Assembly (NCBI GenBank): GCA_003154775.1
Contig: PMES01000029.1
Location: 1 to 46,675 of the forward strand
Source: Acidobacteriota bacterium
Lineage (GTDB): Bacteria; Acidobacteriota; Terriglobia; Acidiferrales; UBA7541
Length of the DNA stretch: 46,675 bases
Reading direction: 5' to 3'
Below, piece after piece: positions 1-46,675 of this stretch (positions within the stretch are counted from its first letter, which is position 1; every line of letters starts with the position of its first letter). A program made the translations under genes and the position numbers. The notes under the pieces were generated by a model. It made no database searches and was not told where the DNA came from. It worked only from the letters and a program-made list of their open reading frames with translations.

Positions 1-31
1 GCTGTGAGAAATGTGGGTTAGCTGCTCCTGG

Positions 32-2218
32 CTAATTGCCTTCGGTGGTGGGGGCCGGTGTTGGGGCGCCGCCGCCGGGCACGTCCTTCTTGTGGGCCTG
101 CTTCTCGCGGGCTTCCTTGATGAGAGCCTTGCGGGAGAGGCGGATCTTGTTGCCTTCGATGGCCAGAACCTTGACGAGAACCTGGTCGCCCAGCTTGAGT
201 TCGTCGCGAACGTCGCGGATGCGATGCTCGGAGATTTCGCTGATGTGCAGAAGGCCGTCGGTGCCGGGGAAGAGTTCGACGAAGGCGCCAAATTCCGCCA
301 GGCGCACGACTTTGCCGAGGTAGGTCTTGCCCATTTCGGCGCTGGCGGTGACATCGCGCACCATCTGCAGGGCCTGATCGCCGCCGGCTCCGCTGGTGGA
401 GAAGATGTGCACGGTGCCGTCTTCCATGACGTCGATCTTGACGCCGGTCTGTTCGATGATGGACCTGATCTTCTTGCCGCCCGGACCGATGAGGTCGCGG
501 ATCTTGTCCGTGGGGATGCTCAACTTGTAGAGGCGCGGGGCGTAAGCCGAAATGGCTTCGCGGTGCGCGCCGAGGGTACTCTCCATGGTGTCGAGAATCT
601 GTAGACGGGCCTTTTTGGCCTGAGCCAGAGCTTCGCGCATCATCTGGATGCTGATGCTGGTGACCTTGATGTCCATCTGGAGGGCGGTGATGCCTTCGCG
701 GGTGCCGGCAACCTTGAAGTCCATATCGCCGTAGTGATCTTCTGCGCCAGCAATGTCCGTAAGGATGGAGTAGGTGCCACTATCGCCGACGACGAGACCC
801 ATGGCGATGCCAGCGCAGGCCGCTTTCATGGGCACGCCCGCGTCCATCAGGGCCAGCGAGGCGCCGCAAACGGTGGCCATGGAAGAGGAGCCGTTGGACT
901 CCAGAATGTCGCTGACGACGCGCATGGCGTAGGGAAAATCGATTTCTGGCGGCAGCAGGTTGGCAAGCGCGCGTTCCGCCAGCGCACCGTGGCCAATTTC
1001 ACGGCGGCCCGCGCCGCGCAGCATTTTCACTTCGCCGACGCTGAAGGGCGGGAAGTTGTAGTGCAGCATGAAGCGCTTGAAGGTGTCCTGCTCGAAGAGC
1101 AAGTCTAGGCGCTGCATATCTTCCTTGGTGCCAAGGGTCAAAGTGGCGAGGGCCTGGGTTTCACCGCGGGTGAAGAGCGCCGAGCCGTGCACGCGAGGCA
1201 GGAGGCCGACTTCGCAGGTGATCTGGCGAATTTGGTCGAACGCGCGGCCATCGGGACGCCGCCGCACCTTAAGAACTTCGTCGCGGAAGATCTCTTCACG
1301 CAGGCGCTCGAAAGCGCGCTTGGTGAAAGTCTGCTTCTCTTCGTCATCCTCCGCAATGGGCTTCAGGATCTCTTCCAGCAGGGCGTCAACCAGGTGATAG
1401 CTTTCCTTTTTGGGATGCTTTTCGGTGTTGACCGCGTCCTGGAGCTTGGCGCCATAGGCTTTCTTCAGGCTGTCGTAGATGGGCTTATTAAAGGGGAAGG
1501 GCTCGACGACGACCTTCTTGGGCTTAATCTGGGCGTGGAGTTCCTTGATGCCGCGCACGATCTTCTTGACCTGCTCGTGGCCAAACTCGATAGCTTCGAC
1601 GACCTTTTCTTCGGAGACTTCAAAGGCGCCCGATTCGACCATGACGATGCCGTTTTCGGTGCCGGCGACGATAATGTTGAACTTGCTGGTCTTCTGCTCG
1701 GCGACGGTGGGATTGGCGACGAGCTGGCCATCGAGAAGGCCCACGCGAACGGCCGCGATGGGGTTGGTGAAGGGCAGGTCGGAGCAATAGGCAGCCGCGG
1801 AAGCAGCGGTCACGGCGATGACATCGGGATCGTTGTCGCTATCGGCAGAGAGAACCAAGGCGATGATCTGGGTCTCTGTCCGCCAGGAATCCGGGAACAG
1901 CGGGCGCATGGGCCGGTCAATCAAGCGGGAGACCAGAATTTCCTTTTCGGTGGGGCGTCCTTCGCGCTTGAAGAAGCCGCCGGGGATTTTCCCAGCGGAG
2001 TAGGTATTCTCCCGATAGTCGACAGTGAGAGGCAGAAAGTCGCGGTCACTCGGTTTGGAAGCCATGCAAGCCGCAACGAGGACGACAGTATCGCCGTAGC
2101 GAGCAGTCACTGCGCCGTTGGCCTGCTTGGCAATTTTCCCCATTTCAAGAGTCAGGGGACGTCCGCCAACTTCGATAGAGACCCGATGAGGTGCGGGTAC
2201 GTGATTATTATCAGCCAT
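32..2218 (-). CDS. pnp: Polyribonucleotide nucleotidyltransferase (PNPase)
   Basis: The 728-residue protein has the complete PNPase layout: two RNase PH-like cores joined by a helical linker, then a KH domain (GPGGKKIR near residue 590) and an S1 domain (GKVVRLAEFGAFVELFPG) before a Pro/Thr-rich tail. The family usually has about 700 residues, so this copy is full length. PNPase degrades RNA 3'-to-5' phosphorolytically and can add tails; it acts in the cytoplasm with the RNA degradosome. The ATG is preceded by an AAGGAAG ribosome site at good spacing. It lies downstream of rpsO in the same direction, the classical rpsO-pnp arrangement. Two hairpins lie just upstream of the ribosome site and could mediate autoregulation. 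Confidence 0.98.
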   Translation of the reverse strand: MADNNHVPAPHRVSIEVGGRPLTLEMGKIAKQANGAVTARYGDTVVLVAACMASKPSDRDFLPLTVDYRENTYSAGKIPGGFFKREGRPTEKEILVSRLIDRPMRPLFPDSWRTETQIIALVLSADSDNDPDVIAVTAASAAAYCSDLPFTNPIAAVRVGLLDGQLVANPTVAEQKTSKFNIIVAGTENGIVMVESGAFEVSEEKVVEAIEFGHEQVKKIVRGIKELHAQIKPKKVVVEPFPFNKPIYDSLKKAYGAKLQDAVNTEKHPKKESYHLVDALLEEILKPIAEDDEEKQTFTKRAFERLREEIFRDEVLKVRRRPDGRAFDQIRQITCEVGLLPRVHGSALFTRGETQALATLTLGTKEDMQRLDLLFEQDTFKRFMLHYNFPPFSVGEVKMLRGAGRREIGHGALAERALANLLPPEIDFPYAMRVVSDILESNGSSSMATVCGASLALMDAGVPMKAACAGIAMGLVVGDSGTYSILTDIAGAEDHYGDMDFKVAGTREGITALQMDIKVTSISIQMMREALAQAKKARLQILDTMESTLGAHREAISAYAPRLYKLSIPTDKIRDLIGPGGKKIRSIIEQTGVKIDVMEDGTVHIFSTSGAGGDQALQMVRDVTASAEMGKTYLGKVVRLAEFGAFVELFPGTDGLLHISEISEHRIRDVRDELKLGDQVLVKVLAIEGNKIRLSRKALIKEAREKQAHKKDVPGGGAPTPAPTTEGN

Positions 2219-2483
2219 TTATGTTCTTCCTTTGACTCCTCGAGAGGAGTAGAGAGGCAGGCGTTGCCTGCTTGTAACTATGCTTGTAACGAGAAGATAA
2301 GAGGAAGGTTAAGCGCGGATGGGACGATCCGCGAGCAACGACACCAGGAAAAACGCCTAACGGCCTGCCGAGACAGGCCTGGCACATGCACGTACGGCAG
2401 AGACACTGCCAACGAACAGACTCCGATGGGAATTTGTACGTTCGTGATGCCGCAAGTTGCGCCGGCCAGGTCTTGGCGACGCG
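2219..2483 (-). promoter_or_regulatory. pnp leader with two adjacent hairpins
   Basis: This 265-base rpsO-pnp spacer contains two perfect small hairpins immediately before the pnp ribosome site. One has a 6-bp stem (2257-2262 with 2266-2271, loop of three). The other is ACTCCT/AGGAGT (2235-2240 with 2245-2250, four-base loop). In enterobacteria a stem in the pnp leader is cut by RNase III and PNPase then destroys its own message. The position here suits such control, but the function is inferred. No gene was seen in the spacer. Confidence 0.5.
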
Positions 2484-2762
2484 TTACTTGCGCAGGCTAA
2501 GGCGTTCAACAATCTGGTGATACCGATCCGGGTCTCGCCGGTTGAGATAGTCCAGCAGGCGCCGCCGCTTGTTCACCATCATAATCAGCCCACGGCGTGA
2601 TGCGTGGTCCTTGACGTGCGACTTGAGATGCGTTGTCAAATAGTTGATCCGCTCGCTCAGGAGTGCGATTTGCACTTCCGGCGATCCCGTGTCCTTCACA
2701 TGGCTTCGGAATTGCTCAATCAACATAGCTTTCGCGTCGCTCAAGTGCCCCCCAACCGTCAT
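2484..2762 (-). CDS. rpsO: 30S ribosomal protein S15
   Basis: The 92-residue protein matches S15 along its length: the [20 protein letters not shown] core, [15 protein letters not shown] and the C-terminal RRRLLDYL block. S15 binds the 16S rRNA central domain early in small-subunit assembly. The chosen ATG has a GAGGAAA ribosome site eight bases upstream. The family usually has 88-90 residues, so the N-terminus may carry a few extra residues, but the segment after it ([12 protein letters not shown]) aligns with the normal N-terminal helix. It leads into pnp on the same strand. Confidence 0.97.
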
Positions 2763-3073
2763 CCCTTTAAATTTCCTCTTTTCTTCGACCTTTCTAAATT
2801 AGCATAGGAGTGTTCTAAGTGTAAAGCACTTGCAACACAATGCTGTGGGGTCGTTAGTTTGCGGTTAATGCGCACACCAGGCATGGCGGGCGCGTGAGTT
2901 GACAGTACACCCCCTTTGCCACTGGTAGCTGGTGTATCCAGTTGGCAATCTTGAATGCTCAGCCCAGACCCGCTCGTGAGCGAGTTGTCCTGGTCGTCTG
3001 GTTTCCCGGAGCAAGTACCCGTGAAGCTCTGGATTCTCTCCCACTTTCGCGGGATAGATTGAACCCGATCACA
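2763..3073. other. Spacer between amt and rpsO
   Basis: This 311-base stretch lies downstream of amt and upstream of rpsO, both on the minus strand. A TATGCT hexamer (minus strand, about 45 bases before the rpsO ATG) could be a -10 element, but no convincing -35 is placed with it. A small CCCGC-GAAA-GTGGG hairpin on the minus strand (3043-3056) follows amt without a T-tract, so it is not a convincing terminator. No gene is supported. Confidence 0.35.
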
Positions 3074-4297
3074 TCACTCGGGCACTTGCTCGTAAGCGTG
3101 TTCGCCGAGTTGCGCCTCGTCCAATCCCATCTCTTCCGTAAGCTCAGTCACTTTGACGGGGGTGAATCCATCGATGATCCTCAACATGGCGTATGTGAAC
3201 ACGAACGCCCATACCGAGGAGAACACCACGGCGGTGACCTCCTTCAGCAGGAACGTCGGGTCGCCGTACAGCAAACCGTTCGCGCCCTCGGGACTGAATT
3301 GCTTGTTGGCGAAAATGCCCAGCATAACGATCCCGAGAAATCCGCCCACTCCGTGAACTCCCCACACGTCCAGGGCGTCGTCCCAGTGGAGCTTGTTTTT
3401 CATTTCCACCGCGTAGTAGCACACCACGCCGGAAACGATGCCGATAATCACCGCGGTGGTCGGTGAGACATAACCGGCTGCCGGGGTCACCGTCGCCAAT
3501 CCCGCCACCGCACCGGTTAGCAGTCCCAGGAACTTCGGCTTCTTTTCGTTCAGCCAGGACACCATCAGCCAGGCAATGGCGGCAAACGAGGCAGCCACGT
3601 CGGTGTTCAGAAACGCCACGGCCGTCACCGAATCCACGCGCATCTCGCTCCCCGCATTAAAGCCGTACCATCCGAACCACAGCAGCCCGGTGCCCAGCGC
3701 CACCAGGGGAATGCTGTGCGGTCCGCGATCCAGCACCCGCCGCTTGCCCACGTACAGGACGGACGCCAGGGCCGCCATTCCGGCGATGTTGTGCACCACA
3801 ATCCCGCCAGCGAAATCTTTAACGCCCCATTGTTGCAGGAATCCTCCGCCCCAAACCATGTGCACGAACGGGAAATAGACGAAGGTCAGCCACCCCGTGA
3901 GAAACAGCATGTACGCCTTGAAGGTCACCCGATTCGTGAAGGCGCCGGAGATGAGCGCCGGCGTGATTATCGCAAACATCATCTGATAGGCGATAAACAC
4001 GAGCGCCGGAATCGTATCATTCGGCGATGGTGTGTTGAGGGCAATTCCCCGCAGAAAGGCGTTGTGCAGGTTGCCGACGACTCCATGCCAATCCCCGCTG
4101 AAGCAGAGCGAATAGCCGTACGCGTACCAAATGACGGTGGTCCAGCCCATGGACACAAAGCTCTGGATCATGATGGCCAGGACGTTTTTGCGTCCCACCA
4201 GCCCGCCATAAAAAAAGGCCAGACCTGGCGTCATCAACATCACCAGGCTGGTACACAAGATCATAAAACCGGTATTGCCGGTATCGAGATGCAGCAT
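3074..4297 (-). CDS. amt: Ammonium transporter (Amt family)
   Basis: This 407-residue, strongly hydrophobic protein has about eleven membrane segments and Amt signatures: PGLAFFYGGLVGRKN near the N-terminus, the first pore histidine in GGIVVHNIAG and the second in WGVHGVGG. Amt trimers conduct ammonium or ammonia across the inner membrane for nitrogen assimilation. The start has a GGAGGT site five bases upstream. No cleavable extra N-terminal signal is evident. A glnK (PII) partner gene, often beside amt, is absent here. A folded leader lies upstream and may carry regulation. Confidence 0.97.
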   Translation of the reverse strand: MLHLDTGNTGFMILCTSLVMLMTPGLAFFYGGLVGRKNVLAIMIQSFVSMGWTTVIWYAYGYSLCFSGDWHGVVGNLHNAFLRGIALNTPSPNDTIPALVFIAYQMMFAIITPALISGAFTNRVTFKAYMLFLTGWLTFVYFPFVHMVWGGGFLQQWGVKDFAGGIVVHNIAGMAALASVLYVGKRRVLDRGPHSIPLVALGTGLLWFGWYGFNAGSEMRVDSVTAVAFLNTDVAASFAAIAWLMVSWLNEKKPKFLGLLTGAVAGLATVTPAAGYVSPTTAVIIGIVSGVVCYYAVEMKNKLHWDDALDVWGVHGVGGFLGIVMLGIFANKQFSPEGANGLLYGDPTFLLKEVTAVVFSSVWAFVFTYAMLRIIDGFTPVKVTELTEEMGLDEAQLGEHAYEQVPE

Positions 4298-4333
4298 GCA
4301 GACCTCCGCACGAATTGTATTGAAGCAGGCTCG

Positions 4334-4371
4334 CGGAACGGCGAGCGAGGGGGTCCGAATCCCTGGTTCCG
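4334..4371 (-). promoter_or_regulatory. Hairpin in the amt leader
   Basis: Two nested stems lie 37-74 bases upstream of the amt start: an outer CGGAAC/GTTCCG pair (4334-4339 with 4366-4371) and an inner AGGG/CCCT pair (4348-4351 with 4361-4364). In the amt mRNA this would form a leader hairpin. No known riboswitch consensus was recognised, so a regulatory role is only inferred. Confidence 0.3.
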
Positions 4372-4570
4372 AGCGCGGTTGGAGGGCCCGCAGACCCAGC
4401 GGCGCGAAAGGCGTTATTACAGGGAGACGCTGGGCCTATGCAGGAACAAGCGCAGTGCGCCATATCACATCGTGTTGTGAGCCCTGAGCACCTGTTGGGT
4501 GCGGGGTTGACTCGCGATAATTCGGCTAGTTGGAAACTGACCTCCTGCCCGACAATGGCGGGGGCGCTTG

Positions 4571-4633
4571 CAACCGGGCTGCAAATCCGGTTGAATGCTA
4601 GTGGTAAGGTTTCAGCCCTACCCGTTAGACCAC
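4571..4633 (+). other. Structured spacer with a Cys-anticodon-like hairpin
   Basis: An 8-bp stem (4571-4578 with 4586-4593, one G-T pair) presents the seven-base loop CTGCAAA. This has the form of a tRNA anticodon loop reading Cys (GCA flanked by T33 and A37). Downstream are GGTAAGG/CCCTACC (4603-4609 with 4616-4622, one mismatch) and GTGGT/ACCAC (4601-4605 with 4629-4633), which are mutually exclusive in part. No T-arm consensus, D-arm or convincing acceptor stem can be placed, so it is not called as a tRNA. The element lies about 75 bases before the DUF2911 gene and may simply be its leader or a decayed tRNA. Confidence 0.35.
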
Positions 4634-4668
4634 GTTGACCACGGAATGGAAACTCAAGAGGAGAACCA

Positions 4669-5211
4669 ATGAGCAAAATTTTGGTAAGGACTGCCGTGAT
4701 ATGTCTCGGCTTGGCAGTGTGCGCCACTGTTTTTCTAGCACAGCAGGATAAAGCGAAGCGCCCGAGCCCCCCGGCGACGGCTACGTTTGACCTGGGCGGG
4801 GGCAAGAGCGTAACAATCGACTACTCCAGCCCGCGCGCCAAGGGCCGGAAGATTTATGGTGGGCTCGTGCCGTTCGGCCAGGTCTGGCGGACGGGCGCGA
4901 ATGAAGCGACGACGTTTGTGACGAATGCCGATTTGGTGGTTGGCGGCACCGCGGTGCCGGCGGGAAGTTACACGCTGTTCACCGTTCCCGACAAGGACAA
5001 GTGGACACTCATTTTGAGCAAGAAGACCGGCGAGTGGGGCACCCAGTATCCGGGCGCGACGAATGATTTAGCCCGGATTGATATGAAGGCCTCTGCACTG
5101 CCCACAGCGGTGGAGAACTTGACGATCGCGTTCGAGAAGGCGGGGATGGGCGCGACTCTGAACATTGATTGGGAAACGACGCGGGCTTCGGTGGCTATCG
5201 CGAAGCAGTAG
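4669..5211 (+). CDS. Secreted DUF2911-family protein
   Basis: The 180-residue product begins with a signal peptide (hydrophobic residues about 5-23 ending near FLAQQ). It continues with the DUF2911 pattern: DYSSPRAKGRKIYGGLVPFGQVWRTGANEAT, GSYTLFTVPD and ILSKKTGEWGTQY appear in the usual order. The role of DUF2911 is unknown; members are exported and common in Acidobacteria and Bacteroidetes. An AGAGGAG ribosome site precedes the ATG. It is divergent from amt and convergent with folE, so it is probably a single-gene unit. Key-residue function cannot be assigned. Confidence 0.9.
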   Translation: MSKILVRTAVICLGLAVCATVFLAQQDKAKRPSPPATATFDLGGGKSVTIDYSSPRAKGRKIYGGLVPFGQVWRTGANEATTFVTNADLVVGGTAVPAGSYTLFTVPDKDKWTLILSKKTGEWGTQYPGATNDLARIDMKASALPTAVENLTIAFEKAGMGATLNIDWETTRASVAIAKQ

Positions 5212-5282
5212 GTTCGGCCCGTCAGAACGAAATCGGGGTGCGGCTCGTTAGGCTGGCGACAGCCTGGGGGCCGCGCCTTTCC

Positions 5283-5894
5283 TTAACTCTGTTTCGCGCG
5301 CACCAGGGACAGGAATTCGTCCCGGGTCTGCTTGTTGTGGCGGAAGGAGCCGAGCATGGCGCTGGTGACCGCCTGGCCGTGCTGCTTTTCCACTCCGCGC
5401 ATCTGCATGCAGAGGTGGCGCGCTTCAATGATCACGCCCACGCCCTCCGGGCTGACTTTCTCGGCGATGGCGTCGGCGATCTGGCTGGTCATGCGCTCCT
5501 GAATCTGCAAGCGGCGGGCGTACATGTTCACCAGGCGGGCGATCTTGCTCAAGCCGAGCACTTTCTGGCTGGGAAGATAGGCGACGTGGGCCTTGCCGAA
5601 AAACGGCAGCAAGTGGTGCTCGCACAGGCTGAAGAATTCGATGTCCTTCACGACCACCATTTCGTCGTAATGGACGCTGAAGGTGGCCCCATTCAGGACG
5701 CTGTCGAGGTTCTGGTGGTAGCCGCTGGTCAGGTATTTCAGCGCCTTCTCAAAACGTTCCGGCGTTTTGCGCAGGCCCTCGCGATTGGGATCTTCGCCGA
5801 GGGCAACGAGCATCTTGCGCATCAGGTCGGCGATGCTCTCCTGCGGCGTTTCGAGTTTTGCTTCGTGCAGCATGATTTCCGTAGGTTTGTTCAC
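5283..5894 (-). CDS. folE: GTP cyclohydrolase I
   Basis: The 203-residue protein is a type I GTP cyclohydrolase. It converts GTP to 7,8-dihydroneopterin triphosphate, the entry to folate, 7-deazaguanine and biopterin pathways. Zinc ligands Cys91, His94 and Cys162 are present in [12 protein letters not shown] and [11 protein letters not shown], and the TPERFEKAL and QERMTSQIA motifs are intact. Translation probably starts at GTG (5892-5894) behind a G-rich AGGGGGGAA sequence; an internal ATG seven codons later is the alternative. It is the last gene of a run with two PTPS-family genes, whose substrate it makes. Confidence 0.97.
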
Positions 5895-5931
5895 TGGCCC
5901 ATTCCCCCCTCGATCGGACCGCAGCGCGATC

Positions 5932-6357
5932 CTAATTTTCTTCCCCGGCGTACTCGAACGCGTTATTCGACGTTTCTTCGACGCGCACGCGCTCCAGCCT
6001 GGCTTTCGGGAAGTGTTTCAGGCGCTGGTAAATTTCCCTGCAAACGTTCTCCGTCGTCGGCACTTTCCCGCGAAATGCGGGCACGTCTTCGTTGAGCGAT
6101 TTGTGGTCGAAGGCTTCGATCACTTCGCGCTCGACGAAACCGTCCAGGTCCGCAAGATTCACGATCATGCCGGTGGCGGGATCGAGCGTCCCTGACACGC
6201 TGATTTCCACCACATAGTTGTGCCCGTGGCCGTAGGGGTTATTGCATTTCCCGTAGACGCGGGCATTTTCTTCGGCGCTTAGCGCGTCGCTGTGCAAGCG
6301 GTGCGACGCCGCGAAACAATAGCGCCGCCCCAGCTCGATTTTGAGCGTTTCGCTCAC
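5932..6357 (-). CDS. 6-pyruvoyltetrahydropterin synthase family protein (second copy)
   Basis: Starting from GTG at 6357 the product has 141 residues, normal for the PTPS/QueD family. The GTG overlaps the TGA of the upstream paralogue (sequence GTGA), indicating translational coupling. Visible residues are the zinc ligands His19, His44 and His46, the catalytic Cys38 in [13 protein letters not shown], Asp84-His85 in FDHK and Glu128. The CNNPxGHGHNY motif and SHRLHS N-terminus look like eukaryote-type PTPS, which converts dihydroneopterin triphosphate to 6-pyruvoyltetrahydropterin; QueD-type 6-carboxytetrahydropterin synthase is the alternative. folE follows 37 bases downstream. A longer upstream in-frame extension exists but is not homologous. 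Confidence 0.9.
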
Positions 6358-6776
6358 GCCGGTTTTGCCCCATTCCGGTAGCAGTCGGCGAACAGATCGG
6401 GCGTCTCGTATAAACGCACGCGGTGCAGCTTGCCTTGATGAATCCGCGGCTCGAGGAGATTCCAGATCACGCGGGCGATGTTCTCGCACGTGGGAATCTG
6501 CCCCTTGAGCTCGGGGACTTCATAATTCAGGAAGCGGTGATCCATGCGCTGCGTGATTTCGCGCTCCAGAATTTCTTTCAATTCCTTCAAATCCAGAACC
6601 ATGCCGGTTACCGGGTCCGGCTCTCCCGCCACGGTGACTTCCAGGGAGTAATTGTGCCCATGGCCGTGGGGATTGTTGCACTTACCAAAAATGCGCTTGT
6701 TCTCCTCCGCGCTGAACGCTGGATTGTGGTAGAGATGCGAAGCCGAGAACTCGATTTTGCGCGTCAAGTACACCAT
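6354..6776 (-). CDS. 6-pyruvoyltetrahydropterin synthase family protein (first copy)
   Basis: The 140-residue protein is a paralogue of its downstream neighbour. Zinc ligands His14, His39 and His41, the putative catalytic Cys33 in GKCNNPHGHGHNY, Asp79-His80 (MDHR) and Glu124 (YETPD) are all present. The family converts dihydroneopterin triphosphate to 6-pyruvoyl- or 6-carboxytetrahydropterin, or acts as a side-chain-cleaving variant. The two copies differ at many positions, so they may be a specialised pair or form a hetero-oligomer. It sits 12 bases after a glycosyltransferase gene and overlaps the next gene by four bases. The exact reaction is not settled by sequence. Confidence 0.9.
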   Translation of the reverse strand: MVYLTRKIEFSASHLYHNPAFSAEENKRIFGKCNNPHGHGHNYSLEVTVAGEPDPVTGMVLDLKELKEILEREITQRMDHRFLNYEVPELKGQIPTCENIARVIWNLLEPRIHQGKLHRVRLYETPDLFADCYRNGAKPA

Positions 6777-6788
6777 CGTTTTAATCCG

Positions 6789-7847
6789 CTACCCTTTGGA
6801 TGCACGAGAGGTACCCACTGGATACTCCCTTCCCTTCCATTCCAGCTTACCCCGGGTGTGGCTGCGATAGGAGGCACATAAGACAGCAGTATACAGAAGG
6901 GAGCCGGGAATCAGGTACGCGGTGAAGGCAGGAGAGAAATGGCTGCGGCGCAAGGCCTGCAAGTGCATGGCGTGGGTGATCAGAAGGAAGAAAAGACCGA
7001 GGAGGATTGCGAGATCCAGGCGATGCCACTTGTAGATAGCTAGGGCGATCAGAACAAGCGGGCCGAGCAGAAAGGCAGATTCCGCCAGAAGCTGTTTGTA
7101 GACTTCCGCGGGGCTGCCGCCCTCTAACTGATAGAGATTCTTTCGCCAACCAGCCCACATGGCCGAGAAGGAGCGGTACATGCGGACTTGGACGAAACCC
7201 TTGCCGCTGCCGAACCAGATGGGGTAGCCGGCGCGCTTCACGAGTTTCGCTAGAGCCACATCTTCCAGCACTTCCCCGGCAATGCTGGCGTGGCCACCGA
7301 TGGCGTGGTACGCATCGCGGCGAATCAGGATGAATTGCCCGTTGGCAGCGGCCGCATCGCTCTGCGGATCATTTATCTCATCGAAGGAGAAGTTTCTACT
7401 GAGCCGCCCGTAAACAAAGGGAATGACCGCCTTCTCGTACCAGGTGCCCATCAATTGCTCGGGAGAAAATGATACCAGCGCGGCGTTCGATTGCGCGGCG
7501 ATTTGCAGCGCCTGCGCGGCCGAATTCTTTTCGTGCACGGCATCCGCATCGGTAAAGAGCAGCCAATCGCCGGCTGCCTGTTGGGCGGCAAGCCACACGG
7601 CATGGTTTTTCCCGATCCAGCCTGGAGGGGGTCCAGTTGTTTCGAGCAACCGCAACTGGGGATATTTCGGGATGAGCTTACGCACGATATCGGCGGTGCG
7701 ATCGGTGGATTGATCGTTGACCACAAGGATCTCCGCGATCTCCATCTGCTGAGCCAGCGATTCGACACAGGCTGCGATGACCGCTTCTTCATTGCGCGCC
7801 GGAACAATGGCGGAAATGCGAGGCGAATTTGTTTGGGCAGAAGTCAT
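6789..7847 (-). CDS. Family 2 glycosyltransferase, membrane-bound
   Basis: From the ATG at 7847 the product has 352 residues: a GT-A domain beginning RISAIVPARNEE, the nucleotide-sugar site VVNDQSTDRT, a DxD-like TDADA, and GEVLEDVALAKLVKRAG as the acceptor/base region. About three hydrophobic segments form the C-terminus, which ends in a WKGREYP motif. This architecture resembles the hopanoid/carotenoid-associated glycosyltransferases (HpnB/CrtQ-like), though substrate is unknown. The longer reading frame starting at 7979 would overlap the divergent thioredoxin gene and lacks homology, so the later ATG is preferred. The pterin genes follow within 12 bases and may be cotranscribed. Confidence 0.85.
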   Translation of the reverse strand: MTSAQTNSPRISAIVPARNEEAVIAACVESLAQQMEIAEILVVNDQSTDRTADIVRKLIPKYPQLRLLETTGPPPGWIGKNHAVWLAAQQAAGDWLLFTDADAVHEKNSAAQALQIAAQSNAALVSFSPEQLMGTWYEKAVIPFVYGRLSRNFSFDEINDPQSDAAAANGQFILIRRDAYHAIGGHASIAGEVLEDVALAKLVKRAGYPIWFGSGKGFVQVRMYRSFSAMWAGWRKNLYQLEGGSPAEVYKQLLAESAFLLGPLVLIALAIYKWHRLDLAILLGLFFLLITHAMHLQALRRSHFSPAFTAYLIPGSLLYTAVLCASYRSHTRGKLEWKGREYPVGTSRASKG

Positions 7848-7905
7848 GGGGGTTGGAAGCGGCCAGACTTTCCGCTCGGGGTTCTCTACGTTATTATAGC
7901 CATAT

Positions 7906-8436
7906 ATGAATTCCTTCCTCCGGAAATTGTTTGCCTGGGGCAGCATGGGATTTGCCTTCGCGGTGCTGGCGTTTTTCACCTTGCCTCACTACCGGCAAGG
8001 CGAGTCGTCGATTGCCGGAAAGAGGGCCTACGATTTCCCGATAGAACTGAATGGCAAGAGCGCGCATCTGTCCGATCTGCGCGGCAAGGTGGTGGTGCTG
8101 AACTTCTGGGCCACGTGGTGCCCGCCGTGCGTGGAAGAGACGCCCGCACTGATCCAGTTGAACCAGCACATCGCCAGCAGGAATGGAATGGTTCTCGGCG
8201 TAAGCGTGGATGAGGATCAGGCCGCCTACCTTAAATTTATTCAGGACCACGGCATCAATTATCTGACCTATCGCGATCCCTCCAAGAAGTCGGCGCAGGA
8301 TTATGGGACGGTGATGTACCCGGAAACGTACATCATCGACCGTAAGGGAAAGATCGCGCGCAAGATCATCGGGCCGCAGGACTGGAATTCCCCGGAAATG
8401 CTGGCGTATTTCGATTCGCTGCTGGGACAGAACTAA
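7906..8436 (+). CDS. TlpA/ResA-like thioredoxin-fold protein, membrane-anchored
   Basis: The 176-residue product has an uncleaved-type N-terminal hydrophobic segment (about residues 8-26). A periplasmic thioredoxin fold follows, with the redox motif WCPPC (Cys72, Cys75), a preceding VVLNFWATW strand and the cis-Pro region YGTVMYPETYIID. Such proteins reduce disulfides outside the cytoplasm, for example during cytochrome c maturation or protein repair; no specific partner lies nearby. No Shine-Dalgarno is visible. A TATTAT hexamer nine bases before the ATG suggests a leaderless or very short-leader transcript. Confidence 0.9.
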   Translation: MNSFLRKLFAWGSMGFAFAVLAFFTLPHYRQGESSIAGKRAYDFPIELNGKSAHLSDLRGKVVVLNFWATWCPPCVEETPALIQLNQHIASRNGMVLGVSVDEDQAAYLKFIQDHGINYLTYRDPSKKSAQDYGTVMYPETYIIDRKGKIARKIIGPQDWNSPEMLAYFDSLLGQN

Positions 8437-8525
8437 CTCAGGCGAGCAGCCGCTGACTGAAGCTTCCCTCTAACCGGGTTTCTCACGAGCTACAGTTTTT
8501 CCGTTGCTCAAGTACAGCAAAACAT

Positions 8526-8641
8526 TGTCATCCTGAGGCGACCCGATGAGGATCGCCGAAGGATCTCAACCTTGTGGAATCATGCACAGTGTCACGATTG
8601 AGATCCTTCGGGGCGCAAACGACGCGCCCCTCAGGATGACA
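8526..8641. repeat. 116-bp palindromic dispersed-type repeat
   Basis: Two perfect 13-bp arm pairs are nested: TGTCATCCTGAGG (8526-8538) with its complement at 8629-8641, and CGAAGGATCTCAA (8557-8569) with its complement at 8598-8610. The core phrase TCATCCTGAG...GAAGGATCTCAA is of a type found scattered in many acidobacterial genomes. A degraded relative lies at 41755-41780. The element follows the thioredoxin gene and could act as a bidirectional transcript-end hairpin. No coding sequence is supported here. Confidence 0.75.
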
Positions 8642-8717
8642 GCGTGTTGTTGTGTGTGGTTGACGGGCAAAATGTTGTCTCATGAGAAATTCGGGCCAAG
8701 GCTCCGTGGCAATCCCA

Positions 8718-9293
8718 TTACTTTTTCAGAAGCAACAGCCATCGTGGCGATGGCATGAGTTGAACACCTGCACGGCCGAGTTCCGTCAGGACCTTCGGAG
8801 CGGCGGTTTCCTCGACGGGGCGAATGAGATCGGTAAGCAAAATGGTCTCGAGGCCCGCGCGGTTCGCGTCCAATGCCGTGGCGCGAACGCAGTATTTTGT
8901 GGCGATGCCGGCAACGCTGACGCGGCCGATTTTCAATTCGCGGAGACGCGCTTCGAGGCCGGTGGAATCGAAACCCGAGTAGCCTTCACCGTCAACGGCA
9001 GTTCCTTTGTGGATGACGATGTCGCCGGCGGCAGCATGGAGCGGTGGCATGAGTTCGGCACCCGGAGTGTTTTCGAGGCAATGGACGGGCCATTTTCCGC
9101 CATTCGTTTGGAATGAACTGTGGTTTGCTGGATGCCAATCTTGCGTAAAGATGATGGTCACGCCGCTACGCCGGGCCGCGTCGATGCACTCCTGGAGCAG
9201 CACCAACAGGGACGGAGTGTCCCGAGCAGGCAGCGCCCCACCCGCGCAAAAATCGCGCTGCACATCCACAACGATCATTGCTGTCTTTACCAT
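8718..9293 (-). CDS. pncA: Nicotinamidase (isochorismatase-fold hydrolase)
   Basis: From the ATG at 9293 the product has 191 residues, typical of PncA. The catalytic triad is visible as Asp10 (VDVQRDF), Lys96 (IHKGT) and Cys135 (IATKYCV), together with metal ligands Asp52, His54 and His58 in DWHPANHSSF. PncA hydrolyses nicotinamide to nicotinate and ammonia for NAD salvage in the cytoplasm. The TKYCVRATALDA block and the DWHPxxHxSF site favour nicotinamidase over other isochorismatase-like enzymes. Thirty extra upstream in-frame residues are not homologous. It is a single-gene unit between a repeat and the MacB-like genes. Confidence 0.88.
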   Translation of the reverse strand: MVKTAMIVVDVQRDFCAGGALPARDTPSLLVLLQECIDAARRSGVTIIFTQDWHPANHSSFQTNGGKWPVHCLENTPGAELMPPLHAAAGDIVIHKGTAVDGEGYSGFDSTGLEARLRELKIGRVSVAGIATKYCVRATALDANRAGLETILLTDLIRPVEETAAPKVLTELGRAGVQLMPSPRWLLLLKK

Positions 9294-9567
9294 TGGTTTC
9301 CACTCCAAAAGGGTCGTGCTGCCCGGAGCAGCCACAAATATAGCAGGAAGTGAGCAAGCGAGAAGTGACGCAGGGGCGTCCACTTTACCTGAATGCGGCA
9401 GGACAACTTTCTTCCTAGCCAGCAGCGATTTGCTGTGTCTATGGAAAAGCTATTCGATTGCGGACAGAACGCAAGTGCAGCGGACACAAACTCGTGATGA
9501 GAGGAATTCGCTCTACTCCTATGGACATTCCTGGAAGCGCTTGGCCCTCTTCCAGTGGAGGTCTAAG

Positions 9568-10821
9568 TCACTCGTAGCGGAGAGCTTCGACGGGATCGAG
9601 CTTTGCGGCTTGCATGGCTGGCACCCAGCCGCTGACCACCCCGACTACGATGAGGATCAGGCTGGACATCACCATGGTCATGACGGAAAGCTGCAAATGG
9701 ATGTCCACTTTCCCCGAGTCGTCTTCATACGCGGGCCCGAGAAACGGCAGCGTGCCAATTGACGACGTCAGTACCCAGGAGAAAAACATTCCAATGGCCC
9801 CGGCCGCCAGCGTAAGCACCAGGGCTTCCAGCAAGAACTGCCAGCGAATGTGGGCTTTCCTTGCGCCGAGGGCGCGCCGCAAACCGATCTCGCGAACGCG
9901 TTCGTCCACGGAGACCAGCATGATGTTCATCACGCCCACGCCGCCGATGCCCAGCGTCATGGCGCCGATCAGGAAGAGCAGGCCCTCAATTCCCAGCGTG
10001 ATGCCGTCATAAATCGGCTTGAACTCCTGCCGGCCGAACATGGTGATGGCCCGCTTGTCGTTCGGAGAAAAATGCTGGCGGTTTGCCACTGCCGTGCGGA
10101 ACTGCTGCATGGCCAGCGCTTCAAATTGCGGCGCCACCGGCTCGAAAACCATCACGCTGGCATAGCGGGCATCCCAAATATCCGCGGCACTGGTGTACGG
10201 AATGAAAGCGGACTCATCATCGCAGTTGAAATAGCAGCTATCGGAGAATTTCATGTCCATGGTGCCGATGACGGTGAATCGCACTCCGTTGATTCGCACC
10301 GTCTCGTCGACGGCCGGCGTCCCGCTGAAGAGTTTCTTTTTCAGCCGGGCTCCCAGGAACACCACGCGGCGGCGTTCGGCGATGTCCTCGGCCGAAATCC
10401 AGCGGCCCTCGGAGGGCACCTCGTTGCGCATCTCGCCGTATTCCGGGTAGACGCCGCGGGTGGCCGAGTCCGAGAGCCGCTCCTCATGCGAAATGCCCTT
10501 CCAACGTACGGTTTCCAGTGTCACGCGCTTGATGAGCGGCGATTGCGCCTTCACCCAGTCGGCATCTTCCTGCTCGAAGCGCACTTCCTTCCCGGCGCGT
10601 TCCCCGCCGGCTTGTTCGCTGGTGGTTCCCGGCCAGCAGATCACCGCGGCCTTGCCGAAGACTTCAAATGTGTACAGCAGCACGCTGCGGAAACCGGAGC
10701 CATAGCTCAAGAGCAGCGTCACCGCCACAATTCCCCAGGAGATGCCGGTCATGGTAAGCAGGCTGCGGACGCGATTGCGGCCCAGCGCCACCCAGGCTTC
10801 CTTGAACACTTCTATCAGCAT
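9568..10821 (-). CDS. MacB-like ABC transporter permease (second copy)
   Basis: The 417-residue protein lacks an ATPase domain. It has an N-terminal membrane segment (TMTGISWGIVAVTLLLSYGSG), a MacB-type periplasmic domain (about residues 45-270), and an FtsX-like C-terminal half with three membrane segments including GVMNIMLVSVDERVREIGLR. Such proteins couple a cytoplasmic ATPase to periplasmic substrate export or lipoprotein transport. It belongs with the co-oriented permease and MacA-like adaptor upstream, but a plus-strand gene now sits between them. No ABC ATPase is encoded nearby, so energy coupling must come from elsewhere or the genes act differently. Confidence 0.9.
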   Translation of the reverse strand: MLIEVFKEAWVALGRNRVRSLLTMTGISWGIVAVTLLLSYGSGFRSVLLYTFEVFGKAAVICWPGTTSEQAGGERAGKEVRFEQEDADWVKAQSPLIKRVTLETVRWKGISHEERLSDSATRGVYPEYGEMRNEVPSEGRWISAEDIAERRRVVFLGARLKKKLFSGTPAVDETVRINGVRFTVIGTMDMKFSDSCYFNCDDESAFIPYTSAADIWDARYASVMVFEPVAPQFEALAMQQFRTAVANRQHFSPNDKRAITMFGRQEFKPIYDGITLGIEGLLFLIGAMTLGIGGVGVMNIMLVSVDERVREIGLRRALGARKAHIRWQFLLEALVLTLAAGAIGMFFSWVLTSSIGTLPFLGPAYEDDSGKVDIHLQLSVMTMVMSSLILIVVGVVSGWVPAMQAAKLDPVEALRYE

Positions 10822-10841
10822 ACTGGCCCACCCTAGTTGAC

Positions 10842-11347
10842 AGTTTTCAGTAGTCAGTTATAAGTAAACAAAGAGAAAGGGTTTTCATGGGTGCAATCAT
10901 GCAGGACTACACCAAGTTGAAGGTCTGGCAAAAGAGTCACGCGCTTACCGTGAGCATGTATAACGTCACGGGCGTTTTCCCGAGGCACGAAGTCTTTGGG
11001 CTGATCAGCCAGATTCGGAGAGCTGCCTTCTCCATTCCGGCAAACATTGCAGAAGGATGCGGTCGCGGGGCAAACCCTGAGTTGCGCCAATTCCTCTATA
11101 TCGCGCTCGGGTCCGCGAGCGAGCTTGAATACTACATTCTGCTTGCTAGGGACTTGCATTTTTTCACCGAAAAACAATTCGAGGCTTTGCAACCCCGAGT
11201 CAACGAAATCAAGAGGATGCTGGCCGGCCTGATTGAAACGGTAAGCAAACCTCCTGCGCCTCCGCACTGAGCATCCAAATCCCGGAAATAACGTCTCATT
11301 TACGTTTTCCATTCTTCTCCGCCACTGACAACTTAAAACTGAAAACT
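10842..11347 (+). mobile_element. Possible inserted unit bounded by inverted repeats, carrying a four-helix-bundle gene
   Basis: The segment between two MacB-like genes is flanked by AGTTTTCAGT (10842-10851) and its exact complement (11338-11347). Related AGTTGACAG/CTGACAACT sequence lies further out. Inside is a gene on the opposite strand to the permease pair. This resembles the terminal complementary ends of 23S rRNA intervening sequences that carry the same protein family. No transposase or clear target-site duplication is seen, so mobility is an inference. Confidence 0.4.
10887..11270 (+). CDS. Four-helix-bundle protein (23S rRNA IVS / S23 family)
   Basis: The 127-residue protein matches the four-helix-bundle family: DYTKLKVWQKSHAL at the start, GLISQIRRAAFSIPANIAEGCGRG in the middle, and FLYIALGSASELEYYILLARDL. 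The family was first found encoded in 23S rRNA intervening sequences and now appears in many bacteria. Its function is unknown and members form pentamers. The ATG has an AGAAAGGG site upstream; a second ATG four codons later is possible. It lies on the opposite strand between two co-oriented permease genes and is bounded by inverted repeats, suggesting insertion. Confidence 0.9.
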   Translation: MGAIMQDYTKLKVWQKSHALTVSMYNVTGVFPRHEVFGLISQIRRAAFSIPANIAEGCGRGANPELRQFLYIALGSASELEYYILLARDLHFFTEKQFEALQPRVNEIKRMLAGLIETVSKPPAPPH

Positions 11348-11358
11348 TATTACTTCTC

Positions 11359-12615
11359 TTATCCACCAGCCTCGAAGCGGAGCGCTTCTATCGGATCCAC
11401 GGATGCGGCTTGATTCGCCGGATACAACGCGGAAACCACGGCAATGAAGCCAAGCAAACTCACGGTGAGGGCCGCGAGTTTCCAACTGGCGATCAAGCCA
11501 TCAAGAAACGGGGGCATGGGAAGGAGGTCGACAAGCGCGCAAAAACCATAGGAAAGCAGCAGCCCTACGGCACCACTGATTTCCACGACGATCACGGTCT
11601 CCAGAAAAAACTGCCGGAGGATGGATTCCCTTGTCGCTCCCAGAGCTTTGCGCACGCCAATTTCGCGAGTCCGTTCCCGCACACTCACCAGCATGACGTT
11701 CATCACGCCCAGCCCGCCAAGAAAAATCGTCGCAACACCCACTGCGCCCATGAAAACTTCCATGCCCACAAAAATCATCCTGGTGGCCTGGGCGCCCTTG
11801 ACGGTGTCCCAGATGCTGGCCGCTTCCTCGTCCCGCGGATCGAAGTTATGCATGCGGCCCAGGGTGCGGCGAATCTGGCGCACGCAATCCGGATGCGTTT
11901 CAAGCGACCAAGGCGCCGCGAGAATCCGGTCGACGGAATGCTCCACCGCCGGGGGCTTGTTTGGAAAATCCCGCTTCATGGAATTAAACGGAATGAAGAT
12001 CTTCCGGATATCGACGCCGTCGTAGCTGGAGTTCTGATCCTTCGTCTTCATGACGCCGATAACCGTGTACGGGATGCCATTCAGTTCGATGGTCTGGCCC
12101 AAGGCTTCGCGCTCGGCAAAGAGTTGCTTCTTCGTATCGCTACCCAGGAACGCCACGCGCCGGCCCTCTTCATTGTCCTGGTCGTTGTAGAAGCGCCCCT
12201 GCGCAGCGGCGATGCTGCGGATCACCGTGAAGGGCGGGAGGGAGCCGACCGTATCAATGTCTCCGCTGTTGAAAGCGCTGTGCACTTTCACGTTATTGCC
12301 GAGTTCCGGCATCACGTACTTGCAGGCCGGCGCTTCCCTGGCCACTTCCTTGTAGTCGTCTTCCATCCAGTGGATGACGCGGCCAGACCGCGTGCCTCCT
12401 GCTTGCATGCTGGTGCGGCCAGAGAAAACGATCATCACGTCTTTGCCGAAATTTTCGTGCTGTTTCTGAATGCCGCGGCCCAGCCCTTCGCCCGCCGCCA
12501 CCATCAGGGTGATGGAGATGATCCCCCAGGCGATCCCGAACATGGTCAGCAGCGTGCGCCGTTTATGCGCCCAGAGCGTCGCGATGGTGTCGCGCAATAG
12601 ATCCCGAAAGGTCAT
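11359..12615 (-). CDS. MacB-like ABC transporter permease (first copy)
   Basis: The 418-residue protein has the same plan as the other permease: an N-terminal membrane segment (TMFGIAWGIISITLMVAAGEG), a large periplasmic MacB-PCD domain, then FtsX-type membrane segments with GVMNVMLVSVRERTREIGVRKALGAT. It lacks an ATP-binding domain. It follows the MacA-like adaptor by 12 bases and so is cotranscribed. In MacAB-type systems the permease works with a periplasmic adaptor and an outer-membrane channel; neither ATPase nor channel gene is in the window. Confidence 0.92.
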   Translation of the reverse strand: MTFRDLLRDTIATLWAHKRRTLLTMFGIAWGIISITLMVAAGEGLGRGIQKQHENFGKDVMIVFSGRTSMQAGGTRSGRVIHWMEDDYKEVAREAPACKYVMPELGNNVKVHSAFNSGDIDTVGSLPPFTVIRSIAAAQGRFYNDQDNEEGRRVAFLGSDTKKQLFAEREALGQTIELNGIPYTVIGVMKTKDQNSSYDGVDIRKIFIPFNSMKRDFPNKPPAVEHSVDRILAAPWSLETHPDCVRQIRRTLGRMHNFDPRDEEAASIWDTVKGAQATRMIFVGMEVFMGAVGVATIFLGGLGVMNVMLVSVRERTREIGVRKALGATRESILRQFFLETVIVVEISGAVGLLLSYGFCALVDLLPMPPFLDGLIASWKLAALTVSLLGFIAVVSALYPANQAASVDPIEALRFEAGG

Positions 12616-12627
12616 AGGGACCCCGAG

Positions 12628-13860
12628 CTACTGAAGAACGACTTGCTGTTTTTCGGTGAGGCCGGAGATGATTTCCGTTTTTACGCCGTTGGAGATGCCC
12701 AGCTTCACAGACACTTTCTTGCGCCCGTTCTCCGCTTTGGGGTCCGGCAGTTCGACCGAAGCGCTGCGGTCCTTGTCATAGATGAGGGAGGCTTCCGGGA
12801 CCATCAGGACGTTCTTCTTTTCCTCGAGAAGGATTTCGGCGTTGGCGCTCATGTTGGCCTTGAGTTCGAGGGTCGGGTTGGAGATGGAGACGCGCACTTC
12901 AAACGTGGTGACGTTATCCTTCTCCTTGCCCATGGGGGAAATCTTCGTCACCTTGCCCGTGAACTTCTTGTCCTTGAAGGATTCCACGACGATCCGGGCG
13001 GGCTGATTCAGATAAACCTTGCCGATATCGGCTTCATCCACTTTGCCCTGCACGTAGACTTCGCTGATGTCGCCCATGGTCATGATCAGGGTGGCTTGGG
13101 AACCGAGGACGAGGATGGAACTGACGGCGTCGCCGACATTGACGTCGCGCGAGAGCACCAGCCCGTCAATCGGGCTGACGATCGTGGAATTGTGTAAATC
13201 CTCTTCCGCATTTTCAAGGGCTGCCTTGGCCTGAGCCACCTGCGCCTCGGCCTTGGCGATCTCCGCGCGCGAAACGGCCAGGTTGCGTTGCGCGCTGACT
13301 TGCTTATTCAGGGCCAACTGATAGTTCTTCTCGGAGTCCTCGACGAGGCTCTTGGACATCACGCCGTCCTTGAACATCTGTTGGGCGCGTTCCATGCTGA
13401 GCTTGAGATAGGGCACGTCCGGACCTTCCGCGTCGACTTTGTTGCGCTCCAGGGCGGCGGTTGCGGAATCGCGCGCGGCTTGCGCAGCCTGATAGTTGGC
13501 TTGGGAGGCGCGCACGCTGGCTTCGAGTTGCACCTTGTCGAGTTCGGCGAGGATGTCGCCCTGTTTGACATGGTTGCCATAGTCCACATACAGCTTCTTC
13601 ACAATGCCGCTGGCTTTGGACTTCACCTCGATTTTCGAGAGCGGCTGAATCTTCCCAGTGGCTACCACAACGCGCGCCAGGTCGCCACGCTCCACGCCCG
13701 CGAGCTTGGAAGGATCAATTTCATGATTGGGGCGGAGGGCGGCATAGACGCCATAACCTCCTCCAACCAGGATCAATGCTGCGATGGAGCCGAGGATGAG
13801 CCTGCGGCGGCGCTTCTTGGCCGCTTTTCCATTACCTATTCCATTGCCATTACTGGACAT
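12628..13860 (-). CDS. MacA/HlyD-family efflux adaptor (membrane fusion protein)
   Basis: The 410-residue product begins with a cytoplasmic basic stretch (KKRRRR), one membrane anchor (about residues 21-41), then a barrel-sandwich/lipoyl half (GKIQPLSKIEVKSKASG). A long coiled-coil hairpin rich in Ala/Gln/Glu (residues about 110-220), the second lipoyl half (STIVSPIDGLVLSRDVNVG) and a beta-barrel complete it. The adaptor links an inner-membrane permease to an outer-membrane channel. An AAGGGG site precedes the ATG. It is the first gene of the MacA-MacB-MacB run. The C-terminus ends soon after the GLTEKQQVVL motif, slightly short for the family. Confidence 0.93.
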   Translation of the reverse strand: MSSNGNGIGNGKAAKKRRRRLILGSIAALILVGGGYGVYAALRPNHEIDPSKLAGVERGDLARVVVATGKIQPLSKIEVKSKASGIVKKLYVDYGNHVKQGDILAELDKVQLEASVRASQANYQAAQAARDSATAALERNKVDAEGPDVPYLKLSMERAQQMFKDGVMSKSLVEDSEKNYQLALNKQVSAQRNLAVSRAEIAKAEAQVAQAKAALENAEEDLHNSTIVSPIDGLVLSRDVNVGDAVSSILVLGSQATLIMTMGDISEVYVQGKVDEADIGKVYLNQPARIVVESFKDKKFTGKVTKISPMGKEKDNVTTFEVRVSISNPTLELKANMSANAEILLEEKKNVLMVPEASLIYDKDRSASVELPDPKAENGRKKVSVKLGISNGVKTEIISGLTEKQQVVLQ

Positions 13861-13988
13861 AACCGACCCCTTGGGTAACGTCTTCGAGGCTGCTGATTAA
13901 TGATACGCAGAGCCCTGCAAAATGTTCCGATCACTTACTCATTAAAGACGCTGGAAACGTCAAACGGTCAGGAAGAAAAAGGAGGGGG

Positions 13989-16364
13989 TCACAGCGGGGT
14001 GCGCCGCAGGCGAAGGGCGTTGGTGATGACGGACACCGAGCTGAAGCTCATGGCGGCGCTGGCGATCATCGGACTTAATAGCCAGTGAAAGAGGGGGTAA
14101 AAAACTCCCCCCGCCACCGGGATTCCCAATGCGTTGTAGAGGAACGCGAAGGCGAGGTTTTGTTTGATGTTGCGCAGGGTGGCGCGGGAAAGACGCCGGA
14201 CGCGGACGATCCCGCGAAGATCCCCCTTCACGAGGGTGATGCCCGAGCTTTCGATGGCTATGTCGGTACCCGTACCCATAGCAATGCCTACGTGGGCGGC
14301 GGCGAGGGCGAGAGCATCGTTGATACCGTCCCCAGCCATGGCAACTATGCGGCCCTCAGTTCGGAGTTTCTTCACCAGTTCGCTTTTTTGGTGGGGCAAC
14401 ACTTCGGCGTGAAATTCATCGATCTCGAGTTGTCTAGCCACTTTTTGCGCCGCGGACTGGCGGTCTCCCGTAAGCATGACGATGCGCAGGCCTTCTTTAC
14501 GAAGCGCTTGGAGCGCTTCAACGGTGGTGGGTTTCATGCGATCGGCAAGCAGGAGAACGGCCATGACGTTCCCATCCACGGCACACAAAACTGGGGTCAC
14601 CGAAGCATCGCCGGTCGCCAGAACGGCAGTTTTCATCGGGGGCGGTTGGGTGATGCCCCGCTCCTCCAAAAAGCGCACGGTGCCAATAACCAGGGTCTTG
14701 CCGAGGACACGCCCGCGGACGCCACCGCCGGGGCTCGCTTGGAAATCGGTGACGGGAGCGAGAGGTAATTTCCGCTCATCTGCGGCCCGGACGATGGCGC
14801 GTGCCAAGGGATGTTCGCTGGCCCGCTCGACGCTGGCCGCAAGCGAGAGCAAGGCATTTTCCGGGAGTACCGCGCCTTCAAACATCTGCAGACGCGCCAG
14901 ATACGGCTTGCCTTCGGTGAGTGTGCCGGTCTTGTCCAGCACCAGTGTGTCTACGCGGGCCAGGGTTTCCAGCGCTTGGGCATCCCTAACGAGGACGCCG
15001 GCAGAAGCGCCGCGGCCCACGGCAACCATGATGGACATAGGCGTGGCCAGCCCCAACGCGCAAGGACACGCAATGATCAGAACGGAGACGGCAGCGATTA
15101 GCGCGTGAGCAAAGCGCGGCTCCGGGCCGAACAATCCCCAGCCGGAGAAGGCAACGATCGCCGCGGCCACAACCGCGGGAACGAAGTACCCAGCGACTTT
15201 ATCCGCAATACGCTGCATGGGAGCGCGGCTGCGCTGAGCTTCGCTCACAAGCTTCACGATCTGCGCCAGGAGGGTTTCGCTGCCCACTCGTTCGGCAAGC
15301 ATGACGAAACTTCCGCTGGCATTGAGTGTGCCTCCGGTGACTTTGTCGCCCGCAGCCTTTTCGGCGGGGAGGGGTTCGCCGGTTACCATCGATTCGTCAA
15401 CGGCGCTGGCGCCTTCGCGAATCGTGCCGTCAACGGGGATGCGTTCACCCGGTCTTACGCGGAGCAAGTCGCCATGCTTGACCTGCTCCAGGGGCACATC
15501 TTGCTCTGTTCCTCCGGATACGAGGTGCGCGGTTCGCGGCGCAAGGTGCAGGAGTGCGCGGATGGCATCGCTGGTGCGCCGGCGGGCCCGCAGTTCGAGA
15601 ACCTGGCCGAGCAGAACCAGGGTGGTGATGACGGCAGCGGCTTCAAAGTAGACATCCACACTGCCGTGCATGCCGCGGAACGACGCCGGGAAGAATTGAG
15701 GGAACAGCGTTGCGGCGAGACTGTAGAGATAAGCAGCACCGGTGCCGAGGCCAATCAAGGTAAACATGTTGGGACTGCGATTGCCGAGCGAAGCCCAGAA
15801 GCGCTGGAAGAAGGGCCAGCCGCACCAGAGCATCACCGGCGAGGCCAGGAGAAGCTCCACTGCATTTTTGGTGGCCGGATCGAGATGGAGGCCCAAGGCT
15901 TCGCCAAACATGGAGAGAACGAGTAGGGGAAGCGAAAGCGCCGCGCTAACCCAGAGGCGCCTGCGCATGGAGTCGTACTCGGGATCGCGCTGCTCTTCTC
16001 CCGGTACGGTGGGGACAAAATCCATGGGTTCGAGCGCCATGCCACACTTGGGGCAGGTTCCGGGCCCGATCTGCACAATTTCGGGATCCATCGAACAAGT
16101 GTAGCGGACCGGCGCGGCAGCAGGCGCGACAACAAGCGAGGAAGGTTTGCTTTCCATGCCCGCGGCACCCGGAGCCGCCAGAAATCGCTCCGGTTCTTTT
16201 TGGAAGCGTTCCGCGCATCTGGTGGAGCAGAAATAGTAGGTTTTGCCTTTGTGTTCGTACTTGCCGGCGGGCTTCCGCGGATCGACCATCATTCCGCAGA
16301 CGGGATCCTTCTCCTTCGGCGAAGGAGGCAGGATGGGCAAGGCCGGGATATGTGGACTCGACAT
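13989..16364 (-). CDS. copA: Copper-translocating P1B-type ATPase
   Basis: The 791-residue protein starts with a YHS domain (DPVCGMMV, residues 20-27; Cys46 and Cys50) and a second metal-binding module (CSMDPEI and CPKCGM, residues 90-109). A P1B core follows with TGEP (328-331), the membrane CPC (433-435), phosphorylated Asp477 in DKTGT and GDGIND (678-683). A C-terminal [14 protein letters not shown] segment is typical of Cu+ exporters. No N-terminal HMA domain is present. One oddity is [10 protein letters not shown], with Leu685 in place of the usual Pro. The start has a GAGG site. It exports copper from the cytoplasm; a small HMA-like protein is encoded divergently 90 bases away. Confidence 0.95.
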
Positions 16365-16442
16365 GAAACCTCGTAGCGACAGCTTACTATGTTTGATGTT
16401 TGGAGGTTACATGCGTTGCTGGGCCTGGCCGGTGGAGGCTGG

Positions 16443-16448
16443 TATAAT
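16443..16448 (+). promoter_or_regulatory. Consensus -10 element just before the HMA-like gene
   Basis: A perfect TATAAT ends six bases before the ATG at 16455, which places transcription start at or next to the start codon. No well-spaced -35 hexamer is obvious (TTGCTG lies 21 bases upstream). This would make the message leaderless. Confidence 0.45.
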
Positions 16449-16454
16449 CCGGCC

Positions 16455-16676
16455 ATGACACTCGTGGAGATCACGTACGAATTGCATTCACCGCTGAGCC
16501 TGGAGCAATTGAGCCGCCTGGGCGAATTCGCCAATACCTATGGATTGCGGCGCTTCCGCGTGGACGATCAGAATAAGCAAGTGTCGTTTGAATATGACGC
16601 TTCGCGGTTGCGGGAAACGCAGGTGGCGCATGTGCTCGGTCAAGCCGGCATCGCGGTCACTCGCAAAGTGAATTAG
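16455..16676 (+). CDS. Small HMA-like (ferredoxin-fold) protein without CxxC
   Basis: From the ATG at 16455 the product has 73 residues. Its second half (FRVDDQNKQVSFEYDASRLR then ETQVAHVLGQAGIAV) has the beta-alpha-beta pattern of heavy-metal-associated domains, but there is no metal-binding CxxC and no cysteine at all. It is divergent from a copper ATPase that itself lacks an HMA domain, suggesting a structural or regulatory partner rather than a chaperone; that is inference. No ribosome site is visible, but a perfect TATAAT sits six bases upstream, suggesting a leaderless message. An upstream in-frame ATG (16389) is considered less likely. Confidence 0.7.
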   Translation: MTLVEITYELHSPLSLEQLSRLGEFANTYGLRRFRVDDQNKQVSFEYDASRLRETQVAHVLGQAGIAVTRKVN

Positions 16677-16798
16677 GCCGCAAAGAACCAAACGCCGAAG
16701 AACCCCTGGAGTGCCTATCAGGACAGTGGCATAAGCCTTAGCATTTGAGTTTGGGGAGTGCCGCGCACGCCGGATGAGTAGAGATCTGCCTTGGAAGG

Positions 16799-16842
16799 CA
16801 CAAAAAAATGGGGCCCCCGCTTGGGACCAGGAGCCCCGAAGG
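16799..16842 (-). terminator. Rho-independent terminator
   Basis: On the minus strand GGGGCTCCTGG...GGGGGCCCC forms a strong GC-rich stem followed by a run of seven T (positions 16802-16808 as A on the plus strand). It ends the structured RNA just upstream on that strand. Confidence 0.75.
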
Positions 16843-16998
16843 CGCGTTTCAGATGCCGATGTCGTTTTCACACCGGCGCGTGGGGTCATCCATCCTAGCT
16901 TCCCTCTCAGAGGCAGGTGGGAACGATCCGCAAGAACCCGCAAGCAAGCCCCTTCCCCCTCGCTTGCAGTCCTTACGTCTCGTCTACCGAAACGCGCC
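16841..16998 (-). ncRNA. Structured non-coding RNA, possibly 6S RNA
   Basis: The two ends of this 158-base unit are perfectly complementary over 10 bp (GGCGCGTTTC at its 5' end, GAAACGCGCC at its 3' end). A Rho-independent terminator follows immediately on the same strand. The interior has GCAAGC/GCTTGC and CCTC/GAGG stems and a TTCCCACCT stretch; no open reading frame fits. Length, closing stem and own terminator suit 6S RNA (ssrS), which binds RNA polymerase in stationary phase, but the central bubble was not modelled and no 6S consensus was verified. It does not match SRP RNA, tmRNA or RNase P landmarks. Confidence 0.5.
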
Positions 16999-17097
16999 CA
17001 CGGCCAAAGTTAATGCACGAAGGGAACCAACCCGTTTGGGCCACCAAAAACACCTAAAACATTAAAAACAGATAATTTATAAATAGGAGGAATGGAC

Positions 17098-17166
17098 ATG
17101 AGTGAACCAAAACTGTCCAGGAGAGTCAAAACGGAACGGACACGATCGAGTCGCGACACCGCGTGA
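17098..17166 (+). CDS. Possible 22-residue basic micro-protein
   Basis: A strong GGAGG site (17086-17090) is placed seven bases before an ATG that opens a 22-codon frame, MSEPKLSRRVKTERTRSSRD plus two residues. The peptide is rich in Arg, Lys and Ser with no membrane segment. The upstream region is AT-rich (GATAATTTATAAAT), unlike its surroundings, and could be a promoter. A weak CCAG/CTGG hairpin followed by six T lies downstream near 17190-17216. No homologue is recognised; it may be a real small protein or a chance frame. Confidence 0.35.
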   Translation: MSEPKLSRRVKTERTRSSRDTA

Positions 17167-17270
17167 ACTGGCCTCAAGCTGTTCTAGTACGTCCAGAACC
17201 TGGGTAACAATTTTTTCGGGAAGCGGGGGCTATCGGTTTTTCAAGTGTTCCAGGCTGAAACTGTGCCTGC

Positions 17271-17594
17271 ATGAGTTCTTCCTCACTTCATCGCCTTCGC
17301 CGGCTCGCCACTTGGGTATTCTTAGAGCTCATCCTGGCGGCTGCGGTGATGGCCTTTTCCGTTTGGGCCGATACTTCCGGGCGCGTCAAGGAAACGAAAC
17401 CTGGCGGCTGCTATTGTGGCTGCGCGATGTCCAAGACATCGGCGGGCTGCTCGAAGATGTGCGAATTGCCGAAATATGCTTCGCGGTGGTGGGCGGTAAC
17501 TTGCGCGAAGCCCCAAGCGAATTCTCCGGCGGAGACCCCGGGCGCCGGACCGCGCCTGCCGAGACCCGCGCGCTCAGAGCGGGCTGCGAACTAG
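17271..17594 (+). CDS. Small exported Cys-rich protein, unknown function
   Basis: The 107-residue product has a signal peptide (Arg-rich start, hydrophobic residues about 13-32 ending SVWA). A compact Cys-rich segment follows with Cys at 47, 49, 51, 60, 64 and 78 (CYCGC, then AGCSKMC, then WWAVTC), and a Pro/Arg-rich tail completes it. The regular cysteine spacing is a hallmark of a folded, disulfide- or metal-bound mini-domain. I do not recognise a named family. It ends four bases before the convergent GT28 gene. No good ribosome site precedes the ATG, so the exact start is uncertain, but the signal peptide supports it. Confidence 0.65.
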   Translation: MSSSSLHRLRRLATWVFLELILAAAVMAFSVWADTSGRVKETKPGGCYCGCAMSKTSAGCSKMCELPKYASRWWAVTCAKPQANSPAETPGAGPRLPRPARSERAAN

Positions 17595-17598
17595 TTTT

Positions 17599-18768
17599 TC
17601 ACGGATTCTGGGTCAGCGCCACTGCCGGCTCGCCCAAGAGCTTGGCGAGAATCTCAGGAATCTCAAAGACCGCTTGATTGTTCAGGGCAGCGACGTTGCG
17701 GTGGAACTCCGCAAGCGTGGCAGGCTCCAGAAGCTGCTTCACGCCCGGCACGATTTCGTCAAAACTGGAAAGAACAATCCCCACGCGTTTTTCAATTACC
17801 CACTCGGTGTTGTAACGCTCCTGAGGCATAGTCCAGGAGTTGCATTCCAGAATGACGGGCAAACGGCGAACCATGGCTTCGGCAACACTGCCCGGTCCGG
17901 GCTTGCCAACCAGAAAATCCGCGGCGCGCATCAGGCGATGCACTTCCTTCGTGAAACCCAGAACATGCAGCGGCAGATGCCAGGAGCGCGAACGGAATCT
18001 TTCGGCGAGCTTGTCGTTGCGGCCGCAGATGACGATGAGCTGAACGGGAACGCGCGCGGCGTCCAGCCGCTCCACGATGTCATACATCACTTTGGAGCCG
18101 AAACCCCCGAAGAGAAGAATGCCCGTCGGCAGATTGGGTTGTAATCCAAGCTCACGGCGAAGAGCGACAGGGTCCGTGTTATCGGGGAGGTAGAAATCGG
18201 GGCGCAGGATCATCCCGGAAGTGGCGAAGATTTGGGATTTCTTCTTGCCCATCGTCCGCGCCTGCTCCACGGCGCGCTCCGAGCCGCAAATGACGTGTTG
18301 CTGCTCCAGCGGCTCGATCCAGAAACGCGGTGGAAAATCCGCCAAGTCCGTGATCAGCGTGACAAATGGCCGCTCGGGATACACGGAGGACCAGGCTTCT
18401 GCGATCTGTCGATTGAAGTGGGGAATGACCGAAACCAGCAGGTCGGCAGGGTGCTCGCGAAAGTACCTGGATAGCAGGCGCACCATCGGCCGGTGAAAGA
18501 GTCGGATGGTGGCCTGGAGAACACGCAAGAGCTGCGTGGCGCCCAGCGTCCAGCCGTTGCGCAGGAGGATGTTGTACTGCTCCTGGATGCGGATGCCGGT
18601 GAGCTTGCGGAGAACGTCCAACTGATCGGTGAGATCCTGGAACTGAATCAGTTCGATTTGCCAAGGGCGCTGCTGCTGCGCGGCAACGGTTTGCAGGGCG
18701 ACAGCAGCATTGCGATGGCCACCCCCGCCATCATGAAAGAAGACGTGGATTTTTTTCATTGGGGCCAT
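17599..18768 (-). CDS. GT28 glycosyltransferase, MGDG-synthase-like
   Basis: Starting at ATG 18768 (18759 is equally possible) the product has about 389 residues. It shows the N-terminal MGDG-synthase signature IHVFFHDGGGGHRNAA, the helical DQLDVLRKLTGIRIQEQYN region, and a C-terminal nucleotide-sugar site with LLFGGFGS and VGKPGPGSVAEAMVRRLPVI. The family transfers a sugar to diacylglycerol at the membrane surface; MurG and bacterial processive glucosyltransferases are relatives. The adjacent PAP2 phosphatase could supply diacylglycerol. The longer frame to 18846 lacks homology. Donor and product are not determined by sequence. Confidence 0.85.
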   Translation of the reverse strand: MAPMKKIHVFFHDGGGGHRNAAVALQTVAAQQQRPWQIELIQFQDLTDQLDVLRKLTGIRIQEQYNILLRNGWTLGATQLLRVLQATIRLFHRPMVRLLSRYFREHPADLLVSVIPHFNRQIAEAWSSVYPERPFVTLITDLADFPPRFWIEPLEQQHVICGSERAVEQARTMGKKKSQIFATSGMILRPDFYLPDNTDPVALRRELGLQPNLPTGILLFGGFGSKVMYDIVERLDAARVPVQLIVICGRNDKLAERFRSRSWHLPLHVLGFTKEVHRLMRAADFLVGKPGPGSVAEAMVRRLPVILECNSWTMPQERYNTEWVIEKRVGIVLSSFDEIVPGVKQLLEPATLAEFHRNVAALNNQAVFEIPEILAKLLGEPAVALTQNP

Positions 18769-18923
18769 TGTTGCACGGTCAGGGGAGGCCCGTACAAGAG
18801 CACTCACAATGCCATGTGGAAAACTCAAAAACCCGTTTGTGCTCAATGAGTTCCGTGCATTCTTTCACGGTCAATTCGCGCTGCCTTTATGCGCTGTTCA
18901 TATCCTGTCTCTACCCTTGAAAC

Positions 18924-19808
18924 ATGCGCTGCGACCTTCATGTGCATTCGACAGGATCGGGGATGTGCAACACCCCCGGCTTAAGCCGGCTTTGCAAGGA
19001 GTCCTACAACGACCCCGCCGAAGTCTATGCCCGTTGCAAGCGGCTGGGTATGAGCGTTGTCACCATCACAGACCATGACTCGATCGAAGCCGCGGAAGTG
19101 CTCCGCAAGCACCCGGATTTCTTCATCAGCGAGGAAGTGACCGTGCGCATGCCCACCGGGACGGACATGCACCTCGGCGCTTACGGGATCACGGGAAAAG
19201 ATCATGCGGAAATTCAGCGGCGACGCAGCGATTTTATAGCGCTGCTGATGTACCTGACAGAACGTAAAATTTTCTTCAGCGTGAATCATGTCTTTTCCGG
19301 GCTGACCGGGCGGCGCGAAGCGGAAGATTTCGCGTGGTTTGCGTCCTACGTGCCGGCGTTCGAGGTGAGGAACGGACAGATGTGGAGTGAAGCGAATCGC
19401 AGCGCGAAACGTCTGGCGGAGCGGCTTGGCAAGGCGGGCATTGCCGGGAGCGACTCGCATACGCTATCGGGAGTCGCACAGACCTTCACGGAGGTGCCGG
19501 GAGCGCGGACAGTGGATGAGTTCCTGACCGGGTTGCGCGCAGGGCATGGCGTGGTCTACGGCGAGAATGGCAACTATCTGAAGCTGACGGCGGACATTTT
19601 TCGGTTCGCCGGGAGCCTGTTGAAGGAGAAACCCTGGGCAGCAGTGATGTTGCCGCTGACGGTCTTCGTGCCTGCGATTACCGCCGGGCACTGGCTGAAC
19701 GAAATCCGTTTCTGCAAACGGTGGACGCATCGCCTCGAAGGAGAAGCAAGGCAGCCGAGAATGTTGTGGGAAGTGGATCACCGTATGGAGACCAACTGGG
19801 CAAGCTGA
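18924..19808 (+). CDS. PHP-domain phosphoesterase
   Basis: The 294-residue protein shows PHP metal-binding motifs DLHVHST (residues 4-10), VTITDHDSIEAA and GIAGSDSHT. This is the trinuclear-metal phosphoesterase fold related to histidinol phosphatase and the polymerase PHP domain. The C-terminal third has hydrophobic stretches (AAVMLPLTVFVPAITAG). Its substrate is not known. The gene is divergent from the GT28 gene and is followed nine bases later by a PAP2 phosphatase, likely in the same transcript, hinting at lipid or phosphodiester metabolism. No strong ribosome site precedes the ATG. Confidence 0.85.
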   Translation: MRCDLHVHSTGSGMCNTPGLSRLCKESYNDPAEVYARCKRLGMSVVTITDHDSIEAAEVLRKHPDFFISEEVTVRMPTGTDMHLGAYGITGKDHAEIQRRRSDFIALLMYLTERKIFFSVNHVFSGLTGRREAEDFAWFASYVPAFEVRNGQMWSEANRSAKRLAERLGKAGIAGSDSHTLSGVAQTFTEVPGARTVDEFLTGLRAGHGVVYGENGNYLKLTADIFRFAGSLLKEKPWAAVMLPLTVFVPAITAGHWLNEIRFCKRWTHRLEGEARQPRMLWEVDHRMETNWAS

Positions 19809-19817
19809 GGTGGCGCC

Positions 19818-20369
19818 ATGGCCATGGCCAAAGACGTCTGGGGCTATATCGAGAATCGCGATCATCGCGTGATGCGGCGGATGAACCGCTGGAAGGCGCC
19901 GCGGTGGTTCCGGTTTTGGATGTTAGCCGCAACGCGGATGGGGGATGGCTGGTTGTGGTTCAGCCTGGGAGCCATTCTGTTGCTCGTCGGCGGGCCACAC
20001 CGTTATGCCGCGGTGGGGGCGGCGGGCTGCGCAGCCATCGGAGGAGTGTTCGTTTTTAAGGCGCTGAAAAAGCTCAGCCGGCGCCGGCGCCCTTGCCAAC
20101 TCGTGCCGCACTGCTGGTCCAAGGTGTTGCCACCCGACCAGTTTTCGTTCCCGTCGGGCCACACCATGACGGCGTTTGCCATCGCATTGGTGGTGAGCTA
20201 CTTCTACCCCGCGCTGGAAGGGCCGCTGTATTTCCTCGCCATCAGCATCGGCTTTTCCCGCGTGGTTTTGGGGATGCACTTCCTGAGTGATGTCCTGGCC
20301 GGGGCGGTTCTTGGCTCAGCACTCGGCGTCGCGTCAATCGTCACTTTTGCTTCGTATGGACTCGTCTGA
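19818..20369 (+). CDS. PAP2-family phosphatase (membrane)
   Basis: The 183-residue membrane protein carries all three PAP2 motifs: KKLSRRRRP (KxxxxxxRP), FPSGHTM (PSGH) and SRVVLGMHFLSD (SRxxxxxHxxxD), within several hydrophobic segments. The family dephosphorylates phosphatidate, lysophosphatidate or undecaprenyl diphosphate at the membrane. GAGGTGG lies five bases before the ATG; a second ATG two codons on is possible. It follows the PHP gene and abuts the binding-protein gene with no spacer between stops. With the nearby MGDG-synthase-like gene it could produce diacylglycerol; C55-PP recycling is the main alternative. Confidence 0.92.
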   Translation: MAMAKDVWGYIENRDHRVMRRMNRWKAPRWFRFWMLAATRMGDGWLWFSLGAILLLVGGPHRYAAVGAAGCAAIGGVFVFKALKKLSRRRRPCQLVPHCWSKVLPPDQFSFPSGHTMTAFAIALVVSYFYPALEGPLYFLAISIGFSRVVLGMHFLSDVLAGAVLGSALGVASIVTFASYGLV

Positions 20370-21377
20370 CTACCCCAAGGGGCCTGGCTTGGGATGTTCC
20401 GAGAGGGCTTTGCGAAAAGCCGCCAAGTTGGTCTCGTCAATCACGGCTGTGCCGGTATCCACGAAGGTGGGCAATGGAGCTGCCGGGGCTGTGGCCCAGT
20501 CTTTGAATTCGTGCACCGCATTATGGTGCAAATCGTCCAGGAACCTTACTCCGTAGAAGGCCATGAGATAGGGCTTCTGCACCACGGTTGCCGTGATCCA
20601 CTTGCGCTCGATCCCGTCGAGCGTCTGCGGATCCTTGTCAAACGCCACAATTTTGATTTTCCCGGTCAGGTCCATGCGGTGCAGCTCATCCGCGGCACCC
20701 TCTCCTCCGGAGGCTTCCAGGCAAATGATGCCGTCGATTTTTTCCTTCTTTTGCAGTAGCGCGGCGATGCCGTCATAAGCCGCCCGCGGATCACCTTTGT
20801 CATCGATGGTCTGCACTATCTTGACACCAGCATACTTTTTCAGCGCTTCATTCACGCCGCGCACGCGTTCCTCGCTGTTCAGTTGCCCGCTTATCGTGAT
20901 AACGACCACGCGGCCCTGGCCGCCCAGCAACTCGGCCATGCGCTTTCCACTTTCTTGCCCCGCCCGGAAGTTGTCCGTGCCGATGAAGAGCACGCGATTC
21001 GACTCCGGCGCGTCCGCATCAATGCAGATGACGGGAATGCCTTGCAGGATGGCGTGGTCGATCGGCTCCTTGAACAGTTTCGGGTCGGTTACGGAAACCA
21101 GGATGCCCGAGGGATGCTGCGCCACCGCTTGTTGGAACGCGGCGAGTTCCTCGCTCGGAGAGAATGTCGCAGGCCCGACGATTTCCACCTTGACCCCCAT
21201 ACTTTTGCCGACATCCGTCAGCCCGGCCGCGGCTTCCTGCCAGTATGGCAAGTCGATGTTGGCGGCCACGAGAACGTATCGTTCGTCCGGTTGGTGGTAC
21301 GACGGCGGCTGACAGGCCCCGGCAAAGATCGCCAGCGCCGCAATACTCAATCCTGAAATGACTCGGTTGGCTTTCAT
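20370..21377 (-). CDS. Sugar-type ABC substrate-binding lipoprotein
   Basis: The 335-residue product has a lipoprotein signal (hydrophobic N-terminus then FAGACQ, lipobox cysteine at residue 22). A Peripla_BP_4 / LacI-type binding fold follows: YVLVAANIDLPYWQEAAAG, VSVTDPKLFKEPIDHAILQG and PVICIDADAP. Such proteins deliver sugars or autoinducer-like ligands to an ABC importer or a membrane sensor. No permease or ATPase gene is adjacent, so it is an orphan. An AAGGAG site precedes the ATG. Its stop directly abuts that of the convergent PAP2 gene. Confidence 0.9.
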   Translation of the reverse strand: MKANRVISGLSIAALAIFAGACQPPSYHQPDERYVLVAANIDLPYWQEAAAGLTDVGKSMGVKVEIVGPATFSPSEELAAFQQAVAQHPSGILVSVTDPKLFKEPIDHAILQGIPVICIDADAPESNRVLFIGTDNFRAGQESGKRMAELLGGQGRVVVITISGQLNSEERVRGVNEALKKYAGVKIVQTIDDKGDPRAAYDGIAALLQKKEKIDGIICLEASGGEGAADELHRMDLTGKIKIVAFDKDPQTLDGIERKWITATVVQKPYLMAFYGVRFLDDLHHNAVHEFKDWATAPAAPLPTFVDTGTAVIDETNLAAFRKALSEHPKPGPLG

Positions 21378-21719
21378 GTACGGTCTCCTTTTCCGCTGCT
21401 GCCCGCTGAGGCACTCCCCGTGGGATGAGACCAGAACGGTTTCGATAGCAGCCTAACACAAGCGCGTTGCGAGGGCGATGTGATGGCCGCCGCATACTAA
21501 GGGTCATTCTTCGTCACCTTCCTCCGGTGCTTCCCTGCATCGGTTCTCGAGCCAGCGCAAAGGTATTGCCTCCCCGGAGCGGGAATCGCAAGCTGCTGAG
21601 ATTGGCTGTTAGCTCAACGAAATGACCGGAAATCCGTGTAAGAAAAAAGAGGCAAAAGGACTTCAACCGACACAAAGGCCGCAAAACGAAATCGGATAGT
21701 TAAAGCAATATTTTAGAGA
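21378..21719. other. Spacer between ftsZ and the binding-lipoprotein gene
   Basis: This 342-base stretch is downstream of ftsZ and upstream of the lipoprotein gene, both on the minus strand. Beyond the AAGGAG ribosome site of the lipoprotein gene, no terminator with a T-tract, promoter pair or open reading frame could be supported. Confidence 0.4.
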
Positions 21720-22904
21720 TCAGGCTTTTTGCGCCTGCCGCCGCAAAAATGTCGGCACGTCCAGATCGTCCTTGGGCACTTCCTGCGCGGCCTCGCGCAC
21801 ATTCTGCGCTACCTGATGCACCACGTTCGGCGGCGTGACCGGCAACTCACCCTGCGCCGGCACATCGCGCCCCGCCTTCCACGTCCGCGGCAGGAACGAT
21901 GGTTTCTGCTGCAAGCCCTTCTTGGCCGTTTCCTTGAAGCCCGCCGCGATCACCGTGATCTTGACGGCGTCCTTCATCGCCTCGTCCATCACCGCGCCGA
22001 AAATGATGTTCGCGTTTTCGTGGGCGGCTTTCTGAATGACGCTGGAAGCTTCATGCACTTCGTGCAGGGTGAGCGAAGAGCTTCCGCAAATATTGATCAA
22101 AATACCTTGCGCGCCTTGAATGGAATTGTCTTCCAGCAAGGGGCTGGAGATGGCCCGATTCGCGGCGTCGATGGCGCGGTTTGTGCCCGTGGCGACAGCG
22201 GTGCCCATCACGGCGTAACCCTGCCCATGCATGATGGCTTTCACATCGGCAAAATCGCGATTGATAATGCCGGGGACGGTGATGATGTCCGAAATGCCCT
22301 GCACGGCCTGGCGCAGGATGTCGTCGGCGATGCGGAACGCGTCGAAGAAGCTGGTACCGGGCTCGACGGTCTCCATCAGGCGTTCGTTGGGAATCACAAT
22401 GACCGTATCCACGACCCCGATGAGTTCCTGCAGGGCCTGCTCCGCCTGGAGCATGCGGCGCTTGCCTTCAAACGCAAAGGGCTTGGTGACCACGGCAACG
22501 CTGAGGGCGCCGATCTCGCTGGCCAACGAAGCCACCACGGGAGCCGCACCGCTTCCCGTGCCTCCGCCAAGGCCGGAGGTGATGAAGATCATGTCCGCGC
22601 CTTCGAGGGCTTCAATGATCTTTTCCGTATCTTCGAGCGCTGCCTTCCGGCCAATCTCCGGGTTCGCGCCCGCGCCAAGCCCCTTGGTGAGTTTCGCGCC
22701 GAGTTGCAGTTTTACGGGGGCTTGAGAGAGTTTGAGGGCCTGCAGGTCGGTGTTCGCGGCGATGAACTCCACGCCTTCCACTTTGGCACGGATCATGCGG
22801 TTCACGGCATTGCAGCCGCCGCCGCCCACACCAATCACTTTCAGCTTGGCGGGCTGCAACTCCTCGCTGAAACTCATCCGGATGCCTGCGTCTTTCGCTG
22901 TCAT
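21720..22904 (-). CDS. ftsZ: Cell division protein FtsZ
   Basis: From the ATG at 22904, behind a GGGGGAG site, the product has 394 residues. It is the tubulin-like GTPase that forms the division ring. The G-loop GLGGGTGSG lies at residues 111-119, with [15 protein letters not shown] at the N-terminus, the T7-loop NRDFADVK, and a short Pro/Gln linker ending in the conserved C-terminal peptide ([11 protein letters not shown]) that binds FtsA. A longer upstream in-frame extension is not homologous. The gene is last in the dcw cluster, with a 233-base spacer to ftsA that may carry its own promoter. Confidence 0.98.
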
Positions 22905-22959
22905 GCTTCTCCCCCTGTCCGGCTGGTCCAAATCCTTTATAGAACTCGTATTTAGTCGA

Positions 22960-22989
22960 TTCCACAGGGAGTTTTTCCGGGCTGTGGAA
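22960..22989 (-). promoter_or_regulatory. Inverted repeat in the ftsA-ftsZ spacer
   Basis: An exact 8-bp inverted repeat (TTCCACAG at 22960-22967 with CTGTGGAA at 22982-22989, 14-base loop) lies 56 bases before the ftsZ ATG. A TATAAA hexamer between it and the gene (minus strand) could be a -10. This could be an operator or an mRNA hairpin that gives ftsZ independent control. Confidence 0.35.
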
Positions 22990-23137
22990 AACCCACCAAT
23001 CGAGTTTTCGCGCGCTCCCCTGGTGTTACTCTCCTGAGACCACTGCAATCCCACGCCAACGCTCGATGAGCCTGCGAACCGTTAAGAGAAACCACGTGGC
23101 GCTGGCGCTGGCGCAACGGCGCCTGTTTCCGCTCGGG

Positions 23138-24349
23138 TCAGGCTCCCACGAACATTGACTTCAACTTCGCCACGAAGTTGCCCGAACGCTGCTGCGCGTT
23201 GCGCCGCGCCTTCGCGGCATACAGCACAAGTCCGACGGCCGTGGCGTACTCGGGCTGGGCAACCTGTTCCGGCAAATCCTGGATACCTCGGGGCTCGGCG
23301 ATGCGCACGGGCAGATGGAACCCTTGCTCGGCGAATTCGGCGAATCCGTTCAGGCGCGCGCCGCCGCCCGCGAGGACAAGCCCAGCAGGGATCTGGGAGT
23401 CCAGACCAGCACGCCGCAAATCGTCCGCGATGAGCGCTAGAAGTTCCTGCGCGCGCGGTTCGATAATGTCCGTGAGCATGCGCGAAAAAATCGTACGTGG
23501 GGGGCGATCGCCGACGCTGGCGATTTCAATGGAGTTGTCCTGGCGCAGAAGATTGGCGGAGGCGCACCCGTGATGGCGCTTGATCTTCTCGGCTTCGGGG
23601 ATGGGCGTCCGCAAGCCAACCGCCAGGTCGTTGGTGAAATGATCGCCGCCAATGGCGACCGCACCGGTGTGACGAACGACTCCGCCACCGTAGACGATCA
23701 ACTCGGTGGTACCGCCCCCAATATCGAGCAGGCAGCAACCCAGTTCGCGTTCATCCTGGGTCAGGCAGGCTTCTGCGGCGGCCAATGGCTCGAGTACCGT
23801 ATCGTTGATGAGGATGCCGGCCTTGTTTGCGGCGGTCACCAGGTTTTGCGTCGCGGCAATGGAAGAAGTGACGATATGGACGTTCGCTTCCAGCCGTTGG
23901 CCGACCATGCCGACGGGATCGCGGATGCCATCTTGGGTATCCACGATAAACTCATGCGGAAGGACATGCAGCACTTCGCGGTCAGCGGGAAGAGAGATAT
24001 TGCGCGCGGCGTCGACGGCGCGGCGCACATCGTCGCGTTCAATGTCGCGGGAACGCGGCCCCAACGGGATTCCGCCGCGGCTGTTCACACCGCGAACGTG
24101 GCTGCCGGCAACGCCAATGGTGGCGGCTTCCACGGGAATGTTGGCGACGCTTTCGGCTTCTTCCACGGCGCGGCGAATGGAACTGACCGCGGAGTCCAGA
24201 TTGACGATGAGCCCTTTGCGCAGCCCTTTGGATTCCGCGGCGCCGAGCGCCAGAAAACGCACCTGCTCGTTCTCGACTTCCGCGAGCAACACGCAAGTCT
24301 TGGTGCTGCCGATATCCAGCCCGACGAGGTACTTGTCTTTCTTTGCCAA
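23138..24349 (-). CDS. ftsA: Cell division protein FtsA
   Basis: The product begins at TTG (24347-24349), six bases after AGGAG, giving 403 residues. It is the actin-like ATPase that tethers FtsZ to the membrane. Visible are the phosphate-1 loop VGLDIGSTKTC, the SHVRGVNS and connect regions, GCCLLDIGGGTTEL (phosphate 2) and LAGGGARLNGF (adenosine). The C-terminus ends with a short hydrophobic helix (LKSMFVGA) that may act as membrane anchor. No ATG gives a normal N-terminus; the longer frame to 24472 overlaps ftsQ. Confidence 0.95.
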   Translation of the reverse strand: MAKKDKYLVGLDIGSTKTCVLLAEVENEQVRFLALGAAESKGLRKGLIVNLDSAVSSIRRAVEEAESVANIPVEAATIGVAGSHVRGVNSRGGIPLGPRSRDIERDDVRRAVDAARNISLPADREVLHVLPHEFIVDTQDGIRDPVGMVGQRLEANVHIVTSSIAATQNLVTAANKAGILINDTVLEPLAAAEACLTQDERELGCCLLDIGGGTTELIVYGGGVVRHTGAVAIGGDHFTNDLAVGLRTPIPEAEKIKRHHGCASANLLRQDNSIEIASVGDRPPRTIFSRMLTDIIEPRAQELLALIADDLRRAGLDSQIPAGLVLAGGGARLNGFAEFAEQGFHLPVRIAEPRGIQDLPEQVAQPEYATAVGLVLYAAKARRNAQQRSGNFVAKLKSMFVGA

Positions 24350-24369
24350 AATGCTCTCCTGAACGCGGC

Positions 24370-25308
24370 CTATTTTTCTTTCCCGGCGGAGGCGGAGGTG
24401 TCGGGGTTCACCACCACTTGCCGGGAATACTGAAGATCGATGGATTGTACGCGGCCGGCATTGGCCTGCCATTGCGCGAAGTTTTCCACCAGCATGCGGT
24501 ACTTGCCGGTGAAATCGCTCTGGCCGAAATGCACGGTGACCGCCTGAGCAGCATCGCCGGAGCCAAGCCCTGTGAGCACGGCGTGCAGATCGCGCGGATT
24601 GCCAAGGTCCAATTCGCTGACGCGCTCCGAAGAGCCCGCGCGCACCAGCTCAATGTCCTTCAGGAATTCCTGGTACGTCTGCATGCGCTTTTCGCGCTCT
24701 TCGCGCGGCATGCTTTCCGAAAGTCCGGTAACGATGGGGAAGTGGAAGTCCTCGCCCTCCGGCCTGTCGAGCAGCACGCCATGCGCATCCACGAGGACCA
24801 GTTCGGAGCCATTGCGGAAAAAGGCGATGGGCGCGCGCTCGCTGATCTCAATGCGCAAATGATTCGGCAGGATGCGCTGAACGCTGGCTTCCTCCACCCA
24901 GGCGAGCTCCTGGATCTGCGCGCGGCGGTCATCCAGGGGAATGCGCAGAACGCTGCGGTTGCGGTCGTGGACGAAAAGCTTGAGAACCTCCTCGCGGGGC
25001 ACGATGTGGTTGCCGGCAACTTCGATCTGGTCGGGCTTCACCAGGAGCATTTGCGGCGAGTACAACGCATAGCGCACCGCGTAAACCGCGGCGGCTACGG
25101 TCACCGCGCCGATCACCGTCCACAGAAACACGCGGCGATAGAACGGCCAGGTCTTGCCGCTGAATTTCTTGCGGCGAATCTCCACCGGCTTCTGGCGGCG
25201 CAGATAACGCGGCTCTTCGTCCGCCACCAACTCGGGCCGGTAGGGTTCCTGGTCAGCCGCGGCGGCTGCCGCGGAAGAGTTCCGCTGCATGGGCTTCAGA
25301 CGTTCCAA
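24370..25308 (-). CDS. ftsQ: Cell division protein FtsQ
   Basis: The 312-residue protein has a cytoplasmic N-tail, one membrane segment (RRVFLWTVIGAVTVAAAVYAV) and a POTRA domain (SPQMLLVKPDQIEVAGNHIV) followed by the FtsQ beta domain. It scaffolds the divisome by binding FtsB and FtsL. A TTG start at 25308 overlaps the end of murB by 13 bases and has GAGG seven bases upstream; an ATG six codons later is the alternative. A long Ala-rich stretch (SSAAAAAAAD) precedes the membrane segment. Confidence 0.93.
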   Translation of the reverse strand: MERLKPMQRNSSAAAAAADQEPYRPELVADEEPRYLRRQKPVEIRRKKFSGKTWPFYRRVFLWTVIGAVTVAAAVYAVRYALYSPQMLLVKPDQIEVAGNHIVPREEVLKLFVHDRNRSVLRIPLDDRRAQIQELAWVEEASVQRILPNHLRIEISERAPIAFFRNGSELVLVDAHGVLLDRPEGEDFHFPIVTGLSESMPREEREKRMQTYQEFLKDIELVRAGSSERVSELDLGNPRDLHAVLTGLGSGDAAQAVTVHFGQSDFTGKYRMLVENFAQWQANAGRVQSIDLQYSRQVVVNPDTSASAGKEK

Positions 25309-26204
25309 ACGACCACCTCGTATTCGAGAGTAACTCCATAGGCCCCGCGCACACGTTCGCGGACGCCGGCAATCAGCGCCAGCATGTCCGCGGCGGAGGC
25401 GTGGCCCGCGTTGATAAAGAAATTCGCGTGGCGGTCGCTCACTCGCGCGTCACCCACCGCAAAACCTTTCAGTCCGAGTTCATCGATCATGCGCCCGGCG
25501 GATGCTCCCGGTGGGTTCTTAAAGATGCACCCGGCGCTCTTCTGACCGAGCGGTTGGCTGGCGCGCCGTTTTTCGTTGCAGATGCGAATACCTTGGAGAA
25601 TTTCAGGGTACGGTTTGCAGGGAAGTTCCAGTTTCACTGAAAGCATCATATCATCGGGCGCGAACGAGGTGTGCCGGTATTCAAAGGAAATTTGCTTGCC
25701 GTGCAGGGTTTCGAGCCTGCGGTCAGCCGCGCGGTAGAGCTTCACTTCGCGGACGTACGAGCCGATTTGCGTGCCATAGGCGCCCGCGTTCATTCGCAGC
25801 GCGCCGCCCACGGTGCCCGGCACACCGATGAGGCCTTCCATCCCGCCCAGGTTGTGCTTGGCACAAAACGTGACGGTGCGGCCCAGATCCGCGGCCGCAT
25901 CCACAGATGCGATGTTCCCTTCGATCACCACATCGGGATCGCAGCTCGCTAATTGAAGGACCACGAAGGGTAAATCGCCATCGATCACCAGGAGGTTCGA
26001 GCCCCCTCCGAGGAACTTGTGCGGGATGCCGTGGCCGTCGAGTAAATTCAGAAGATCGGGAATCGCATCATGGCGACGGATGCTCAGGAGATCCGTGGTA
26101 CCACCGATGCCGAGGTAGGTGAGCTCGGCGAGAGACATGGCGGGTTTCCACTCGACATCGAGTTCCTGGAATGCCGTCAACAATTTGGGATCTTCAATCC
26201 GCAT
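25296..26204 (-). CDS. murB: UDP-N-acetylenolpyruvoylglucosamine reductase
   Basis: The 302-residue flavoenzyme makes UDP-MurNAc from UDP-GlcNAc-enolpyruvate using NADPH. FAD-binding pieces are seen in [22 protein letters not shown] and [18 protein letters not shown]. The C-terminal domain has [19 protein letters not shown], with Cys in the position often Ser (the proton donor in E. coli), a variation known in other type II enzymes. It lies between murC, whose end it overlaps by 11 bases, and ftsQ. Confidence 0.97.
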
Positions 26205-27612
26205 CCCTTACCCCGTCCGTCACCCGGTATTCCGTGCCCAGCAGCACCATGAATTCGACGCTGGCACGGCTGACGTTGCCTGCGCCGATGGTCAGAATCG
26301 CGTCACCCGGTTTGGCTTCTCGAAGGATGAATTCAATGGCCGCTTGCATGGAGCGGTAGTAATGGACATTCTTGTGGCCCGCTTCGCGAATCGCGTTGGC
26401 AAGCGCTTCGCTGCTGATTCCGGCAATCGGCGCTTCGCTGGCCGCATAAATATCGATCAGGACGAGCATGTCCGCTTGATTAAACGAGCGGGAAAACTCA
26501 TCCCAAAGATGCTGCATGCGGGTGTAGCGGTGCGGTTGGAAGAGCACCAGCAGGCGATTGAACTTGCAGCCGCGCGCGGCTTCCAGCGTGGCGCGAATCT
26601 CGGTGGGATGATGGCCATAGTCGTCCACGACCGTAATATTGTTGATGCTTCCCTTGATATCGAAGCGGCGGCCCACGCCGGCAAATTTCGCCAAACCTTC
26701 GCGAATTAGGTCGGAAGCAACATTCAGATAGAGCGCGACGGCCGCGGCGGCGGCAGCGTTGCGCACGTTGTGTATCCCCGGCGGATGCGGCAGAAGGAAC
26801 AGACCGAGGTCATCGCCTTTATAGGTAAGCCGGAATTCGCTGCTGAGACCCTGGAGTTGGATGTCGCTGATCACCAGATCGGCCTGGCTCGATGTGCCAT
26901 ACGTGATAATCGGGCGCTTCACATTGGGGATGATCGCCTGGACATTCGGCTCGTCGACGCAAAGAATTGCCGCGCCATAGAAAGGCACGCGATTCACGAA
27001 TTGCAGAAAGGCCGCCTGGATGTCTTCCAGCGAGGAATACTGGTCGAGATGTTCGCGGTCAATGGTGGTGACGACGGCGACGACCGGGTCAAACATCAGG
27101 AAGCTGCGGTCGCTCTCATCGGCTTCGACGACGAAATATTCGCCGCGTCCCACGCGCGCGGTTGTGCCGGCCTGATTGACTCTGCCGCCGACAACAAATG
27201 TAGGATCGAGGTGCGCGGCCGCAAGGATCGAGGCGACCATGGAGGTCGTGGTGGTCTTGCCATGCGCACCGGCCACGGCGACGCCATATTTCAAGCGCAT
27301 CAGTTCGGCCAGCATCTCGGCGCGCGGAATAACCGGAATTTTGCGCTTGTGAGCTTCGGTGACTTCCGGGTTGTCGGGCTTCACCGCCGAGGAAATAACT
27401 ACGACGTGCGCGCCTTCGACGTTTTCGGCCTTGTGGCCTTCAAAGATGGTTGCGCCAAGATCCTGCAGCCGCTCGGTGATTGTGGAGAGCTTGGTGTCCG
27501 AACCGGAAACGGAATAGCCCAGCGTAAGCAGAACTTCGGCAATGCCGCTCATACCGATGCCGCCGATGCCTACCATGTGAATGCGTTGAAAATTGCGAAA
27601 CGTTACCATCAT
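26194..27612 (-). CDS. murC: UDP-N-acetylmuramate--L-alanine ligase
   Basis: The 472-residue Mur ligase adds L-alanine to UDP-MurNAc with ATP. The N-terminal nucleotide site [11 protein letters not shown] (residues 13-23), the P-loop [10 protein letters not shown] (114-123), the DESDRSF motif and the C-terminal [12 protein letters not shown] are intact. The length is normal (450-490 residues). It starts at 27612 (a second ATG follows at once) between murG and murB. Confidence 0.98.
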
Positions 27613-27638
27613 GCTCGTAGCGGTTCCTTCCGGCTCGC

Positions 27639-28727
27639 TTACCCCGATCCTCGAGGGGCTCGCCGCGCGGCCTCTTCAATCAAGTCTACGATCTCGCGCG
27701 CCGCGTCCGGGTGGGCCTGGCGGCGTGCGGACATCGCTAAATTTTCGATCTCCCGGGGCTGGTCGAGGAGGGAGAAGATCTCGCGGGTCAAACGATCCGC
27801 GGTGAGTTCTTGTTCGGGAATCAGGCGTCCCGCGCCCGCGCCGGCCATTTCCTGCGCGTTGCGCAACTGGTGGCTGTCCGTGGCATGCCCGAACGGGATG
27901 AAGATGGCGGCCCTGCCTGCCGCGGCTACCTCCGCGGCAGTGATGGCGCCGGCCCGGCAGACGATGATGTCGGCCCAGGCAAAGCGCTCCGCCATGTTCG
28001 ACAGAAAGGGCGCCACCTCCGCAAGAAACTCACGCCGCGCGTACGCGGTGCGTACCGCATTATAGTCGCGTTCGCCGGTCTGGTGGACAACCTGCAGCTC
28101 ATTCTTTCGCGCCGCGAGAAGATCCATGGCATCCACGAACGCGCGATTGATGGGCAAAGCGCCCTGGCTGCCCCCTGTAACGAGCAGGTGAAAAGGTTTC
28201 TCGGGCTTGCGTGGAGGAATCGAAAAGAACTCCGCGCGCACGGGGCAGCCTGTGACGACCGCCTTTTCTCCCCACTCATGAGCAGAAATTTCATAGCCGG
28301 TGGCGATGCGCTGCGCCAGACGCGAAAGCACTTTGTTGGTGAATCCCGGCGCCGCGTTGGGCTCGAAAATTACGTTGGGAATGCCGCGCAACCAGGTCGC
28401 CAGCAGCATGGGCCCGGCGGCGTAGCCTCCCACGCCGAACGCGACCGCGGGTTTGTGGCGCTTCAGCACGCCGAACGAATCCGCAAGGCCGCTTGCCAGC
28501 ATGGCGAGGTTCTTCAGCAGCGTCGCGCCGCCCTTGCCTTTCAGGCCTGCGACGCGGATCGTCTCCAGCGGCAGCCCGGCTTGCGGCACCAGCTTCATCT
28601 CAATCCCGCGTTGTGTTCCCACCAGCACGACTTCCCTCTCCGCTCCTCGTGATAACCACTCCCTCGCAATCGCAATCGCCGGGAAAACATGACCGCCGGT
28701 GCCGCCGCCTGCAATCAGGAGCTTCAT
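27639..28727 (-). CDS. murG: Lipid II synthase, GT28 glycosyltransferase MurG
   Basis: The 362-residue protein transfers GlcNAc from UDP-GlcNAc to lipid I at the inner face of the membrane. Signature regions are [11 protein letters not shown] (N-terminal lobe, residues 7-17), GGYAAGPML and [12 protein letters not shown] (donor lobe), and [20 protein letters not shown] (UDP-GlcNAc pocket). The final part of the chain is Arg-rich. It lies between ftsW and murC in one run. Confidence 0.98.
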
Positions 28728-28739
28728 TCGCGGCCTCTT

Positions 28740-29873
28740 TTACGCCTCCACCATGGTGCGACTGCCGGCCTGCTGTGCAACATTCAGGAGCACGCCGGTT
28801 GCCAACAGCATCGCCAGCAAACTCGAGCCGCCATAACTCACAAACGGCAGTGGGATGCCCTTGGTGGGCATCATCCCCAGCACCACCGCGAAATTGATAA
28901 GCGACTGGCAGAGCACCATTGCCGTTACGCCGAGCGCCAGCATGCGCCCGAATCCGTCCGGAGCGTTGAACGCGGCGCGCAAACCCCGCCAGGCATAAAC
29001 CGCGAACAGAGTAATGACAACCACGGCACCGATGAAGCCGAGTTCCTCGCAAATGACCGCGTAAATGAAATCTGTGTGCGCTTCGGGCAGGTAAAAGAGC
29101 TTCTGCTTGCTCTCCATCAGGCCGACGCCCGTGAAGCCGCCGGAGCCCACCGCGATCAGCGATTGCAGCAATTGAAAGCCGGCCCCTTGCGGATCGGAAT
29201 CCGGATGGAGAAACGACAACAGGCGCGCCTGGCGGTAGGAAACGAAATAGATCAGTGCAAAGAGCGCTGGCAGCGCCGCGCCCGCGCCAACGGCCACCCA
29301 CTTCCAGGAGAGGCCTGCGACGAACAGGATCGCCATCATGATCAGGACGATGTCCACGGAGGTGCCCAAGTCCGGTTGCGCCAAAATCAAGCCGACACAC
29401 ACCAGAATTGGAGCGACCGCGGGGAGAATGGTTTGCAGCAGATCATGTTTGCGAAATTCTAGGCTGGTGGGTGTCCGCCGCCGCAAATTCAGAAACCACG
29501 CCAGGTAAAGGATTACCGCTAGCTTGGCAAGCTCCGATGGCTGGATGTGCACCGGCCCAAAGCGAATCCAGCGGTGCGTGGCGTGAGACTTGTCCAGGAA
29601 AAATGTGCCGACCAGCATCACCACCACCAGGCAGAGTGCCGAGTAGACGACAGCCGGTTCACGCAAGCGGTGGTAATCCAGTTTCATCAGCGCGAACATT
29701 CCCAGCAATCCGAGCACCAGCCACACCGCCTGGCGCGCGAGAAAGTAGTACGAATGGGCGTACTGTTGCTGCGCGGTTACCGCAGAGGCGCTGTAAATCA
29801 TCACCGCGCCCAGCAGGCACAGCACCAGCGTCACACCAAACAGCCAGCGGTCGGTATCCGAACGTCTCGCCAA
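28740..29873 (-). CDS. ftsW: Lipid II polymerase FtsW (SEDS family)
   Basis: Beginning at TTG (29871-29873), one base after the murD stop and behind an AAGGG site, the product has 377 residues with about ten membrane segments. SEDS motifs are present: EELGFIGAVVVI, KSHATHRWI and the C-terminal PTKGIPLPFVSYGGSS. FtsW polymerises glycan strands at the septum together with FtsI. The frame extends upstream to 30125 but only as a shadow of murD. Confidence 0.96.
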   Translation of the reverse strand: MARRSDTDRWLFGVTLVLCLLGAVMIYSASAVTAQQQYAHSYYFLARQAVWLVLGLLGMFALMKLDYHRLREPAVVYSALCLVVVMLVGTFFLDKSHATHRWIRFGPVHIQPSELAKLAVILYLAWFLNLRRRTPTSLEFRKHDLLQTILPAVAPILVCVGLILAQPDLGTSVDIVLIMMAILFVAGLSWKWVAVGAGAALPALFALIYFVSYRQARLLSFLHPDSDPQGAGFQLLQSLIAVGSGGFTGVGLMESKQKLFYLPEAHTDFIYAVICEELGFIGAVVVITLFAVYAWRGLRAAFNAPDGFGRMLALGVTAMVLCQSLINFAVVLGMMPTKGIPLPFVSYGGSSLLAMLLATGVLLNVAQQAGSRTMVEA

Positions 29874-29874
29874 G

Positions 29875-31269
<1,395 letters not shown>

Positions 31270-31303
31270 AACGCGAACCGCACAACCTTTCAGAGCAGAT
31301 CCT

Positions 31304-32437
31304 TCACCGCAATTTCAGCGTCGTCAACGCGAACAACGCAAACACCAGCGCCGCAATCCAGAAACGTACGATCACTTTGCTCTCGCTCCAACCCAGCAAC
31401 TCAAAATGGTGGTGGATGGGCGCCATGCGGAAAATCCGCTTGCCGCGCAATTTGAACGAACCCACCTGCAAAATCACGGAGAGCGCTTCGATCACGAAAA
31501 TCCCCCCGACGAACAGCAGCAGCACTTCCTGCTTGATGATCACCGCGATGGTCCCCAATGTCCCGCCCAGCGCCAGCGAGCCCACATCGCCCATGAACAC
31601 TTCCGCGGGATGCGCGTTATACCAAAGAAAGCCCAGCGACGCGCCGACCAGCGCACCGCAAAAGACGGTGAGTTCGCCGATGCGCGGGATGTACTGAATT
31701 TCGAGATAGTTGGCCCAACGCGAATTGCTGCTCACATAGGTGAGCACCGTCAGCGCGCCCGCCGCAATCACCGTGCAACCGATCGCCAACCCATCGAGCC
31801 CATCCGTGAGGTTCACGGCGTTCGAGCTGCCGGTGATTACCAGCGCCACAAACACCAGAAACGGCAGAAATGCCAGCGGCCACAGATGGTTCGCATGTAA
31901 GAGCCCGTGAATGACCAGATCCGGGTGCAACCGCTTGAAAAACGGCAGCACGAGCTGCGTGGAATAGGCGAAGTGCGTGGCCAAAACGAGCAGGGTGATC
32001 CCCACAACGCTGCTGACCAGAACTTGCAGCGTGAGTTTGCGCTTGCCGGTCAAACCGAGATTCTGTCGCTTGGCGATTTTTGCATAGTCGTCCACAAACC
32101 CGATGGCGGCAAACGCCAGCAAGGCAAACAGCGCGAGCAGGACGAACGGATTTTCGAGATCGGCCCAGAGTAGAACCGGCACGGCCGTGGAAATGACAAT
32201 CAACACGCCGCCCATCGTCGGCGTCCCGGCTTTCTTCTTGTGCTCCTCCGGTCCTTCCTCGCGAATGTATTGGCCGATCTGAAGTTCCCGCAGCTTGCGG
32301 ATCAGCCACGGCCCGAACACCAGCGCCAAAAACATTGCCGTCAAGCTGGCATAGACCGTGCGAACGGTGATGTAGCGAAACACGTTCAGCGGGCTGAAAT
32401 ATTTCTGCAGCACGTGGTAGAGGAGGTAGTAGAGCAT
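31304..32437 (-). CDS. mraY: Phospho-N-acetylmuramoyl-pentapeptide transferase
   Basis: From the ATG at 32437 the product has 377 residues and about ten membrane segments. MraY joins UDP-MurNAc-pentapeptide to undecaprenyl phosphate, making lipid I. Family motifs are intact: GPEEHKKKAGTPTMGG, the Mg-site AIGFVDDYAKI, NAVNLTDGLDGLA and APIHHHFELLGW. The start lies one base after the murF stop (TGAGATG), pointing to coupled translation. Confidence 0.98.
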   Translation of the reverse strand: MLYYLLYHVLQKYFSPLNVFRYITVRTVYASLTAMFLALVFGPWLIRKLRELQIGQYIREEGPEEHKKKAGTPTMGGVLIVISTAVPVLLWADLENPFVLLALFALLAFAAIGFVDDYAKIAKRQNLGLTGKRKLTLQVLVSSVVGITLLVLATHFAYSTQLVLPFFKRLHPDLVIHGLLHANHLWPLAFLPFLVFVALVITGSSNAVNLTDGLDGLAIGCTVIAAGALTVLTYVSSNSRWANYLEIQYIPRIGELTVFCGALVGASLGFLWYNAHPAEVFMGDVGSLALGGTLGTIAVIIKQEVLLLFVGGIFVIEALSVILQVGSFKLRGKRIFRMAPIHHHFELLGWSESKVIVRFWIAALVFALFALTTLKLR

Positions 32438-32438
32438 C

Positions 32439-33878
32439 TCAGTAACCCATGCCCACATTGGGCCGCATATCTTCCGGCGCAAAGCATCCCAGAAGCGCTT
32501 CGACGATGCGCTCCATCTTCACGCTGCGCGAGCCTTTCACCAGGAGCACGTCGCCCGGCTTCACAAAATCAACCAGGAAACTGGCGGCATCCACGGGCGA
32601 AGCGAAAAATTTGGTGCGTTCGCACGGGAGTCCCGCGGCCACGGCGCCTTCCACAATCCGCGCAGCATCACCCTGCACGCCAATGACAAAGTCCACTTTG
32701 CCGGTCTTCGCCGCGAAAATGCCGCCCTCGCGGTGAAGCTGCGCGGAACTCGGTCCCAGTTCCCGCATCTCTCCCGCGGCAAGAATGCGCCGCTGAAATC
32801 CCGGCGTGGCCGCCAGCAGGCTGGTCATCGCTTGCAGTGCCGCAGGACTCGAGTTGTAAGAGTCGTTGATCAAAGCAAATCCATTCGTAAAGCGAATCAA
32901 TTCGCCGCGCATCGAAGGCGTGCGCAAGCCGGGAAAAATCTTTTGCGCTTCCGCAGCGCCAATGCCCCACGCGCTGGCAGCGGCAATGGCCGCAAGCGCA
33001 TTCAAGACGACATGCCGGCCGGGAAGCGACATTTCAATCCGCGTGCGCTTCCCCTTGTGTACGAGCGTGAATGCGGAGCCCAGCGCCCCGCGATCCTCGA
33101 TCTCTTCCGCCTGGTACTCGGCCGGCTTTTCAATTCCGTAAAAGATCACCTTTCCCGGAGCGACGGCAGCCATGGCCGCCACGCGCGGGTCATCGGCGTT
33201 CAGCACCGCCAGCGAAAGCGGGCCGTTCAACCCTTCGACCAGTTCCCGTTTCGCTAGGGCAATCTCCTCAATCGATGAAAAATTCATTAGATGTGCCGGA
33301 GTGACGCGCAGCTCAATGGCCACATCCGGCAGCGCGATGGCCGCGAGACGCTTCAGTTCACCCGGGAAAGACATCCCCATTTCGAGTACGGCGACGTCGT
33401 GCGTCTCTTCCAGGCGAAACAGCGTCAACGGCAGCCCGTACTCGTTATTGAAATTGCCCTCGGACTTCAGGACGCGTAGCTTCGCACCCAGCAGTGCCGC
33501 CAGGATCTCCTTGGTGGTAGTTTTTCCGACGGAACCCGTGATTCCGCAAACTTTCCGGCCCCAATCCTTGCGCACTGCGCGTGCCAACTGGTGCAGCGCC
33601 GTGAGGGTATCGGGAACGGTGATGCAGCGGTCCTGCAGCCACCCCGGATACTTCGAGAGGAGCGGCTCCGCCACCACTGCCGCCACTGCCCCGCCCTCCA
33701 AGGCGGCGGCCACATAGTCGTGTCCATCGTGAGCCGGACCGTGTATGGCAACGAAGAGTTCTCCGGGACGTAGAGTGCGAGAATCAATCGAGACACCGGC
33801 CAGCCGGGCCAGGGGGTCCAGCCCATGCCCCGGCTTTCCCGCCACCGCGTCAGCCACTTGTGTAAGCGTCCACCGCAT
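32439..33878 (-). CDS. murF: UDP-MurNAc-tripeptide--D-Ala-D-Ala ligase
   Basis: From ATG 33878 (GAGG five bases upstream) the product has 479 residues. It adds D-Ala-D-Ala to the tripeptide precursor. The Mur N-terminal SIDSRTLRPGELFVAI segment, P-loop GITGSVGKTTTKE (112-124), NADDPR and the INDSYNSSPAAL motif are present. A longer upstream frame lacks homology. It is separated from murE by 167 bases, the largest gap among the mur genes here. Ligase partner ddl is not in the window. Confidence 0.97.
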   Translation of the reverse strand: MRWTLTQVADAVAGKPGHGLDPLARLAGVSIDSRTLRPGELFVAIHGPAHDGHDYVAAALEGGAVAAVVAEPLLSKYPGWLQDRCITVPDTLTALHQLARAVRKDWGRKVCGITGSVGKTTTKEILAALLGAKLRVLKSEGNFNNEYGLPLTLFRLEETHDVAVLEMGMSFPGELKRLAAIALPDVAIELRVTPAHLMNFSSIEEIALAKRELVEGLNGPLSLAVLNADDPRVAAMAAVAPGKVIFYGIEKPAEYQAEEIEDRGALGSAFTLVHKGKRTRIEMSLPGRHVVLNALAAIAAASAWGIGAAEAQKIFPGLRTPSMRGELIRFTNGFALINDSYNSSPAALQAMTSLLAATPGFQRRILAAGEMRELGPSSAQLHREGGIFAAKTGKVDFVIGVQGDAARIVEGAVAAGLPCERTKFFASPVDAASFLVDFVKPGDVLLVKGSRSVKMERIVEALLGCFAPEDMRPNVGMGY

Positions 33879-34045
33879 AGTTGCCTCAATAGGTTGGCTT
33901 TTCCCAGCGTTCGGGCGAAGCGTTGACCTCGTCCGTAAAGCACATCTCTGTGCGTTCTCACCGGTTGAGGGCTCCTCCTTCTGAGTTGTCTGCGAGCTAC
34001 TGCCTTGGCTCGCAGGCCCTCGTCCCACGCCAGCAGACGAGCGCG
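33879..34045 (-). promoter_or_regulatory. murE-murF spacer with 8-bp hairpin
   Basis: This spacer holds an exact inverted repeat CTGCGAGC (33990-33997) with GCTCGCAG (34008-34015), a 10-base loop, and no T-tract. Past it on the minus strand is a strong AAGGAGGAG site not placed before murF itself. A 19-codon frame (MCFTDEVNASPERWEKPTY) on the minus strand ends just before the murF ribosome site and could be a leader peptide or chance. Function is unproven. Confidence 0.35.
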
Positions 34046-35656
34046 CTACGTGCCAAATCCTGAGCCACCCTGGGGCTCCGTATAGCCGCGATCGCGCAAG
34101 GCCTTTCGCGCTTCTTCGCGATCGTCAAAATGAATGGTGTGGCCGGCAAAGACCTGATAGTCCTCGTGACCCTTTCCCGCCAGCAGCACGATATCGCCCG
34201 ATTGCGCTTCGTCAATCGCCAGCGCGACGGCCTTGCCGCGGTCCGGCTCGATCATGTATTTCCCGCCGGACTTCTGCATGCCCACCACGACGTCGCTGAT
34301 GATCTTCAGCGGATCTTCCTGGCGCGGATTGTCGCTGGTGAGAATCGAGAGGTCGCTCAGCCGTCCCGAGAGTTCTCCCATGATGGGGCGCTTGGTGCGG
34401 TCGCGCGAGCCGCCGCAGCCAAAGAGCGTGATGATGCGGCCCTTGGGATTGAGTTCGCGCGCGGTGCGGATCAGATTCTCCAGCGCGTCGTCGGTGTGCG
34501 CGTAGTCCACCACAACCAAGAAGGGTTGCCCCAGATCAACGCGCTGGAACCGGCCCGCGACCGCTTCCAGATTGCGTATGCCTGCTTCGATGATCTCGTT
34601 GGAAAAAACCAGCGCGATCCCCGCGCCCACGGCAGCCAGTATGTTGTAGACGTTGATCCGGCCCACCAGCGCCGATTGCACCTGGATTTTCCCGCTGGGT
34701 GTCTGCGCCGCAAAATTCAGCCCACCGAAGCTGAGCTGAAATTTCTTTGCCGTCAGGTCGGCGCCATTCTGCAGGCCATAGGTGAGCGTTTTCTGGCCCA
34801 AGCCGAGGAGTTTCTTGCCCCACTCGTCGTCCGTGTTCACCACCGCCACATCCGGCGCGCCGGCGCCAGTGCCCTCAAACAGCCGGCGCTTGGCCGCGAA
34901 GTAGTTGTCGAAGTTTTTGTGGAAGTCGATGTGGTCTCGGGTCAGATTCGTGAAAACGGCCGCGGCAAAATGGCAGCCCCACAAGCGGTCCAACGCCAGC
35001 GCGTGCGAGCTCGCTTCCATCACCGCATAGGTTCCCTGCGCGTCGCGAATCTCCGCAAAGAAACTTTGCAGGTCCACCGACTCCGGCGTGGTGTTTGGCG
35101 CCGGATGTTCACCGCGGGGAGTGTGGTAAGCAATCGTGCCGAACAAGCCGGTTTGCGCTCCGGAGGCGCGCACAATGGAATCGATCAGAGAACTCGTGGT
35201 GGTCTTGCCATTCGTTCCCGTGACGCCGACAAGCTTCAGCGCGTTTGCGGGCTTTCCAAAGAAATTCGCAGCGGTGAGGGCCAGGGCTTTCCGCGCCTCG
35301 CGCACCTGCACCCAGGCGACGTTGCGCGGCCACTCCGCTGGCGCGGGATCTTCGCTCAGCACCGCAGTAGCGCCGCGCGACGCCGCGTCCATGGCGTAAA
35401 TATTCCCGTCGGTGGCCACACCGTGAATCGCCACAAACAAGGCTCCAGCCTGCACCTTGCGCGAATCGCAGGCAATTTGCTGAATCCGCAAATCGGGCGA
35501 AGGCACCGCGGAATGCAGCTCCACGCCCTCCAAAAGAGAGCCCAGTGTTGGCCCTAAGCGGTGTCCCTGTTCAGCCACAGTGTGTTTCCGTTCGCCCTCG
35601 CCGCATTTGGCGGCACTCTTCCGCGCTTCGTCCGCAACCGTAATCCCGTTGCTCAT
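34046..35656 (-). CDS. murE: UDP-MurNAc-L-Ala-D-Glu--meso-DAP ligase
   Basis: From ATG 35656 the product has 536 residues. It adds the third peptide residue to the cell-wall precursor. SRKVQAGALFVAI lies in the N-terminal domain, GVTGTNGKTTT at residues 144-154, and the substrate-defining DNPR motif at about 442-445. This predicts meso-diaminopimelate at position 3, as in Gram-negative bacteria. The chain is longer than usual at its N-terminus by some 40 residues (ARKSAAKCGEGERKHTV region), of uncertain value. It lies between ftsI and murF. Confidence 0.97.
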   Translation of the reverse strand: MSNGITVADEARKSAAKCGEGERKHTVAEQGHRLGPTLGSLLEGVELHSAVPSPDLRIQQIACDSRKVQAGALFVAIHGVATDGNIYAMDAASRGATAVLSEDPAPAEWPRNVAWVQVREARKALALTAANFFGKPANALKLVGVTGTNGKTTTSSLIDSIVRASGAQTGLFGTIAYHTPRGEHPAPNTTPESVDLQSFFAEIRDAQGTYAVMEASSHALALDRLWGCHFAAAVFTNLTRDHIDFHKNFDNYFAAKRRLFEGTGAGAPDVAVVNTDDEWGKKLLGLGQKTLTYGLQNGADLTAKKFQLSFGGLNFAAQTPSGKIQVQSALVGRINVYNILAAVGAGIALVFSNEIIEAGIRNLEAVAGRFQRVDLGQPFLVVVDYAHTDDALENLIRTARELNPKGRIITLFGCGGSRDRTKRPIMGELSGRLSDLSILTSDNPRQEDPLKIISDVVVGMQKSGGKYMIEPDRGKAVALAIDEAQSGDIVLLAGKGHEDYQVFAGHTIHFDDREEARKALRDRGYTEPQGGSGFGT

Positions 35657-35676
35657 TTGCCCGATAAATCCTTTTC

Positions 35677-37752
35677 CTAGCGCACATTGCCAGCATGCGC
35701 CGGAGTGCCGCCAAATTGCACGGTCACCTTGCTCCCCCGGCGGACTTTCGATCCTGCCGCTGGTGATTGTTGAGAGGCAAGCCGGCTGCCAACCAGGATC
35801 GGGTTGAGTCCCAGTCGCAAGCACGCCTCCGTTACTTCCCGCATTGTTTTCCCGGCAAAGTCCGGCACCGGAATGTCGCCGCCCTCGTCCACGGCCACGG
35901 TCACTTCCGGCAACTTGAGCTCGGGGCTTTTGGCAGACGCCTCTTTCGACTCTGCAGTTGAGGATTCCGTCTTAGCATTGAAATCCACGGGCGCCAGATC
36001 ATCGAGCGACTCGCTCTCCGCGCTCGCCCCTTGGTGATAGGCCGTCTGCACCAGGCGCGGGCTTACCGGCACATCGCGCGGCACATCCAGATACGACAAG
36101 ACTTGTTCCGCGACCCGCTTGAACACCGGCGCCGCCACATCTCCGCCGCCATGCGGCCATCCCTGGGGAGAATCGAGGGAAACCAGAATCGTAACCGCCG
36201 GATTGTTGATGGGGGCAAAGCCGGTGAACGACGCAATCACATTGGTGCGGGAGTAGCGTCCCGTCGCTGGATCGATTTTCTGGGCCGTGCCCGTCTTTCC
36301 GCCCGCGGTCCAACCGTCAAGCCGCGCGACTTTCCCCGTTCCATTCAGGATCACGCCTTCCATCAGGTGCCGCAGCGTCGCCGCCGTCTCTGGACGAATC
36401 ACGCGACGCGGTTCGGCAGGCGCTGAAGGACCATCCAGCGGCAGAATCTGTTCACCGCGCATCATTTGTTGAACGGTATGCGGCTTGTACAGTAGGCCGC
36501 CATTCGCCACAGCCGAAACCGCAGTGACCATCTGGAGGGGCGTTACGCCCACTTCCTGCCCCATGGAGATTGCGCCGATGGACGCTGGCATCCAGTGTTG
36601 CAGGCGCTCCACCAGACCTCGGCTTTCTCCAGGCAGGTCCACGCCCGTGGGCGTGCCAAAGCCGAAGGCGCGGATGTAGTCGTAAAATTTCGGCGCGCCC
36701 AATCGCAGGGCAATCTTCATTGCTCCCACGTCACTGGAATTCGCCAGGATTTCGGAAACCGTGAGCATTCCGTACGCCTTGTGATCGTGGATGCGGCGTC
36801 CGCCCACCACCAACGAACCGTTCTCGCAGTCGAACCTCTCTTCCGGCCGAATGAGGTTCTGGTCGAAGGCCGCTGCGAGTGTTACCAGCTTGAAGGTCGA
36901 GCCCGGCTCATAGATCGCGCTGATGGCGCGGTTCATGCGCGCTTCCGCGGGGGCATCCGCGGCCGCATTAGGGTTGAATTTGGGCCAATTGGCCAATGCC
37001 AGGAGCGCCCCGGTATTCGGGTCCTGCACGATGACGGTGCCAGCGACGGCGTGGGTCTTCTCTATCGCTGCCGCCAGTTCGCGTTCGGCGATGTACTGCA
37101 CTTTCTCATCGAGCGCCAGCACTACGCTCGTGCCGCGGTCGCGCTGCGCTTCCCCGCCGTCAAACCAGCGTTGCTTCGCGTCGGCCATCACCACAATCTT
37201 TTCGCCCTGCCCCCGAATGACGTTGTCGTACTCATGCTCGATTCCGCCAAGCCCCTTCTCGTCCACGTCTACAAATCCCAGGACATGCGCGGCCAGGTCT
37301 CGCTTCGGGTAATAGCGCTGATTCTCTTCCTGGAAGTAGATGCCCTTCAGATTCAGGGACTTCACCGCTTCCGCTTTTTCCGGCGGGAGTTTTCGCTGAA
37401 TCCAGACAAACGTGCCCCCTCCCTCCAGCTTCTGGCGAATCACGTCTTGCGGAATTGCCAGGACGCCGGAGAGGAGTCGCGAGGCCATGGCCACGTCCTT
37501 GACTTCGGAGGGCACGGCAAACGCCGACTGCACGGGCAGGCTCATCGCCAGCGCGTTCATGTTGCGGTCATAGATCGCGCCGCGTTTGGGCGTGATATCG
37601 AGGATGCGCCGCTGCTGCCGCGATGCGCGGGCCATGTACTCGCTGTGACAGAAAAGCTGCAGGTAGGCAACGCGGCCGAAGACCGCGGTCGTCCAGAGGA
37701 GGGCCACGCCGGCAAGTATCAGTAAACGGACATGAACTCTATCCTGCTGCAT
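35677..37752 (-). CDS. ftsI: Septal peptidoglycan transpeptidase with PASTA domain (FtsI/PBP)
   Basis: From ATG 37752, with AGGAG just upstream, the product has 691 residues: a membrane anchor (about 9-30), a PBP dimerisation region and the transpeptidase domain. Ser285 lies in the SxxK motif STFK, Ser-Ser-Asp (339-341) in the SxN position and KTG at 486-488. One C-terminal PASTA domain (VPDFAGKTMREVTEACLRLG) follows. PASTA on FtsI is usual in Gram-positives and also seen in Acidobacteria. The Asp in place of Asn in SxN is unusual against textbook enzymes. A TTG 20 codons upstream is an alternative start. Confidence 0.95.
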   Translation of the reverse strand: MQQDRVHVRLLILAGVALLWTTAVFGRVAYLQLFCHSEYMARASRQQRRILDITPKRGAIYDRNMNALAMSLPVQSAFAVPSEVKDVAMASRLLSGVLAIPQDVIRQKLEGGGTFVWIQRKLPPEKAEAVKSLNLKGIYFQEENQRYYPKRDLAAHVLGFVDVDEKGLGGIEHEYDNVIRGQGEKIVVMADAKQRWFDGGEAQRDRGTSVVLALDEKVQYIAERELAAAIEKTHAVAGTVIVQDPNTGALLALANWPKFNPNAAADAPAEARMNRAISAIYEPGSTFKLVTLAAAFDQNLIRPEERFDCENGSLVVGGRRIHDHKAYGMLTVSEILANSSDVGAMKIALRLGAPKFYDYIRAFGFGTPTGVDLPGESRGLVERLQHWMPASIGAISMGQEVGVTPLQMVTAVSAVANGGLLYKPHTVQQMMRGEQILPLDGPSAPAEPRRVIRPETAATLRHLMEGVILNGTGKVARLDGWTAGGKTGTAQKIDPATGRYSRTNVIASFTGFAPINNPAVTILVSLDSPQGWPHGGGDVAAPVFKRVAEQVLSYLDVPRDVPVSPRLVQTAYHQGASAESESLDDLAPVDFNAKTESSTAESKEASAKSPELKLPEVTVAVDEGGDIPVPDFAGKTMREVTEACLRLGLNPILVGSRLASQQSPAAGSKVRRGSKVTVQFGGTPAHAGNVR

Positions 37753-37844
37753 GGCTCCTGATATCGGCTCGCGCACTGGGCGGAATCCAAAGGTGTTTCG
37801 CAACTCGGACAAGTGCAGCCGCCGCTATGCCCGCGCGCGAGAAG

Positions 37845-38258
37845 TCAAGGCGCGCGATTCGGCCGCACATAGCGCACGGCAGCCACTTCCGAGCCGCCGA
37901 AAGCCGAGTACTCGCGCACTTGCGTCGGGGAGGGTTCGGTCAATCCGAGTTGATGGCGTGCCAGCAAGTCAATGCGCTGGGGGTCGCGCAAGGTGGCGAT
38001 TTCCAGCTTCAGCGCCCCATTCAACGCCAGCGACTGCTCCTGCTTGACGCGCAGGTCTTCCAACTGAAAACTCAGGTCAATGCAGCGGAAGTGCTGGTAG
38101 ACGTATAGCATGCAGCAAACCGCAACGACAGCGCCGAGCGCCGCGGTCTTGTACAGATTGCGCATTTTGACCGGTTCGACGTGGCGCACCAGGCGCGTAT
38201 TGTCGATCCGCTTCACCGTGTGAAACTCCACCATCGCCGGCTTGTTCTTTCCCACCAT
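37845..38258 (-). CDS. ftsL: Cell division protein FtsL
   Basis: This 137-residue small bitopic protein (from ATG 38258, two bases after the rsmH stop) has a cytoplasmic N-terminus, one membrane segment (AALGAVVAVCCMLYVYQHF) and a periplasmic coiled coil (LEDLRVKQEQSLALNGALKL). Its identity rests on size, topology and position between rsmH and ftsI, because FtsL sequences are poorly conserved. It forms the FtsQLB complex that activates FtsWI. Confidence 0.85.
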   Translation of the reverse strand: MVGKNKPAMVEFHTVKRIDNTRLVRHVEPVKMRNLYKTAALGAVVAVCCMLYVYQHFRCIDLSFQLEDLRVKQEQSLALNGALKLEIATLRDPQRIDLLARHQLGLTEPSPTQVREYSAFGGSEVAAVRYVRPNRAP

Positions 38259-38260
38259 GG

Positions 38261-39217
38261 TTACACCTTCTCCGCGCACCGGAGTTTCGCGCTTCGCGAT
38301 CTCGGGTTCGCCGCCTGCTCTTCCGGGCCGGGCACAATCACGTGTTTGGTGAGCACCCTCAGCGTTCCGGCTTTATCCGCTTCCTGGAACGCGTGCTTCA
38401 CCGGGCGGTCCTCCCGCGAGTGGTAGGTCAACAGCACCCAGCGTCCGCCAGAATTTAAAGTGGCAGGGGTCCGGGATAGAAACTGCCCGAGTTCCTCCAA
38501 CTCTCGATTCACCGCTATCCGCAGCGCCAGAAACGTTTTTGTCGCGGGATGCAGTTTCTGCCTTCCCCATTGCTTCCGAACGCCTGCCACAACCGTTGCC
38601 AGGTGCGCGGTGTCCCGTATGGGCCGCGCTCTCACGATACCCCAGGCGATCCTTCTGGAATCGCGCTCTTCCGCTTCACGGTAGAGCAGGTCGGCCAGTT
38701 CCTTCTCCGGCCAGCGATTCACAATCTCTTCAGCGGTCAGCTCGTCTTCCGCCAGTTCCCCGCTGCTCATGCGCATATCCAACGGCCCCGCCTCCCGGAA
38801 AGAAAAACCCCGCTCCGGGCGGTCAAGCTGCATGCTCGAAACTCCCAAGTCGGCCAAGACCCCGTCCACCTTCGCTATCCCCAACCCTTGTACGGCCTCC
38901 GCAATCCTCGAAAAGGCTGTGTGCACGAAGGTCACCCGGCTCGTAAACTCTTTCAAACGCTCCCGCGCGATCGCCAGCGCCTGTGCGTCCCGGTCCAGGC
39001 TGATCAAGCGGCCGGACGACAAGCGGGCGGCGATGGCTGCCGAATGCCCGCCGGCTCCCAGCGTGGCGTCCACGTAAATTCCGTCCTCCCTGATGCGCAG
39101 CCATTCCAGCACCTCTTGCAACATTACCGGCGTGTGTGGCGCTGCCCTTTTTTCTCGCCACTCGCCACTCGCTTGCCCTGAGCTTCGCCGAAGGGCCACT
39201 CGCCACTTCCCGCTCAA
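38261..39217 (-). CDS. rsmH: 16S rRNA m4C1402 methyltransferase RsmH
   Basis: The 318-residue enzyme methylates N4 of C1402 in 16S rRNA. The SAM site YVDATLGAGGHSAAIAARL and the motifs DLGVSSMQLDRPERGFSFR and LTYHSREDRPVK are clear. The frame opens at TTG overlapping the mraZ stop (TTGA), or at GTG 18 bases on. The family normally begins a few residues before HTPVML; here about 27 extra residues (SGKWRVALRRSSGQASGEWR region) are encoded by a repeat-like sequence (39156-39213). A start inside that block is not available, so the extension seems to be translated. Confidence 0.92.
   Translation of the reverse strand: MSGKWRVALRRSSGQASGEWREKRAAPHTPVMLQEVLEWLRIREDGIYVDATLGAGGHSAAIAARLSSGRLISLDRDAQALAIARERLKEFTSRVTFVHTAFSRIAEAVQGLGIAKVDGVLADLGVSSMQLDRPERGFSFREAGPLDMRMSSGELAEDELTAEEIVNRWPEKELADLLYREAEERDSRRIAWGIVRARPIRDTAHLATVVAGVRKQWGRQKLHPATKTFLALRIAVNRELEELGQFLSRTPATLNSGGRWVLLTYHSREDRPVKHAFQEADKAGTLRVLTKHVIVPGPEEQAANPRSRSAKLRCAEKV
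39156..39213. repeat. Repeat-like block inside the 5' end of rsmH
   Basis: CGCCACTCGCCACT occurs as a short tandem, then CCCTGAGCTTCGCCGAAGGG, containing the palindrome CTTCGCCGAAG, then another CCACTCGCCACTT copy before CCGCTC. This looks like dispersed, non-coding-type repeat sequence, yet it forms the N-terminal codons of rsmH on the minus strand. Confidence 0.55.
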
Positions 39218-39654
39218 ATCCCCAAGTCTTCCAATGCCTTGTCGTCCTCGCCGGTGTAGGGCTCGCTCTTCAACTGATCCAGAACCCGCGTGTGGTTCAT
39301 CACTTCCAGGTAATCGAGAGCGCCCAGCACATCCACCTCGCCCTTCACCTGTGCCGACTCCCTCAAGACCGCGGGAACCAGAACTCTGCCCTGCCCGTCG
39401 ATCTCGACTGCCTGGCCGTAATAGCTCGTCCGCATTAAGAACTTGCGCTTCGCCTTATTCGCACTCGATGTCTTGGCCAGCTTGTCTTCGATCTCTCCCC
39501 AAACCTTCATGGGGTAAATCCGGGCGGTCTCACCGGTGGTGCTGGTGATATAGAACTGAGTTCCGTACTCTTTGAGTGCGTCCAGAAACACGGCAGGTAT
39601 CTTCAACCGACCCTTCTCGTCGACCGTCGCCTGACAATTGCCCCGTAGCTTCAT
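39214..39654 (-). CDS. mraZ: Transcriptional regulator MraZ
   Basis: From ATG 39654 the product has 146 residues and two SpoVT-AbrB-type repeats, marked by DEKGRLKIP and DGQGRVLVP. MraZ forms dodecameric rings that bind repeats before mraZ and control the dcw operon. GTG three codons upstream is a possible start. It heads the cluster and overlaps rsmH by four bases; candidate binding repeats lie 68-92 bases upstream. Confidence 0.96.
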   Translation of the reverse strand: MKLRGNCQATVDEKGRLKIPAVFLDALKEYGTQFYITSTTGETARIYPMKVWGEIEDKLAKTSSANKAKRKFLMRTSYYGQAVEIDGQGRVLVPAVLRESAQVKGEVDVLGALDYLEVMNHTRVLDQLKSEPYTGEDDKALEDLGI

Positions 39655-39721
39655 GAGACCCACTTCGTTGGAGAACCGGTTTGCCCCAAATGACCACTGC
39701 CCTCTAAGACACTCTACTTCA

Positions 39722-39746
39722 TGCCCCTACTTACCACTTTGCCCCA
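39722..39746 (-). promoter_or_regulatory. MraZ-box-like direct repeats
   Basis: On the minus strand TGGGG, TGGTA and GGGCA occur at exact 10-bp intervals (39746, 39736 and 39726). This matches the known MraZ operator pattern of TGGGN repeats separated by five bases. They lie just downstream of the predicted transcription start, suggesting autorepression of the dcw cluster. Confidence 0.6.
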
Positions 39747-39757
39747 CTTTTGTCCAA

Positions 39758-39785
39758 AGCATAGGCTGTTTTTGAGTCAAGTCAA
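39758..39785 (-). promoter_or_regulatory. Sigma-70-like promoter of the dcw cluster
   Basis: TTGACT (39785 to 39780) and TATGCT (39763 to 39758) are separated by 16 bases on the minus strand, a good housekeeping promoter. It would start transcription near 39751, a few bases before the MraZ-box-like repeats and about 97 bases before mraZ. Confidence 0.6.
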
Positions 39786-40034
39786 GCGAAATCCGCAAAA
39801 CGTGTGAATAATTTGTGGAATCTAAGGCTGCGGGGAAACTGCTTCTGACCCTACTACATCCGGTGCATCGACGCGGACCCACCGCACAAGGGCTAGTGGC
39901 GCGCTTTCTGTGCCGCCCAGCGCCCCTATTCTGCCCAACGGCCTCGCCGTCAGCCTCGCCCTGGCGTGTTATTTTGTGTATGGGAAACCTGGCTGGATGC
40001 CTGTGGGCGCACTGCCTGCCGGGAAGGACTCAAG

Positions 40035-40313
40035 ATGAAACCTGAGTTGACGGCCACACCACGACTTGCTCCTGGGGTTCGTTTGAACGAGAAGAACCAG
40101 CAGCCACGGATGCTGCTGCTGGCGGCTGGGGGCGAACTTCGGCTCAGCGGCCCAAGCCTGGAGATTGTGCAGTTGTGCGACGGCAAGCACACCGTCCAGC
40201 AGATCGCGGAGAAACTGCACGCGCTTTATGCAAAAGCGGAGCCCCAGCGCATTACTGACGATCTGCTGCGCTACCTGGTGCTGCTGCACGAACAGCGCGC
40301 GATTGATTTTTGA
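40035..40313 (+). CDS. pqqD: PqqD-family peptide chaperone (orphan)
   Basis: The 92-residue protein begins at ATG 40035 behind AAGGA and matches PqqD: PRLAPGVRLNEK, LEIVQLCDGKHTVQQIAEKL and ITDDLLRYLVLLHEQRAI. PqqD holds the precursor peptide for a radical SAM enzyme (PqqE) in PQQ formation, and relatives serve other radical-SAM-modified peptides. No pqqA, B, C or E and no precursor peptide are seen nearby, so partner and product are unknown. Spacer 39786-40034 shows no further gene. Confidence 0.88.
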   Translation: MKPELTATPRLAPGVRLNEKNQQPRMLLLAAGGELRLSGPSLEIVQLCDGKHTVQQIAEKLHALYAKAEPQRITDDLLRYLVLLHEQRAIDF

Positions 40314-40370
40314 TTTGTAGCTAGCGCTTCTGGCGCAAGAGGTTCCGCGAGCGGCAATTGAAAGCCGGAT

Positions 40371-41702
40371 CTACGCGACAGCCGTGGCGGCGCCGGTCTT
40401 GTTCACCTTCATCACTACACGGGTAATGAAGAAAAGGCACCCCGTCAGCACCAGCAATCCAAAAAGAAGAATCGTGTTCGGCGTCCCCACATGCTTGGCC
40501 ACGCCGCCGGCGATCAGCGCGCCGATGGGTGACACGCCCATGAACATGGTGGCGTAAACGGCCATCAACCGGCTGCGCATATGGTCCGGCACGCGTTCCT
40601 GAAGGATGGTGTTCGTCGCGGCCATCTGCGTAGTGGTGGCAAACCCCATGACAAACAGCACCCCCGCGCACAACCAGAACACGCGCGCCTGCGAAAAAAT
40701 GATCAGTGCCACCGCGCACGTTGTGCAGGTGGCCCCGATCACCGGCGCCAGCCCTTTGTAATGCGTGCGCGCGGCGAACTGCAGCGCGCCCAACAGCGCG
40801 CCAACCCCTGCCGCGGTCATCAATAGTCCCTGAGTCCCCACGCCTCCATGCAGGATGTCGTGCGCATAGATCGGCAGGAAGACGGAGTATTGCAGGCCAA
40901 ACAAGCTCAGCACGCTCAGCAGAAGCAGCGCGGAGCGGATCGGCAGATCTGCCATGGCGAAACGGAATCCCTGGGTGAAGTTGCGCCAGGGTGATTCCTG
41001 GGTGCGTTTCGCCTCGCCCCGCGGGATGCGCATCATCAATAACGCCACGATCACCGCCACGAAGCTAAGGCCGTTCAGGAAGAAGCACCAGCCTTCGCCT
41101 ACCAGGAGGATGGTAAAGCCCGCGATGGCCGGCCCCACGACTCGCGCCCCGTTGAAGATGGAGGAGTTCAACGCAATGGCATTCGGCAAATCCTCCTGTC
41201 CCACCATGTGCACAAAGAAGGACTGACGGATGGGGACATCGAAGGCATTCACGATGCCAACAAGGAGCGCGATCACGAGCAGGTGCCACACGCGGATCAC
41301 ATGCGTTAGCGTCAGCCCCGCCAACACAAACGCCAGGATCATGGAACAGGATTGCGTCACGATCACGCCGCGGTGCCGGTTGTAGCGATCGCCGACATAG
41401 CCGCCCATCCAGGCGAGAAAGAGCATGGGAGCCTGGCTTGCGCAGGCGAAGATACCCAGAAGCAAGACGGAATGGGTCAGGCTATAGACGAGCCACTGCT
41501 GAGCCAGGTTTTGCATCCAGGTGCCGATCAGCGAAATCAATTGCCCGATGATGAAAAGTTGAAAGTTGCGATGCTTGAGCGCGCGGAATCGTGTGGACAA
41601 TTCGAGAATGGGACTCTCCCCTGCGTTGGATGCGTTGCGCCGCCAGATGTCACGATGCCGCGAATCTTCGCTCGTTGTCAACGCATACGCCAACGAGAGC
41701 AA
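40371..41702 (-). CDS. MFS exporter (EntS-like, MFS_3)
   Basis: A 443-residue frame with twelve membrane segments matches the EntS-type MFS exporters: FRALKHRNFQLFIIGQLIS, GGYVGDRYNRHRGV and FDVPIRQSFFVHMV. Family members export siderophores or drugs by proton antiport; substrate here is unknown. The N-terminus is uncertain: TTG 41702 is the upstream limit, and a TTG at 41600 in front of the conserved STRFRAL is more plausible. It lies beside a degraded palindromic repeat. Confidence 0.88.
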   Translation of the reverse strand: MLSLAYALTTSEDSRHRDIWRRNASNAGESPILELSTRFRALKHRNFQLFIIGQLISLIGTWMQNLAQQWLVYSLTHSVLLLGIFACASQAPMLFLAWMGGYVGDRYNRHRGVIVTQSCSMILAFVLAGLTLTHVIRVWHLLVIALLVGIVNAFDVPIRQSFFVHMVGQEDLPNAIALNSSIFNGARVVGPAIAGFTILLVGEGWCFFLNGLSFVAVIVALLMMRIPRGEAKRTQESPWRNFTQGFRFAMADLPIRSALLLLSVLSLFGLQYSVFLPIYAHDILHGGVGTQGLLMTAAGVGALLGALQFAARTHYKGLAPVIGATCTTCAVALIIFSQARVFWLCAGVLFVMGFATTTQMAATNTILQERVPDHMRSRLMAVYATMFMGVSPIGALIAGGVAKHVGTPNTILLFGLLVLTGCLFFITRVVMKVNKTGAATAVA

Positions 41703-41754
41703 CCCTCACTCGTCAAAGGCGAACAGGAACTTGCACCGGGTCTTGCGTGAAGCA

Positions 41755-41780
41755 GATCCCTCGCTTCGCTCGGGATGACA
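41755..41780. repeat. Degraded copy of the palindromic repeat
   Basis: GATCCCTCGCTTCGCTCGGG followed by ATGACA resembles the arm of the 8526-8641 element (TCATCCTGAG ... GGATC) with a few changes. It lies upstream of the MFS gene and downstream of the sigma-factor operon. Confidence 0.5.
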
Positions 41781-41818
41781 AAATATTCCGGTTTTTAGGG
41801 GAAGCTTGCCGGGAATAG

Positions 41819-42613
41819 TTATTCGCCCGGCGGCTCGGGGGTGCCGCCGACGTGGGTGTGGCTTAGATCGTGCAACATGGATCTTTCGTCGTCGCTCATG
41901 CCCCTAGTGAAGTTCGGATCATTCAGCCGCTGGTTCCGCGCCGATTCCGGCATGTTCTGCAACACGCCCAGTTTCTGACGCATCAACTGTTGGCGATCCC
42001 AAGGCATCTGCCGCCACTTGGGCATGATGTCGTTCTTAAGGTGTTGCTGCTGGCCTGGCGTGAGATTCCGCCAGGTGTTTTCATTCTCACGCAGATTCGC
42101 CTGTTGTTGCGGCGTCATGCGGTCCCACTGGTTGAACTGCTGGTGGATCTTGTTCTGCTGCTCCGGCGAAAGATTCTGAAAGGCGCGGCTGTTTTGCAGG
42201 ACGTTTTCGCGCTGCCCCTGCGAAAGGTCGCGCATCCGGTCCACCCACGGGCGCGCCGCGCCGACACCCAATTGCTGCCTGGGCGTAAGGTTGGGTCGCG
42301 CTCCGTAGCCGGGGCGCGCTCCATTATTGAAATTCCCCTGCGGGCCCGCATGGGCTTGCGGCGGCCGAGCGGCGGGGCGATTCGGATTCTGGGGCGCGCG
42401 ATTGGGATTCAACGGGGGACGGTTTGCATTCGGATTCTGTTGATGCGGCCGCGACGCCTGCGACTTCGGCTGCGCCTGATGCTGCGGCGCCCGGTCCGCG
42501 TGCGGAGCGGGATTGCCCCCGCCGGGCGGCTTCTGCGCCCAGCTACTCCCCGGCACCGCGACGATACTCACCGCCGCGAGCGCCACCACACCGAATTGGA
42601 TCTTCTTCCGCAT
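41819..42613 (-). CDS. Secreted Gln/Asn/Pro-rich repeat protein (DUF3106-like)
   Basis: The 264-residue product has a signal peptide (ending SSWAQ, residues about 1-26) and an N-terminal Pro/Asn/Gln-rich region. Five or six repeats of about 18 residues follow, each opening like LSPEQQ, MTPQQQ or LTPGQQ and often ending in Trp-Arg (starts at residues 130, 148, 166, 184, 203, 221). This matches the DUF3106-type pattern, whose function is unknown. It is third in an operon after an ECF sigma factor and its anti-sigma, so it may be a periplasmic sensor or effector (inference). Confidence 0.8.
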   Translation of the reverse strand: MRKKIQFGVVALAAVSIVAVPGSSWAQKPPGGGNPAPHADRAPQHQAQPKSQASRPHQQNPNANRPPLNPNRAPQNPNRPAARPPQAHAGPQGNFNNGARPGYGARPNLTPRQQLGVGAARPWVDRMRDLSQGQRENVLQNSRAFQNLSPEQQNKIHQQFNQWDRMTPQQQANLRENENTWRNLTPGQQQHLKNDIMPKWRQMPWDRQQLMRQKLGVLQNMPESARNQRLNDPNFTRGMSDDERSMLHDLSHTHVGGTPEPPGE

Positions 42614-42646
42614 CTCTTTGCTGCCAAGCCTCTTTGCTTCTCCTTC

Positions 42647-43162
42647 TTACATCTGTTGCTGCTGCTGTTGCTGTTGTTGCTGCTGCACATTATCCGAATC
42701 GTCGTCCGCTTTTCCCGGCAAATCCTTCAGCGGCTCGAAATTCGAGAGCACGTCGTGATCCTCAAGCACCGGCAGGTCCTGCATCATCTGCGCATCCGCT
42801 TCCACAGGATTGTTCCAGGGCAATTGAACTTGCTGGGGCCGTTGGTAGTAGCCCATCCACACCGCCGCCAACAGCAGCATCGAAGCTGCAAACGCCACCC
42901 GCGGCGAAACTCTCAACCAGGCCCACCAGCTTTCCTTCACAGGCTCTGCCGCCACGCGCGCGCGCGCGCGCAAATCAAATTCGGGCGAGGGCTCGATCAC
43001 CGGAAGTTCATCCAGCAACCCGGACACGGCGCGAAATTCATGCACGCGCACCGAACACGGCGCGCACGAGGCCAGATGCTTCTCAACCTCTAGCCGTTCG
43101 CTCTCATTCAGCCGCCCGTTGAGGTATCCCAGGATGCGGCCTTCCATTTTTTCGCAACTCAT
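42647..43162 (-). CDS. Anti-sigma factor, zinc-finger type, with poly-Gln tail
   Basis: The 171-residue membrane protein has an anti-sigma zinc finger (Cys3, His29, Cys33, Cys36 in HLASCAPC), a cytoplasmic linker, one membrane segment (about 88-106) and an extracytoplasmic acidic domain. The last residues are eleven consecutive glutamines and a Met. Its gene follows the ECF sigma gene by 28 bases, so it probably sequesters that sigma until a periplasmic signal releases it. The poly-Gln tract is encoded by seven CAG and four CAA codons and would be prone to length change. Confidence 0.9.
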   Translation of the reverse strand: MSCEKMEGRILGYLNGRLNESERLEVEKHLASCAPCSVRVHEFRAVSGLLDELPVIEPSPEFDLRARARVAAEPVKESWWAWLRVSPRVAFAASMLLLAAVWMGYYQRPQQVQLPWNNPVEADAQMMQDLPVLEDHDVLSNFEPLKDLPGKADDDSDNVQQQQQQQQQQQM

Positions 43163-43190
43163 AACTGCCTTCTTTCCCTACCCTAGTGCT

Positions 43191-43790
43191 TTACCTGTGC
43201 GCCACCAGCGGGGCTAGTTCCACTCGCAGCGCCTCATAAGCCCGGAACAGCAGCGACTTTAACGCGCTCTCCGAACAACTGAGAATCTTCGCAATCTCCG
43301 TGTAATCCAGCTCCTGGTATTTGTGCAGCAGCACCGCCGCGCGCTGCTTTTCCGGGAGCTTGTTGATGGCATGGCGAATCATTTTCACCCGCACATCCTC
43401 GACGAGATGCTGCTCGATATTGGGGTGTTTCTCCGCAACATCCAGCGGCCGCTCATCGCCATCTTCGGCGTCCACCGTCACCGGCGCATCGATGGAAACT
43501 TCCAGCTTCTGGTAGCGGGTGTCCCGCATCGAATTCAGCGCCAGGTTCGTAGCGATCCGGAAGAGCCAGGTGGTGAACTTCGCGCTGGGCACATAATCTT
43601 CCCGCGCGCGGTACACCCGCAGGAATACTTCCTGCGCCAGGTCCTCCGCCTGCTCGCGGTTGCGAACCATCCGGAACAGGAAGTTGACCAGTGGCGTGCG
43701 ATAGCGCTGCAACAGAAGCTCGAAGGAGGCTTCGTCGCCGGCTTTCACATCCAACATAAGTTGGACGTCGGTTCTGACCATAGCCGCCAC
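43191..43790 (-). CDS. ECF RNA polymerase sigma factor
   Basis: The 199-residue protein has sigma region 2 (LLQRYRTPLVNFLFRMVRNR, DLAQEVFLRVYRARED) and region 4 (LPEKQRAAVLLHKYQELDY, KILSCSESALKSLLFRAYE), with no extra domains. It starts at GTG 43790 or ATG 43781. It heads an operon with a zinc-finger anti-sigma factor and a secreted repeat protein. The sigma group is a RpoE-like ECF; its regulon is unknown. Confidence 0.93.
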   Translation of the reverse strand: MAAMVRTDVQLMLDVKAGDEASFELLLQRYRTPLVNFLFRMVRNREQAEDLAQEVFLRVYRAREDYVPSAKFTTWLFRIATNLALNSMRDTRYQKLEVSIDAPVTVDAEDGDERPLDVAEKHPNIEQHLVEDVRVKMIRHAINKLPEKQRAAVLLHKYQELDYTEIAKILSCSESALKSLLFRAYEALRVELAPLVAHR

Positions 43791-43873
43791 ACTGTAACAA
43801 ACCCGTTTGTCTTCAAAAAGTTGCAGTTACGCCACCCGCGACGAGGAAGGCACGGGGCGCTTGGCGCGCCTTC

Positions 43874-44617
43874 CTAGACTCGGAACAAGCCCCTTAGAAT
43901 CAATAGCGTAGCTACACCCACAAAAACCAGCAAGGCCATTCGCCAGCCGGGCTCGCGGTTCACTTCCGGCAGCAGATCCGTGGCCGCAACGTAGAGCGTC
44001 ACTCCCCCCGAAAGCGGCAAGGCGTACTTGAGCTGGCCTTGCAGTTGGCTCGTCAGCAGCACACCGGCCAGCGTTGCGGCGCCCAAAAGTCCCGCGGCTT
44101 GCACCGCGCGGCGCTTACCCTGGCCGCTGGCGAGCACAACGGAAGCCACGGTGAATCCTTCCGGCAGCTTGTGAAGGAACACCGCCAGAAAAATGACCAT
44201 GCCTAGCCAGGTGGAAACCAGGAAGCCCGCGGCAATCGCCACGCCATCGAAGAAGGTGTGGATCGCCAGGCCGAGCAGCACGGTGCTTCGCGCGTGATGG
44301 TGCTGCATCTCTTCCATGTGAGTTTCTTCGCCGAAGTGAAAGTGCGGCGCGATGGTGTGCTCGAACAGGTGCACAAGGAAAAAACCGATGAGTACGAAGA
44401 GCAGTGCCTGCTCTCCCGCCAGGCGTATCGACTCCGGGATCACTTCGACAAACGCCACGGAGAGCATGTAGCCCGCGCCGAGCGCCAGGAAATACTGCAG
44501 GTAACGGCGGGGCCATTCGCGATACACCACGAAGTAACCGCCCAGCAGGTTACCCCCGGCGGCCACCAGCCCTAGCAGCGCCGCCAGCGCAATCCGGAAT
44601 GAAAGATCATGTGTCAT
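43874..44617 (-). CDS. ZIP-family metal ion transporter
   Basis: The 247-residue inner-membrane protein has about eight membrane segments. The metal-site helices carry HTFFDGVAIAAGF (TM4) and HKLPEGFTVASV (TM5). A His-rich loop (HTIAPHFHFGEETHMEEMQHHH) between TM3 and TM4 may gather metal. ZIP proteins move zinc, iron or other divalent ions into the cytoplasm. It is on the same strand as the sigma operon but not obviously part of it. Confidence 0.9.
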   Translation of the reverse strand: MTHDLSFRIALAALLGLVAAGGNLLGGYFVVYREWPRRYLQYFLALGAGYMLSVAFVEVIPESIRLAGEQALLFVLIGFFLVHLFEHTIAPHFHFGEETHMEEMQHHHARSTVLLGLAIHTFFDGVAIAAGFLVSTWLGMVIFLAVFLHKLPEGFTVASVVLASGQGKRRAVQAAGLLGAATLAGVLLTSQLQGQLKYALPLSGGVTLYVAATDLLPEVNREPGWRMALLVFVGVATLLILRGLFRV

Positions 44618-44724
44618 GGAGAACTCGATGCCTTAGGGGCGGAGCATTAGCTCCGGCATGGTGCCCTCTCGCAATGAAAGAGTCTTGGCCCCTGAGAAAA
44701 TGTCGCTCGCGTACGAGCGGTCCC

Positions 44725-45792
44725 CTACCCGCTGTGGCGGAAGAGAATCACATCCCCTTCCTGCACAATGTACTCTTTCCCTTCGAGGCGCACCTGCGCT
44801 TTTTCCTTCGCGGCGGCGATGCTCCCGGCCGCCAGGAGATCTTCGCAGCGAACCACCTCCGCGCGAATAAAACCCTTCTCGATGTCACTGTGAATTTCGC
44901 CCGCCGCCTTCACGGCCGTGGAGCCTTTGCGGATCGTCCAGGCGCGCACTTCGGGCTCCCCCGCGGTGAAAAAGGGGAATAGCCCCATCAGGTCATATGT
45001 CGCATGGATGAGGCGGTTGAGGCCCGGCTCTTTCAAACCATAGGAGGCGAGGAGTTCGGCCGCTTCTTTCTCTTCCATCTCCGCAAGTTCCACTTCCAAT
45101 CTGCCGCAGACCGCTACCACCGCGGTGTTTGGCCGGCCCTGCAGCGCGGCCAGTTTGTGCTTTTCGACCGCTTTGTCCATCTCGGCTGCTTCGTCATCGC
45201 CCAGATTCAGCACATAGAGCATCGGCCGCTGCGACAGGAACAGAAAGCCGCTAATCGGCTTGCGTTCTTCTGGGGTCAACTCCAGTTCGCGCAGTGGCTT
45301 TTCGGCTTCGAGATGCGCTTTGCATTTCTCGAGCACCGCTTTCTCCCATTCCAACGCGGGATCTTTTTTCTTTTTCAGATCTTTGTCCACGCGCTCGAGG
45401 CGGCGCGTGACCTGCTCATGATCGGAGAGGATCAACTCCAGATCGAGGTTCGTCACATCGCGCAGAGGGTCGATTGCTCCCTCGGAGTGCGGCACGCTGG
45501 GATCGTCAAACACGCGAATCACGTGGGCGATGGCATCAACGTCCCGCAGGGAAGCCAAACTCTCGTGCATGCGCTCCTTCTGCACCCCGGCCAGATCCAC
45601 ATACTGGACCGTCGCATAGGTGATTTTCTTTGGGCTGTAGAGCTTCGCCAGTTCCACCAGCCGCGGCTCCGGCACCTTGGCTACGCCGACATGCGTGGCT
45701 TGGCCGCCCTTGGCGTCCACGTGCGCTTTGGTCAATATCCGGAAAAGCGTGGTCTTTCCGACTTGTGGTAGTCCAATAATTCCTGTTTGCAT
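44725..45792 (-). CDS. ychF: YchF/OLA1-family P-loop ATPase
   Basis: The 355-residue protein has the YchF G-domain (GLPQVGKTTLF P-loop, DLAGVQKERM as the switch II region) and a coiled-coil insert. A C-terminal TGS domain follows (FFTAGEPEVRAWTIRKG, EGDVILFRHSG). YchF prefers ATP over GTP, associates with ribosomes and takes part in translation and stress control. The chain is slightly shorter than E. coli YchF (363). Confidence 0.95.
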   Translation of the reverse strand: MQTGIIGLPQVGKTTLFRILTKAHVDAKGGQATHVGVAKVPEPRLVELAKLYSPKKITYATVQYVDLAGVQKERMHESLASLRDVDAIAHVIRVFDDPSVPHSEGAIDPLRDVTNLDLELILSDHEQVTRRLERVDKDLKKKKDPALEWEKAVLEKCKAHLEAEKPLRELELTPEERKPISGFLFLSQRPMLYVLNLGDDEAAEMDKAVEKHKLAALQGRPNTAVVAVCGRLEVELAEMEEKEAAELLASYGLKEPGLNRLIHATYDLMGLFPFFTAGEPEVRAWTIRKGSTAVKAAGEIHSDIEKGFIRAEVVRCEDLLAAGSIAAAKEKAQVRLEGKEYIVQEGDVILFRHSG

Positions 45793-45910
45793 AAACTCTG
45801 AATCTTAGCACACGATGGTTGTCAGGCCTGTTTTCCTTGTGGCTTGGCTGACCGCGGCCGTAATTCGCGCTGACCAACACATTTCCTCTGTGTTATGTTC
45901 TTGAACCGCC

Positions 45911-46639
45911 ATGACCATCAACACGCCGCCCACGAATCTCGCTTTCGACCTTGCCGAGGCGATCCGCCATTTATCGGAACGCGATGAATGTTTGCAACGC
46001 CTCATCGCGGAGACTACACCCTTCCAGATTGACGTCGCGGACGCGCAATCTCCTTACGAGGTTCTCCTCGAATCCATCGCCTACCAATCCATCTCCGGCA
46101 AAGCCGCCGCCACCATCTTCGAGCGCATCAAGGCGCTGAGCGCGACCCGCGGCGTTCCGACTCCCGAGGAAATCCTCAAATTCCACAAGCCGATGCTGCG
46201 CAAAGCCGGGCTTTCGGGCGCAAAGGTGGATGCGATGCGCGACCTTGCGCAAAAGACTCTCGGCGGGGTGGTGCCGTCGCACGACGAGGCCGTGAAGATG
46301 TCCGATGAGGAACTCGTCGAGCGCCTGGTCTCCGTGCGCGGGATCGGCGCGTGGACCGTGGAGATGTTCCTGATTTTCCGTTTGGGCCGGCCGGATGTGC
46401 TGCCCATTCACGATCTGGGCGTGAAGAAGGGTTGGTCGGTGGCCTACGGCATGAAGCACATGCCGAAGCCGAAGGAACTCTTGAAATTTGGCGAGCGCTG
46501 GCGCCCATTTCGCACTGTCGCCAGTTGGTACATGTGGCGTGCCTTTGAACGCGCCGGCTATAAAGTCACCAACAAGATCCGCCCGCGCCCCGTACGCCGC
46601 AAGAAACAGCGCGCGCCCCGCAAAACCAAGCGAAAATAG
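45911..46639 (+). CDS. DNA-3-methyladenine glycosylase II (AlkA-like, HhH-GPD)
   Basis: The 242-residue protein has the helix-hairpin-helix GPD fold: SIAYQSISGKAAATIF, LVERLVSVRGIGAWTVEMF and the catalytic region VLPIHDLGVKKG with its conserved Asp. It removes alkylated purines from DNA. A basic C-terminal tail (RPVRRKKQRAPRKTKRK) could strengthen DNA binding. It lacks the N-terminal extra domain of E. coli AlkA, like many bacterial homologues. It starts 118 bases from the divergent ychF. Confidence 0.93.
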   Translation: MTINTPPTNLAFDLAEAIRHLSERDECLQRLIAETTPFQIDVADAQSPYEVLLESIAYQSISGKAAATIFERIKALSATRGVPTPEEILKFHKPMLRKAGLSGAKVDAMRDLAQKTLGGVVPSHDEAVKMSDEELVERLVSVRGIGAWTVEMFLIFRLGRPDVLPIHDLGVKKGWSVAYGMKHMPKPKELLKFGERWRPFRTVASWYMWRAFERAGYKVTNKIRPRPVRRKKQRAPRKTKRK

Positions 46640-46675
46640 TCGGCACGAAGTGCCCTTGTAGGGCCCGCCTTCCGA

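Follow-up and report, generated by a model that had tools for sequence, protein, structure and literature searches.

Sigma-54-dependent small RNAs of the GlmY type are about 200 nt long, a size similar to that of an RNA predicted at the locus described here. Two acidobacterial motifs, Acido-1 and Acido-Lenti-1, have Rfam numbers according to Weinberg et al. 2010 (PMC2864571), and PMC13068155 lists the PCYCGC protein (PF13798) as a lipoprotein that has seven conserved cysteines and no known function. The window analysed here, the whole 46,675-nt stretch of DNA taken from contig C35 of a 4.63 Mb acidobacterial genome, encodes a six-cysteine protein, termed CYS, and, divergent from it, a predicted structured RNA.

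The CYS coding sequence (17271..17594, plus strand) specifies 107 aa, with the ATG at 17271 and the stop codon ending at 17594; re-reading of the sequence and its translation gave the frame, the coordinates and the cysteine spacing as the original prediction had them. By inspection, the N-terminus consists of a basic n-region followed by a long hydrophobic stretch and a signal-peptidase-I-like site, VWA/DTSG (predicted cleavage at the slash). Residues 1-33 (17271..17369, plus strand) are predicted to form the signal peptide, on the basis of this inspection, a helix spanning residues 3-33 in the structural model and a near-invariant Ala33. The export claimed earlier is supported at the level of inspection, and CYS is probably an exported protein. 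The cysteine core delimited by the protein alignment, residues 47-78 (17409..17504, plus strand), follows the pattern CxCxC-x8-C-x3-C-x13-C, a spacing of 1-1-8-3-13 in the window's protein. The whole protein has four tryptophans, of which a WW pair lies within the core, and the Pro/Arg-rich tail is present as well. An AlphaFold model built from 35 sequences had a mean pLDDT of 59.3, with a confident N-terminal helix (residues 3-33) and an unreliable core, most of it below 50.

Homologues that keep the cysteines, on which the original prediction had made the reality of the frame depend, were found in three genera: all six cysteines are invariant in 35/35 aligned proteins, the window's included, and their spacing is identical in 33 of these. 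Arg72 and Glu103 are likewise invariant, Ala33 and Lys80 nearly so, while identity to the window's protein drops as low as 23%. The alignment leaves out L029, which is truncated where its contig ends, and L030, an additional weak match that contains a stop (both among 30 loci). CYS was found in 29/36 congeneric genomes, the best match in each being free of stops; the first sample also included 25 more distant genomes, all of which lacked it. When 399 genomes of the class were searched with a profile, 40 matches were obtained at E ≤ 0.01, comprising 29 in the genus, seven in two other genera of its family (two in g28 and five in g29, E 3e-15 to 3e-18) and four that were weak, at E 1e-3 to 6e-3, two of these having stops. 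Across 396 genomes of the phylum, a strong match was found in the window's own genome, and two others were weak and partial (E 8e-5 with three stops; E 1e-3). The matches outside the family, which range from E 8e-5 to 6e-3 and in some cases contain stops, were taken as chance.

The earlier statement that no named family could be recognised was borne out by searches of Pfam, NCBIfam and PDB. The window's protein had no NCBIfam match, and a PDB profile search with CYS returned nothing at E ≤ 10. Among 28 members searched against Pfam, the best result was E = 0.038 (one member, to PCYCGC) and the others gave none; four members from g28 and g29 reached at best E = 0.048, and 0/4 matched PCYCGC. 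Three members searched against PHROGs gave chance-level matches only (best E 0.047). CYS constitutes a genuine new family, lineage-specific and of a general kind already known, so far seen in one group of soil bacteria.

The DNA upstream of CYS has a strongly conserved layout: GTTCyAGrACCCnGGTAACA is followed after some 20 nt by CTATCGGTTTT and, after roughly 15-20 nt more, by CAGAAT or a variant. In the window, alignment placed a candidate operator, AGAACCTGGGTAACA, at 17195..17209 and the near-invariant element CTATCGGTTTT at 17230..17240, and a -10-like box, GAAACT, lies just before the ATG at 17257..17262 (all plus strand). Such a box begins 11-14 nt 5′ of the ATG in 31/35 sequences and in 5% of shuffled ones, a count favoured both by box patterns written after the genus boxes had been seen and by start codons picked from in-frame candidates. 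A Shine-Dalgarno-like motif was present in 2/35 (shuffled 7%), whereas 34/35 contained the block CTATCGG or a variant of it; these shuffles, like those for the RNA promoter below, preserve base composition only. Of the seven CYS genes in g28 and g29, six have the last box and six the CTATCGG block. The CYS transcript is probably leaderless and made from its own conserved promoter. A scan of 16300-17700 found no sigma-70 consensus promoter; the -35 element of CYS, if any, is therefore not of that type.

Other ideas about this upstream DNA were rejected. For exact matches, a regulon was excluded by the single occurrence in the genome of both CTATCGGTTTT and the two-part pattern, and since CTATCGGTTTT occurs once in the genome, control seems specific to CYS. 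That the stretch acts as an RNA leader or a riboswitch was rejected on a consensus energy of -0.11 kcal/mol and the lack of any covarying pair, and a coding explanation of the conservation on spacing indels that, by inspection, shift frames.

Divergent from CYS, folding and covariation analyses predicted a structured non-coding RNA of about 204 nt (16799..17002, minus strand). The minus strand folded 4.5 standard deviations better than its shuffles, and the plus strand 0.9. In an alignment of 33 sequences from four genera, compensatory changes on both sides were seen at 35/61 consensus pairs. Left out were L122 and, from a set of 36 sequences, the diverged or truncated L036, L119 and L121. Pairing was possible in 95.5% of alignment cells, against 87.7% after shuffling and 39-48% with partners slid, and 186 cells had double changes, against 57.7 shuffled and 18-34 slid. 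One 11-pair hairpin is near-invariant and without covariation evidence, and the RNA carries a conserved GGGGAAGGGG loop. A terminator scan and covariation both pointed to an intrinsic terminator of ten pairs and a T run at 16810..16837 (minus strand), followed by ATTTTTTTG. The interval is well supported as a new family of structured RNA, predicted to be transcribed.

The putative promoter of the RNA, TGGTTCCCTTCGTGC (17015..17029, minus strand), contains a -24/-12 element that we take to match the sigma-54 consensus. With patterns chosen after the alignment had been seen, TGG[CTG]N7[GT]TGC occurred upstream of the RNA in 42/51 loci (shuffled 0.6%), GG-N9-TGC in 51/51, including the nine that lack the fuller pattern (shuffled 6.7%), and GG-N10-GC in 51/51 (shuffled 29%); L169 and L173 were dropped from this count as repeats of genomes already included. 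Sigma-54 is encoded in 59/61 genomes searched, the window's own included. The promoter fits the sigma-54 type. Boxes like TTCAATTCGGAAC, two in some genomes, lie upstream of it at about 17030-17140 and in the same place in relatives, and might be sites for an enhancer-binding activator of sigma-54. They are also present in some genomes that lack CYS, such as L106 and L111.

A covariance model found the RNA in 81/399 genomes of the class at E ≤ 0.01. Within the family, 79/89 sampled genomes from 13 genera had a match, 72 of them at E <1e-14 and seven at 3e-9 to 6e-4; one match, at E 1.4e-6, came from a different family within the order and has the same promoter pattern, and one at E 0.009 was taken as chance. 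No match other than in the window's own genome was found among 396 genomes across the phylum at E ≤ 0.001. Both large scans ran stricter filters, which lose weak matches. Most genomes have one strong match and a few a second, mostly weak one; the second match had E 0.006 in the window's own genome and was strong in G151 and G235. Within the genus the RNA was present in 30/36 genomes, and a single genome from a different genus had it too; its position relative to neighbouring genes varies.

Comparison with known RNAs produced no assignment. The RNA had no match in Rfam 15 at gathering scores, where it also matched neither Acido-1 nor Acido-Lenti-1, and at permissive settings the best overlap was a terminator-like match to BjrC68 (E 0.3), which is not credible. 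No published description of the RNA was found among the matches listed, which is no proof of absence. An identity with 6S RNA (RF00013), which has a similar length, was rejected: the model did not match here, and the genome's own 6S RNA lies on contig C145 (51 bits, cut-off 46.4). A CsrA sponge was rejected for the genus, where CsrA is encoded in 0/28 genomes; the count was 3/46 overall, in a sample that took in no other genera of the family.

The RNA lies near a P1B-type metal ATPase gene (13989..16364, minus strand), identified by domain search as CopA-like with YHS and heavy-metal-binding domains. A role as leader of this gene is disfavoured, as the RNA has its own terminator and the ATPase is on the opposite strand in 8/11 loci; it is on the RNA's own strand in the other 3/11 and in the window. 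Between the two, at 16455..16676 (plus strand), lies a gene for a small 73-aa protein without a Pfam match, a frequent neighbour that is often near the metal ATPase in two genera. Its layout matches that of CYS: a TATAAT box stands six bases ahead of the start codon. The gene on the other side, at 17599..18846 (minus strand), is the convergent GT28 gene that had been reported four bases from CYS, and its product matches Glyco_tran_28_C in Pfam above the cut-off (28.4 bits vs 22).

Gene neighbourhoods were compared in longer stretches from 29 of the remaining 35 CYS genomes, 22 in the genus and seven in the two other genera. An ATPase of the YHS/HMBD P1B type, these domains having been tested on the window's copy, lies within about 6 kb of CYS on the opposite strand in 26/29 genomes (the genus and g29). 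In the three exceptions (L048, L084 and L088) the gene or its neighbour is close to a contig end, and contig ends cut off both g28 loci (L084 and L088). A CsoR-like gene, presumably for a metal sensor, is present in 15/29 and absent from the window. The glycosyltransferase adjoins CYS in 18/22 genomes of the genus, one of the four misses being at a contig end, and in 0/7 loci of the two other genera; its lack of adjacency there disfavours it as a functional partner, and as a neighbour it is uninformative. In g29 (L085, L086, L087, L089 and L090), one or more genes that we take to be type-IV-pilus-like separate the metal ATPase locus from CYS, namely one for a PilT-like ATPase, with presumed PilB- and PilZ-like genes in some, and genes that we assume to be biotin-synthesis-like follow CYS.

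The ATPase neighbourhood is kept in a congener without CYS (L173), and an ATPase match was found near the RNA in 11/20 further loci from other genera, with no CYS match in the stretch read. The neighbourhood is older than CYS, and the proximity may reflect a gene order that was inherited. The idea that CYS and the RNA are obligately linked was rejected, since each occurs without the other within the genus. A strong RNA match is present without CYS in G005, G007, G009 and G010, and a weak one in G034, and CYS is present without an RNA match in G015, G017, G018 and G031. The two are separable, and joint action is not claimed.

What CYS itself is has several possible answers. Its small size, its lack of a family and its position near conserved non-coding DNA would suit a spurious open reading frame held open by an overlapping DNA constraint. 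Against this, dN/dS was 0.11-0.20 in seven of nine pairs (of the remaining two, one nearly identical pair with 10 changes gave 0.49 and dS was saturated in the other), the cysteines are constant across three genera, and the conserved DNA elements sit upstream of the frame, none inside it. We regard a spurious frame as scarcely credible; CYS is a real, conserved gene under purifying selection. A distant kinship with the PCYCGC proteins, and a function in common with them, would explain the CYCxC start and the six invariant cysteines present in both (19 PCYCGC sequences aligned), together with a single profile-profile comparison that gave 66% probability and E 5.6e-5 over 23 columns and the 1/28 members reaching PF13798 in Pfam. 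However, the spacing after CYCxC differs, the fourth cysteine following at x11 and then C-x2-C in PCYCGC and at x8 in CYS, and the GHxxxLxC and C-x2-C features that follow P-C-[YF]-C-x-C among 28 PCYCGC sequences (19 aligned) are missing from CYS. In addition, the window's genome already has a true PCYCGC protein elsewhere (G000:C102:989-1213), the sole place where a PF13798 search matches there. Membership was rejected on the Pfam results, the PF13798 match at that other locus and the profile-profile comparison, in which the match covers 23 columns, and even distant kinship with shared function is unlikely. PCYCGC proteins were found in 76/151 genomes sampled from the class.

The six invariant cysteines fit metal binding and disulfides alike, and the ATPase proximity leans to metal. 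Metal binding is favoured because of the CxCxC cluster and the neighbourhood, with a disulfide-locked protein nearly as likely. In the latter, CYS would be an exported mini-protein free of metal, its small stable core held by three disulfides, and would act in the envelope or as a secreted protein, as an inhibitor or as a structural or adhesive piece. The even number of invariant cysteines and the signal-peptide-like start seen on inspection suit this, as do the invariant Arg72, the nearly invariant Lys80 and the basic mature chain (K+R > D+E in 35/35), a basic chain being typical of disulfide-rich mini-proteins. A disulfide-locked protein would leave the metal-ATPase proximity unexplained, however, and C-x-C-x-C is strained for local disulfide pairing and commoner in metal sites; we give this reading somewhat less than an even chance. 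For the alternative, that CYS is an exported mini-protein whose cysteine cluster binds a soft metal beside the P1B-type ATPase, the evidence includes cysteines kept throughout sequences as little as 23% identical to the window's protein, purifying selection, the 26/29 and 15/29 neighbourhood counts and the 3-9 histidines in the mature part of 28/35 proteins, and the CYCxC core with further cysteines nearby resembles what we take to be thiolate metal sites. This is weighed down by a neighbourhood that predates CYS, by a promoter element that occurs once in the genome and so is not common to the ATPase, by the lack of histidine in the mature part of the window's protein and its nearest relative, by the even cysteine number, which in an exported protein fits three disulfides equally, and by the unreliable core model. 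The ATPase link supports a metal role weakly, and soft-metal binding is held as a tentative preference.

The CYS gene has a conserved promoter to itself, probably a leaderless one, and two upstream elements that are specific to it. In the metal-binding reading, the protein would be exported by the general secretory route, the signal peptide being removed after Ala33. The mature chain would fold round one compact six-cysteine cluster in the cell envelope, and CxCxC-x8-C-x3-C would most likely bind a soft metal, for which Cu(I) is the leading candidate. CYS might then buffer the metal or deliver it next to the neighbouring P1B-type ATPase. In a broader and improbable scenario, which we offer as a long shot, the region would be one control locus at which a near-family-wide sigma-54-dependent RNA governs metal or envelope homeostasis via the ATPase genes. 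Some genera would have gained in addition a metal trap, an exported six-cysteine protein whose gene is divergent from the RNA and has a separate, leaderless promoter.

CYS represents a strictly conserved and probably exported protein family without a name, from soil Acidobacteriota that are represented here mainly by metagenome-assembled genomes, and its small size would permit direct assays of bound metal or of disulfides. The RNA is the larger prize and would provide a direct handle on sigma-54 control in these bacteria. Its nearest kind are sigma-54-dependent small RNAs such as GlmY, which are likewise free-standing, with a sigma-54-type promoter and an intrinsic terminator; unlike them, it has no credible Rfam 15 match and is nearly restricted to one acidobacterial family. 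For CYS, the closest parallels are metallothioneins and exported copper-binding small proteins, with which it shares CxCxC clusters, small size and a metal-ATPase neighbourhood. It differs from these in lacking a Pfam or PDB sequence match, in having only six cysteines, in its probable export and in conserved non-cysteine residues that point to a fold.
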